A stretch of DNA of 38,246 nt from positions 1-38,246 of IMG/VR virus record IMGVR_UViG_3300007735_000697. One strand, written 5' to 3'. The notes beneath the pieces were generated by a model. That model did not search any database. It had not been told where the DNA came from and was given only the letters and a program-made list of their open reading frames with translations. Position numbers and translations under genes: made by a program. Shown here piece by piece: positions 1-38,246 of the stretch. The stretch is from a virus. Position 1 is the first letter of the stretch; each line of letters starts with the position of its first letter.

Positions 1-71
1 TCCCCGGTCATTCCATGTCGTCGGGTTGACTCATAATCCGACAACAATCGATCACAACAAACACACTTCAT
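1..71 (-). CDS. Truncated CxxC small protein (5' part only)
   Basis: The ATG is at 69-71 (minus strand) and the reading frame runs off the contig start. The visible N-terminus begins MKCVCCDRLLSDYESTRRHG, matching the start of the complete 69-residue gene at 35477-35686. The full-length version has CxxC pairs suggesting a small zinc-binding protein. It is partial only because the contig begins here, not because the gene is broken. Confidence 0.85.
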   Translation of the reverse strand, partial: MKCVCCDRLLSDYESTRRHGMTG

Positions 72-140
72 TTTAAGCCCTTCTGGGTGTTGGTGCAGGG
101 TACCCCTCACCCAATGTAAAATAAACGCTCCTAGGCCCGT

Positions 141-467
141 TTAAAGGCCTCTAAACAGCCTTCCCGAAGCCCTTTGCACCTCCCCCTGTCCGGTTAGACA
201 CATTCGACCATCAGGAAACCACGTAAAAACCAGGATTTCAGCGTCATCAGGGTCGATAAATACTACCACACGGTGTCCCTCACCTTGGGCCATTAGAAGC
301 TCCTTGTAAGGGCTTTGTGGTGCCCGTAGGTGGGCCAGGATTGACTCTGAAGCCCCACAAAGGGCAGGGATGCTCCCTTGCACCAACTGTGGGCTTTGGG
401 CATTGGCAAGCGCTGCGGTAACCAGTAATATACCCATTAGCACCCGTTTAATTGTCTGTTTCATCAT
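141..467 (-). CDS. Small secreted or periplasmic phage protein, copy A
   Basis: The 108-residue product starts at the second in-frame ATG (467), which has a GAGG ribosome site 6 bases upstream. The earlier ATG at 479 lacks one. The N-terminus is a Sec signal peptide: basic residues (K3, K7, R8), a hydrophobic core around residues 9-21, and an A-N-A cleavage motif before Gln24. The mature part has two cysteines (in ALCGA and RMCLTG contexts) that could form a disulfide. The copy at 35757-36083 is about 90 percent identical, with several changes around the signal peptide. The function is unknown; export points to action in the envelope, such as superinfection exclusion, but that is inference. 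Confidence 0.8.
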   Translation of the reverse strand: MMKQTIKRVLMGILLVTAALANAQSPQLVQGSIPALCGASESILAHLRAPQSPYKELLMAQGEGHRVVVFIDPDDAEILVFTWFPDGRMCLTGQGEVQRASGRLFRGL

Positions 468-567
468 ATATTTCCTCATAATATAGGATTTCTTCGGCTA
501 ATTCGAGCATTAACAATAAATCAGCCTCGGATACTTTTGGTTGATAATCATCAATGTCGTAGTCCAT
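448..567 (-). CDS. 39-residue acidic small protein, copy A
   Basis: ATG at 565-567, TAA at 448-450. The product is strongly acidic (Asp/Glu-rich with Tyr pairs). Its 3' end overlaps the start of the secreted-protein gene by 20 bases, so the GAGG ribosome site of that gene lies inside this one. The counterpart at 36064-36183 keeps the first 26 residues identical while the overlap-constrained C-terminus differs, supporting a real coding sequence. Such acidic miniproteins are common among early phage genes and sometimes mimic DNA; no function can be assigned here. Confidence 0.75.
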   Translation of the reverse strand: MDYDIDDYQPKVSEADLLLMLELAEEILYYEEIYDETDN

Positions 568-569
568 GT

Positions 570-716
570 TTATTTGTCCTTCACTAATTCAAATAAACCC
601 AAGCATTCCCCTGTTTCAGGGTCAAAATCATTAGATTCAAGCCACAGACGGGCCATTGTACGGCTATCAGACCGATAGGCTACGATTTTAGATGAGCGGA
701 AACGTACTAGGTACAT
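570..716 (-). CDS. 48-residue conserved small protein, copy A
   Basis: ATG at 714-716, TAA at 570-572, two bases upstream of the next gene. The product begins MYLVRFRSSKIVAYRSDSR. Compared with the copy at 36186-36332 only one residue differs (Thr to Met), whereas about 14 codons differ in sequence, nearly all silently. That pattern shows purifying selection and makes this a real gene. The family is not recognised. The basic N-terminal half and acidic C-terminal half suggest a small soluble globular protein. Confidence 0.8.
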   Translation of the reverse strand: MYLVRFRSSKIVAYRSDSRTMARLWLESNDFDPETGECLGLFELVKDK

Positions 717-725
717 GGCGGCACC

Positions 726-1055
726 TTAGTGTTGGCGATAGACAAAACCGCCGTCAACCTCTCCCACCAATGCACCATCGTTTTCGAGGTAATCGCGTAC
801 AGTCTCCTCCCGCTCGTCTTCGTCCTCGCATTCCGACAGATCAACCCCGTAATCCTGGGCTATGTCGGCTACAGTGCCTTCCGCATAGTCGCAGCAAATT
901 GCAACAACGTCCAGCTCTAGCTCTTCCCCGCAGTCCTCCTCATACTGTTCGAAATAGTCCCACAGTACAGACAGGGCATCGTATGAGAATTGACTCTCGC
1001 GGCCAGCGGCGCGAAAGGCGTCAACAAAGGTAGAGAAGGTCACAGTCTGTTTCAT
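726..1055 (-). CDS. Acidic early protein (DUF7222-like), only in copy A
   Basis: The 109-residue protein is rich in Asp and Glu, with a conserved-looking core around ELDVVAICCDYAEGTVADIA. I recall this pattern from a phage and plasmid family usually listed as DUF7222; the name is from memory and unverified. The strong negative charge would suit a DNA-mimic or anti-restriction role, but that is speculation. A GGAG ribosome site lies 10 bases before the ATG at 1053-1055. In copy B the same upstream leader, including the ribosome site, precedes an unrelated 90-residue gene (36332-36604), so the gene is swapped exactly at its start codon. Confidence 0.8.
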   Translation of the reverse strand: MKQTVTFSTFVDAFRAAGRESQFSYDALSVLWDYFEQYEEDCGEELELDVVAICCDYAEGTVADIAQDYGVDLSECEDEDEREETVRDYLENDGALVGEVDGGFVYRQH

Positions 1056-1113
1056 GATGGATAAGCTCCAGAAGTTACCGCATACCCTGCGGCTTGGGTG
1101 TCAGTGAGATCAT

Positions 1114-1157
1114 ACACTGCACACCATAGGGCACTCAAGAGAGTGTCCCTACAGTGT
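1114..1157 (-). ncRNA. Conserved intercistronic RNA hairpin, copy A
   Basis: Outer arms ACACTG (1114-1119) and CAGTGT (1152-1157) pair perfectly. The inner arms 1127-1136 and 1141-1151 form 10 pairs with a single bulge and an AAGA loop. The same outer stem and a shorter perfect inner stem exist in copy B (36661-36704) although the sequence between them has changed. There is no U-run on either strand, so this is not an ordinary intrinsic terminator; an RNA processing or stability element is possible. Confidence 0.55.
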
Positions 1158-1183
1158 GAAGGGTTAAGCTTCCGCAGGAATGC

Positions 1184-1438
1184 TCAGAGAACGAAATTTG
1201 TCATTACGTTGGCATAAAAATACCCCTGAAATTTTCCCTGCGTTTCTACACGATAGACGGGCTCGTCCCGCTTGTGTAGTTGATTGCGTGCGACACGATC
1301 AAATTTTACGCGAACAATCGTGCCGGGAGCTAGGTCGTCGTCGCCGTTCTCAGTAAAAATGTGCCGGGCAATTACTGCGGTACTGTATAGGCGATACTTG
1401 CCAGGATTGCGAATAAAATCAGTATGATCGTATGCCAT
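1184..1438 (-). CDS. Hypothetical early protein, only in copy A
   Basis: 84 residues starting MAYDHTDF at ATG 1436-1438, chosen because a GGAG site lies 8 bases upstream; an in-frame TTG at 1444 falls too close to it. The central part (PGTIVRVKFDRVA ... EPVYRVET) looks like a small beta-barrel, SH3-like fold, but no family is recognised. The upstream leader (about 1439-1462) is shared with copy B, where it precedes a different 59-residue gene at 36732-36911, so this is one of the exchanged cassettes. Confidence 0.65.
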   Translation of the reverse strand: MAYDHTDFIRNPGKYRLYSTAVIARHIFTENGDDDLAPGTIVRVKFDRVARNQLHKRDEPVYRVETQGKFQGYFYANVMTNFVL

Positions 1439-1459
1439 TTTCAATTCTCCGGTGGTAAG

Positions 1460-1555
1460 TTAGCGGGTGAGAACGTCAAAGTATGAGAGGGCGAGCATGG
1501 TGAGACATAAGCCCAAGGCTACAGCAAACAGACAGTCGATGATGGTGTCGCGCAT
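1460..1555 (-). CDS. 31-residue membrane miniprotein, copy A
   Basis: ATG 1553-1555 to TAA 1460-1462. The peptide starts MRDTIIDCLFAVALGLCLTM and continues hydrophobic to a C-terminal FDVLTR, giving one transmembrane helix with two cysteines. The copy at 37359-37454 encodes exactly the same peptide although eight bases differ, including a TCA-to-AGC serine switch; all changes are silent. That is strong evidence for translation and selection of a gene that length-filtered annotation would miss. The role is unknown; an inner-membrane early effector is plausible. Confidence 0.8.
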   Translation of the reverse strand: MRDTIIDCLFAVALGLCLTMLALSYFDVLTR

Positions 1556-1564
1556 GATGGCCCC

Positions 1565-1726
1565 TTACCTGGTAACATCGGACACATAGTCCATGCACAG
1601 TGCCAGTGTATCAGTACTGAACAGGCGCTTACCAGTGTCCAGGTTGATAACGTAGTACGGGTTCCATGCGTTGACCTGGGAGCTAACGCAGACGCTGTAG
1701 ATGCCGGAAGTGTAGATTGTGGTCAT
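1565..1726 (-). CDS. First early gene of copy A, 53-residue hypothetical protein
   Basis: The start is ATG 1724-1726 (MTTIYTSGIYSV...), preceded by an AGGT-type ribosome site. A longer in-frame reading to 1804 would run through the conserved promoter-like leader, so I reject it. The product is Tyr- and Thr-rich, with no recognised domain. Its stop codon sits inside a perfect TTACCTGGTAA palindrome (1565-1575), and a related site overlaps its leader. Copy B has an unrelated 84-residue gene here (37458-37712). Confidence 0.6.
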   Translation of the reverse strand: MTTIYTSGIYSVCVSSQVNAWNPYYVINLDTGKRLFSTDTLALCMDYVSDVTR

Positions 1727-1774
1727 GGTGTTTACCTGGTAGATCATCGGTGCGGTATTGCATCCGATGTGGTA

Positions 1775-1803
1775 ACTATAACGCACCCCGCTACCAGGTG
1801 CCA
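1775..1803 (-). promoter_or_regulatory. Candidate early leftward promoter, copy A
   Basis: A TATAGT -10-like element (1775-1780, minus strand) lies about 50 bases before the first early gene. The same TATAGTTAC followed by an ACATCGGATGCAAT leader is kept in copy B, where a TAGACA -35-like element sits 18 bases upstream. Copy A has no good -35, so activation or a different -35 is needed. The case rests on conservation and position. Confidence 0.35.
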
Positions 1804-1949
1804 TAGGTGAAAACCCTAACTTCCCTTACTTTTACAAACTGTTGCATTTACCAGGTAGATGGCCTGCTGTCTAGATAGGTGTCATGGTAGCCCCCGTGAT
1901 AGGGTCCCGCCACTGTCCACACTTGCGCCATGTGAGCGCCCACTAACGT

Positions 1950-1997
1950 ACACTACCTATAGTGTGTGAATGCTTACTAACACGCTACCTATAGTGT
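1950..1997. promoter_or_regulatory. Paired ACACTA-CCTA-TAGTGT inverted repeats
   Basis: A perfect inverted repeat at 1950-1965 and an imperfect one at 1982-1997 share CTACCTATAGTGTG. On the minus strand each reads CACACTATAGGTAG, which resembles the core of a T7-type promoter. With no phage RNA polymerase gene in the window I favour operators or host -10-like elements. Confidence 0.4.
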
Positions 1998-2057
1998 GCC
2001 TTGAATGTAAGTGCTTACTAACGTTGACGGGGGGAGGGGTCATCGCTTGTGTTTTAT

Positions 2058-2086
2058 TTTTGTGGGAGCCTACCCCGCTCACAAAA
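2058..2086. other. Hairpin in the conserved non-coding block, copy A
   Basis: TTTTGTG (2058-2064) pairs with CACAAAA (2080-2086). Inside, AGC pairs with GCT around a C-rich loop with a two-base bulge. It lies in a 125-base block that differs at only a few positions from the right end of the window (hairpin there 38153-38181). No U-tract follows, so it is not a standard terminator. A packaging, origin or processing signal is possible. Confidence 0.45.
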
Positions 2087-2411
2087 GAGTAAAATTAGGT
2101 AAATACTGCACTGCAACAAATAAGGACAGATGAGTACAGTATTATGTTAAGTTGTTGTCAGGTAAGGAATAATTGGGGACAGAAGAGGAACTAAGGCGGT
2201 GGAATCCGTGCACCCTGGATGGGGGACTATAGAGGATACTTGAATGAGAAGACGCAGATGCTGAACGACATAGCCATAGGAAGGCTTAAAACAGCCTTAG
2301 AAGCCTCGGAATGTACAAAGACATACCCAGGTAGCCATGTAGCCTGTTAACGCCTTGTAGGGGCTATAAACCCTTGGAATGTAAAGACAACACAAAGATA
2401 GTAGAAAGTAC

Positions 2412-2440
2412 TTGACAAATCTGTACTTTTGTGTTACCCT
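2412..2440 (+). promoter_or_regulatory. Rightward sigma-70 promoter upstream of the repeat island
   Basis: TTGACA (2412-2417), 17-base spacer, TACCCT (2435-2440) preceded by a TGT extended -10. The -35 is perfect and the -10 is two mismatches from consensus. A transcript from here would carry about 300 bases of AT-rich, repeat-bearing leader before the terminase genes. Confidence 0.55.
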
Positions 2441-2460
2441 ATACTCTATAGTACTAAGAC

Positions 2461-2620
2461 GATACATCTATGCTCCATAGATGATACATAGATGTTAAAT
2501 ACACTTTATAAGTAATAATACTATATAAGTATATAATACATTTATGTATTATACATTATAAGTAATATACTATTATAAGTATTATACATATAAGTTAACG
2601 TATAAGTATACGTTAAAGTT
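2461..2620. repeat. AT-rich repeat island with TATAAGTA units and palindromes
   Basis: TATAAGTA occurs at 2507, 2524, 2557, 2574 and 2601, with a TATAAGTT variant at 2589. A perfect 9-bp inverted repeat TTAACGTAT/ATACGTTAA spans 2595-2616. CATCTATG/CATAGATG (2465-2483) is another perfect inverted repeat, and CATAGATG recurs at 2487-2494. The same TATAAGTA and ATACGTTAAAG motifs appear in the AT-rich island at 35371-35466. Candidates are an origin of replication or a cluster of regulator sites. Confidence 0.6.
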
Positions 2621-2676
2621 CAACTTGGTTCGTAGCCTGTCTAAGGATGATGTCTAACAATCAATGGGTTGTCTTC

Positions 2677-2717
2677 TTGTAAAAAGTACTTGACTTTTGT
2701 AAAAAGTATGGTATAAT
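2677..2717 (+). promoter_or_regulatory. Terminase/virion operon promoter flanked by a direct repeat
   Basis: TTGACT (2690-2695), 16-base spacer, TATAAT (2712-2717) with a TGG extended -10, then TATAGG. A 12-base direct repeat TTGTAAAAAGTA (2677-2688 and 2697-2708), spaced exactly 20 bases, brackets the -35 and fills the spacer, so a regulator could bind on one DNA face. Expected transcript start is about 2724. Confidence 0.75.
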
Positions 2718-2767
2718 TATAGGTATGTGTGGGAAATTATCCTCCCAATCGGGGAAAAGGAAGACAA

Positions 2768-3154
2768 GTGACAAGACCTTCTGGTAACAAAATGGGTCGG
2801 CCCTCAAAGAAAGCATTGGCCGAAATGAAAGAAAACAGGTCGGTGGGAAGACCTAAGGGTACAGCAGCAATAATAAACGAATATCGGGACCGCATGTTGA
2901 TGTCCCCAAAATCCAGCAAGGTGTTGGAGAAGATATTTGATGCTGCCCTTAACGATGAGCACCCCCACCAAGCAGCAGCCTGGAAGCTGGTGGTAGACCG
3001 TGTGGTTCCTGTTTCTGCTTTTGATTCCGCAAAGCAAGGTGGATCAACACCTCAAATCAGCATCAACATCTCGGGATTGAACCAGCCTACGGCTGAAGTC
3101 GTGGAGCAGGTGGAAGATGTGTCTTACCGGGAGGTAGATGATGACAACGCTTAA
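2768..3154 (+). CDS. Putative terminase small subunit
   Basis: I call GTG 2768 as the start (128 residues): it has an AAAGGA site (2756-2761) 6 bases upstream and leaves a normal leader from the promoter at 2690-2717. The upstream in-frame GTG at 2729 would be almost leaderless. Two AT-hook-like motifs (MGRPSKK, VGRPKG) in the N-terminal part suggest DNA binding, followed by a helical region (LEKIFDAALNDEHPHQAAAWKLVVDR) typical of small terminases, and an acidic C-terminus. Its 3' end overlaps terL by 14-17 bases. The role, recognising the packaging site and loading the large subunit, is inferred from position and motifs. Confidence 0.75.
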   Translation: MTRPSGNKMGRPSKKALAEMKENRSVGRPKGTAAIINEYRDRMLMSPKSSKVLEKIFDAALNDEHPHQAAAWKLVVDRVVPVSAFDSAKQGGSTPQISINISGLNQPTAEVVEQVEDVSYREVDDDNA

Positions 3155-4400
3155 CTTCCAATTGTTGAAGTGGCAGCAGGAAGTGTTTAACGACAAACAC
3201 CGATTCAAGGTGGTGGCTGCTGGTCGTCGTTGTGGTAAGTCTCGACTGTCTGCGGTTACCCTGTTGATTGAGGGTTTGAACTGTCCGGATGGTTCCTCGG
3301 TAATGTATGTCGCCCCTACCTTGGGGCAGGCACGGACGATTATCTGGGACTTGCTGCATGAGTTGGGACGACCTGTAATTAAATCCAGCCACGTTAACAA
3401 CCTTGAGATTACGCTCATCAACGGCAGAAAGATTCTGGTACGAGGTGCAGACAACCCTGACTCGCTGCGAGGTGTGTCGTTAACGTATCTGGTGTTGGAC
3501 GAGTGTGCGTTCGTGAAGCAGGATGTGTGGGAGAAAATCCTTCGTGCTGCCTTGTCGGACAAGAAGGGCCGAGCATTATTTATTTCTACCCCTAGCGGCA
3601 GGAACTGGTTTTTCGATACGTTTAAGCTCGGACAGTCGGAAGAAGATGAAGAATGGAAAGCGTGGCACTTCACCACGCAAGACAACGAAACCATTGATCC
3701 CAAGGAAATCGAGGCTGCTAAACGTACCCTGAGTTCCTTTGCGTTCAAGCAAGAATACTTGTCGTCGTTTGACACCGCTGGTGCGGATGTATTCAAGGAA
3801 GAATGGTTCAAGACTGCTCCAGAACCGCAGTATGGTCAATATGTCGTAGCGATTGACTTGGCTGGTTTTGAGGAAGTAGGCAAGAACGCTGGAGCATCCA
3901 AGAAAAGATTAGATGAATCTGCTATTGCTATTGTCAAGATTGAGGACAACGGCAACTGGTGGGTACACAAGATTCTACATGGTCGGTGGGACATCAGAGA
4001 GACTGCTGTCAATATACTAAAGACAATCAGGGACTATGAGCCTATTTCTGTTGGTATTGAACGAGGGGCATTGAAGAATGCTGTTCTGCCCTATCTTAAC
4101 GATTTGATGAGGAAGAACAACATTTATGCACACATTCAAGACCTTACGCACGGCAATAAAAAGAAAGTTGACCGGATTGTTTGGAGTCTTCAGGGCCGCA
4201 TGGAGCACGGGCGAATTTCGTTCAATGAAGAAGAAGATTGGGAAGAATTTAGAGACCAGATTGTTATGTTTCCTACTTCTGGCGTCCATGATGATCTTGT
4301 TGATGCGTTGAGTTATGTCGATCAATTGGCTTTGACTAACTATCAGCAAGATTACGAAGAAGACGAATATATTGTTTTAGACAAAATTGCGGGGTACTAA
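3141..4400 (+). CDS. terL: Terminase large subunit
   Basis: DNA-packaging motor with an N-terminal ATPase and a C-terminal RNase H-like nuclease. Visible motifs, counted from the ATG at 3138: Walker A at about residues 28-35 (AGRRCGKS), Walker B LVLDE at about 118-122, an ATPase coupling-type STPSG motif near 150-154, and nuclease acidic residues Asp240 (VAIDLAG), Glu308 (GIERG) and Asp385-386 (HDDLVDAL). Two ATGs occur at 3138 and 3141; the GGAGG site at 3130-3134 fits the second better (6-base spacing). Length about 419 is normal for a podoviral TerL. It overlaps the small subunit gene, implying coupled translation. Confidence 0.95.
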   Translation: MTTLNFQLLKWQQEVFNDKHRFKVVAAGRRCGKSRLSAVTLLIEGLNCPDGSSVMYVAPTLGQARTIIWDLLHELGRPVIKSSHVNNLEITLINGRKILVRGADNPDSLRGVSLTYLVLDECAFVKQDVWEKILRAALSDKKGRALFISTPSGRNWFFDTFKLGQSEEDEEWKAWHFTTQDNETIDPKEIEAAKRTLSSFAFKQEYLSSFDTAGADVFKEEWFKTAPEPQYGQYVVAIDLAGFEEVGKNAGASKKRLDESAIAIVKIEDNGNWWVHKILHGRWDIRETAVNILKTIRDYEPISVGIERGALKNAVLPYLNDLMRKNNIYAHIQDLTHGNKKKVDRIVWSLQGRMEHGRISFNEEEDWEEFRDQIVMFPTSGVHDDLVDALSYVDQLALTNYQQDYEEDEYIVLDKIAGY

Positions 4401-4562
4401 ATGAAACAAGGACTGTACGCGAACATCAACGCAAAGCGTAAACGCATTGCTGCTGGTAGCGGTGAAAAGATGCGTAAGCCCGGTAGCAAAGGTGCTCCGA
4501 GTGCTAAAGACTTTAAGGATGCGGCTAAGACTGCCAAGAAAGGGAAGAAAAGTGGCTACTAA
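4401..4562 (+). CDS. 53-residue basic conserved phage protein
   Basis: ATG directly follows the terL stop. The product starts MKQGLYANINAKRKRIAAGS and is very Lys/Arg-rich, with KPGSKGAPSAKDF in the middle. Small basic proteins of this pattern recur beside terminase and portal genes in many environmental podoviruses, to my memory; no function is established. The charge suggests DNA binding or packing within the head. It overlaps the next gene by 11 bases. Confidence 0.85.
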   Translation: MKQGLYANINAKRKRIAAGSGEKMRKPGSKGAPSAKDFKDAAKTAKKGKKSGY

Positions 4563-4659
4563 AAAAATGATTCCCATGAAAGAGTTTAAGCCTTGTCCTG
4601 GTTGCCCGACCCCGGCCAAATGTAAGAAAGCCGGTAAGTGCATGATGAAAGGTAAGTAA
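4552..4659 (+). CDS. 35-residue cysteine-containing miniprotein
   Basis: GTG start at 4552, supported by an AGGGAAG-type ribosome site about 6 bases upstream; an internal ATG at 4567 would give 30 residues. The sequence has a CPGCPTPAKC cluster and a further Cys, four in all, set among lysines, suggesting a small metal-binding knuckle. It sits between two basic small proteins in an overlapping chain (stop TAA shares bases with the next ATG), so it is probably translated as part of the packaging operon. Function unknown. Confidence 0.75.
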   Translation: MATKKMIPMKEFKPCPGCPTPAKCKKAGKCMMKGK

Positions 4660-4922
4660 TGGCTACTAAAGACCCTCGCCTTGCTCGGGCTGGTGTCTCG
4701 GGCTATAACAAACCTAAGCGTACACCGGACCACCCTACCAAGAGTCATGTTGTTGTGGCAAAGGAAGGCGATAAGGTTAAGACCATTCGATTTGGTCAAC
4801 AAGGTGTAACCGGTTCTCCTGAAGGCACTAAGCGTAACCAATCATTCAAAGCTCGTCATGCAGCCAACATCGCCAAAGGAAAGATGAGCGCTGCGTATTG
4901 GGCCAATAAGGAAAAGTGGTGA
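4659..4922 (+). CDS. Conserved 87-residue phage protein (DUF6321-like)
   Basis: The ATG overlaps the preceding TAA. The basic protein contains KRTPDHPTKSHVVVAK, KTIRFGQQG and KARHAANIAKGKMSAAYWANKEKW. This pattern is a recurrent phage family that I recall as DUF6321; the name is unverified. It lies between terminase and portal, hinting at a head or packaging accessory role. The final TGA overlaps the portal ATG by one base. Confidence 0.85.
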   Translation: MATKDPRLARAGVSGYNKPKRTPDHPTKSHVVVAKEGDKVKTIRFGQQGVTGSPEGTKRNQSFKARHAANIAKGKMSAAYWANKEKW

Positions 4923-6913
4923 TGGAAGAATACGAAAACAACTTTGAGGAACCCACGGAGTCAGAAAAAGAACTGACCTCATGGGTTGTTCAGCACGTTG
5001 ACCGTTGGCGTGATTGGCGAGATGCTAACTTCATGGATTCATGGATGGAGTATGAGCGCATCTTCCGTGGTGTTTGGGAGCCGGGAGACAAGACCCGAGA
5101 GTCTGAGCGTAGCCGGATCATTTCTCCTGCCACGCAGCAGGCCATTGAAACGCGCCATGCTGAGATTATGGAAGCCATCTTTGGTCAAGGTGAGTTCTTT
5201 GACATTGAGGATGACATCCGTGATGTAAACGGTAATCCTTTGGATGTTGAGCAAATCCGTACTCAGTTGATGGAGGACTTCAAGAAAGACAAAATCAAGA
5301 AGGCCATCGATCAGATTGAACTCATGGCTGAGATTTACGGCACTGGCATTGGTGAGATTGTTGTCAAAACTGAGAAAGAATACATTCCGGCAACGCAAGC
5401 AATCCCCGGTATTGCTCAAGCAGCAGCAATTGGTGTTGAAGAACGTGAGCGAGTGGCTGTTAAAATCAAGCCTGTTAACCCTAAAAACTTTTTGATTGAC
5501 CCGAATGCAGACAGTATTGAGGATGCTTTAGGCGTTGCTATTGAAAAATATGTCTCAATCCACAAAATTGTGGAAGGAATTGAGAAGGGCATCTACAAAA
5601 AGGTTGATATTGGGTCTAATTATGAGGACGATAGCCTCGAACCGACTCAAGAAGTTAAGCAGTATCAGGACAACAAGGTTAAATTAGTCACATACTACGG
5701 TTTGGTGCCTCGTGAATACCTTGAGGGGACGGACGAAGATGAGGAAATGGTCGAATTTTTCCCCGAAGGTTCTGAGGCTGAGGATTATTCTAACTTGGTT
5801 GAGGCTATTGTTGTTATTGCTAACGACAACATGCTCCTCAAAGTGGAAGAAAACCCGTACATGATGAAGGATCGTCCGGTCATTGCGTACCAGGATGATA
5901 CTGTTCCGGGTCGTTTCTTTGGTCGTGGGACGGCTGAGAAGGCTTACAACATGCAGAAAGCCATTGATGCACAGTTGCGTGCTCATTTGGACTCTCTGGC
6001 CCTCACAACGGCCCCCATGATCGCTATGGACGCCACCCGACTACCTCGTGGTGCCAAGTTTGAGATTCGTCCCGGCAAGGCAATCCTGACCAACGGTGCT
6101 CCTAGCGAGATTCTTTACCCGTTCAAGTTCGGTCAGACTGACGGTAACGCCTACCAGACTGCTCAAAACTTTGAGCGTATGCTGTTGCAGGCCACCGGCA
6201 CGGTAGACAGTGCTGGAATGCCTTCCAATGTGCCGCGAGATGCTGGTGCAGGGGGCATGAGCATGGCAATGGCCGGTATTATCAAGAAGTATAAGCGAAC
6301 CCTGACGAACTTCCAAGAAGATTTCATGGTTCCGTTTATCAAGAAGGCTGCATTCAGGTACATGCAGTTTGATCCTGAGCGTTATCCGTCTGTGGACATG
6401 GAGTTTATCCCCACAGCAACGCTTGGTATCCTTGCTCGTGAGTTTGAGCAGCAGCAAATGATCGCTCTGCTGCAGACTTTAGGCCCGGATACGCCGGTTC
6501 TGCCGCTTCTGTTGAAAGGCATTCTGCAAAACAGCAGCTTGAGCAACCGTGGTGAGTTGATTGCTACGCTGGAGCAGATGAGCCAGCCCAATCCTGAGGC
6601 TCAGCAGGCTGCAATGCAGCAACAACAGATGCAAATGGCTCTGTTGCAGGCTCAGATGCAGGAAGTTCAGGCCAAGGCTCAGCGTGAGGTTGCAGAGGCT
6701 CAAAAGGCTACTGTAGAGGCTCAGGTAACGCCTGAATTGGCTCGTGCCAAGGTTATTGCAGCCCTGTCTACGAACCTTGATGAAGATAATGAGGCTAAAG
6801 ACTTTGAACGTAGGGTCAAATTAGCTGAGTTGGCAATCAAGGAAAAGGACATTGACAGCAATGAGCGTATTGCTGCGATGCAATTGATGAACAAACAAAC
6901 TAACATGCAATAA
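4922..6913 (+). CDS. Portal protein
   Basis: 663 residues from ATG 4922, which overlaps the previous stop; upstream in-frame GTG codons at 4916 and 4919 are less likely. It forms the dodecameric ring at the capsid vertex, docking terminase and tail. Recognisable podoviral portal features are a helical, Trp-rich start (VVQHVDRWRDWRDANFMDSW), the central RFFGRGTAEKAYNMQKAIDAQLRAHLDS region, and a Gln-rich helical C-terminal barrel (about 555-620) ending in a charged coiled coil. Position after terL and before scaffold and capsid agrees. The final stop is followed at once by a consensus promoter. Confidence 0.9.
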   Translation: MEEYENNFEEPTESEKELTSWVVQHVDRWRDWRDANFMDSWMEYERIFRGVWEPGDKTRESERSRIISPATQQAIETRHAEIMEAIFGQGEFFDIEDDIRDVNGNPLDVEQIRTQLMEDFKKDKIKKAIDQIELMAEIYGTGIGEIVVKTEKEYIPATQAIPGIAQAAAIGVEERERVAVKIKPVNPKNFLIDPNADSIEDALGVAIEKYVSIHKIVEGIEKGIYKKVDIGSNYEDDSLEPTQEVKQYQDNKVKLVTYYGLVPREYLEGTDEDEEMVEFFPEGSEAEDYSNLVEAIVVIANDNMLLKVEENPYMMKDRPVIAYQDDTVPGRFFGRGTAEKAYNMQKAIDAQLRAHLDSLALTTAPMIAMDATRLPRGAKFEIRPGKAILTNGAPSEILYPFKFGQTDGNAYQTAQNFERMLLQATGTVDSAGMPSNVPRDAGAGGMSMAMAGIIKKYKRTLTNFQEDFMVPFIKKAAFRYMQFDPERYPSVDMEFIPTATLGILAREFEQQQMIALLQTLGPDTPVLPLLLKGILQNSSLSNRGELIATLEQMSQPNPEAQQAAMQQQQMQMALLQAQMQEVQAKAQREVAEAQKATVEAQVTPELARAKVIAALSTNLDEDNEAKDFERRVKLAELAIKEKDIDSNERIAAMQLMNKQTNMQ

Positions 6914-6914
6914 C

Positions 6915-6943
6915 TTGACAAAATGTAATTTATATGTTATAAT
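6915..6943 (+). promoter_or_regulatory. Perfect-consensus sigma-70 promoter before head genes
   Basis: TTGACA (6915-6920), 17-base spacer, TATAAT (6938-6943), with TGT extended -10, followed by TTTAGG. It lies between the portal stop and the 6976 gene and would boost transcription of scaffold and capsid. It shares the TATAATTWTAGG start-region pattern with the promoters at 2690 and 16468. Confidence 0.85.
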
Positions 6944-6975
6944 TTTAGGGTTGTTGTAAAGAAAGGAGTTCTCCC

Positions 6976-7221
6976 ATGAGGGACAAAGAACTGATGGAAT
7001 ACTACGAAAACCAGTTCTCCATGATGAGTACGGTGGGCTGGAAAGAGTTAATGGATGATCTACAAAAGATCAAAGACAACGTCAATAATTTATCATTGGT
7101 CTCGGACGCGCACGAATTGTTTTTCCGTAAGGGCCAACTTGACATATTGGAATTGCTCTTAAAGCGTAAAGAAGCCTGCGAAAAGGTATACGAGGAACTT
7201 CAAAATGATTCGAGTATTTGA
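6976..7221 (+). CDS. 81-residue helical hypothetical protein
   Basis: ATG 6976 has an AAAGGAG ribosome site 9 bases upstream and follows the promoter at 6915-6943. The product is predicted almost wholly helical and charged (MRDKELMEYYENQFSMMSTV ... LDILELLLKRKEACEKVYEE). The end overlaps the next gene by 17 bases. Its place just before scaffold and capsid suggests a head-assembly accessory, but I do not recognise the family. Confidence 0.8.
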   Translation: MRDKELMEYYENQFSMMSTVGWKELMDDLQKIKDNVNNLSLVSDAHELFFRKGQLDILELLLKRKEACEKVYEELQNDSSI

Positions 7222-7435
7222 GTTCCTATGTCCAGACGGACACTTTAGCGAGGCTTTTGTAGATTCAAGTATTAGGCTGCATCCCTGCAAAGAATGCAAT
7301 AAAGATGCACAACGAGTTGTTTCTACTGGTACTGTGAAACTGGAAGGCATTACTGGTGCTTTTCCTGGAGCATATGATCGGTGGGAACGAGTAAGGGCTG
7401 AAAAGCTAAAACAAGAACGCAAGCAGTCCGAATAA
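7205..7435 (+). CDS. FmdB-like zinc-ribbon small protein
   Basis: 76 residues: an N-terminal beta hairpin with CPDGH, then CKEC (about residues 33-36) followed by QRVVSTGTVK, resembling the one-domain FmdB-type regulatory zinc ribbons often seen in phages. The C-terminus is a basic helix (RWERVRAEKLKQERKQ). It overlaps the preceding gene and lies upstream of the scaffold. Zinc binding is inferred from the Cys spacing; the role in the virion or cell is unknown. Confidence 0.75.
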   Translation: MIRVFEFLCPDGHFSEAFVDSSIRLHPCKECNKDAQRVVSTGTVKLEGITGAFPGAYDRWERVRAEKLKQERKQSE

Positions 7436-7487
7436 CGGTAAACTGCATTTTATCCTAAAACCCTTAGGTGGGCAGGAAAGGTTAGGT

Positions 7488-8264
7488 ATGGCTTTAATTG
7501 AAAATGAGGAACTGTCTCAACAAAGTGAGTTAGAGGCTGAAGAACAAAAACAAGAACAAGTTGCTGAACAAGCAGCAACACCTGCACAAGAGATTCCCGA
7601 GAAATACAAGGGCAAGAGTCTCGAAGACATTGTGAAGATGCACCAAGAAGCTGAACGTCTTATTGGTCGTCAAGCACAGGAAGTAGGTGAGGTTCGACGG
7701 CTGGCTGATGAACTGTTGAAACAACAACTCTCTCAAAAGAAAGAAGCACAACCAGAAGTTCAATCACAAGAGGTTGACTTTTTTGAAGACCCCCAAACTG
7801 CGGTTAAGAAAGCAGTTGCATCTCATCCTGATGTGTTGGCTGCAAAGCAGGCTGCATTACAGATGAAGCAATTACAAACTCAAGCGGCTCTCGCCAAGAA
7901 GCATCCAGATTTTACAGAAGTGGTGCGTGATGGAGAGTTTATTGAGTGGGTAAAAGCCTCACCGATTCGCCTGAACATGTATGCTTTAGCAGATGCTCAG
8001 TATGATTTTAATGCTGCTGATGAACTAATTTCTACCTTCAAGCAGATTCGTACTGCCAAGACTAAACAAGTCACAGATACTGCTACGGCAACCCGTAATC
8101 AGAATCTGAAAGCAGCAAGCGTTGATGTTGGAGGAACCGGGGAATCTTCCAAGAAAGTTTACCGCCGTGCCGACCTTATCCGGCTACGAATGCAAGACCC
8201 TGACCGGTATATGGCTATGCAAGATGAAATCATGGCTGCTTATACTGAGAACAGGGTGAAATAA
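7488..8264 (+). CDS. Capsid scaffolding protein
   Basis: 258 residues, very Glu/Gln/Ala-rich, highly helical, with an acidic N-terminus, a SLEDIVKMHQEAERLIGRQAQEVGEVRRLADELLKQQ coiled-coil stretch split over about residues 45-82, and a basic C-terminal tail (KKVYRRADLIRLRMQDPDRY, near 222-242) of the kind that binds coat protein. It lies directly before the major capsid gene, as scaffolds do. The start is ATG 7488 after an AGG-rich leader. It should nucleate procapsid assembly and leave before DNA filling. Confidence 0.85.
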   Translation: MALIENEELSQQSELEAEEQKQEQVAEQAATPAQEIPEKYKGKSLEDIVKMHQEAERLIGRQAQEVGEVRRLADELLKQQLSQKKEAQPEVQSQEVDFFEDPQTAVKKAVASHPDVLAAKQAALQMKQLQTQAALAKKHPDFTEVVRDGEFIEWVKASPIRLNMYALADAQYDFNAADELISTFKQIRTAKTKQVTDTATATRNQNLKAASVDVGGTGESSKKVYRRADLIRLRMQDPDRYMAMQDEIMAAYTENRVK

Positions 8265-8287
8265 CCACTTAATTTTTGGAGATTAAA

Positions 8288-9211
8288 ATGCCTTTAGGTT
8301 CTAATCACGTCACTACGACGACCGCAGCAACGTTCATTCCTGAGATTTGGAGTGATGAGATTGTTGCTTCTTACAAGAAAAACCTCGTTGCCGCTAACCT
8401 TATCAAGAAGATGAACTTCAAGGGTAAGAAGGGCGATGTGGTGCATATTCCCGCCCCGACCCGTGGCGATGCTTCTGAGAAGGCCGCTAACACCCAAGTG
8501 ACCCTGATTGCCGCCACCGAGTCTGAGAAGACCGTGACGATCAACCAGCATTGGGAATACTCGCGTCTGATCGAAGACATCACTGAGGCTCAAGCTCTGG
8601 CTTCGCTGCGTCAGTTCTACACGGACGATGCTGGCTATGCTCTGGCTCGCCAAGTGGACACCAGCCTGGTTCGTCTGGGCCGTGGTGTTCAGGGCGGTGG
8701 TGGTACTGCTGCTTACAGCGGTGCTTTCTCGGGTGCTGACGGCACGACCGCTTATGTTGCTGGTTCTAACACCGGCTTCGCGGCTCTGACCGACGCTGCT
8801 ATCCGTCGCTCGATTCAGCGTCTGGATGACAACGATGTGCCGATGGATGGTCGCTTCCTGCTGGTTCCGCCGTCTACCCGTAACACCCTGATGGGTATTG
8901 CTCGTTTCACCGAGCAGGCTTTTGTGGGTGAGGCTGGCGCTGCTAACACGATCCGCAACGGTGAGATTGGTAACGTGTACGGCATCCCCGTGTTCGTGAC
9001 CACCAACGCTGACACGACCTCTGGCTCGACGGCTACCCGTATTTGCTTACTGGCCCATAAAGACTTCGCTGTCATGGTCGAGCAGATGGGTGTTCGTACC
9101 CAGACTCAGTACAAGCAAGAGTACCTCGGTACGCTGTTCACTGCTGACGTTCTGTATGGCGTGGCTGAACTGCGTGACGGTTCGGCTGTTGCGCTGGCTG
9201 TTCCTGCTTAA
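8288..9211 (+). CDS. Major capsid protein
   Basis: 307 residues from ATG 8288, which has a TTGGAG ribosome site 8 bases upstream; an in-frame TTG at 8276 lies on top of that site and is rejected. The pattern (TFIPEIWSDEIVASYKKNLV, KGDVVHIPAPTRGDA, HWEYSRLIEDITEAQ, GRFLLVPPSTRN, IGNVYGIPVFVTTN) matches HK97-fold coat proteins of the kind often annotated as P22 coat-like or N4gp56-like. Codon use is visibly richer in CTG, CGT and ACC than in neighbouring genes, as expected for the most abundant virion protein. Confidence 0.93.
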   Translation: MPLGSNHVTTTTAATFIPEIWSDEIVASYKKNLVAANLIKKMNFKGKKGDVVHIPAPTRGDASEKAANTQVTLIAATESEKTVTINQHWEYSRLIEDITEAQALASLRQFYTDDAGYALARQVDTSLVRLGRGVQGGGGTAAYSGAFSGADGTTAYVAGSNTGFAALTDAAIRRSIQRLDDNDVPMDGRFLLVPPSTRNTLMGIARFTEQAFVGEAGAANTIRNGEIGNVYGIPVFVTTNADTTSGSTATRICLLAHKDFAVMVEQMGVRTQTQYKQEYLGTLFTADVLYGVAELRDGSAVALAVPA

Positions 9212-9216
9212 TTGTA

Positions 9217-9268
9217 GGTAGATTGTTGCCCCTTCGGAGAAATCTGAGGGGGCTTCTGTGTATCTACC
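9217..9268 (+). terminator. Two-stem hairpin after the capsid gene, possible attenuator
   Basis: Inner stem GCCCCTTC (9228-9235) pairs with GAGGGGGC (9246-9253) including one G-U pair. An outer stem GGTAGAT (9217-9223) pairs with ATCTACC (9262-9268). The tail after the inner stem is U-containing but not a true U-run, so it may attenuate rather than stop transcription, or shield the 3' end of capsid mRNA. Confidence 0.55.
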
Positions 9269-9281
9269 GATTGGAGATAAT

Positions 9282-9458
9282 ATGGCTAAGTTTAAGTGTT
9301 TGTTGTCGAATACTGTATATGAATTTACGATGGAGCATGACATCAAGACGATGCGTACTCATCCTGAATACGAAGAAGTAAAAGAAGAACAAAAGGTTGA
9401 AGTTTCTGAAGAAGCTCCGACCAAACGAGTGGGGCGTCCCCCGAAAGACAGGGAATAA
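9282..9458 (+). CDS. 58-residue protein with C-terminal AT-hook-like motif
   Basis: ATG 9282 has a TTGGAG site 7 bases upstream; a longer in-frame reading from 9258 runs into the hairpin and is rejected. The first half (MAKFKCLLSNTVYEFTMEHD) looks like a small beta unit, the middle is Glu/Lys-rich, and the end carries KRVGRPPKDRE, an AT-hook-like DNA-binding motif. Its place just after the capsid gene is typical for head accessory or decoration proteins. The function is not known. Confidence 0.75.
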   Translation: MAKFKCLLSNTVYEFTMEHDIKTMRTHPEYEEVKEEQKVEVSEEAPTKRVGRPPKDRE

Positions 9459-9461
9459 GAA

Positions 9462-9791
9462 ATGCGTGAAATATCAGTAGGTAAAAACCTTACAGCAGCT
9501 ACTAAGACTACTTTGTACACGGTGCCTACTGGTTATTACGCCAAGTGGAACCTGTGTTATATTGTTAACCACACTGGTAATAACAAATACATTGATGTTT
9601 TTTGGTATGACAAAAGTTTAACCACTGAAATCAAGGTATTGGATAATTATATTTTAACAGCAGGAAATTTCTTAAAGTTTGACGGTGGTGCGTATATTGT
9701 GCTTGAAGAAGGCGATGAATTACGTTGTGAGTCAGAAACAGGCTCTGACATGAGCATCATCAATACTTTAGAACTGATCCGTAAGGCGTAA
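9462..9791 (+). CDS. Conserved beta-rich virion protein, candidate head decoration
   Basis: 109 residues starting MREISVGKNLTAATKTTLYT, predicted all-beta, with VPTGYYAKWNLCYIVNHTG and a C-terminal LELIRKA. Proteins with this layout are common just behind the capsid gene in environmental phages, where decoration or head-tail roles are suspected. That is positional inference. It is closely spaced with both neighbours (3-base and 1-base gaps). Confidence 0.75.
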   Translation: MREISVGKNLTAATKTTLYTVPTGYYAKWNLCYIVNHTGNNKYIDVFWYDKSLTTEIKVLDNYILTAGNFLKFDGGAYIVLEEGDELRCESETGSDMSIINTLELIRKA

Positions 9792-9792
9792 C

Positions 9793-11571
9793 ATGGCTTT
9801 AATTACAGACTATGAAGGCACACAATACGATTGGCCTACTATTCAGAATTTAATGGGTCAAATTTTACCAAATTTAGACCCTAATAGGTTATCTGGCGGT
9901 GCTTTTGGAACAGGTGGTCAAAGTATTGGTTTTAATTTTGATGAAGCTTCTCGATATTTAGGCAGAGCGCCAACAACACGAGAACAAATTGCTCTTGATA
10001 TGGCCCGCCAGTTGGCTAAATCTAATGTTCTGGATATTTCTCAGTTGTCTTTAGGACAATATACTCCGCCACCTCTTGAATTAGAGTCTGGTTTTAGAGA
10101 GGACGGCCCCCGATCTGCTGTTTTTGCAAACGGCAATTTGTTGGGTTCTTCTATTATTCCTGGAAGTAACTTTTTTGGTGCAACTTATACTGGTCCTGGC
10201 GGCACAGCTTATAATGTAAGCATTGATCCTGCTACAGGTAAACCTGTATTCTATACTGAACAGATTGATACCAGCGATAAAGACGCATTAAAGGCTTTGG
10301 CTGTTTTTGGTGCTCTTGCAGGTGGCGCAAGTTTACTCGGCGGATTAGGCGGAGGAACAGCCGCAGGAGCAGGTGCTGCTGGAACCACAGCCGCAGGATT
10401 AGGCCCGATTGAATTGGCTATCGCTGCAGGTGAGGGCATTGTTCCGTTGACAGCAGCCCAAACAGCGACAACCGGACTTACAGCAGCACAGTTAGGTGCT
10501 TTAGGGTCTGGTATTGGTTTAAGTGGTGGAACTGGTTTACTTAGTAGTGTAAGTAACTATTTAACAGACCCCAAGAATGCTAAAACTATTGCAGATTTGG
10601 CTAGAGCAGGGATTAACTTAGCAAGTTTAGGTGGAGCAGCAAATATGTTCGGTGCAGGTAACGCAGAAGTTGGCTCTATCCCCACACAAGGAATGCCTGT
10701 AAACACACCTGAATACTATCAGGCTGTGCAAGGTTTCCTGAACCAGTATCTGCCCGGTCAGATGCCTAACCAAGCTGGTTATCTTGCTGATTGGTACGGT
10801 GGTATGGGTACTTTTGGAGGGACGGGGGTTGCTGGTGGTGTTCGTCCTCCTGTGCCTCTTCGTCCTCCTGTGCCTCCTCGTCCTCCTGTGCCTCCTCGTC
10901 CTCCTGTAAAAATGATTCCTGGATTAGATGCAGGGCAGTCGGCACGCTATGCTCAATTGTCGCCAGAAGACCAAAAGAAGTATCTTGCATTGGCTGGTGC
11001 TTATAATGCACCCGGAGATGCAGCGTCAGATGCTGCTTTGGTGCTGGAATACATGCGTAGTTCTGGGTTGGACATCAATGCTATTGCTGCGCTTGCAGGT
11101 GTAGACCCCCAGATGGTGACTTCTTATTTGGGACAAGAAGGTTTAACTCCTGCTCAACTGGCACAATACCAAAGCCTTGGTTACGGTGGTCAAGACATCT
11201 ACAAAGACCTTGTAGGTGCTTATCAATCTCCCGGCACGGTACAAGAAGACGCACAACAAGTGCTACAAGTAATGCAGGAGAATAAACTAACTCCGGCTGA
11301 CTTAGCGATTATTACCGGTATTCCTGTCAATGAAATCAACGCATACTTAGCTCAAGCAACAACGGAAACTCCTTCAATGATGGCAGGACCGATTGAGGTT
11401 GATACCGCCCCGTCTGCGCCTACCTTCACCACACAAGATATTGTGAATGCATATCAGCAAGAGGTTATTGGTGGTGGCATGTCTGAAGCTCAGTTCGTAC
11501 AACAGGCAATGAATATGGGCGTGTCTCCTTCTGAGTTGCTTACAGCACAGTCTGTTCTTTTAGGTCGATAA
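9793..11571 (+). CDS. Large virion-type protein with Gly/Ala segment and Pro-rich repeats
   Basis: 592 residues, family not recognised. Visible parts: a soluble N-terminus; a long Gly/Ala-rich, mildly hydrophobic stretch (about 165-290) that could insert in membranes; a linker of RPPVPP repeats (about 350-372) encoded by 18-base DNA repeats; then two related helical units (around 385-450 and 460-525), each with DAxxVLxxM...L..AD/NAIA..GV/I....YL, suggesting an internal duplication. These features fit a structural or ejected virion protein. The start is the ATG one base after the preceding stop. Confidence 0.7.
   Translation: MALITDYEGTQYDWPTIQNLMGQILPNLDPNRLSGGAFGTGGQSIGFNFDEASRYLGRAPTTREQIALDMARQLAKSNVLDISQLSLGQYTPPPLELESGFREDGPRSAVFANGNLLGSSIIPGSNFFGATYTGPGGTAYNVSIDPATGKPVFYTEQIDTSDKDALKALAVFGALAGGASLLGGLGGGTAAGAGAAGTTAAGLGPIELAIAAGEGIVPLTAAQTATTGLTAAQLGALGSGIGLSGGTGLLSSVSNYLTDPKNAKTIADLARAGINLASLGGAANMFGAGNAEVGSIPTQGMPVNTPEYYQAVQGFLNQYLPGQMPNQAGYLADWYGGMGTFGGTGVAGGVRPPVPLRPPVPPRPPVPPRPPVKMIPGLDAGQSARYAQLSPEDQKKYLALAGAYNAPGDAASDAALVLEYMRSSGLDINAIAALAGVDPQMVTSYLGQEGLTPAQLAQYQSLGYGGQDIYKDLVGAYQSPGTVQEDAQQVLQVMQENKLTPADLAIITGIPVNEINAYLAQATTETPSMMAGPIEVDTAPSAPTFTTQDIVNAYQQEVIGGGMSEAQFVQQAMNMGVSPSELLTAQSVLLGR
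10843..10907 (+). repeat. 18-bp tandem coding repeat (Arg-Pro-Pro-Val-Pro-Pro)
   Basis: About 3.6 units of CGTCCTCCTGTGCCTCCT, starting at 10843, 10861, 10879 and 10897. Units are nearly identical at the DNA level, implying recent slippage expansion. They encode a stiff proline linker inside the 9793-11571 gene. Confidence 0.9.
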
Positions 11572-11585
11572 TTTAAGGTACAACA

Positions 11586-13346
11586 ATGGCAACAATCATC
11601 ACTAAAAACAGCAGCACTGCTTCGGCTGTACCCGCTGCTGGTTCATTGGTGCAGGGTGAGTTAGCGGTTAACGTAACCGACAAGAAACTCTACACCAAGG
11701 ACAGTACTGCTGCTGTGGTTAAAGTGGTTGGCTCTTTAGGCAACCAAGAAGCCAATGCTGTCGCTATTACCGGTGGTACGGTAGCAGGCGTTGCTCAAAC
11801 CGGTGGAACGATCAATAATACGCCTATCGGCGCAACCACAGCATCTACTGTTACCGGTACTGTTGTTACTGCCACCACAAACTTTTCTGGACCTTTGACG
11901 GGTGCAGTGACCGGTAATGTAACTGGAAACGTAACCGGTAACGTCACTGGTAATGTTACTGGTGACCTAACCGGTAATGTCACTGCTTCTAGTGGCACCA
12001 GTTCGTTCAACAACGTAACCATCAACGGTACGCTTGACATGAACAGCGGAACCGCCGGTACAATTACTGGCTTGGCTACGCCTAGCGGTTCTACGGATGC
12101 TGCTACCAAGGGATATGTTGATACTGCTATCAGCAACTTGGTTGGCACTGCTCCGAGTACATTGGATACGCTCGGTGAAATTGCTGACGCCTTAAATGAT
12201 GATGCTAATCTTGCTGCTACATTAACTGCGTCTATTGCTACCAAGGTCAGCAAAGCCGGTGACTCCATGACCGGTGCTCTGGCAATGGGTAGCAACAAGA
12301 TCACTGGCTTAGGTACGCCTACGTCTGGCACTGATGCGTCCACCAAAGACTATGTGGATACGGCTGCTGCAACTAAACTGAACCTGTCTGGTGGAACCAT
12401 GACGGGTAACATTGTCATGGGTGCTAATAAAGTAACAAGCACCGCTACGCCTAGCACTGACGATGACTTGACCCGTAAAGGTTATGTGGATGGTATCCTG
12501 GGTTCTGCCACATCCGCTGCTACGTCTGCGGCTGCTGCGGCTACCAGTGCCACCAATGCTGCCAACAGCGCATCGGCTGCTGCTTCTAGTGCATCGAATG
12601 CGGCCAGCAGCGCATCTTCTGCTGCTGCATCGTATGACAGTTTCGATGATCGTTATTTAGGTTCCAAGACGTCTGCCCCTACTTTAGATAATGACGGAAA
12701 TGCGCTGCTAACTGGTGCTCTTTATTGGAACAGTACAAGTAATAATCTGTGGGTATGGAGTGGTTCTGCATGGACGCAGGCTACGTTGACTGCTGGTAGT
12801 TTTGCTACGTTAGCTGGTACTGAAACGCTGACGAACAAGACTATTGCTTTTGGTAGTAATACACTGACCGATGTTGCTAGTACCAACACTGCTCAGACTT
12901 TTACCGGAACCAAAACTTTCTCTGGTACTTCGAGTGCCTTAGCAATGGTGCTGAACGACGCAGCAGAAGTTGCTACTGTCTCAGCCACAGCAGCCACGGG
13001 TACGATCAACTACGATATTACCACCCAATCGGTGCTGTACTACACATCCAACGCATCGGCTAACTGGACTGTAAACTTCCGCGCATCAAGTGGTACGAGC
13101 CTGAACACTGCTTTAGCTACGGGTCAGTCTGTGACTGTGGCTTTCCTGGTAACACAAGGCAGCACTGCTTACTACAACAACGTGGTACAGGTGGACGGAA
13201 CAACGTCAGGCGTCACTACTCGTTGGCTTGGTGGTGCGCCCACTGCTGGCAACGCTAGTGGTATTGACAGTTATCGTTATTTGATTATCAAAACCGGAAG
13301 CGCAACATTCACCGTGTTGGCTTCGGTGACTCAGTTTAAGGCGTAA
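11586..13346 (+). CDS. Tail fibre protein
   Basis: 586 residues with classic fibre features: an N-terminal TKNSSTASAVPAAGSLVQGELAVN-type module, a GNVT tetrapeptide repeat region (about 107-131), three TKGYVDT/TKDYVDT/RKGYVDG units near 175-302 typical of phage tail-fibre repeats, an Ala/Ser-rich helical shaft (about 305-345), and a beta-rich C-terminal domain. Fibres are trimeric and bind host receptors or attach the spike. The next gene is another adhesin-like protein and the one after is a fibre-assembly chaperone, supporting the call. Confidence 0.85.
   Translation: MATIITKNSSTASAVPAAGSLVQGELAVNVTDKKLYTKDSTAAVVKVVGSLGNQEANAVAITGGTVAGVAQTGGTINNTPIGATTASTVTGTVVTATTNFSGPLTGAVTGNVTGNVTGNVTGNVTGDLTGNVTASSGTSSFNNVTINGTLDMNSGTAGTITGLATPSGSTDAATKGYVDTAISNLVGTAPSTLDTLGEIADALNDDANLAATLTASIATKVSKAGDSMTGALAMGSNKITGLGTPTSGTDASTKDYVDTAAATKLNLSGGTMTGNIVMGANKVTSTATPSTDDDLTRKGYVDGILGSATSAATSAAAAATSATNAANSASAAASSASNAASSASSAAASYDSFDDRYLGSKTSAPTLDNDGNALLTGALYWNSTSNNLWVWSGSAWTQATLTAGSFATLAGTETLTNKTIAFGSNTLTDVASTNTAQTFTGTKTFSGTSSALAMVLNDAAEVATVSATAATGTINYDITTQSVLYYTSNASANWTVNFRASSGTSLNTALATGQSVTVAFLVTQGSTAYYNNVVQVDGTTSGVTTRWLGGAPTAGNASGIDSYRYLIIKTGSATFTVLASVTQFKA
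11907..11978 (+). repeat. 12-bp degenerate coding repeat in the fibre gene
   Basis: Six 12-base units encode T-G-N-V/D-V/L. Synonymous positions vary between units (for example ACC/ACT, GGT/GGA, AAT/AAC), so the protein repeat is maintained by selection and is not a fresh slippage product. Confidence 0.8.
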
Positions 13347-13349
13347 TCT

Positions 13350-15308
13350 ATGCCATTACAAGCAACTTCAGGAGCAGCATCATACGATGGTTTTGGAGGT
13401 GGTGTTCCTTTTGTCCCCACCTACATCGAAGAAGTATTCAGCACCTACCTGTACACCGGCAACAGCTCTACCCAGACGATCACCAACGGGATTGATCTGG
13501 CAGGTAAGGGCGGGTTGGTTTGGGCTAAGGACAGAACATTTGCCAACAGCCACCAACTTTATGACACGGCGCGAGGTGTTCAAAAGCGGCTTATGACAGA
13601 TCAGACAGCGGCGCAGGGCACAGAGACAACCGGCATTACAGCGTTCAACAGCAATGGTTGGACGATGGGCGCACAGTACGAGATCAATGACTCCGCATCT
13701 CGCTACGCCTCATGGACATTCCGCAAGCAGGCGAAGTTCTTTGATGTGGTGACGTATACGGGGAATGGAACTTCTCAAAACATTGCTCATAGTCTTGGTT
13801 CTGTTCCCGGATGCATCATCGTCAAGGCTACTTCGTATGCTTCAAATTGGATGGTGTACCACACCTCATTGGCAAATACTGAAGCATTGTTTTTAAATTT
13901 AACCAACGCAAAATCAACAGGCAGTTCTGCTTGGAATAGTACTACCCCCACAAGTACTGTTTTTAGTGTTGGGAATAATGGCAATGTAAACCTTTCTGGA
14001 GAAACCTACGTTGCCTACATCTTTGCTTCCAACGCAGGAGGCTTTGGCCTTACTGGTACGGACAATGTGATTTCGTGTGGGTCGTTTACTTGTGATGGGT
14101 CTGGAAACCTCGGCACAGTCACTCTTGGGTATGAGCCGCAGTGGGTGCTAGTCAAACGCACAGATGCCGCTCAAAACTGGAACATTTTTGACACGATGCG
14201 GGGCATGTCGCTGACCAACCAGCAGACGCTAAACCCCAATTTGTCCAATGTAGAAGGCCCGTGGCCATCGTCATCGTATCTGTACCCCACTGCTACTGGG
14301 TTTGCTGGTTCTGGTAACTTCTTTGGCATTAACGCGCAGTGCATCTACATAGCCATCCGTCGCGGCCCGATGAAAACGCCGACGAGTGGGACGAGTGTGT
14401 TTAATCCAGTAGCAAGAGCGGGTACTGGTGCTGCAACGACTCAGAACACCAGTCTAAATGCGCCTGATCTTGCATTCACAATTCCGCGTGATGCTGCGGG
14501 CAACTCTTGGTCGTGGATTGATCGTTTGCGTGGTCAATTTAGTCTTGCCAGCAACAACACTAATCAAGAGTTTGATACAGCCCCTAACGCTCGATATTTT
14601 TCGGGGCAAACAAGTTATCAATATGATGGAAACGGTCAAAACCAATCCGGTACAAATTACATCCTTGAAGTTTTCAAACGCGCCCCCGGCTTCTTTGATG
14701 TGGCGTGCTTCACGACCGACGGGACTACGAACCAAAGGGTAAGCCACAACCTGACTGTTGCGCCTGAATTTATTATCACAAAGCGCAGGGATGCTGGTGG
14801 TGGCTGGTTCACGTACTCGGCAACCTTGGGCAGGTCAGGGTATGTTAGCGTCAACTCAACCGCTGCAAATAACTCGGGATTTTCAGATGTTTGGGGGACC
14901 AGCGACCCAACGGCGACTGACTTTGGCTACAACTGCCAAATCTTCACAAACAGTCCATATACAGGCCGAACTATCGTTGCTTATCTGTTCGCTACCGTTG
15001 CTGGCGTTTCAAAATGCGGGTCATACACAGGCACAGGCGCACTCCAGACCATCAACTGCGGCTTTACCAGCGGGGCTCGGTTTGTCCTCATCAAGCGAAC
15101 CGACAGCACAGGTGACTGGTGGGTCTACGACTCGGCACGCGGCATCACAAGCGGCAACGACCCATATCTGTTCTTAAACAGCACGGCGGCTGAAGTGACC
15201 GGAACAAACTACGTTGACACCGACACCACCGGCTTTAAGGTAACCGCAGCAGCCCCGGCAGGACTGAATGCCAGCGGGGGAACCTATATTTTCTTGGCAA
15301 TAGCCTGA
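13350..15308 (+). CDS. Tail spike/adhesin with four repeated beta domains (DUF7483-like)
   Basis: 652 residues. Four related units occur at about 130-225 (FFDVVTYTGNGTSQN), 237-330 (VISCGSFTCDGSGNLG), 448-545 (FFDVACFTTDGTTNQR) and 553-650 (KCGSYTGTGALQT). Each continues with a pattern V/I-hydrophobic-K-R/A ... W..Y/F followed by a beta segment ending in A-Y-I/L-F-A. I recall such repeats as DUF7483 in phage receptor-binding proteins; the name is unverified. Placement between the fibre and the chaperone gene suggests the distal host-recognition part. Repeats in such genes ease domain exchange, and base use here looks less uniform than in the fibre gene. Confidence 0.8.
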   Translation: MPLQATSGAASYDGFGGGVPFVPTYIEEVFSTYLYTGNSSTQTITNGIDLAGKGGLVWAKDRTFANSHQLYDTARGVQKRLMTDQTAAQGTETTGITAFNSNGWTMGAQYEINDSASRYASWTFRKQAKFFDVVTYTGNGTSQNIAHSLGSVPGCIIVKATSYASNWMVYHTSLANTEALFLNLTNAKSTGSSAWNSTTPTSTVFSVGNNGNVNLSGETYVAYIFASNAGGFGLTGTDNVISCGSFTCDGSGNLGTVTLGYEPQWVLVKRTDAAQNWNIFDTMRGMSLTNQQTLNPNLSNVEGPWPSSSYLYPTATGFAGSGNFFGINAQCIYIAIRRGPMKTPTSGTSVFNPVARAGTGAATTQNTSLNAPDLAFTIPRDAAGNSWSWIDRLRGQFSLASNNTNQEFDTAPNARYFSGQTSYQYDGNGQNQSGTNYILEVFKRAPGFFDVACFTTDGTTNQRVSHNLTVAPEFIITKRRDAGGGWFTYSATLGRSGYVSVNSTAANNSGFSDVWGTSDPTATDFGYNCQIFTNSPYTGRTIVAYLFATVAGVSKCGSYTGTGALQTINCGFTSGARFVLIKRTDSTGDWWVYDSARGITSGNDPYLFLNSTAAEVTGTNYVDTDTTGFKVTAAAPAGLNASGGTYIFLAIA

Positions 15309-15316
15309 GGTACAAC

Positions 15317-15802
15317 ATGGAAATCAGAGTACGAGATATCGGTGCGGTGATGCTAGAAAGCGAGTTCCGTGCCTATCAAAAGTCAATCGGTGGCCCTACT
15401 TGGGGTATTACAACGCCTGAGATTCTTGAAGCATTGGGTGCTGATCCTGTGTTTGAGGGGCCACAAGCCTCTGGCGGCACAATGTATCAGTACTCCATGC
15501 GACAAGGCGTGGAGCAAGTTGACGGTAAGTGGTACACCAAATATGTTCTTGGGCCAGTGTTTACCGATACACCAGAGGCTACCGCTGCCGAGCAGGAGGC
15601 TGCGTACAAGGCGCAAAAGGACGCAGAACAAGCTAAGGCTGTACGGACTGACCGTAATAAACGATTAGCTGACTGTGATTGGACTCAGTTGGTAGACAGT
15701 ACCGCTGACAAGGCTGCTTGGGCGGTGTATCGACAAGCCTTGAGGGACATTAGCGCACAGCCGGGCTTTCCCTGGAATGTGTCTTGGCCGGAGCAACCAT
15801 AA
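15317..15802 (+). CDS. Tail fibre assembly chaperone
   Basis: 161 residues. The C-terminal part (RNKRLADCDWTQLVDS ... AWAVYRQALRDISAQPGFP ... WP) matches the Phage_tail_APC tail-assembly chaperone signature, preceded by an Ala/Gln-rich helix (about 90-115). These proteins help fold or trimerise fibre C-termini. Its location immediately after two fibre or spike genes is the expected partner arrangement. Confidence 0.88.
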   Translation: MEIRVRDIGAVMLESEFRAYQKSIGGPTWGITTPEILEALGADPVFEGPQASGGTMYQYSMRQGVEQVDGKWYTKYVLGPVFTDTPEATAAEQEAAYKAQKDAEQAKAVRTDRNKRLADCDWTQLVDSTADKAAWAVYRQALRDISAQPGFPWNVSWPEQP

Positions 15803-15818
15803 AATAATAAGGTGAATC

Positions 15819-15983
15819 ATGGTTACTGAGGTAGAAGCAAAATTAACTACTCATGAGGCTGTGTGTGCTGAACGGTATGCCGGTATAAATGCAAGGCTAA
15901 AACGATTGGAGCAGATTCTGATTGTTAGTGCAGGTTCTATTCTTTTACTCTTGTTTGGGCTTGTTCTGAAGTTACCAAAATGA
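15819..15983 (+). CDS. XhlA-like small membrane protein
   Basis: 54 residues from ATG 15819 with an AAGGTGA site just upstream. It has an N-terminal amphipathic helix containing KLTTHEAVCAERYAGINARL, then KRLEQ and one transmembrane helix (about 34-50), ending in KLPK. This layout matches XhlA-type haemolysin or holin-associated proteins. It overlaps the next gene by four bases (ATGA), so translation is coupled. A lysis or membrane-anchoring role is likely but not proven. Confidence 0.75.
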   Translation: MVTEVEAKLTTHEAVCAERYAGINARLKRLEQILIVSAGSILLLLFGLVLKLPK

Positions 15984-16471
15984 TTGATCCGATAACGGCT
16001 ATGGCAGCGGTTAGTTCCGCTGTCAAACTTATCAAGAAAGCAGCCGCTACTGTAGATGATGTTGCTAGTCTTGGGCCTTTACTCGGTAAGTATTTTGACG
16101 CGAAACAAACAGCGGTAAAGGCTGTTAAAGAAGCAAAGAAGCAAAAAGGCAGTAATATGGCTCAAGCCATAGAGATTGAACTAGCCTTGAAAGCTCAGAA
16201 AGACTTTGAGGAACAAATCAAAGGATTATTCTTTAGCAGCAACAACATGGACATATGGAACAATATCCAAGCCCGTGTTGCACAGATGAACGCCGAAGAT
16301 AGAGCCGAAGAAGCAAGGGAGCGAGACAGGGCAAAAAAAGCTGCTAGGAGACAAGCAGAGATAAATGAACTCCTGATAGCAGGCACTCTGCTCACAATAA
16401 TCATAATCACGGTAACTTATTTCTTAGCAAAAATAGTGTTGCTGTGTAAAAATGGTGGTTGTTTATCTTGA
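15980..16471 (+). CDS. Helical protein with C-terminal membrane anchor
   Basis: 163 residues: an N-terminal MIDPITAMAAVSSAVKLIKKA segment, a long charged coiled coil (about 60-130, ending KKAARRQAEIN) and one strong transmembrane helix (about 131-154), then a Cys-containing tail. I recall similar MxDPxTA proteins in environmental podoviruses, without assigned role; ejection or membrane attachment is possible. It is coupled to the XhlA-like gene by an ATGA overlap. The promoter at 16468 begins inside its last codons. Confidence 0.75.
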   Translation: MIDPITAMAAVSSAVKLIKKAAATVDDVASLGPLLGKYFDAKQTAVKAVKEAKKQKGSNMAQAIEIELALKAQKDFEEQIKGLFFSSNNMDIWNNIQARVAQMNAEDRAEEARERDRAKKAARRQAEINELLIAGTLLTIIIITVTYFLAKIVLLCKNGGCLS

Positions 16472-16496
16472 CATTTCATAGAAAATCGGTTATAAT
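16468..16496 (+). promoter_or_regulatory. Perfect-consensus sigma-70 promoter before tail genes
   Basis: TTGACA (16468-16473), 17-base spacer, TATAAT (16491-16496), followed by TATAGG. The transcript should start near 16503, leaving only about 9 bases before the ATG at 16512, with AAGG abutting the start codon; initiation from this promoter would be nearly leaderless. Confidence 0.85.
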
Positions 16497-16511
16497 TATA
16501 GGAATATAAGG

Positions 16512-17165
16512 ATGTCTACAACGTACTTACAACTAGTGAATAATGTTCTTATCCGGTTACGGGAGAACGAAGTGTCGGCGGTTGGGGATACTCCATATAG
16601 TTCCTTGATCGGTGTGTTTGTCAACGATGCAAAGCGTGAGATTGAAGACTCCCATACCTGGAATGCCCTGAATCAAACCATTGTCATTCCTACAGTAGCC
16701 GGTACACGGAACTACACCCTGACAGGCTCAGGATTAAGGTTTAAGACAAACCAAGTCCTGAATGATACTGAGGATGTTCCGATGACTCAGGCACCGTCTA
16801 ACTGGATTGATCGACAGTATTTCTTAGGAACTGTTCAGGATGCTGCTCCGATCTATTATTGCTACAGCAAGGTAACTGCTGGAGGTGATACCAAGGTAGA
16901 TGTGTGGCCGCAGCCGGATACCGTATACAGCCTCCGGTTTGACCTTAATGTGCCTTCTGTAGACCTCTCGGCCAACAGCGATGCTGTGCTCGTTCCTCCT
17001 CACTTGGTTCAGTTACTGGCATATTCCAAAGCTGTGGGTGAGCGTGGTGAGGACGGCGGTAGTGGTTTTGCTGAAGCCTATCAACAATATCGTCTTGCTT
17101 TGGCTGATGCTATCGCATTGGAGCGTAACCGGTACGAAGAAGATGTTTCTTGGGAAGCAGTGTAA
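16512..17165 (+). CDS. Tail tube/head-tail adaptor protein (tubular A-like)
   Basis: 217 residues. MSTTYLQLVNNVLIRLREN with a helical start, VNDAKREIEDSHTWNAL in the middle and a C-terminal region of paired helices (LVQLLAYSKAVGERGED ... YQQYRLALADAIALE) match podoviral adaptors of the T7 gp11 type that ring the portal. It directly precedes the nozzle-like gene, the usual A-B order, with stop and start overlapping by one base. Confidence 0.82.
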   Translation: MSTTYLQLVNNVLIRLRENEVSAVGDTPYSSLIGVFVNDAKREIEDSHTWNALNQTIVIPTVAGTRNYTLTGSGLRFKTNQVLNDTEDVPMTQAPSNWIDRQYFLGTVQDAAPIYYCYSKVTAGGDTKVDVWPQPDTVYSLRFDLNVPSVDLSANSDAVLVPPHLVQLLAYSKAVGERGEDGGSGFAEAYQQYRLALADAIALERNRYEEDVSWEAV

Positions 17166-18703
17166 TGATTGCTAAACTTTTAACCACTTCTATCGCTGCT
17201 CCAGGCTTCAAGGGGTTAAACACTCAGGATAGTTCCGTTACGCTGGAAGATGGGTTTGCTACGGTTGCCAACAACTGTGTGATTGACAAGTTTGGTCGTA
17301 TTGGTGCCCGTAAGGGATGGACACCTAGCCATGCTTCTAATGCTGACCTGAGCACAGGTGCTGTTAAAGCTATCGGTGAGTTAATCACCGGTGCTGGTAC
17401 ATCGTACATTCTGGCAGCAGGAAATAACAAACTATTCAAGTTGTCTGGTAGCACCCTGACGATGTTGACCTACGGAGGTGGAGGCACTGCACCAACGATC
17501 ACGGACAGTAACTGGCAGATGGCTCCGCTGAATGGCTGCATGTACTTCTATCAGGCCGGACATGATCCCTTAGTGTTTGATCCTGCTGTCAGCAACTCTC
17601 AGTATCGCCGTGTGTCTGAAAAGACCGGTTATGTAGGGACAGTACAGCAGAACAACTGTGTGATTAGCGCTTATGGCCGCACATGGTCGGCTAACAACAG
17701 CAGCACCAAATCCACGGTGCAGTTCTCAGACCTGCTTGCAGGGCACATTCTGAGCACCGGCACAGCAGGCTCCTTGGATGTTTCTGAGATTTGGCCTAAC
17801 GGTGCAGATGAGATTGTTGGTTTAGCCTCTCACAACGGATTCTTAATTATCTTTGGTCGCCGTCAGATTCTGATCTATTCTAACGCTACCGACCCCAATG
17901 ACTTACAGTTGTCTGATGCTATCACGGGTGTTGGTTGTTTGGCTCGTGATTCGATTGTGCCGACAGGCACTGATGTAATCTTCTTGTCTGATAACGGTGT
18001 ACGGTCGCTGATGCGTACAATCCAGGAGAAGTCAGCACCTGTTCGTGACCTGAGCGCCAATGTTCGGGATGATTTGGTGGTTGAAGCGGTGTTAGAAGAC
18101 CCGGATGAAATCAAGGCCGTGTATTCTGATAAGGAAGGCTTCTATCTATTGTCTTTCCCTGCCCGTCAGTTAGTGTACTGCTTTGACATGAAGATTATGC
18201 TGCAGAATGGGTCTAATCGGGTGACTACATGGGATAGTTTGGTTCCTACAGCTTTCTGCTACACCCGCACAAAAGATTTATTGATGGGTAAAGCAGGTTA
18301 CGTTGCTAAATACGATACTTATAAAGACAACGCTGATACTTACCGATTACGATATTACACGAACTATTTTGACTTCGGTTCACCTACGACTCTGAAGATC
18401 ATGAAGAAGGTTGGCGTAACGGTGGTTGGTGGTGGTGGGTATCCTGTGGTTTTAAAGTTTGGCTTTGATTATAGTGACATTCTTAACAGCCGACAGTTTG
18501 CATTATCTAACGCAACTATTGCAGAATACAACATTGCTGAATATGCGTTAGCAGAATACGGTGGTACAATATTTGATAACAAGATTATCAATATCGGTGG
18601 CGCTGGTAAGGTGATTCAGTTAGGGTTTGAGACAGACGTAAATACAAAACCTATCTCAATTCAGAAACTCGATGTCTATGTAAAGACAGGAAAGATTCGT
18701 TAA
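17165..18703 (+). CDS. Tail nozzle protein (tubular B-like)
   Basis: 512 residues from ATG 17165, which shares a base with the preceding TAA; an upstream in-frame TTG at 17150 is rejected. The start region FKGLNTQDSSVTLEDGFATVANNCVIDKFGRIGARKGW is shared by podoviral nozzle and stabilisation proteins, and the rest is beta-rich with propeller-like repeats (GFLIIFGRRQILIYS, VIFLSDNGVRSL). It would form the distal tail tube through which DNA leaves. The identification rests on the N-terminal pattern, length and gene order. Confidence 0.82.
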   Translation: MIAKLLTTSIAAPGFKGLNTQDSSVTLEDGFATVANNCVIDKFGRIGARKGWTPSHASNADLSTGAVKAIGELITGAGTSYILAAGNNKLFKLSGSTLTMLTYGGGGTAPTITDSNWQMAPLNGCMYFYQAGHDPLVFDPAVSNSQYRRVSEKTGYVGTVQQNNCVISAYGRTWSANNSSTKSTVQFSDLLAGHILSTGTAGSLDVSEIWPNGADEIVGLASHNGFLIIFGRRQILIYSNATDPNDLQLSDAITGVGCLARDSIVPTGTDVIFLSDNGVRSLMRTIQEKSAPVRDLSANVRDDLVVEAVLEDPDEIKAVYSDKEGFYLLSFPARQLVYCFDMKIMLQNGSNRVTTWDSLVPTAFCYTRTKDLLMGKAGYVAKYDTYKDNADTYRLRYYTNYFDFGSPTTLKIMKKVGVTVVGGGGYPVVLKFGFDYSDILNSRQFALSNATIAEYNIAEYALAEYGGTIFDNKIINIGGAGKVIQLGFETDVNTKPISIQKLDVYVKTGKIR

Positions 18704-18704
18704 A

Positions 18705-18935
18705 ATGGCAAATTACACGAAAAGCACTAACTTTGCTGTCAAGGATGGCTTGGTTACTGGTAATCCTGCAAAGATTATCAAAGGAACTGAGATCGACACG
18801 GAGTACAATAACATTGCCTCTGCGGTTAGTTCCAAGGCTGACGCTAACAACGCTGCTCTAACCGGTACGGCTACGGCAGTGAATCTAACTGTTTCAGGAA
18901 CCCTGAATGCCACCGTTGATGGGGGTACATACTAA
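18705..18935 (+). CDS. 76-residue fibre-N-terminus-like protein
   Basis: MANYTKSTNFAVKDGLVTGN ... KGTEIDTEYNNIASAVSSKAD followed by a short beta repeat (LTGTATAVNLTVSGTLNATV). This looks like the virion-attachment N-terminus of a longer tail fibre, but here it stops after 76 residues. It may be an adaptor for the fibre made at 11586, or the remains of a fibre whose distal part was lost or moved. The stop shares one base with the next ATG. Confidence 0.7.
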   Translation: MANYTKSTNFAVKDGLVTGNPAKIIKGTEIDTEYNNIASAVSSKADANNAALTGTATAVNLTVSGTLNATVDGGTY

Positions 18936-19960
18936 TGGACTTATCTTCTTTCCTTCCCGGCCTGTTTAATGCTGGTATTTCGGCTTACACGGCCAATAAA
19001 GCAGCCGGTAACCTCCAGCAAGCAGGTCAGGCAGCGGCTCAACAAGCAGCCTTCCGCCCGGTAGGTATCACCACCCGTTTTGGTCGTACTGGCTTCCAGT
19101 ATGGTCCGGATGGTCGTCTGATCGGTGCGGGTTACCAGTTAGCCCCTGATGTCGCAGCAATGCGTGAGGCTACCTTAGGTTTAGCCGGTGGTGGCTTGCA
19201 GCAGGCTTTAGACGCACAACGGGCACAACAGGCCATCAACCAAGCTGGCATGGGGTTGTTCAATCTTGGTGCTGGTTATATTGCTCAGACTCCTCAGCAG
19301 GCCGCAGAGCAGTACATGACCCAACAGCAACAGTTGCTGGCTCCGGGGCGTGAACAGCAGTTTGCACAACTGATGAACCAACAGTTCCAGCGTGGTCGTA
19401 GCGGTTTAGCTACCGGCGCTACGCAAGCAGGCTTCCAAGCAGGTGCTCCTGGTTTACAGGCCACGAACCCTCAGATGGCTGCGTACTACAACGCACTGGC
19501 ACAGCAGGATGCTGCGTTGGCAGCACAGGCACAGCAGGCCGGTATGCGTCAGGCAGAGTTCGGTCAAGGGCTTATGGGCGGTGCTATCAACTTGGTTGGT
19601 AAAGGCTTCGGCTTACAGGAGGCCGCATTGTCTCCGTTCCGTACATCTTTTGGTTTAGGTCAAATGGTGGAACAGGCTGGCGGCGCTGGTCCGCTGGAAA
19701 TTAGCCGAGTTCTTGGTGGCGGTAATCCGGCAGCGGCGCAAGCACTGTTGTCTAGCGGCATGAGCGCAGCAGGCGTACAAGAAGACTATATGCGCGGTGC
19801 TGCTAAAGGATTAAATGACCCCATCGCTCAGTTGATCGGTGCTTTATCTAGAAGTCCCAACGCAGTAGGTGGAGCGAATACGCTTGGTTTTGGTTCCGGA
19901 GCAGGGTACGGTAACTTGGATTTAGGTCTAGAGTTAGGTCCATTTACGATGATTGGATAA
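18935..19960 (+). CDS. Internal virion-type protein, Gln/Ala-rich (first of three)
   Basis: 341 residues. A hydrophobic start (MDLSSFLPGLFNAGISAYTA), a FGRTGFQYGPDGRLIGAGYQL motif, then long Gln/Ala/Gly helices and a Gly-rich C-terminus. With the next two large genes it forms the three-gene set that podoviruses place after the nozzle gene for ejected core proteins. The family is not recognised; the role is inferred from order and composition. Confidence 0.7.
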   Translation: MDLSSFLPGLFNAGISAYTANKAAGNLQQAGQAAAQQAAFRPVGITTRFGRTGFQYGPDGRLIGAGYQLAPDVAAMREATLGLAGGGLQQALDAQRAQQAINQAGMGLFNLGAGYIAQTPQQAAEQYMTQQQQLLAPGREQQFAQLMNQQFQRGRSGLATGATQAGFQAGAPGLQATNPQMAAYYNALAQQDAALAAQAQQAGMRQAEFGQGLMGGAINLVGKGFGLQEAALSPFRTSFGLGQMVEQAGGAGPLEISRVLGGGNPAAAQALLSSGMSAAGVQEDYMRGAAKGLNDPIAQLIGALSRSPNAVGGANTLGFGSGAGYGNLDLGLELGPFTMIG

Positions 19961-19963
19961 AAG

Positions 19964-21289
19964 ATGGCTGAACAACTTAATGAACTTGGTGCAATGTTGG
20001 GTATGCTCCAGCAGGGGTTTACTCCTGAGCAGGCCCGTGCCCGTGTTGACGAAGTCCGTGCAATGCAGTTTGCTCAGTTGTCGCCTAGCCAGCAACGCAC
20101 CATGATGGGTTTCCAAGCAGGTCAAGGCTTAGGCCGGGGCATTAGCAGCCTATTTGGTGTGCAGCAGGAAGACCCTACTGTGCGTATGGCTACACAACTG
20201 CGGGCATTACAGCAGCAGTTTGATACCACTACTGCTGAAGGCATGATGCAGTATGCTCGTGCTTTACAGTCTGTTAATCCGCAGATGGCGCAGCAGGCCG
20301 CTTTAATGGCTCAACAGATGGCAACTAAAGAAGCAACTGTGGCTAAGACACAAGCAGAACAACAGCGTATTGAAGCGCAGGCAGGGCGTGAACGTACTTC
20401 ATTTGAACGTGAACAGAAACTTCAGGAAGCGTTGTCAACATTACCTGACGATGCTTCTGAAAGCCAATTATTGGGTGTTTTCCGTAAACACGGTGATCCT
20501 AAACAGGTTGCCTCTGCATTAGAAAATTCTCAGAAACAACGTGCACAAATTCAAGCCCGCATGGACGAGCAAGAGGCCCGTGCCCGTGCTCAACTTGAGC
20601 GTGACCGAGAACTGGCTAAAGATCGTGCAGAACGTGATGAAGCACAGCGTCGATTCCAAATGGAACTTGAGCGTATTCGTCAAGAAGGTCGTAGGGACCA
20701 AGCATCTTTTGTTGCGGCTCTAAAATCATCTGCGCCTCAAAACATGGACGATAAAGCAGCACAACAAGCACTAGCAATTACTACTGCACAGCCTGTTATC
20801 AATGAAGGTTCCGACCTGATTAAGAAGTTGTACACTCCTGAGGGTAAACGAGTAGAGGCATTCACTTTAACTCAACGAGGCGGTGCTGCTTTAGCTGCAT
20901 TAGCAGGGAAATCAACAGAAACTGGTAAACTTCAGTCTGATGTCCAATCTTTCTTAAACCGCGCTCGTAACGCTTATCTGTTAGCTGCTAAAGGTACCCA
21001 GACGGAAGGTGACGCGAAGCGGGCTATGGAACAGTTCTTCAACCAACTGGATTTCACCACGGCTGAAGGTGTGGAGCGTTCAATTAAACGTGTTCAGGAT
21101 GAACTGCGTAACCAACAGAATGGTGCCTCTGCTTACCTGACTTCTCGTGGGTTTAAGCCGCCAGAGGTTAGACAGGCAGAACCAACAGCAGCCGCAAAAG
21201 ATAACTTTTCGGTTGGTCAGATTTATAGGGATGCTAAGGGCAACCGTGCCGAATACTTAGGTAACGGCAAATGGAAGGAAATTAAATAA
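19964..21289 (+). CDS. Internal virion-type protein, long coiled coil (second of three)
   Basis: 441 residues. A Met/Gln-rich helical start, a very long charged coiled coil (about 115-250, many REQ, RAR and ERD runs), a helical C-terminal half (around QSDVQSFLNRARNAYLLAAKG) and a small beta end (VGQIYRDAKGNRAEYLGNGKW). It is probably a core or ejection protein. It follows the previous gene by three bases and its stop shares a base with the next ATG. Confidence 0.7.
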   Translation: MAEQLNELGAMLGMLQQGFTPEQARARVDEVRAMQFAQLSPSQQRTMMGFQAGQGLGRGISSLFGVQQEDPTVRMATQLRALQQQFDTTTAEGMMQYARALQSVNPQMAQQAALMAQQMATKEATVAKTQAEQQRIEAQAGRERTSFEREQKLQEALSTLPDDASESQLLGVFRKHGDPKQVASALENSQKQRAQIQARMDEQEARARAQLERDRELAKDRAERDEAQRRFQMELERIRQEGRRDQASFVAALKSSAPQNMDDKAAQQALAITTAQPVINEGSDLIKKLYTPEGKRVEAFTLTQRGGAALAALAGKSTETGKLQSDVQSFLNRARNAYLLAAKGTQTEGDAKRAMEQFFNQLDFTTAEGVERSIKRVQDELRNQQNGASAYLTSRGFKPPEVRQAEPTAAAKDNFSVGQIYRDAKGNRAEYLGNGKWKEIK

Positions 21290-23289
21290 TGGCTTTCGAT
21301 CCTAGCAGCGCACAAGCAGAAACAGGAGGTGGTTTTGATGCCGCCTCTGCAAAACCAGAAGACAAAGGCACTCAAGCCAAGCCAGAGTTTTGGGATTTGT
21401 TCCGTAAGGAATTATTGACCAGTGCGCCTGCTCGGTTTGTAAGCGGTTCTGTTGTTAAGCCTACTCTTGGTTTAGCTCAGTTAGCTACTGGAGGTCAATC
21501 CGAAGCTATTAATCGTGCTATTGATATTGTAGAACGAGAAACAAAACCAGAAGGTACAGACGTAGCTGGATTTTTAGGGGCTGTTGCATCTCCTTATAAT
21601 AAACTTGCTTTTATGGCCCGTGGCGCTGGTATGGGTCAGCGTGCTGCTGCGGCTGCTGGTACTGGCGCTGCACAAGGCGCTATTCAACCTGTGCAAGGGG
21701 CTGACAAAGGATTTGCCGAGACTAAAGCCACCCAGGTTGCTGTTGGCGCTGCTCTTGGTCCTGCGTTTGAAGGTCTTTTAAGTCTTTCAAACAAGGTTTA
21801 TCAAACTGGTCGTGGTATTCTGACACAATCGGGCAAACAGCAAGCAATGCAGGATTACTTAAATAGTCTTGCTGGTCCTGAGCGTGAACAGGTTATTCGT
21901 CACCTACAGGATGCCCGTGAACTGGTTTCTGGTTCCCGTCCAACTGCGGCTGAAGCATTGTCGGATGTCCCTACTGCTGCTGAACTTATTGCACTGCAAA
22001 AGAAACTCAGTGGCGAGAAGGGCGGCCCAATGTCTTCCTTCGCTAAACGCGAAGCAGAACAAGCACAGGCCCGGTTAGACGCTATCAACAAGATTGCAGG
22101 CACCCCTGAGCAGCGTACCGCTATTGCTGCCCGCCGTGATCGTGAAACAGGCCGGATGCGTGAAGAAGCGTTGGGACAAACAGATGTGGCAGGTACCGTT
22201 GTTGGTAAATTAGAACGAGAAATTTCTGATCGTTTTAACAGTATTGCAGCAGCCGAACAAACAGCAGGGATGAAGACTCTTGCTGGTGATATTCCTGGAG
22301 CACGGGCATACAAAGATGTTGCAGCACAACGCCGAGCAGAAGCTCAGTTAAAAATGATGCAACAAGAAAGCCTAGAACAAAACGGCTTCTTCCCGCTACG
22401 CGCTGATGATTTAGCCAGTCAGCTAGAGGCCGCTTCTCGTGGTACTAAAAACGATATGGCTAAGGAAATCTTTACTAACTTTGCTGAGCGTATTCGTTCC
22501 AAGGCTGACGCTAACGGTATTCTTAGCAGTCGGGATGTCTATGAGAATATCCGTAAAGACTTGAATAGACAGATTCAGGCTTTCTTAGAAAAAGATGGTA
22601 AGACACCGTTCCAAGGCGGCTTACCTGAACAAGCAGCCAAAGCAGCAGGAAACATCAAGAAGTTTATTGATTCTGCTTTTGATCGTAGTTCAGATGGTTT
22701 ATGGTCACAATATCTGACATCTTACAGCAAGTATAGCCAGAAGATTGACCGTATGCGGATTGGTGAAGAACTATCAACTCGCTTGAATACTCCGTTGAAT
22801 GCTGAATCTGCCGGTAACTTTGCCCGTGCGGTGGAAAACGCAGCACAGACTGTTAAACGAGCAGGTACAGATATTCCTCGTTATCAGCGATTAGAACAAG
22901 TGATGACACCGACAGAAATGTCTACCATCAATAGTGTTCTGGCTGATCTTCGTCGTAAGACTCGGGCTGAACAAATGACAGGTGGCGGTGCATTACCTGA
23001 AGTTGGCGAAAAGGGTAAGATTCCTCAATTCTTATCGGCTACGGCTACCTTGTTTAACGCGGCTATCGACAGATTGCAACGCGGTAATAAGGATGAGTTC
23101 AATAAGAAAATGTCTGAACTTATGCTTGATCCGCCGAAGTTGGCAGAATTTATGACTACGGCAATTCCTAAAGGCCGTGTTAATGAGGTTGTGTCTGCCA
23201 TGACCAAAGGAATGGATGAGAGAACGAGAAGCGCCTTCATTCAATCGTTTGCTGTTAAACCGGTAACCGGAATGATGGGCGGAGAGTGA
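21289..23289 (+). CDS. Internal virion-type protein (third of three)
   Basis: 666 residues. Acidic Ala/Gly-rich start, a Gly/Ala-rich hydrophobic patch (about 85-150, FLGAVASPYNK ... GTGAAQGAI) that could enter membranes, and a mostly helical, charged remainder. No transglycosylase or peptidase motif is evident. Size and place just before the lysis genes fit the largest ejected core protein. Function by context only. Confidence 0.7.
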   Translation: MAFDPSSAQAETGGGFDAASAKPEDKGTQAKPEFWDLFRKELLTSAPARFVSGSVVKPTLGLAQLATGGQSEAINRAIDIVERETKPEGTDVAGFLGAVASPYNKLAFMARGAGMGQRAAAAAGTGAAQGAIQPVQGADKGFAETKATQVAVGAALGPAFEGLLSLSNKVYQTGRGILTQSGKQQAMQDYLNSLAGPEREQVIRHLQDARELVSGSRPTAAEALSDVPTAAELIALQKKLSGEKGGPMSSFAKREAEQAQARLDAINKIAGTPEQRTAIAARRDRETGRMREEALGQTDVAGTVVGKLEREISDRFNSIAAAEQTAGMKTLAGDIPGARAYKDVAAQRRAEAQLKMMQQESLEQNGFFPLRADDLASQLEAASRGTKNDMAKEIFTNFAERIRSKADANGILSSRDVYENIRKDLNRQIQAFLEKDGKTPFQGGLPEQAAKAAGNIKKFIDSAFDRSSDGLWSQYLTSYSKYSQKIDRMRIGEELSTRLNTPLNAESAGNFARAVENAAQTVKRAGTDIPRYQRLEQVMTPTEMSTINSVLADLRRKTRAEQMTGGGALPEVGEKGKIPQFLSATATLFNAAIDRLQRGNKDEFNKKMSELMLDPPKLAEFMTTAIPKGRVNEVVSAMTKGMDERTRSAFIQSFAVKPVTGMMGGE

Positions 23290-23290
23290 A

Positions 23291-23779
23291 ATGATCGAAA
23301 CCCTAACCGGAGGTCTGCTAGGTAGTATCTTCGGGGGCTTGTTCCGGCTTGCCCCTGAAGTGCTTAAATGGCTAGACAGAAAAGATGAGCGTAACCACGA
23401 ACTGAAGATGTTTAGTCTTCAAACTGACCTTGAGAAGATGCGAGGTGAGTACAGGCTTGAGCACCGGTATGTGGATCACGGCATTGCACAGTTGGATGCC
23501 ATTAACGAAGCCTTTGTGCAACAGGGCAAGGCTGATGCCAAGGCTTACAAGTGGGTGGCTAGTTTATCAGCACTTGTACGTCCAGGAATTACTTGGATGC
23601 TCTTTGGCATGTACATGGTCTTTAAGGCTGTTTCGATGTATTATGCCCTTGATAGCGGCATTCCTTGGAGCGAGTTTGTTCTGAATACTTGGACAAGCGA
23701 CGATTTCTCCATGTTAATGATGATCCTTACGTTCTGGTACGTCGGTCGGAGTATAGAGCGCCGTGAGCGAAGTGTATAA
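23291..23779 (+). CDS. Putative holin
   Basis: 162 residues from ATG 23291 with GGAG 5 bases upstream. It has an amphipathic glycine-rich start (GGLLGSIFGGLFRLA), a charged helical middle, and two hydrophobic helices near 95-120 (VRPGITWMLFGMYMVFK) and 137-153 (FSMLMMILTFWYVG), then a basic tail. This resembles 3TM holins. It overlaps the lysozyme gene by 17 bases, the standard holin-endolysin arrangement. It would time lysis by permeabilising the inner membrane; the XhlA-like gene at 15819 may assist. Confidence 0.75.
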   Translation: MIETLTGGLLGSIFGGLFRLAPEVLKWLDRKDERNHELKMFSLQTDLEKMRGEYRLEHRYVDHGIAQLDAINEAFVQQGKADAKAYKWVASLSALVRPGITWMLFGMYMVFKAVSMYYALDSGIPWSEFVLNTWTSDDFSMLMMILTFWYVGRSIERRERSV

Positions 23780-24233
23780 AATCTGTAAGGAAGTGTTCAT
23801 CAAGCCTTTTGAGGGATGCGCTCGTATCCTGCCTGACGGTAGGGTAAAGGCGTATCCTGATCCGGGCACAGGTGGAGCACCGTGGACCATTGGATACGGA
23901 GCCACTGGCAAAGACATCGGCCCAGAGACAATCTGGACAATGGAACAGTGTGAGCAGGCTCTGGACTATCACCTAAGCCATTTCCATGTAGGTGTGATGG
24001 AACTATGCCCAGGATTGAAGGGTGAACCGCCGGGGCGCATTGCTGCTGTGGTGTCGTGGGCCTACAACTGTGGGTTAGGTAACCTAAGGATCAGTACCTT
24101 CAGGAAGCGTATTAACGAGAAGGACTGGCCCGAAGCAGCCAAAGAGTGCCTGAAGTGGAACAAAGCCAACGGCAGGGTGTTAAGAGGCTTAACCCGTAGG
24201 CGGGAAGCTGAGGCAAAATTCATAGGAGAATAG
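23763..24233 (+). CDS. Endolysin, GH24 lysozyme
   Basis: 156 residues from GTG 23763. Phage-type muramidase: catalytic Glu17 in the FEG motif, Asp33 in [11 protein letters not shown], Thr42 in WTIGYGAT, and the family's C-terminal [14 protein letters not shown] and STFRKRIN motifs. The catalytic spacing is longer than in T4 lysozyme because of an inserted loop. There is no signal or SAR sequence at the N-terminus, so release should depend on a pore-forming holin. It cleaves peptidoglycan between MurNAc and GlcNAc at the end of infection. Confidence 0.93.
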
Positions 24234-24234
24234 T

Positions 24235-24414
24235 ATGCCCCTCAAAAAAGGTAAGAGTGACAAGACGGTTTCCGCCAACATCAGCAAAATGGTGAAGGAA
24301 GGTAAACCCCAGAAGCAAGCAGTAGCCATTGCGCTCAGCGCAGCCGGTAAGAGTCGCAAGATGCCGGAACGTGGTGCTCGGACGACAAGCCACATGAAAA
24401 ACAAGAAGATGTAA
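24235..24414 (+). CDS. 59-residue basic conserved protein
   Basis: ATG 24235 with AGGAGA upstream. The product [20 protein letters not shown] continues [20 protein letters not shown] and a basic tail. This [11 protein letters not shown] family is widespread in phages (I recall DUF6496, unverified) and is of unknown function. It is the last gene of the rightward arm, one base after the lysozyme stop, and ends at the terminator. Confidence 0.85.
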
Positions 24415-24420
24415 TAAGAA

Positions 24421-24451
24421 AGCCCCAAGGATTGCTCCAAGGGGCTTTTTT
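24421..24451 (+). terminator. Bidirectional intrinsic terminator at the convergence point
   Basis: AGCCCC (24421-24426) pairs with GGGGCT (24441-24446), with an inner GG/CC pair across a small internal loop, followed by six T. On the minus strand the same hairpin is followed by TTCTTATT. It sits between the ends of the rightward and leftward operons, so it can stop both. Confidence 0.9.
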
Positions 24452-24453
24452 GT

Positions 24454-24624
24454 TTACTCGAAGAAATCTCCGATATAGATTTTAATGAATGGCAGCAAGA
24501 TTATGATACCGGCGAAGGCCCAGACTTCTTCTTTTCCAGCCTCCGGGTTGTCTACGCGATGGCAGATGTCATCGTTGTACTCAATGTCAAAGCCAATACC
24601 TTGACGCAAGCGAATCAGTATCAT
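24454..24624 (-). CDS. 56-residue small membrane protein
   Basis: ATG 24622-24624 overlaps the nrdJ stop (ATGA). The product starts MILIRLRQGIGFDIEYNDDI, has an acidic centre, and one transmembrane helix near residues 36-51 (VWAFAGIIILLPFIKIY). Last gene of the leftward operon, directly before the bidirectional terminator. Function unknown; coupling to nrdJ supports that it is translated. Confidence 0.7.
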   Translation of the reverse strand: MILIRLRQGIGFDIEYNDDICHRVDNPEAGKEEVWAFAGIIILLPFIKIYIGDFFE

Positions 24625-26525
24625 GGCAGTTCACAAGCGCCTGCCGTACAGGCCAGTTGTTGCACACCCTCCACGTTGTCTGTACCCTCTAGGAACTGTT
24701 CCCAATCAATGCTGGTAGGCATCTTAGTCATGAGGTCATGATACTCATACTGAGTGATAGTCTCATACGGAGCCTGTCGATATGTGCCTCCATCCATCGG
24801 AAGGAAGGACACACCGGTAACCTCATCAAAATGCTTCCACACCCAAGCACCAACCTCAGGCCATTCCTCCTCACGAACACTGATCGTCACAGAAGGCTTA
24901 TGCTCACACCAGTGACGCTGGAACAACAGCCACAGCTTCAGGTGCTGAATAGCCGTCAGATCGCTACGGAACACTGCACCCTTCTCCACTCGCATTGGAA
25001 AGCTGAATACCGTTGTGGATTCAGGCTTCATGACGCAAGGCTCAGACGGGAAACCCTGGGACTTCAGGAAGTCAGTCAGAGGGTCTTTGTTGTCAGAGCG
25101 TACCCGACGAATGTAATACTCATCATGTTGGGGATGGATACCGCTAGCAGTGCCGGTAAGCTGAGATACAGTGCCCTCAGGCTTGACACAAGTAATAGCA
25201 GCACTGACAGGAATCCCGAGAGTACGTGCAAACTCGCCATTAGTAGCCACAGCCACATCTTTCAGTTCCTCCAGACGTTTAGGTAGTTCAGCGTCATCAC
25301 CGTTGTTAAGCAGAGGGTTGTCCAGAATACCGGTCATAGACACACCCAACAGACGCTCCTCCTCGGTGTTAGTCTGCCATACCTTACGCAGGTAAGGGAA
25401 GTTGGTCATTGTTGATTGGAACGTCCCCAGAATGGTTGCAATAGCCACCTTATCCCGTAGTCGATCCATAGTATCACCAGCGCGAACAACAACACTAGAC
25501 AGGTTACAGAACTGATAAGGACGGAGAATAATTTCGCTGCAAGGGTTCGTGCCCCACTCCTTACCCAATTCTCGACGGTTGTTTTTGCCTGCTTGAAGCT
25601 CGGAGGCATACCGGTTAAAGATTCCACGCTCTCCCGAATGAGACTCATAGATGCTGCTCCACTCACGCATGAACTGACCGACATCAGGCTTGGTATCGTA
25701 CACAGCACTGTTGTTAGCCAGTGCCCGTTGTCCCTGTCCTTCCCACCAGTTACCGGCTTTGGCGTGAGCCATACGGTCATCTGCAAGGTCAGACAGGCTA
25801 ATCATGGCGCTTCGTCGCACTCCGCCAACAACCACGACTTCCCCAATCTTACATAGAATATCGTGTGCTTCAAGCGAGGTGAGGCGGCGACCAGCAGCGG
25901 CTTTGAACTTGTTGGTGACGTACTTAAAGAGTTCAACCAGAGGACCAGGCCCACTAGCGCGACCCCCAAATGTTTTGAGTCGTGCTCCGGCAGGTCGGAC
26001 ACCTGAAACATCCCATCGTGGGATTTCGCCTGCATATAGCAGGGCGATAACCTGTCGCAGAGCCTTTGCCCATCCTTCTTTGGAGTCTTTAACCGCAACC
26101 ACAGTGTTAGAATCAAACAAGGTATCAGGAATCTCGGGAAGTTTACTGACATACTTCTGCTCCACGCTGAACCCCACTCCCGTACCGCAGAGAAGGATAT
26201 ACATGGCTTCGTCAAAAGCCTTCGGATCATCGATAGGTAGATAAGAGCAATTGTAGCCAGCAATGTTCTGACGGTCAAGGGCATCTCCAGCAGTCATGAT
26301 AGCACGCATGGAAGGCATGACATCAAGGTTCAGAACCGCTGTCTCAAGGCGGTTACGCAGTTCAGGTGTAAGGGTATAGTCGTGCTTCTTCTTCAGGTGT
26401 TTAGCCATGAAGTCAAAGTAACGCCCCACAGTCTCCGGCCAGTGCTCACGGCGATTCTTGTCATCCAGAAAACGTGAATATCTCGATTTTGCGATATACG
26501 TCTGGTACGGGGTAAGTTCAGTCAT
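24621..26525 (-). CDS. nrdJ: Adenosylcobalamin-dependent ribonucleotide reductase (class II)
   Basis: 634 residues from ATG 26525. It reduces ribonucleoside triphosphates to deoxy forms for phage DNA synthesis. It matches the monomeric Lactobacillus leichmannii type: a conserved Cys near 94 (GYNCSYLP), NPCSEI with Cys near 330, a second Cys eleven residues on (near 341, FCNLSS), the pair spacing of Cys408/Cys419 there, and a C-terminal CTAGAC (near 627/632) matching the Cys731/Cys736 redox pair. The start overlaps the upstream small gene. It needs vitamin B12 from the host, implying a B12-making or B12-importing host, and works without oxygen dependence. Confidence 0.95.
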   Translation of the reverse strand: MTELTPYQTYIAKSRYSRFLDDKNRREHWPETVGRYFDFMAKHLKKKHDYTLTPELRNRLETAVLNLDVMPSMRAIMTAGDALDRQNIAGYNCSYLPIDDPKAFDEAMYILLCGTGVGFSVEQKYVSKLPEIPDTLFDSNTVVAVKDSKEGWAKALRQVIALLYAGEIPRWDVSGVRPAGARLKTFGGRASGPGPLVELFKYVTNKFKAAAGRRLTSLEAHDILCKIGEVVVVGGVRRSAMISLSDLADDRMAHAKAGNWWEGQGQRALANNSAVYDTKPDVGQFMREWSSIYESHSGERGIFNRYASELQAGKNNRRELGKEWGTNPCSEIILRPYQFCNLSSVVVRAGDTMDRLRDKVAIATILGTFQSTMTNFPYLRKVWQTNTEEERLLGVSMTGILDNPLLNNGDDAELPKRLEELKDVAVATNGEFARTLGIPVSAAITCVKPEGTVSQLTGTASGIHPQHDEYYIRRVRSDNKDPLTDFLKSQGFPSEPCVMKPESTTVFSFPMRVEKGAVFRSDLTAIQHLKLWLLFQRHWCEHKPSVTISVREEEWPEVGAWVWKHFDEVTGVSFLPMDGGTYRQAPYETITQYEYHDLMTKMPTSIDWEQFLEGTDNVEGVQQLACTAGACELP

Positions 26526-26676
26526 CAATCATCCTTCGTAGTTTTTGTTGTTGCTCTTCAATCACATCATAAAAACGCTCAACGATGTCATCGCTGCGGA
26601 TGTCTAGCATCTCAATTAGAGATACTTCGTCGATCATCTTGAGTTTTTCTTTCAGTTCTTCAAAGGTTAGATTCAC
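26518..26676 (-). CDS. 52-residue helical hypothetical protein
   Basis: GTG 26674-26676, with GGGAG about 10 bases upstream. Highly charged helical sequence (FEELKEKLKMIDEVSLIEML ... IEEQQQKLRRMIDD). It overlaps the DUF3310 gene by 17 bases and the nrdJ start by 8, so it belongs to the coupled chain. Not recognised; may be an adaptor-like coiled coil. Confidence 0.65.
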   Translation of the reverse strand: MNLTFEELKEKLKMIDEVSLIEMLDIRSDDIVERFYDVIEEQQQKLRRMIDD

Positions 26677-26989
26677 GTTTGCTAATCTCCCTCTGCAAAT
26701 ACCAAAGGGCTTTCTTGAGGTCTTCTACTGGCTTGCCTTTGTGTTCAGCACGGGCAACGTACTTGACCACGTTAGCTAACCTGAAGTTAAGTCCCCAATC
26801 TTCGATAGCGTCAATTGGTTCGATTTTTCCCTGCGTGTAGTGCTTGGGACTGTTAATATGGTCTTCCACCTGTCCTTCTTTCAAGTAAGTGTCTCGGGCA
26901 GTCCAGTTTGCATAACCGGAGCAAGTCATACAGGGAGTATATCCCCTGTCAAACTCACGATAAAAACAAGTACTGCAGTCTCTTGTCAT
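26660..26989 (-). CDS. DUF3310 protein with N-terminal zinc-ribbon-like cluster
   Basis: 109 residues. The C-terminal half (HYTQGKIEPIDAIEDWGLNF, VVKYVARAEHKG, DLKKALWYLQREI) is the DUF3310 (SaV-like) signature, often described as nucleotide-kinase-like and common in phage nucleotide modules, though its activity is not settled. The first 30 residues add Cys5, Cys8, Cys20 and Cys23, a probable zinc site not always present in the family. The start overlaps the upstream exonuclease stop by four bases. Its place beside NrdJ and ThyX suggests a nucleotide-pool role. Confidence 0.85.
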   Translation of the reverse strand: MTRDCSTCFYREFDRGYTPCMTCSGYANWTARDTYLKEGQVEDHINSPKHYTQGKIEPIDAIEDWGLNFRLANVVKYVARAEHKGKPVEDLKKALWYLQREISKRESNL

Positions 26990-27723
26990 ACGCCTTTTAC
27001 CACCAGATCATCTAGTTTAACACCGGTGCGCTCACTGGCCCACGTGCCACAATCACCGCACTGATACCGCTGATACTTACCCACCTTGGTGAGGTTGAAT
27101 CCACGCTTCTTGAGGTGGTTGCTACCGCATGTAGGACAGACCATAGGTGTCTCAGACAGCACACCACGGTTAGGGTGTCCCTTGATCCACGGCAGGAACT
27201 TGTAATACACCTGTTCCAACAGCAGCACATCTTGTTTGTTGTAAGCCTCCATGCGTTGCCAAGCATCGGGATCACGGTTCATGCACTTGATCCACAACTC
27301 GAAGCCCTCATGGGATTCTTTCTGACCGACACCCAGAGCCTTACCAACGTAGTCCAGCTTGTTGGAAGGAAAGCGGAATTGCTGCCTTGCTGTACGCAGA
27401 AGGTCAATCTGCATGTACGGAGCAGGTGGCGGCATATCAGCTTGCAGAAACTCCTTGTTGAGCGTCGGGATGTCGAACCGGCTACCGTTGTAGTGGACCA
27501 CAGCGTCAGCCTGATCTAGCAGCTTGTGGATGCGCTGAAGCATCTTACGCTTGCCACCCATGATGGAAGCAAACTCAATGTCATCCGAGCCTAGCCACTT
27601 GGCTGCCCAACACAGCATTTCAGACGAGTTAACAATCTGAGAGATGCTAATGTTTTGCTTAAAAAGCCCCCACACATACGCTGTGTTAGGGGCAGACTCA
27701 ATGTCAAGAAGGAGAATCTTCAT
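26986..27723 (-). CDS. DnaQ-like 3'-5' exonuclease with C-terminal zinc ribbon
   Basis: 245 residues from ATG 27723 (MKILLLDIES). A longer frame up to 27909 runs through the upstream gene and is rejected. DEDDy nuclease motifs are visible: Asp7 and Glu9 (DIE), Asp84 (HYNGSRFDIPTL), and Tyr161 with Asp165 (YNKQDVLLLE). The C-terminus has Cys196/Cys199 and Cys222/Cys225, a zinc ribbon probably binding nucleic acid. The polymerase has its own exonuclease domain, so this is a second one, perhaps for recombination or degrading host DNA or RNA. It overlaps the upstream gene by 20 bases. Confidence 0.85.
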   Translation of the reverse strand: MKILLLDIESAPNTAYVWGLFKQNISISQIVNSSEMLCWAAKWLGSDDIEFASIMGGKRKMLQRIHKLLDQADAVVHYNGSRFDIPTLNKEFLQADMPPPAPYMQIDLLRTARQQFRFPSNKLDYVGKALGVGQKESHEGFELWIKCMNRDPDAWQRMEAYNKQDVLLLEQVYYKFLPWIKGHPNRGVLSETPMVCPTCGSNHLKKRGFNLTKVGKYQRYQCGDCGTWASERTGVKLDDLVVKGV

Positions 27724-28078
27724 CGCTGTCGTCTGTAAACGTTTCGTTAGCCTCGGGGAAGTTTTCTGCTTCTTCCTCACGTTGTTTCTTACGCCAGTGT
27801 GCCATCGGGGGTTCATCAGGATCGTATGTACCACCGCCCCAACTACCCTCAATACCAAACGGATTGGCTTCGATACGAACCTTGCTGGACACATCGTAGC
27901 CGTACACACCGTTGAGGAAGTTCAGAAACTCCTGGAGAACATCGGGCCATGTAACGCCGTCTTCAAAGGAACGACGCACTTGAATGCTTCGGTCATCGTC
28001 TTCTTCACGATAAGTAAAAGTATAGTAATCGCGGAACTTATCGCTACCATATTCATCATCATAGAAATTATCGCTCAT
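27704..28078 (-). CDS. Acidic 124-residue hypothetical protein
   Basis: Starts MSDNFYDDEYGSDKFRDYYT; strongly acidic at both ends, with a central VTWPDVLQEFLNFLNGVYGYDVSSKVRI stretch. It overlaps thyX by 11 bases and the exonuclease by 20. I do not recognise it. Similar Asp/Glu-rich phage proteins with a conserved W..VL..F.NFL..VYGYD core occur in replication modules, but no role is known. Confidence 0.75.
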   Translation of the reverse strand: MSDNFYDDEYGSDKFRDYYTFTYREEDDDRSIQVRRSFEDGVTWPDVLQEFLNFLNGVYGYDVSSKVRIEANPFGIEGSWGGGTYDPDEPPMAHWRKKQREEEAENFPEANETFTDDSDEDSPS

Positions 28079-28700
28079 TAAAAGCCTCCATTACATTAGG
28101 AAAGTATTTCTCAAGTTCAGCCTTGCACAGTTCAGCAACCTCACGATGCTCCTTCTGTGTCTCAGGACCACAGCGGATGTCCACATAGTGCAGCCAGCTA
28201 CGCAGAGTACCAGACATATACATGTTACTCATCGTCAAGCCTTCAGGCAGCACCTTACGGGCAACTTCCTTGGCAATACCGTTGTTCAAAGCATCAGCGT
28301 AGGCTTTCTTGGCTTCAATCAATACGTCTGCCTGCCGATCTTGCCACCACTTGTGCAGTTCACGGTCTTGAACAGGAATGCTGTTCTGTCGATTCTTCTC
28401 GTCCTGCAGTCGTGGTTCACTCCATTCAAACTCATCTGCTACCGCATACCGCTGGCTGAACTCTTGGAAGCTGAATGATCGGTGTCTTAGAATCTGCCGA
28501 GCAATGTCTCGGGTGGTCTTAATCTCCATACACACAGACACCATCTCGAAGGGACTCCAGTGCTTGTGCTTGATTAGGTAGCGCAGCAGCTTGGGTGCAG
28601 TTTCGTTGTTGTTCTGGTTGTGTGGGTTAGACACACGGGCAATGAAGGCTAGCAGGTACTCAGCATCCGGTGTCTTCCAGATTGTTTTTACTCGGTTCAT
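28068..28700 (-). CDS. thyX: Flavin-dependent thymidylate synthase
   Basis: 210 residues, the usual ThyX length. It makes dTMP from dUMP using FAD, NADPH and methylene-tetrahydrofolate. The signature RHRx7S is present at residues 72-82 (RHR SFSFQEF S), preceded by HKHWSPFEMV, and the C-terminal RSWLHYVDIRCGPETQKEHRE substrate region is intact. With NrdJ it gives the phage its own dTTP route. It overlaps the resolvase-like gene by four bases. Confidence 0.96.
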   Translation of the reverse strand: MNRVKTIWKTPDAEYLLAFIARVSNPHNQNNNETAPKLLRYLIKHKHWSPFEMVSVCMEIKTTRDIARQILRHRSFSFQEFSQRYAVADEFEWSEPRLQDEKNRQNSIPVQDRELHKWWQDRQADVLIEAKKAYADALNNGIAKEVARKVLPEGLTMSNMYMSGTLRSWLHYVDIRCGPETQKEHREVAELCKAELEKYFPNVMEAFNER

Positions 28701-29047
28701 ACTGTAGGATTCTTTTCGTGTCCAAATAGGCGGAAGAAATAATCAGCATCCACCACAGCCAAAGGCTTGCAGTTGTTTTGCTTGATGATCGCTACCGGCT
28801 CATAATCTCCGTGGCTGCAGGCTTGCTGATAGATGTCATACACAGCAAACTTTGCATAAGATTTACATTCGATCTGGATGGGGAAGAAGTCACGGGCATG
28901 GGGAGAGAGTTTCACATCCTCACCACCTGCACCCATTGACGTAGATTCCACATCTCCTGGCCGTAGGTGGTGGCAGTATTGGTACAGTTTATCCCGTACC
29001 CACTGCTGCAACCTGCGGCCTTTCTGTTTAGCGCTGGAAGTCTTCAT
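28697..29047 (-). CDS. PD-(D/E)XK endonuclease, Holliday-junction-resolvase-like
   Basis: 116 residues. A basic helical start (KQKGRRLQQWVRDKLYQY), then GGEDVKLS with Asp44 and, after a strand, IECK with Glu60 and Lys62: the D...ExK active site of small archaeal-type resolvases and VRR-type nucleases. T7-like phages encode a resolvase to trim branched DNA before packaging, and this gene lies in the same module. Exact substrate is inferred. Confidence 0.8.
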   Translation of the reverse strand: MKTSSAKQKGRRLQQWVRDKLYQYCHHLRPGDVESTSMGAGGEDVKLSPHARDFFPIQIECKSYAKFAVYDIYQQACSHGDYEPVAIIKQNNCKPLAVVDADYFFRLFGHEKNPTV

Positions 29048-29301
29048 TTCTTGGTAGACACAAACTGGTGCAGAAAGCCACCAAAGGTATCCACAAACTC
29101 CTCGTTATGGTTGGTCTGCCCCATCGTAAACAATACAGCATGGACTAGCTCATGGTAGAACGTGGCCTGCTTTGCTTGGTCTGTCATGTTGGACCTGATC
29201 TTGATGGTATGTGTCTCAGGATCACAGTAGCCCATTTCATTGATGTCAGGGCTTAGGCTGACGGACCATTGACTTCCTGCGAGGGTGAAGGAGGACACCA
29301 T
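29044..29301 (-). CDS. HExxH metallopeptidase-like protein
   Basis: 85 residues from ATG 29301; a longer frame up to 29391 lies inside the exonuclease gene. The zinc-protease motif HELVH is at residues 50-54, with candidate third ligands Glu67/Glu68 in the following helix. The fold resembles SprT or ImmA-type minimal domains. ImmA relatives cleave repressors and SprT relatives process DNA-protein crosslinks; either could help replication, but no substrate can be named. It overlaps the exonuclease gene by about 49 bases and the resolvase by four. Confidence 0.75.
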   Translation of the reverse strand: MVSSFTLAGSQWSVSLSPDINEMGYCDPETHTIKIRSNMTDQAKQATFYHELVHAVLFTMGQTNHNEEFVDTFGGFLHQFVSTKK

Positions 29302-29981
29302 ATCTGCCCCGGTTCCCGCCTCAACCACAGAAGCCTGCCGTTTTCTACCAGTCTGTCGTGCGGCAGGTTGTGTTTCTCGTAAGTTTTCCATACTGCCTCA
29401 TATAGTTCTTGCTCTGTGGAGCATTTGCTGACGATCTTGTCGGCTTTGACAGGGCCGATGCCGTGGATGCCTTCGATGTTGTCGGTACGGTCACCTGTGA
29501 GCATTTGCTTGTAGAAGTTCTGCAAACCCTCAAACTCAGTGACGTAATACTTCTCACCTTTTACCGGGTTGTAATGCCACCCAGGAAGTTGGTCTAAATC
29601 CTTGTCTTGGTGTACGAGCCAATAATTTCCAAGACAGGATTGAATAGCCACAGCATCATCAGCTTCCTCCCCCTCAGTTAAAATCGCCCCGAGCCTTTTC
29701 TGCAAATGCTCTCGCAGTGCAGCATAGTGTCGGGGCTTTTTCATGTCTTTACGGTTGCCTTTGTAGGGCACCGTAACTGCGTATTCGTATCGGAAGTTGG
29801 TTTTACCGGTGATGTACGCCTTGTAGTCGTTACACTCCAAGGTTAGGTACACCACATCAGTAAACCACTCCACAAGCCTGTTCTTTGCGTCTTGCTCGTC
29901 ATCTTCCTCGCAGGAGAAACCTACGCGATAGACGAGCATGTCAGCATCGACCAGAGCCTCTTTTGGTTCAGAAGGCCGCAT
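29253..29981 (-). CDS. 5'-3' exonuclease, FEN/T7 gp6-like
   Basis: 242 residues. Metal-binding acids are in order: Asp12 and Asp14 (LVDADML), Glu106/Asp108/Asp109 (GEEADDAV), Asp126/Asp128 (HQDKDLDQLPG), Asp164/Asp167 (TGDRTDNIEG). A helix-hairpin-helix follows (GIHGIGPVKADKIV, about 171-184), then a Pro-rich tail. It removes RNA primers and helps break down host DNA for nucleotides. It overlaps the SSB gene end by 14 bases. Confidence 0.9.
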   Translation of the reverse strand: MRPSEPKEALVDADMLVYRVGFSCEEDDEQDAKNRLVEWFTDVVYLTLECNDYKAYITGKTNFRYEYAVTVPYKGNRKDMKKPRHYAALREHLQKRLGAILTEGEEADDAVAIQSCLGNYWLVHQDKDLDQLPGWHYNPVKGEKYYVTEFEGLQNFYKQMLTGDRTDNIEGIHGIGPVKADKIVSKCSTEQELYEAVWKTYEKHNLPHDRLVENGRLLWLRREPGQIWCPPSPSQEVNGPSA

Positions 29982-30387
29982 CTTCCTCTGCTACTTTAGC
30001 CTCAGGGTTGTACACTTTCAGATCAGTCACAAACAGCTTCACAACGCTAGGGGCATTGCCGTGCATGGAACTCATCGGGTGTGTATAAGAAGACACAAGC
30101 GCACGAACCTTCGTACCATTACCAATAGTCGCAATGTCTACCAGATCACCGTTCTTATCCACTGGCTTATACAGATGCTTTGACTTAGCAATGATATAGT
30201 TGCCCATAATATCCTTGTTTTTAACCTTAATTCCCAAGGTCTTCAGGGCTTTGACACTCTCATCCGTAAGATTACCGATGGTACACTCGTATCGGGTGTT
30301 ACCGGGGCTGAAGCGAGTATTGTACTCCTTCATCCAGTTAGCCCAAAACAACTCACCTTCGATCTTCACGGGTTTCGTACTGTCCAT
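29968..30387 (-). CDS. Single-stranded DNA-binding protein (gp2.5-like)
   Basis: 139 residues. An OB-fold-sized beta-rich domain (FWANWMKEYNTRFSPGNTRY ... ATIGNGTKVRALVSSY ... VKLFVTDLKVY) ends in an acidic tail closing with Phe (AEEDAAF), the hallmark by which T7 gp2.5 and bacterial SSBs contact polymerase and helicase. Position between polymerase and exonuclease matches T7-like modules. The upstream leader contains a tRNA gene, so the mature mRNA 5' end may be made by tRNA processing. Confidence 0.85.
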   Translation of the reverse strand: MDSTKPVKIEGELFWANWMKEYNTRFSPGNTRYECTIGNLTDESVKALKTLGIKVKNKDIMGNYIIAKSKHLYKPVDKNGDLVDIATIGNGTKVRALVSSYTHPMSSMHGNAPSVVKLFVTDLKVYNPEAKVAEEDAAF

Positions 30388-30408
30388 TTAATTTCCTTTC
30401 AGGTTACA

Positions 30409-30493
30409 TGGTGCGGCTGACCGGACTCGAACCGGTACGCCGATTGGCGAGGGATTTTAAGTCCCTTGCGGCTACCAATTACGCCACAGCCGC
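30409..30493 (-). tRNA. tRNA-Leu (anticodon UAA), CCA encoded
   Basis: The acceptor stem GCGGCTG/CAGCCGC pairs perfectly, and the CCA end is encoded (30409-30411 complement). The anticodon stem AGGGA/TCCCT holds the loop CTTAAAA with anticodon TAA. A long variable arm (CGCC/GGCG) gives the type II shape of leucine tRNAs, and the T-loop GTTCGAGTC is standard. It reads UUA codons. It lies inside the replication operon, 21 bases before the SSB start. Confidence 0.95.
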
Positions 30494-30499
30494 AAAACA

Positions 30500-30682
30500 T
30501 TATTGTAGCATAACCGGTGCGTCTTGTAAATCCCCATACTCTTTATTCAGGTATTCTAGGCACAAAAACAACATCATCGCTACCTTAAAGACATCCAATC
30601 CTGGCGTGTGCGCCAACTCAAATGAGTTCTCATACACATCAATGATGATGCGGTCAGTGGGTTTCTCGCCAGTTTCTGCCAA
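30500..30682 (-). CDS. 60-residue hypothetical protein
   Basis: Starts at TTG 30682, chosen because a GGAG site lies 9 bases upstream and no ATG is available. It overlaps the polymerase end by 29 bases. The sequence is acidic with a helical core (LDVFKVAMMLFLCLEYLNKEYG). Not recognised. The gene ends seven bases before the tRNA. Confidence 0.6.
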   Translation of the reverse strand: MAETGEKPTDRIIIDVYENSFELAHTPGLDVFKVAMMLFLCLEYLNKEYGDLQDAPVMLQ

Positions 30683-32369
30683 TTTTATATTCTCCGTCTA
30701 GGGGACACCTGAGTTTGAAGTGTTCCCCTGCTTCGATAATGCTCATACGAGCCGCTTTACCTGCTTCCTCTGCGATAGCCTCCGGGCACTCGAACTGAAA
30801 TTCATCATGCACGTTAGCAACCAGCTTGACCGGCCACCTGTTAGCCCTGATCTTGTTGTCAAACAGTACCAGAGCCTTCTTCATCACAATAGCCCCCGCG
30901 CCTTGCAGTAGGCTGTTAAGAGCCGCATGTTCGGACCTGATCCAGATACGCCTACCATCTAATCCTTCAACTGAGCCTGTAGCAGCACGTTTCTTGACAT
31001 CTCCCAAGAGTCGTTCAAGTGCTGGAGTTTGCCGTAGAAATTTGGACTTGAGTCTTTCGCCTTCTCTTGCAGTTCCCCCAACAATGCTTCCAATTTTTGC
31101 ATCTCCTGCTCCATAGAGGAATGCATAAATAAAAGTCTTCGCTGCGTCTCGTGTAGGAAGTCCTGCTGCTCTCTGATTGACTGTATGCACATCTGTGCCG
31201 TCTTTTGAGCTTCCAGTAGTAACTGTTTTGACATAGTTTTCATCCTGCATGTAGTGAGCTAACATACGCAACTCCAGGCCAGAAGCATCACAACCCACCA
31301 GCACGTTGCCTTCTTCAACTGTCCAGCACTGACGACACTCAGGTCCATACACGCTGCCAGAGTTAGGAATCTGCGCCATGTTGGGGCTACTGTGTGTCAT
31401 ACGGCCTGTCACAGCACCGTTGGTAATGACCTTACCGTGTACCCTACCATCGCTACCAACAGCCTCTAGCCATGACTGAATCTGTGCAATGCGTTTCTGT
31501 AGCAGCAGATACTCAGCAATCATTTTGGCTTCAGGCAGGTCAACCTTAGACAACACAACTTCGTCCACCTTCGGCTGTCCATTTTCGGTAAACTGTTTAG
31601 GCTTCCACCCAAGTTCGATCAGCTTTTCTCCGATTTGCTTTCTGCTACCGGGGTTGAAAGTAACCAGCAACGGCTTGAGTTGCTTGCCTGTTTTCTCACT
31701 GACTCGTTGGACTTCGTATGGAGGCCACCGCTGTTGCATTGCCTCATATATTCCATCCAACTTTCCTTGGATGTCAGCAAGTAGCAAGGTTGCGTGCTGT
31801 ACGTCGAGTTTGAATCCATTTCGTTCCTGTTGGGCAATGATTGCCGCTACTCTGTGTTCAAGATCAATAGACTCTTGGCTAAACCCTTTCTTCTCCAGTG
31901 ACCTTACCAGCGAAAGGTAAAGCCGACGAGTAACATCACAATCCCGTATGCAATAATACTGAAGCAAAGAGTCTTTGGGTTTGTCAAAGCATTCTCCAGG
32001 ATACTCTTGTCGTCGTCCTTCCATCCACTCCCAGATTTTTCCGTACTCAATCTTCATCTCCCCGCCCAGAGTCTTCCCCCAAGCGTCTAGACTGTGGCCT
32101 TGCTCTCTGCTCGGATCGAGCAACCTTGATGCTATCAACGTATCGTACACTTGGTTCCATAGAATCTTCGTATTCCAAAGCCGACTCAACATCGGAAAAT
32201 CGAAGTTTATTCCGTTGTGGGCTACTATCAACGTAGCGCCCTTTATAAATGCCACGAGGTTGCTTGCTGCTTTCCATACTTTTACTTCACCTGTGTCAAT
32301 GTCCTGCGTCACCGCTAGGTGTATTGTACTGTGTTTGCTGTCCGTTTCGATGTCCAGCACTATCCGCAT
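30654..32369 (-). CDS. DNA polymerase, family A, T7-type with 3'-5' exonuclease domain
   Basis: 571 residues. Exonuclease acids: Asp6/Glu8 (LDIETD), Asp57 (HNGINFDFP), Asp143/Asp145 (IRDCDVT). Polymerase motif A has Asp361 (GCDASGLELRMLAHY), motif B is R407-DAAK-TFIY415-AFLYG, and motif C is HDE at 521-523. The motif B residue matching E. coli Pol I Phe762 is Tyr415, as in T7. It is somewhat shorter than T7 gp5 (704), with a reduced thumb-side region. It should pair with the gp4-like primase-helicase and SSB here; a thioredoxin-binding loop is not obvious. Confidence 0.96.
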   Translation of the reverse strand: MRIVLDIETDSKHSTIHLAVTQDIDTGEVKVWKAASNLVAFIKGATLIVAHNGINFDFPMLSRLWNTKILWNQVYDTLIASRLLDPSREQGHSLDAWGKTLGGEMKIEYGKIWEWMEGRRQEYPGECFDKPKDSLLQYYCIRDCDVTRRLYLSLVRSLEKKGFSQESIDLEHRVAAIIAQQERNGFKLDVQHATLLLADIQGKLDGIYEAMQQRWPPYEVQRVSEKTGKQLKPLLVTFNPGSRKQIGEKLIELGWKPKQFTENGQPKVDEVVLSKVDLPEAKMIAEYLLLQKRIAQIQSWLEAVGSDGRVHGKVITNGAVTGRMTHSSPNMAQIPNSGSVYGPECRQCWTVEEGNVLVGCDASGLELRMLAHYMQDENYVKTVTTGSSKDGTDVHTVNQRAAGLPTRDAAKTFIYAFLYGAGDAKIGSIVGGTAREGERLKSKFLRQTPALERLLGDVKKRAATGSVEGLDGRRIWIRSEHAALNSLLQGAGAIVMKKALVLFDNKIRANRWPVKLVANVHDEFQFECPEAIAEEAGKAARMSIIEAGEHFKLRCPLDGEYKIGRNWRETH

Positions 32370-32484
32370 ACTGTTCTTTCAGTTGTTCGTATTGGTGGAT
32401 CAATAATTGGTAGCGGTCCTGTAAATCAAGATACTTACCTTCTAGCTCCATAACGCGCCTAACAAGCTGTTCAACGTCCATCAT
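32296..32484 (-). CDS. 62-residue coiled-coil protein
   Basis: ATG 32484 overlaps the preceding stop (ATGATGGAC context). The first 45 residues form a heptad-like coiled coil (VEQLVRRVMELEGKYLDLQD ... YEQLKEQYAD), followed by a polar tail. It overlaps the polymerase start by 74 bases in another frame, long but tolerated in this compact operon. Not recognised. Confidence 0.55.
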   Translation of the reverse strand: MMDVEQLVRRVMELEGKYLDLQDRYQLLIHQYEQLKEQYADSAGHRNGQQTQYNTPSGDAGH

Positions 32485-32681
32485 TTCATAAAGTCCAACT
32501 TGAGACGAAGACCAGACACATACACCTGACCAGTGGGAAGAACCCTATCGTAGTCCTGCTTGTATGAATCCTTACGCAGCACATGGTCGCTGAAGATGTC
32601 ATACAGATAGTAGTCATCATCGTTGACAGACTGCCTAGGAAGCGGCGTATGCTCTCCGTTAGTGTTCAGAAACGTGGTCAT
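32481..32681 (-). CDS. 66-residue hypothetical protein
   Basis: MTTFLNTNGEHTPLPRQSVN with an acidic aromatic middle (DDDYYLYDIFSD) and a basic end. Four-base overlaps with the genes on both sides point to coupled translation. Family not recognised. Confidence 0.65.
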   Translation of the reverse strand: MTTFLNTNGEHTPLPRQSVNDDDYYLYDIFSDHVLRKDSYKQDYDRVLPTGQVYVSGLRLKLDFMK

Positions 32682-32848
32682 TTCTCGTACCTTACCTTTT
32701 CAAATTTAACATCTTCCACTTGGACAACGTAGCCTTGTTCCTTCATATCTTCAACAAAGTCTAGCGCCTTGTCCAGCAGGGTATCCTCAAATGTAAACAC
32801 TGTGTATTGGTAAACCCCACCCCACAGCAGATTATAGAGTTCTTTCAT
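32678..32848 (-). CDS. 56-residue hypothetical protein
   Basis: Taken from ATG 32848 (MKELYNLLWGGVYQYTVFTF). A GTG at 32887 would add 13 residues but overlap the previous gene by 56 bases. No clear ribosome site exists for either, so reinitiation after the upstream gene is likely. Mixed alpha/beta, acidic C-terminal half with VEDMKEQGYVVQVEDVKF. Not recognised. Confidence 0.55.
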   Translation of the reverse strand: MKELYNLLWGGVYQYTVFTFEDTLLDKALDFVEDMKEQGYVVQVEDVKFEKVRYEK

Positions 32849-33008
32849 TTTTGTATGTTTTGAAATAAAACTTCGCGTATTCTTCACTATCGTCTTCTAC
32901 AATAGAGCCGTCAGGAAGAACATACATACCGTCAGAAAGATATACAGGTTCACCTGGTTCAAGACCAGAAAATGACAATTGCTCTAAATAAAATTCACTG
33001 TATTTCAT
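32832..33008 (-). CDS. 58-residue hypothetical protein
   Basis: ATG 33006-33008 overlaps the primase-helicase stop by four bases. Sequence MKYSEFYLEQLSFSGLEPGE, then PVYLSDGMYVLPDGSIVEDD and a Lys/Tyr-rich end. The central part reads as a short beta-hairpin. Its end overlaps the next gene by 17 bases. Function unknown; position suggests co-expression with the replisome. Confidence 0.65.
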   Translation of the reverse strand: MKYSEFYLEQLSFSGLEPGEPVYLSDGMYVLPDGSIVEDDSEEYAKFYFKTYKNERTL

Positions 33009-34615
33009 AGCGGTTGCTCCTCTACTTCCGTCATTCTACCAGTTTCCAGATTAAAACGCAAGTGGCAGGCAGGGCCAGTGAATCCATTAAAGCGATTCTT
33101 GGCCACAGATACCTTGGTGGTATGTCGCTCTGCCTCGTCCTCTGCCATGCTGTTACGCTCCAAGGTAATCACAGCGTCCGACAACTGAGCAATAGCGCCA
33201 CTACCACGCAACTGAGACAAACTAACCGCCTGTCCGTCCTCGTGACCAGCGTTGCCGGTGGGCCTACGCAGGTGCGAGACACAGAACAAGGTAATCCCGA
33301 GTTCCTGGACCAGTGTACGCAGCTTGGTCATCAGATTGTCAATGGCCTTACGCTCATCGTTCAGGTCTTGGCCCGAGATAACGATAGAGATATGGTCAAG
33401 GAAAACCACGCGACAATCCAAAGCTTTAGCCATGTACCGAATGCGGTTGAGTACGTTGTCAATATCCAAGGAGCCGAAATGGTCAAAAAGATAAACACGA
33501 CCAGTGCCCAACGTTGAATCAAAAGCATTCTTGAGTTCTTCGGTAGAAACCAGTGTATCAGGCAGGTGCAGCATCTTGTTAGCATGGACAGACATGATGC
33601 TACGAGCCGTCTTTCGTACCGATTCCTCCAAGAACATAGCACCGATCTTCCAATCAGTCTTTTGTAGGATTTCATATAGAATTTCCCGTAGAAACTGAGA
33701 TTTACCCAGACCAGAGCCTGCCGTGATAGTAACCAGTTCAGACGACCGAATGCCATAGAGCAACCTATTCAGTCCCTTCCAAGGGTAAAAGGATTCTGCT
33801 GGCTTTTCTGGCTCTGAGACTGAATCCCAGAGGGTAGCAGCATCCACAATGCCATCTGGCACAAACGGCTCAGCACGCCACCATTCATTGACAAACTCTT
33901 TACTTGCTCCGGCGATGAGGTAATCACAGGCATCCTTGTATCCTGACAGGTGTTTAACAATCTTGGCCTTGGGTCCAAATAGTTCAGCCACTTCCTTTGC
34001 TGCCTTGCGGCCTGGTTCGTCTGCATCGAAGCAGATCACCACATTCTCAAAGGTGTTCAGCCACTCATACTGTGCCTTACAATCCTTCAGTGCTGCGTTG
34101 GCACCGTTTCGGATTGAGACAACAGGCCACTGGCTTCCAGTGAGTTGAAAAGCTGCAAGGGCGTCAAGCTCTCCTTCAACGATGGTGACGTACTTTCCAC
34201 CACTATGGAATAGATTTTGTCCGAAGAGTCGCGTAGTGTTAAAATCACCAAGGATTGAGAAACGCTTATCTGCCACGAAACGCAGTTTATAGGCAACCGT
34301 GCGACCGTCAGAGTCGGTATATGGGTAGAAGTGTTTTCCATCTTTCTGGGTTACAGAGTATTTCTCACAGGTGGCCCGAGTAATCTTACGCTCGGGAATG
34401 GGCAGAACCTCACCGCCCGGTTCCACAAACTGTGGGCGAGGTGCCCTTGCTGCGTCGGCAATAGCCATATGGTACTCGAATTCTTCCTCTGTGCGGGTTG
34501 TATTACAGGCAAAACAGTGTGTATGCCCATCATCGTACAGGGCGCAGGCGTCGCTGCTACTGCAGTCCTTGCATGGCCCATGCTTGATGAATCGTGATGC
34601 TGTTTTGTGGTTCAT
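33005..34615 (-). CDS. Primase-helicase, T7 gp4-like
   Basis: 536 residues. An N-terminal zinc-binding domain with Cys15, Cys18, Cys34 and Cys37 recognises primer sites. The TOPRIM primase has EGELD at 147-151 and FDADEPG near 196-202. The RecA-like helicase has Walker A GSGLGKS at 300-306, and FLDHISIV as Walker B/H2. The length is close to T7 gp4 (566). It unwinds the fork and makes primers for the family A polymerase encoded downstream. It overlaps neighbours on both sides by four bases. Confidence 0.95.
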   Translation of the reverse strand: MNHKTASRFIKHGPCKDCSSSDACALYDDGHTHCFACNTTRTEEEFEYHMAIADAARAPRPQFVEPGGEVLPIPERKITRATCEKYSVTQKDGKHFYPYTDSDGRTVAYKLRFVADKRFSILGDFNTTRLFGQNLFHSGGKYVTIVEGELDALAAFQLTGSQWPVVSIRNGANAALKDCKAQYEWLNTFENVVICFDADEPGRKAAKEVAELFGPKAKIVKHLSGYKDACDYLIAGASKEFVNEWWRAEPFVPDGIVDAATLWDSVSEPEKPAESFYPWKGLNRLLYGIRSSELVTITAGSGLGKSQFLREILYEILQKTDWKIGAMFLEESVRKTARSIMSVHANKMLHLPDTLVSTEELKNAFDSTLGTGRVYLFDHFGSLDIDNVLNRIRYMAKALDCRVVFLDHISIVISGQDLNDERKAIDNLMTKLRTLVQELGITLFCVSHLRRPTGNAGHEDGQAVSLSQLRGSGAIAQLSDAVITLERNSMAEDEAERHTTKVSVAKNRFNGFTGPACHLRFNLETGRMTEVEEQPL

Positions 34616-34758
34616 TTGCTTGCCAACATATAAAGCCCGATATTACTGAAAGCATAACCAGCGTATGCAATCAGCATCCCGGTGTTGCCTTTGACCCCTT
34701 GCTCTGCGGCCACGTAAGCGTAAATCAGGCCCGTGAGCAGAATCAACCATGCACTCAT
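34612..34758 (-). CDS. 48-residue membrane protein with two helices
   Basis: ATG 34756-34758, stop overlapping the primase ATG. Sequence MSAWLILLTGLIYAYVAAEQ, short loop GVKGNTG, then MLIAYAGYAFSNIGLYMLAS: two transmembrane helices, likely a hairpin. Four-base overlaps at both ends support translation. Function unknown; small paired-helix proteins can act as toxins, holin modulators or exclusion factors. Confidence 0.7.
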   Translation of the reverse strand: MSAWLILLTGLIYAYVAAEQGVKGNTGMLIAYAGYAFSNIGLYMLASK

Positions 34759-35042
34759 GTCCTGCTCCTGATGGCGGCGGCGCAGTCTTTCAGCACGAAC
34801 TGCCCGATTTCGTTTTCACTTGCCATGCTGTCAGCAAACTTCGCGCATTCCTCACGCTCGGCAGCAACACCTTTAAGGAATCCCTCGTAGTACGCGCCCC
34901 GCAATTCATCGCTGGTGTAAGGGCAATCCCGCGCTAGTGCTGCGCGTAGCGTATCCTTAGCTTCTTGAACGGCTTGCCCGTGACTCATCACACGCTCTAA
35001 CGCCTCCAGCGCCTGCTGTGCTGCTTCGCGTAGCGTTACCAC
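34755..35042 (-). CDS. 95-residue phage protein of the 'REAAQQALEALE' type
   Basis: GTG 35042 is the only usable start: AGGAGG lies 7 bases upstream and an in-frame stop precedes it. The helical N-terminus (LREAAQQALEALERVMSHGQ) and DTLRAALARD resemble a very common phage accessory family of unknown function. The middle has YYEGFLKGVAAEREECAKFAD, also typical. It overlaps the small genes on both sides. Confidence 0.75.
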   Translation of the reverse strand: MVTLREAAQQALEALERVMSHGQAVQEAKDTLRAALARDCPYTSDELRGAYYEGFLKGVAAEREECAKFADSMASENEIGQFVLKDCAAAIRSRT

Positions 35043-35143
35043 GGTGAATCCTCCTCATTGTCAGGATTAAAGGGCACAGGCTTACCCTTGTTGGGGCCTG
35101 GGTCTTTGGGGTTGGGATAGGCAGGAAACGGCCACGGATTCAC
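35036..35143 (-). CDS. 35-residue proline-rich peptide
   Basis: GTG 35141-35143 with GGAG 8 bases upstream. Sequence VNPWPFPAYPNPKDPGPNKG then KPVPFNPDNEEDSPW, one third proline. An in-frame ATG at 35212 would give 58 residues with a Cys-rich start but has no good ribosome site and overlaps two genes. Such Pro/Asn peptides are frequent, unannotated phage genes. Confidence 0.6.
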   Translation of the reverse strand: MNPWPFPAYPNPKDPGPNKGKPVPFNPDNEEDSPW

Positions 35144-35145
35144 GG

Positions 35146-35205
35146 TTAATCTCCAAGGATAAAAGATAGCACAGCAGCACCGACAATAAACGTCAGCACC
35201 ATCAT
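35146..35205 (-). CDS. Possible 19-residue hydrophobic peptide
   Basis: The ATG pair at 35200-35205 overlaps the preceding stop, and the frame encodes MMVLTFIVGAAVLSFILGD, a single transmembrane-length helix, ending three bases before the next GTG, with that gene's GGAG site inside its last codons. The arrangement fits the coupled chain, but a frame this short could occur by chance. Confidence 0.35.
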   Translation of the reverse strand: MMVLTFIVGAAVLSFILGD

Positions 35206-35372
35206 TCGACATCACCCACAGGAATTTGACCTTTGTTCAGGCGTCGGACTACTTCCTCCGCAACTTCAGCCATTATTTTATCACGACCTTCAATCATAAA
35301 CAAGTCAACGACATCTTGAATTACCGACCACCTGAAAAACTCATACTGGTCACGTTCGTCAAAGTCTTGCAC
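35202..35372 (-). CDS. 56-residue hypothetical protein, first of the replication operon
   Basis: GTG 35370-35372 with AAAGGA 8 bases upstream. Sequence VQDFDERDQYEFFRWSVIQD, then a helical stretch VVDLFMIEGRDKIMAEVAEE and a basic end. First gene after the promoter at 35471-35499 and the AT-rich island. Not recognised. Confidence 0.65.
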   Translation of the reverse strand: MQDFDERDQYEFFRWSVIQDVVDLFMIEGRDKIMAEVAEEVVRRLNKGQIPVGDVE

Positions 35373-35470
35373 GTTAAAGTTCCTTTAATGTTAGTAATAC
35401 ATTAATGTTAATATACTTATAATGTATATTTAATATATAAGTTATACATTAAAGCATACGTTAAAGTGTT
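35373..35470. repeat. AT-rich island before the replication operon
   Basis: Non-coding and very AT-rich. It has TATAAGTA on the minus strand at 35414-35421, TATAAGTT at 35436-35443, ATACGTTAAAG at 35456-35466, and ACGTTAAAG again just outside at 35371-35379. These motifs are shared with the island at 2461-2620. It forms the 5' leader of the replication operon and could be an origin or regulator-binding cluster. Confidence 0.55.
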
Positions 35471-35499
35471 ATTGTATCACAGTTCCTGATTGTCGTCAA
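35471..35499 (-). promoter_or_regulatory. Leftward sigma-70 promoter of the replication operon
   Basis: On the minus strand: TTGACG (35494-35499), 17-base spacer, TACAAT (35471-35476) with a TGA extended -10. It overlaps the last codons of the CxxC gene, and the transcript would start near 35464, about 92 bases before the first gene of the replication operon. Confidence 0.75.
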
Positions 35500-35686
35500 G
35501 CTCCTGCATCTCTTGATCGATGTCTACCTCTGTGATGAGGTCTTTCCTGTCGCGCACAGGCAACGGTGTCACATCGGAGACAGCAGCAAAGCAAGGATTA
35601 CACATATCCAAAAAGTCACCTGTCATTCCATGTCGTCGGGTTGACTCATAGTCCGACAACAAGCGATCACAGCATACACACTTCAT
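35477..35686 (-). CDS. CxxC small zinc-binding-like protein
   Basis: 69 residues. MKCVCCDRLLSDYESTRRHG opens with Cys3/Cys5/Cys6 and is followed by MCNPC (about 28-32), a likely four-cysteine zinc site. The C-terminal half is acidic (EVDIDQEMQELDDNQEL). Similar short zinc proteins occur in early phage regions without assigned role. Its 3' end carries the replication promoter. The left contig end carries a truncated copy. Confidence 0.8.
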   Translation of the reverse strand: MKCVCCDRLLSDYESTRRHGMTGDFLDMCNPCFAAVSDVTPLPVRDRKDLITEVDIDQEMQELDDNQEL

Positions 35687-35756
35687 TTTAAGCCCTTCTG
35701 GGGTGTTGGTGCAGGATACCCCTCACCCAATGTAAAATAAACGCTCTAAGGCCCGT

Positions 35757-36083
35757 TTAAAGGCCTCTAAACAGCCTTCCCGAAGCCCTTTGCACCTCCC
35801 CTTGTCCCGTCAAGCACATTCGACCATCAGGAAACCATGTAAAAACCAGGATTTCAGCGTCATCAGGGTCAACGAAGATCACCACACGGTGCCCTTCACC
35901 TTGGGACATCAAAAGCTCTTTGTAAGGGCTTTGTGGTGCCCGTAGATGGGCCAGGATCGACTCTGAAGCCCCACAAAGTGCAGGGATGCTCCCTTGCGCC
36001 ATCGGTGGGCTTTGGGCGTGAGACAGTGCTGCGGTAACCAGTAATATACCCATTAGCACCCGTTTAATCTTCATCTTCATCAT
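35757..36083 (-). CDS. Small secreted or periplasmic phage protein, copy B
   Basis: 108 residues from the ATG at 36083 (GAGG site 6 bases upstream). Signal peptide MMKMKIKRVLMGILLVTAAL with an S-H-A cleavage motif, then a mature domain almost identical to copy A (two cysteines kept). Changes cluster in the signal region and just after it, with conservative V/I and A/S swaps elsewhere. See the entry at 141-467 for role. Confidence 0.8.
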   Translation of the reverse strand: MMKMKIKRVLMGILLVTAALSHAQSPPMAQGSIPALCGASESILAHLRAPQSPYKELLMSQGEGHRVVIFVDPDDAEILVFTWFPDGRMCLTGQGEVQRASGRLFRGL

Positions 36084-36183
36084 GCAAAACCTCATAATAT
36101 AGGGTTTCTTCGGCTAATTCGAGCATTAACAATAGATCAGCCTCGGATACTTTGGGTTGATAATCATCAATGTCGTAGTCCAT
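36064..36183 (-). CDS. 39-residue acidic small protein, copy B
   Basis: MDYDIDDYQPKVSEADLLLM, then LELAEET and an Asp/Glu-rich end. The first 26 residues equal copy A; differences lie in the tail, which overlaps the start of the secreted-protein gene. Function unknown. Confidence 0.75.
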   Translation of the reverse strand: MDYDIDDYQPKVSEADLLLMLELAEETLYYEVLHDEDED

Positions 36184-36185
36184 GT

Positions 36186-36332
36186 TTACTTGTCCTTCAC
36201 TAATTCAAATAAACCCAGGCATTCCCCTGTTTCAGGGTCGAAATCATTAGATTCCAGCCACAGACGGGCCATCATGCGACTGTCTGACCGATAGGCCACA
36301 ATTTTAGATGATCGGAATCGGACTAGGTACAT
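36186..36332 (-). CDS. 48-residue conserved small protein, copy B
   Basis: Start ATG 36330-36332, or the adjacent ATG at 36335 which overlaps the previous stop. One residue (Met for Thr) differs from copy A despite about 14 changed codons, so the protein is under strong selection. A longer in-frame extension to 36371 is not conserved in copy A and is rejected. Confidence 0.8.
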   Translation of the reverse strand: MYLVRFRSSKIVAYRSDSRMMARLWLESNDFDPETGECLGLFELVKDK

Positions 36333-36604
36333 CATGCTTCCGGCATAGTGATGGTAGACTGTACAAAGCAAAACACATAACCTTTGCCGTCTGCACTTTG
36401 ACCATAGGCCATTGTGGAGTAATCAGGCGCATATTTAAGTTCACGGTCCATCAAAACCCTAGCAGCTTTGGCATGGCGCTCCACGTCGCCTAAGTCATAA
36501 TCAACGCTGATTGACACGGGCTTGTGCCCATTGTTGGTGTAAGCTTTGATGCGAGCCCCGCGTGTGTCGGTAGCAGGGACAAACTTAGTGTGAATAGCGA
36601 TCAT
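36332..36604 (-). CDS. 90-residue hypothetical protein, only in copy B
   Basis: ATG 36602-36604 behind the conserved leader with GGAG 10 bases upstream; the reading frame upstream to 36685 crosses the leader and is rejected. MIAIHTKFVPATDTRGARIK, then SISVDYDLGDVERHAKAARV and a beta-rich end. The RGARIKA and D...HAKAA patterns recall small phage proteins of unknown function. It replaces the acidic 109-residue gene of copy A exactly at the start codon. Confidence 0.75.
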   Translation of the reverse strand: MIAIHTKFVPATDTRGARIKAYTNNGHKPVSISVDYDLGDVERHAKAARVLMDRELKYAPDYSTMAYGQSADGKGYVFCFVQSTITMPEA

Positions 36605-36660
36605 GATGGATAAGCTCCAGAAGTTACCGCATACCGTGCGGCACGGGTGCGTGTCATCAT

Positions 36661-36704
36661 ACACTGCACACCATAGGGCACTCAATAGAATAGCCCTACA
36701 GTGT
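36661..36704 (-). ncRNA. Conserved intercistronic RNA hairpin, copy B
   Basis: Outer ACACTG (36661-36666) and CAGTGT (36699-36704) pair as in copy A. The inner stem is TAGGGC (36674-36679) with GCCCTA (36693-36698), and a 13-base loop. Compared with copy A the loop side has diverged, yet pairing is kept without a bulge. Confidence 0.55.
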
Positions 36705-36731
36705 GAAGGGTTAAGCTTCCGCAGGAAGCGC

Positions 36732-36911
36732 TCACATTGTCTCAGACAGTGCCAGCATCATACCCTCGCCTGATTGATAATCGTCAAGATTGTAGGGTTT
36801 ATACCCTGCAGGGCGCTGTTCGTTCAGCATGTCGCGAGCTTGCGCCCACCCGTAGCGGCGGATCATTCCCATCATGCGCTCGTATCCGTCCCAAAATGCT
36901 TTTGATTTCAT
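36732..36911 (-). CDS. 59-residue hypothetical protein, only in copy B
   Basis: ATG 36909-36911 with GGAG 8 bases upstream in the shared leader. MKSKAFWDGYERMMGMIRRY followed by GWAQARDMLNEQRPAG and an acidic end. Mostly helical and basic at the front. It stands where copy A has the 84-residue gene (1184-1438). Not recognised. Confidence 0.65.
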   Translation of the reverse strand: MKSKAFWDGYERMMGMIRRYGWAQARDMLNEQRPAGYKPYNLDDYQSGEGMMLALSETM

Positions 36912-36933
36912 TGTCAATTCTCCGATGGTAGGT

Positions 36934-37050
36934 TTAGTTTACAGATTGTGCTGCCTTGTCAGCGTCAGCCAGCGCCTGCGCTGCAGGCTTACCGGCCAGG
37001 ATTCCGGCATTGTAGACAGACAGCCAGAGGCAGTATTGTGATTGTGTCAT
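36934..37050 (-). CDS. 38-residue small protein, only in copy B
   Basis: ATG 37048-37050 overlaps the stop of the upstream gene by four bases. MTQSQYCLWLSVYNAGILAG then KPAAQALADADKAAQSVN. Alanine-rich, helical. One of two extra genes absent from copy A. Function unknown. Confidence 0.6.
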   Translation of the reverse strand: MTQSQYCLWLSVYNAGILAGKPAAQALADADKAAQSVN

Positions 37051-37343
37051 GCTTGCCCCGTGGCTGCGGCGATAGCGGCGCGGATGGCCTTTGAGTGGCG
37101 CTGTACGGTGCCGGGCTTGAATGCGGCAAGCTGCGCCGGGTCGGATAGAACATCCTCGACATACGGCAGGGCGTCCAACAGCGCGTCCAGCAGGGCCGGT
37201 GCTGCTTCAATCAATCGTTTGTTTGCTTCTGCTGCTTTGCCGAGGCCACACGATTCAGTCCATTTGCCGAGGTGTAAATACTTGCCATTTGCCTGACACA
37301 GCGTGTCGTTGCAGAAAGCCCAAGGGCCGGGAGTGTGTTGCAT
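37047..37343 (-). CDS. HTPGPW-family phage protein, only in copy B
   Basis: 98 residues. MQHTPGPWAFCNDTLCQANG, a short beta part, then AAEANKRLIEAAPALLDALLDALPYV: the HTPGPW ... N.RLI.AAP.LL.AL signature of a very common phage and metagenome family of unknown function. The remainder is a helical Ala-rich tail. Its presence here and absence in copy A marks it as a mobile accessory cassette. Confidence 0.8.
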   Translation of the reverse strand: MQHTPGPWAFCNDTLCQANGKYLHLGKWTESCGLGKAAEANKRLIEAAPALLDALLDALPYVEDVLSDPAQLAAFKPGTVQRHSKAIRAAIAAATGQA

Positions 37344-37358
37344 GATGATTCTCCTAAG

Positions 37359-37454
37359 TTAGCGGGTGAGGACGTCAAAGTAGCTAAGGGCGAGCATGGT
37401 GAGACACAAGCCCAAGGCTACAGCGAAGAGACAGTCGATGATGGTGTCGCGCAT
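37359..37454 (-). CDS. 31-residue membrane miniprotein, copy B
   Basis: Identical in amino-acid sequence to the gene at 1460-1555 while eight bases differ, all silent. One transmembrane helix. It keeps its place as the second gene of the leftward early cluster in both haplotypes. Confidence 0.8.
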   Translation of the reverse strand: MRDTIIDCLFAVALGLCLTMLALSYFDVLTR

Positions 37455-37457
37455 GGT

Positions 37458-37712
37458 TCACCCCTTGGAAAGCTTCTTGAGGGCCTGATCCTTCAGCCCG
37501 TAGTGATCGGGTGCCTCAAGCTCAAGGATTCTCGCAGCATAGTCCACGCATTGCGCTGTCGTCAGCTCCGAACTAAAAGGCTGCACGCGGATGAATCGCG
37601 CAACATTCACCAGCACAGTGACAGTGTGCAGAGACTTCGCCAAGGGCTTAGCCTTAGGTGTGGAGTCAGCGGCAATGCCGGACAAGTACGCGGTGGTGGT
37701 ATCGGTAAACAT
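37458..37712 (-). CDS. First early gene of copy B, 84-residue hypothetical protein
   Basis: ATG 37710-37712 with AGAGGA 4-5 bases upstream. MFTDTTTAYLSGIAADSTPK, a central TVTVLVNVARFIRVQPFSSE strand region, and a helical C-terminus ending in a basic LKKLSKG. No recognised family. Copy A has an unrelated 53-residue gene in this position. Confidence 0.7.
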   Translation of the reverse strand: MFTDTTTAYLSGIAADSTPKAKPLAKSLHTVTVLVNVARFIRVQPFSSELTTAQCVDYAARILELEAPDHYGLKDQALKKLSKG

Positions 37713-37759
37713 GGTTTCCTCTTAGGTTGCATCGGTGCGGGATTGCATCCGATGTAGTA

Positions 37760-37789
37760 ACTATAACGCCAACCGCTGCAGCCTGTCTA
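37760..37789 (-). promoter_or_regulatory. Candidate early leftward promoter, copy B
   Basis: TAGACA (37784-37789), 18-base spacer, TATAGT (37760-37765) on the minus strand, about 50 bases before the first early gene. The -10 and leader are shared with copy A. Weak by sequence but supported by conservation. Confidence 0.4.
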
Positions 37790-37893
37790 TAGGGTTTTCC
37801 CTAGGTTTTGCCATCTTTACAATACTTTACATTCATTAGGGTTTACCCTGGTCTTGTATAAGACACAAGAGCACTCTTATATAAGACATAAGT

Positions 37894-37984
37894 GTATACA
37901 CTTTCAGTATACCGTAATTGTAAACAATAATTGTAGACTGTTCAGGTATACAATTGCGGTATACGATTACAGTATACGATATAG
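37894..37984. promoter_or_regulatory. Seven-unit 13-bp iteron array (GTATAC)
   Basis: Units start at 37894, 37907, 37920, 37933, 37946, 37959 and 37972, exactly 13 bases apart. Five begin with the palindrome GTATAC, and units 3 and 4 are the one-base variants GTAAAC and GTAGAC. The array lies 105-195 bases upstream of the candidate early promoter. Regular spacing argues for cooperative binding of a regulator or replication initiator. Copy A has no such array. Confidence 0.8.
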
Positions 37985-38246
37985 GGTCCCGCATCGTCCC
38001 TCACACTAGCCCGCACAAGTACGTTAGTGCTTACTCACCAGGCAATGCGAATGCGAATCATTCTCATTTGCATGTTAGTGTACGCTAACCAGGCCACAGA
38101 AGTGTGTGCTTACTAACATTGACGGGGGGAGGGGTCATCGCTTGTGTTTTATTTTTGTGGGAGCCTACCCCGCTCACAAAAAAGTAAAATTAGGTAAATA
38201 CTGCACTGCAACAAATAAGGGAAAGATGAGTACAGTATTATGTTCC

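Follow-up and report, generated by a model that had tools for sequence, protein, structure and literature searches.

Small genes exchanged whole behind a structured RNA leader in an uncultured tailed phage

Interchangeable small genes are known from phages, and the anti-restriction genes at gene 0.3 of T7 and T3 occupy the same slot; the determinants of the position and expression of such genes are rarely visible. A locus present in two versions, A and B, in the virus record IMGVR_UViG_3300007735_000697 raises this question: are small genes replaced exactly between conserved segments, what marks the site, and what might the exchanged genes do? The record is a single contig of 38,246 bases, classed as linear, and was analysed at its full length (hereafter, the window).

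The window carries terminase, portal and capsid genes on the plus strand and ribonucleotide reductase, exonuclease, DNA polymerase and primase-helicase genes on the minus strand; besides the exonuclease, it encodes a RusA-like resolvase. In searches with the window proteins, the best cultured-phage match of the terminase reaches only 28-31%, that of the capsid 37% and that of the primase-helicase 50% (Pelagibacter phage HTVC115P). Terminases 83-100% identical to that of the window are found in many IMG/VR relatives. Cultured phages thus appear distant in sequence, and the source is best explained as a tailed phage, not yet cultured, whose map is circular and about 36 kb long. Cultured phages searched with the island DNA yielded no relatives, nor did IMG/VR when searched with exact leader pieces and the 112-aa gene of the window. 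Related loci and contigs compared with the window are labelled by L-numbers below. Among other features of the window are a tRNA gene (30412-30493, minus strand) that separates the DNA polymerase gene from the genes on the exonuclease side, an 18-base tandem-like repeat (10842-10907) inside a 592-aa frame (9793-11571), and a strong sigma-70-like promoter (2690-2717, plus strand, 11/12 matches) directly before the gene upstream of the terminase.

Version A of the locus spans positions 1-2150 and version B positions 35616-38246. As both lie on one contig, they could be two diverged island copies within one phage genome, as the terms "copy A" and "copy B" of the initial annotation suggest, but this reading is scarcely credible. 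A begins at the first base of the contig and B ends at its last, and both align in the same order, as overlapping contig ends do. The island-flank gene of 69 aa (35477-35686, minus strand) is single in the relatives: of the 15 records searched, 13 have it exactly once, and in the remaining two it was not found. In L014, B-matching sequence continues directly into A-matching sequence. The records of L078 and L082 possess diverged end overlaps of their own, reaching both contig ends at unrelated loci, i.e. at reductase and polymerase genes (88.6% identity over 3124 columns and 91.2% over 1323, respectively), so that strain-mixed wrap-around contigs appear to be common in this collection. An exact 127-nt repeat closes five of ten near-complete relatives, at differing map positions. 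The paralogous-island reading was dropped on the contig-end location, the single-flank relatives and the L014 junction. To judge from this arrangement, the contig overruns its starting point on a circular map, and A and B are versions of a single locus from two strains, one at each end; because the relatives have a single island, exact closures and diverged end overlaps elsewhere, we infer that the two ends derive from two co-assembled strains. Diverged end overlaps of wrap-around contigs can, by the same token, mimic paralogous islands. The non-coding block adjoining the island (2011-2149 in A, 38106-38246 in B) is about 98% identical between the versions, is kept at about 72-84% in many relatives and is possibly an origin or packaging site.

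Taken as two strain versions, A and B differ by whole genes in the island, all of them on the minus strand. Slot 3 holds a 109-aa gene in A (726-1055; PHROG 9974 family, E 5.5e-11) and a 90-aa gene in B (36332-36604; PHROG 3199 family, E 1.3e-11), both families being without known function. The blocks flanking this slot are 92-94% identical, and the leader and ribosome site match between A and B up to the ATG. The DNA in between is at the level of shuffled sequence, its alignment score of 19 being reached by 52 of 200 shuffles, and the annotated occupation of the same slot by these two genes is real. Downstream, slot 3 is closed by a conserved 48-aa gene (570-716; 36186-36332 in B) with relatives in 25 other loci.

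Slot 2 contains an 84-aa gene in A (1184-1438) and, in B, a 59-aa gene (36732-36911), a small frame of 38 aa (36934-37050) and a 98-aa gene (37047-37343; PHROG 1273 family, E 1.2e-15); a relative of the 59-aa gene in L044 adjoins a gene of the 90-aa family. Here, too, similarity does not exceed the shuffled level (70 of 200 shuffles score as high), and replacement holds for this slot as well, but as a compound event: because the alignment shows similar ribosome sites before the 84-aa and the 59-aa gene, the 38-aa and 98-aa part was probably inserted or deleted separately. Slot 1, with a 53-aa gene in A (1565-1726; a relative lies at the same place in L035) and an 84-aa gene in B (37458-37712), retains weak residual similarity, with a score of 26 above all 200 shuffles, and is a candidate third replaced slot. 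The genes of 112, 39 and 48 aa are not replaced between A and B.

The conserved segments, described initially as untranslated, are so in part. This description agrees with the slot-3 leader and ribosome site, but the conserved stretch 1456-1556 is mostly a 31-codon gene (1460-1555; 37359-37454 in B), situated between slots 1 and 2 and present in 16 other loci. A and B differ in it by 8 nucleotides and no amino acid, and in the 48-aa gene by 15 nucleotides and one amino acid; because nearly all of these changes are synonymous, part of the conserved sequence should be regarded as coding.

Could the slot genes be the same genes, gradually diverged past recognition? Relatives within one slot family may be merely 43-51% identical, and to this extent divergence is fast enough to be considered. 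Residual DNA similarity is, however, absent in slots 2 and 3, and strains that are 90-95% identical next door possess different families, different lengths or no gene at all. In a catalogue of 44 relatives, the 69-, 48- and 31-aa genes form conserved anchors and the genes between them change. The 109/90 swap recurs between L016 (109-aa family) and L023 (90-aa family), whose leaders are 92.8% alike over 83 nt, and again between L019 and L026, which are 95.0% identical over the terminase side. In another clade (L041, L042, L054 and L062), the leader and the downstream genes are conserved (86-94%), with inserts of about 858, 221, 397 and 0 bases between them: a GP88-type gene plus a small one, a DUF7249-related gene, an ArdA-like gene and nothing, respectively. 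These domain names derive from scans of the slot genes themselves or, in the case of the GP88-type cluster, of its L015 member. Both junctions coincide with start codons, one being the ATG after the leader and the other that of the following gene. Where the initial annotation had named gradual divergence in related genomes as the contrary outcome, close relatives differ instead by replaced genes and an empty slot. Gradual divergence is contradicted by the alignments for slots 2 and 3, and as a general account we consider it next to impossible. In the genomes aligned, the exchange unit of slot 3 begins with the start codon behind the leader and extends to that of the conserved gene that follows. 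Genes with GP88-type similarity (PF17338 or PHROG 1392), belonging to distinct families, also lie directly upstream of the leader in L015 (3406-4092), L066 (2911-3663), L071 (3476-4345) and the integrase-bearing L151 (7919-8788).

The leader itself occupies 1056-1183 in A and 36605-36731 in B (minus strand), with predicted folds of -55 and -51 kcal/mol. Strong hairpins are predicted in this segment, in which A and B differ by a 2-nt indel; in A, a long hairpin lies at about 1119-1158, a small one at about 1102-1118 and a third at 1078-1092 near the ribosome site. Generally, the leader consists of two abutting hairpins, often joined by a further small hairpin at the ribosome site. A seed of 11 aligned leaders with 17 pairs has 98.9% paired cells and 10 covarying pairs. 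In 28 distinct leaders, aligned by fitting to the model and hence biased towards the structure, as the seed is not, 99.1% of cells are paired and double changes occur in 12 of the 17 pairs; 82 double-change cells are observed versus 19.5 in shuffles (0 of 500 as high). Slid controls of the leader alignment are 25-42% paired.

The covariance model R1 finds one strong copy (E < 1e-4) per locus in 15 island-bearing loci within 932 kb, all on the coding strand. The window leaders match it modestly in that search (E 0.03-0.05); when both strands of the window alone are searched, leaders B (36648-36704, E 4.7e-4) and A (1124-1154, E 2e-3) are the two best matches. An Rfam scan of the window at gathering thresholds and one of six relatives at E<=1 gave no match at the leader, and the class-I leader searched against cultured phages gave none either. 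Promoter signals are not enriched in the 28 leaders (mean score 7.93 versus 7.76 in shuffles), and only 4 of 28 have a T run like that of a terminator within 10 nt after hairpin 2; on these two results the reading as a promoter-terminator cassette was dropped.

Hairpins that retain their structure while the stem sequence varies, and that adjoin exchanged genes, might also act as DNA, namely as an attC-like recombination site or a single-strand promoter. Two neighbouring pairs speak for RNA on the transcribed strand, one being U-G in 28/28 leaders and the other G-U in 27/28; there are also stem pairs that alternate between G-C and G-U. Leaders are moreover found on the coding strand only, before genes, and a DNA function is very improbable. 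No integrase was found among the window proteins searched. The leader is best explained as a structured RNA kept by evolution and acting in the transcript. A second hairpin leader class precedes other island genes, composed of a ACACCTATTGT-stem-ACAAT element, then a AACCATCAACA-like sequence, then the ribosome site; it is located in L011 (3576-3643), L018 (1873-1943), L020 (3877-3944), L026 (4161-4223), L044 (3832-3901) and L051 (1457-1519).

If the site accepts interchangeable genes, as the initial annotation proposed with its plug-in site, the same leader should be followed by many unrelated genes. Pattern scans of IMG/VR and the covariance model, starting from related sequences, yielded 78 leaders. 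A gene follows 77 of them, mostly at 17-47 nt, and these genes fall into 27 blastp families (two of them poorly supported small frames, the gene calls being automatic), 13 with at least two members and both window families included. With the empty slot, this is the behaviour proposed. An identical 48-nt leader precedes three unrelated families, and profile libraries likewise separate the families (PHROG 13953, DUF7249, PHROG 37117, DUF7222, PHROG 5644, PHROG 1448, PHROG 2267 and others). Seven contigs contain two to four leaders, with different genes wherever the gene of each leader is assignable. L146 has four leader copies in 2.1 kb (2450-4495), resembling successive leader-gene units, three of which precede clearly different genes (109-aa family, 211 aa and 82 aa). 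In L152 and L165, the leader lies immediately before a 48-aa-type gene.

The leader is also found in phages of other kinds. L116, a contig with a T7-type terminase, possesses it at 3463-3512 before a relative of an early gene of phage LUZ19; it was not found in the regions matching L116 in the cultured phages LUZ19v, KBC54 and SnaP-R1. It is present in the integrase-bearing contigs L149 and L151, as well as in L158 and L163, whose large proteins are unlike those of the window.

How freely the island varies bears on the role of the leader. On the two sides of the 31-aa gene, genes change equally freely (in 18 loci, about 15 families on one side and 14 on the other), and hypervariability may be a property of the island as a whole, slot 3 included. 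If so, illegitimate recombination could vary the whole island, and the leader would be kept by the selection that clearly acts on its RNA, being no docking site. This is a serious, though unlikely, alternative, as it does not account for the junctions at start codons or the recurrence of leader-gene units in other phage kinds. Furthermore, some phages agree at 94-97% in the leader block and mostly at 76-82% in their replication genes, and on at least one side of the leader their genes differ; because such blocks agree so closely although the stems drift elsewhere, recent exchange through the leader is suggested.

Taken together, we regard it as highly probable that the window is a strain-mixed, wrapped contig with whole-gene exchange behind a structured RNA leader, which would give an expression context to candidate effector genes. 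Single small genes would be exchanged whole in the island, the leader and the downstream gene serving as short homologies for the recombination that swaps the gene between them; the exonuclease and RusA-like resolvase of the phage may be mentioned beside this proposal. In the transcript, the leader probably gives the following gene a fixed expression or processing context, most likely by processing, stabilising or regulating its message.

An antitermination element comparable to the put RNA of HK022 would be a different function, acting in cis on transcription in place of processing or translation. The put RNA is about 70 nt long with two stem-loops (PMC9378689), and the leader likewise has two adjacent stem-loops in a phage transcript, presumably made by host RNA polymerase. 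Put sites lie close to early promoters, however, and the leader is internal to an operon, immediately precedes a single gene and occurs in as many as four copies per contig; we think such a function rather improbable.

With a processing or expression signal as the preferred reading, what might the following genes do? The swapped genes are most likely effectors against host defences or for host takeover, with a slot content that would be selected by the hosts encountered. Most slot families have no known function. The slot gene of L054 (3910-4290) passes the Pfam cut-off for ArdA with 29.5 bits versus 27, over the C-terminal part of the profile, and is a candidate antirestriction gene of ArdA-like type. 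The net charge of the 109-aa protein is -24, that of the ArdA-like protein -19 and that of several other slot families -14 to -18; the 90-aa protein is near zero. Structure models of the 109-aa protein (confident, pLDDT 91) and of the 90-aa protein (pLDDT 80) returned nothing better than E 0.4 in a PDB fold search. The two window genes match no Pfam family and only PHROGs without known function, so that no known counter-defence protein emerged as a homologue from the Pfam, fold and PHROG searches; searches with the L019 and L026 members of the two families found no plasmid relatives. One ArdA-like gene and the acidity of several families make a counter-defence role plausible, and the map position of the island suggests an early type.

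More tentatively, and as a possibility that we do not favour outright, the leader may be a horizontally moving regulatory RNA that brings whichever gene follows it into the early programme of the phage, and that different phage kinds share as a standard socket for counter-defence genes. If this is true, it could be used as bait for new counter-defence genes. Either way, a covarying leader without Rfam match marks the exchange site to the base, among strains distinguished by the swap and with the empty slot as reference, and provides a sequence handle: a covariance-model search lists candidate effector genes across uncultured phages, at least one of them ArdA-like.

There are precedents for small early genes being exchanged behind a conserved regulatory sequence, namely the PeSLs of T4 and gene 0.3 of T7 and T3. 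The PeSL cassettes known from T4-type phages (Arbiol 2010 and Comeau 2014, as cited in PMC4503421 and PMC4177764) are described as promoter-terminator composites. As in those descriptions, a short conserved stem-loop element lies next to variable genes and is associated with their reshuffling; unlike the PeSLs so described, the leader is a covarying two-hairpin RNA, with promoter signal and T runs as low as given above. The pre-early 0.3 genes of T7 and T3 (Ocr versus SAM lyase) are unrelated anti-restriction genes in the early region of related phages (PMC11680406), whereas the present case involves a different phage group, tens of families, an RNA leader at the start codon and candidate effectors. 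Anti-defence gene clusters (e.g. PMC7648647) likewise assemble small, diverse genes at one place, here with at least one ArdA-like member, but the island is defined by an RNA leader and a slot, without a known anti-defence marker. The HK022 put RNA (PMC9378689) is similar as a phage cis RNA with two neighbouring stem-loops, a likeness in outline; in contrast to it, the leader stands inside an operon before one gene, is 49 positions long and has several copies in some contigs. New in comparison with these systems are the RNA element itself, its tie to exchange exact to the start codon, and its occurrence in several phage kinds.

Follow-up and report, generated by a model that had tools for sequence, protein, structure and literature searches.

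Paired palindrome arrays beside the structural and replication arms of an uncultured phage group: candidate shared operators

Introduction

Phage lambda carries paired operators, oL and oR, on its divergent arms. The primary origin of phage T7 consists of a promoter followed by an AT-rich stretch, and the RNA polymerase of this phage both times gene expression and primes replication. In mitochondria, a stable RNA-DNA hybrid has been proposed at conserved sequence block II, a tract of G-run, A and G-run in the control region of a genome copied by T7-like enzymes.

The window analysed here is a whole IMG/VR record of an uncultured bacterial virus (IMGVR_UViG_3300007735_000697; 38,246 bp, 48% GC). 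It contains two islands, A (2461-2620) and B (35371-35470), each with an array of the 10-bp palindrome ACnTWWAnGT. As in lambda, two arms pointing away from each other have the same palindromic sites repeated next to their promoters, an arrangement in which one factor could serve both. The arrays differ from oL and oR in being longer, AT-rich, near-tandem, mainly downstream of the promoter and about 3 kb apart, and no repressor gene was recognised. As in the T7 primary origin, a promoter is followed by a very AT-rich stretch in a phage with a T7-type primase-helicase and polymerase; here, however, the promoters are of host type, there are two sites with repeated palindromes, and no T7-type RNA polymerase was found. 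The resemblance to conserved sequence block II concerns one short tract of a G-rich element near island A and implies no homology.

Among cultured phages, the closest match of a zinc-ribbon ORF beside island B comes from the Methylophilales phages MEP401 and MEP402, filed under Zobellviridae. In the portions of their records compared, the likeness extends to a zinc-ribbon ORF beside the primase, a split polymerase and divergent arms, but the MEP401 stretches examined yielded no palindrome arrays and no G-tract element. A term search of the main text of the report on Zobellviridae of OM43 (PMC10580990) returned neither 'promoter' nor 'intergenic', and no paper on these islands appeared in the part of the literature that was searched.

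The record belongs to a large group of uncultured podovirus-like phages without a T7-type polymerase, and the arrays give a tangible starting point for asking how the arms of these phages may be coordinated or how their replication may begin. Since the sites are short, exact and conserved, binding and reporter tests would be simple.

Gene arms and map of the record

The plus-strand arm is opened by the large terminase subunit gene (terL; 3138-4400, plus strand), followed by those for the portal, the major head protein and further virion proteins. The minus-strand arm includes the genes for a T7-type primase-helicase (33005-34615) and a family-A DNA polymerase (30654-32369), both on the minus strand, together with exonucleases, thymidylate synthase and ribonucleotide reductase. 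A tRNA-Leu gene with the anticodon TAA lies at 30409-30493, with the polymerase gene on one side and the nuclease genes on the other. The replication arm opens with the zinc-ribbon ORF (35477-35686, minus strand), a conserved landmark just before island B. It encodes 69 amino acids with a CxxC..CxxC pattern and is present in 111 of the 161 sequences searched, window included. The core of its structure model is confident, and no match among solved structures reached E of 0.001 or better.

Between island A and terL lies an ORF that is named here, from its gene position, as the putative small terminase subunit (terS; 2768-3154, plus strand); its GTG start is proposed from the relatives. The product has no PHROG match and no Pfam match above the cut-off, the terS alignment gave no meaningful match among solved structures, and the model of the product (mean pLDDT 56) was too poor for a fold search. 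It carries two AT-hook-like GRP motifs. A G[RK]P hook occurs in the terS product of all 53 relatives compared below, and two hooks occur in 45 of them.

The original prediction placed the islands on a circular map, and this was confirmed with one caveat: positions 1-2148 and 35616-38244 are diverged copies, so that the early region is drawn twice. Matching blocks are 1-716 against 35616-36332 (90.5% identity) and 2011-2148 against 38106-38244 (97%), with three shorter blocks between them. Overlapping ends were found in all 12 near-complete relatives, at arbitrary map positions. In seven of these the overlap is exactly 127 bp at 100%; in the other five it is longer, with 88.6-99.5% identity in four and a mosaic of blocks at 78-95% in the fifth (G007). 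The end copies of the window and the overlaps of the relatives together indicate that the map is a ring, on which roughly 3 kb separate islands A and B. The duplication is most simply explained by two strains having met in the assembly. If the window were simply closed, the starts of primase and terL would be about 6.8 kb apart, against 3.6-6.6 kb in the 53 relatives.

A search for T7-type RNA polymerase (PF00940) recovered the polymerase of Kluyvera phage Kvp1, the positive control, and gave no match in 12 records (the window and 11 near-complete relatives). The arms therefore depend on another polymerase, presumably that of the host. No cellular genome with a matching terminase was found, and thus no link to a host.

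The two islands in the window

Both islands have a GC content of 19%. Among the 100-bp stretches of the window, A ranks lowest in stability and B next lowest. The make-up first described for island A held in each respect: the six repeat units are five copies of TATAAGTA and one of TATAAGTT, the 22-bp palindrome lies at 2532-2553, and the several inverted repeats amount to eight pairs within 2400-2700. The motifs said to be common to both islands fared less evenly. The record has exactly two copies of ATACGTTAAAG, one per island (2608-2618 and 35456-35466). The island B copy of TATAAGTA is found on the minus strand only (as TACTTATA, 35414-35421), the plus strand carrying TATAAGTT (35436-35443).

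The equivalent islands of relatives identify TATAAGTA as one variant of ACnTWWAnGT, of which ACTTATAAGT, ACATTAATGT, ACTTTAAAGT and ACGTTAAAGT are typical forms. The record has nine exact copies, with four in island A, three in island B (at 35371, 35399 and 35458) and two elsewhere; the Markov expectation is 0.10 in A and 0.06 in B, for a motif picked after viewing the islands. Three of the sites in island A follow one another at exact 12-bp steps (2586, 2598 and 2610).

The arrays in related genomes

The starting set comprised 163 loci, three of them pieces of the window. In 65, terL, terS, primase and the zinc-ribbon ORF stand in the expected order, and removal of near-identical early regions left 53 non-redundant relatives. 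The palindrome was defined from the window islands and 26 relatives, so that counts on those genomes are not independent of the motif choice.

Across the 53 relatives, the palindrome keeps two fixed places, just upstream of the putative terS and just after the zinc-ribbon ORF, where it is about 60-fold enriched. The 450 bp before terS hold 89 exact sites and the 200 bp after the zinc-ribbon ORF hold 48, against means of 4.8 (maximum 11) and 2.0 (maximum 7) in shuffles that preserve local composition in 75-bp blocks. Expressed per kb, this is 3.73 at A and 4.53 at B, compared with 0.07 in the rest of the early region (11 sites in 165 kb) and 0.06 in the arms (33 in 516 kb); the remaining stretch from the zinc-ribbon ORF to the primase (43 kb) has 11. 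Clusters of at least four near-matches per 150 bp number 25 at A and 17 at B, with three elsewhere in the early region and two in the arms. A count that is independent of the palindrome definition agrees: TATAAGTA is the commonest 8-mer common to both islands of one genome (28 of 54; early background 5 of 53). Near-matches favour spacings of 12 and 11 bp, and also of 17, 18 and 32 bp; pairs at 12 bp number 25 against 0.5 expected.

Of the 53 relatives, 10 have no exact site in A and 24 have none in the 200-bp B stretch, and one clade (L085, L094, L098, L101 and kin) has few sites in B. The fraction of TATAAGT in A follows that in B across 48 genomes (rho 0.54, without correction for kinship), and raw counts of three motifs show no significant correlation between A and B. 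The motifs are retained in relatives, where their absence from both flanks would have spoken against the original prediction. Recurrence in dozens of related genomes marks the arrays as genuine control elements and the two islands as a genuine, conserved pair of cis-elements.

Predicted promoters beside the arrays

Predicted promoters of host type precede both arrays. Before array A lies P1 (2412-2440, plus strand), TTGACA-17-TACCCT with a TGn element, which aligns with TTGACA-17-TATAAT in relatives. Behind the array lies P2 (2690-2717, plus strand; TTGACT-16-TATAAT, the second hexamer preceded by TG), which leads into terS and the structural arm. On the other side, TTGACG-17-TACAAT with TG (35471-35499, minus strand) stands before array B, which lies in the leader of the replication arm. 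This promoter overlaps the zinc-ribbon ORF at its 3' end, a part of the ORF that also encloses the B promoter of several relatives. Among the 53 relatives and the window (54 in all), 42 reach a promoter score of at least 12 beside A and 24 a score of at least 11 beside B; shuffles give at most 1 and 3, respectively.

A single-copy G-tract element

The most constant non-coding feature in this analysis is a G-tract element, found by profile beside island A at 2029-2101 (plus strand; GGGGGGAGGGGT ... TTTTTGTGGGAGCCTACCCCGCTCACAAAA). A second copy at 38124-38195 (plus strand) is present because the contig ends overlap. In relatives the element spans about 70 bp, with GGGGGGAGGGGT, some 20 free bases and TTTTGnGGGAGCCTCTnnnGnnCACAAAA; it thus joins G6AG4 to a conserved GGAGCCT..CACAAAA block. 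Exactly one profile match was found in each of the 53 relatives, always on the terS strand and 401-1058 bp upstream of terS, and one in each of 12 near-complete genomes. In a wider set of 117 loci with terL, 95 have one match, six have two profile matches and 16 have none, in most cases on a contig that ends short of the element. A pattern scan of viral contigs returned 37 stretches. RNAalifold gave four consensus pairs for the block, with little variation and no convincing covariation. The element could be an origin core, a terminase site or something else, and, occurring once per relative examined, it provides a single landmark for where replication or packaging could begin.

Possible functions of the arrays

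The best reading of the islands, to which we give about an even chance, is that they are shared operators coordinating the late (structural) arm and the replication arm. Among the functions first suggested for them, regulator sites common to both arms are the best supported, as the same array occupies two fixed places with promoters leading into the arms. A dimeric or multi-hook DNA-binding protein would recognise the palindromes and fill the arrays, in which the commonest close spacing, 11-12 bp, is about one helical turn. With the arrays in the leaders of two outward-facing host-type promoters, one for the structural arm from terS and terL onwards and one for the replication arm, a single factor bound to both would hold back or release the two arms together, and the variable early region between the arrays would be expressed first. 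AT-hooks bind the minor groove of AT-rich DNA. The AT-hook-like motifs of the terS product, encoded directly after array A, make it a candidate binder and connect a packaging gene with the arrays; it would then also control its own operon. We infer promoter firing, protein binding, a phage-encoded binder and an effect on transcription from sequence.

The symmetry of the sites, their helical spacing and a folding potential without strand preference favour a protein that reads double-stranded DNA, and the two arrays, fixed in place next to outward promoters, speak for a factor that acts on both arms. Other observations fit shared operators less well. The distance from array to promoter is unequal (median about 108 bp at A, about 12 bp at B), which is untidy for a simple operator; at least one exact site in both A and B is found in only 24 of the 53 relatives; and the direction of the effect is not readable from sequence. 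No regulator family was recognised with Pfam or PHROGs among 20 minus-strand ORFs, the large replication genes aside.

The main rival to shared operators, less probable but still to be taken seriously, is that the islands are twin transcription-coupled replication origins. At each, a host-type promoter would fire into unstable AT-rich repeats, the transcript would open the region and prime a leading strand outward, and a helper protein would use the palindromes as iterons. In the window, and in 42 of 46 relatives' loci (those of the 53 with at least 9 kb), no other 100-bp stretch is less stable than the islands, although AT-rich control regions melt easily whatever they do. The T7-type primase-helicase and family-A polymerase of the phage, the promoter sequence that points into the arm before each array and the single-copy G-tract element beside A are likewise consistent with origins. 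The promoter immediately upstream of an AT-rich region corresponds to a T7-type primary origin; the phage single-subunit RNA polymerase that also belongs to such an origin was absent from the 12 records searched with PF00940. GC skew changes sign between the islands, but it follows gene direction and therefore cannot decide on origins. DnaA-like boxes are not enriched (0.35 per kb at A and 0.09 at B, against 0.25 overall). A DnaA-dependent iteron origin, which should have DnaA boxes beside its iterons, is therefore not supported at A or B.

A more specific version, which we consider rather unlikely, places a transcription-primed origin across the stretch that runs from the G-tract element to the end of array A, and treats array B as the twin of that stretch. 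A transcript made by the host polymerase through GGGGGGAGGGG would form a stable RNA-DNA hybrid like the one proposed at mitochondrial conserved sequence block II, and the AT-rich palindrome arrays would separate the strands so that the helicase could proceed both ways. If true, this would be an origin type for phages equipped with a primase-helicase and polymerase of T7 type but lacking their own RNA polymerase.

A packaging site is similarly doubtful. An AT-hook small terminase would bind array A and the G-tract element would be the cleavage site (cos or pac); island B would either be bound as well or be a copy that serves another purpose. The position of array A just upstream of terS and terL, the AT-hook-like motifs in every one of the 53 terS products and the single copy and fixed orientation of the G-tract element point in this direction. 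In the linear records of eight Arthrobacter phages, a 25-nt match to this element near the right end would do so too, but at E 0.8 it is at chance level and effectively one observation. Packaging leaves island B unexplained, and contig ends are scattered with no single stop base, the end overlaps of all 12 near-complete relatives lying at arbitrary map positions.

An RNA-level leader element in both arm transcripts, such as a nut- or put-like antitermination site, is very improbable. Both arrays come just after a promoter and would lie in the leader if it fires. Folding was compared in the window and in every second relative (27 of 53), and the transcribed strand folds no more strongly than the other; in the window the excess is z -4.24 and -4.21 on the two strands of A and -2.31 and -2.32 on those of B. 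Such equality fits a DNA-level site, and an RNA-specific leader structure was rejected on this ground. Moreover, palindromes of ten bases without a loop make poor RNA hairpins, and the Rfam scan of the window returned tRNA and no other family.

Sequence identity was followed through the early region in 62 related pairs, with unaligned bases counted as zero. It averages about 89-90% across islands A and B alike. Upstream of terS it collapses at about 600 bp, past island A and its promoter (32% at 700 bp), and beyond island B it declines gradually. Island identity is close to coding identity in terL (280 pairs). The islands therefore lie on the conserved side of the variable region: they flank it, as had been proposed, and are not its breakpoints. 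That they are recombination boundaries at which early modules are exchanged is the least probable reading of all, since identity stays high through both islands and drops outside them, even though the region they flank is far more variable than the arms.

Other elements of the early region

Upstream of P1, at 2207-2232 (plus strand), lies CACCCT-GGA-TGGGG, a small GC inverted repeat in an AT-rich setting. It is related to the CACCCTnGnAnGGGG element of relatives, which occurs near array A and sometimes twice around the promoter. The strict CACCCT pattern matches in 27 of the 53 relatives and misses the window itself.

In the central control segment, the right early copy has GTATAC, TCTTATATAAGA and Fur-like repeats, all of which are missing from the left copy. 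The palindrome TCTTATATAAGA is found at 37875-37886, with a one-mismatch copy at 37852. Early regions of 21 of the 53 relatives contain 24 copies, 749-1072 bp from terS, and none lies in arms or islands; the palindrome is also present in the control region of ct2os315 (L165). It looks like an operator of the central early promoter. At 38050-38068, AATGCGAATCATTCTCATT is a palindrome that resembles a Fur box. Similar sites are absent from the arms and occur in the early region of 15 of the 53 relatives, a possible link to host iron control.
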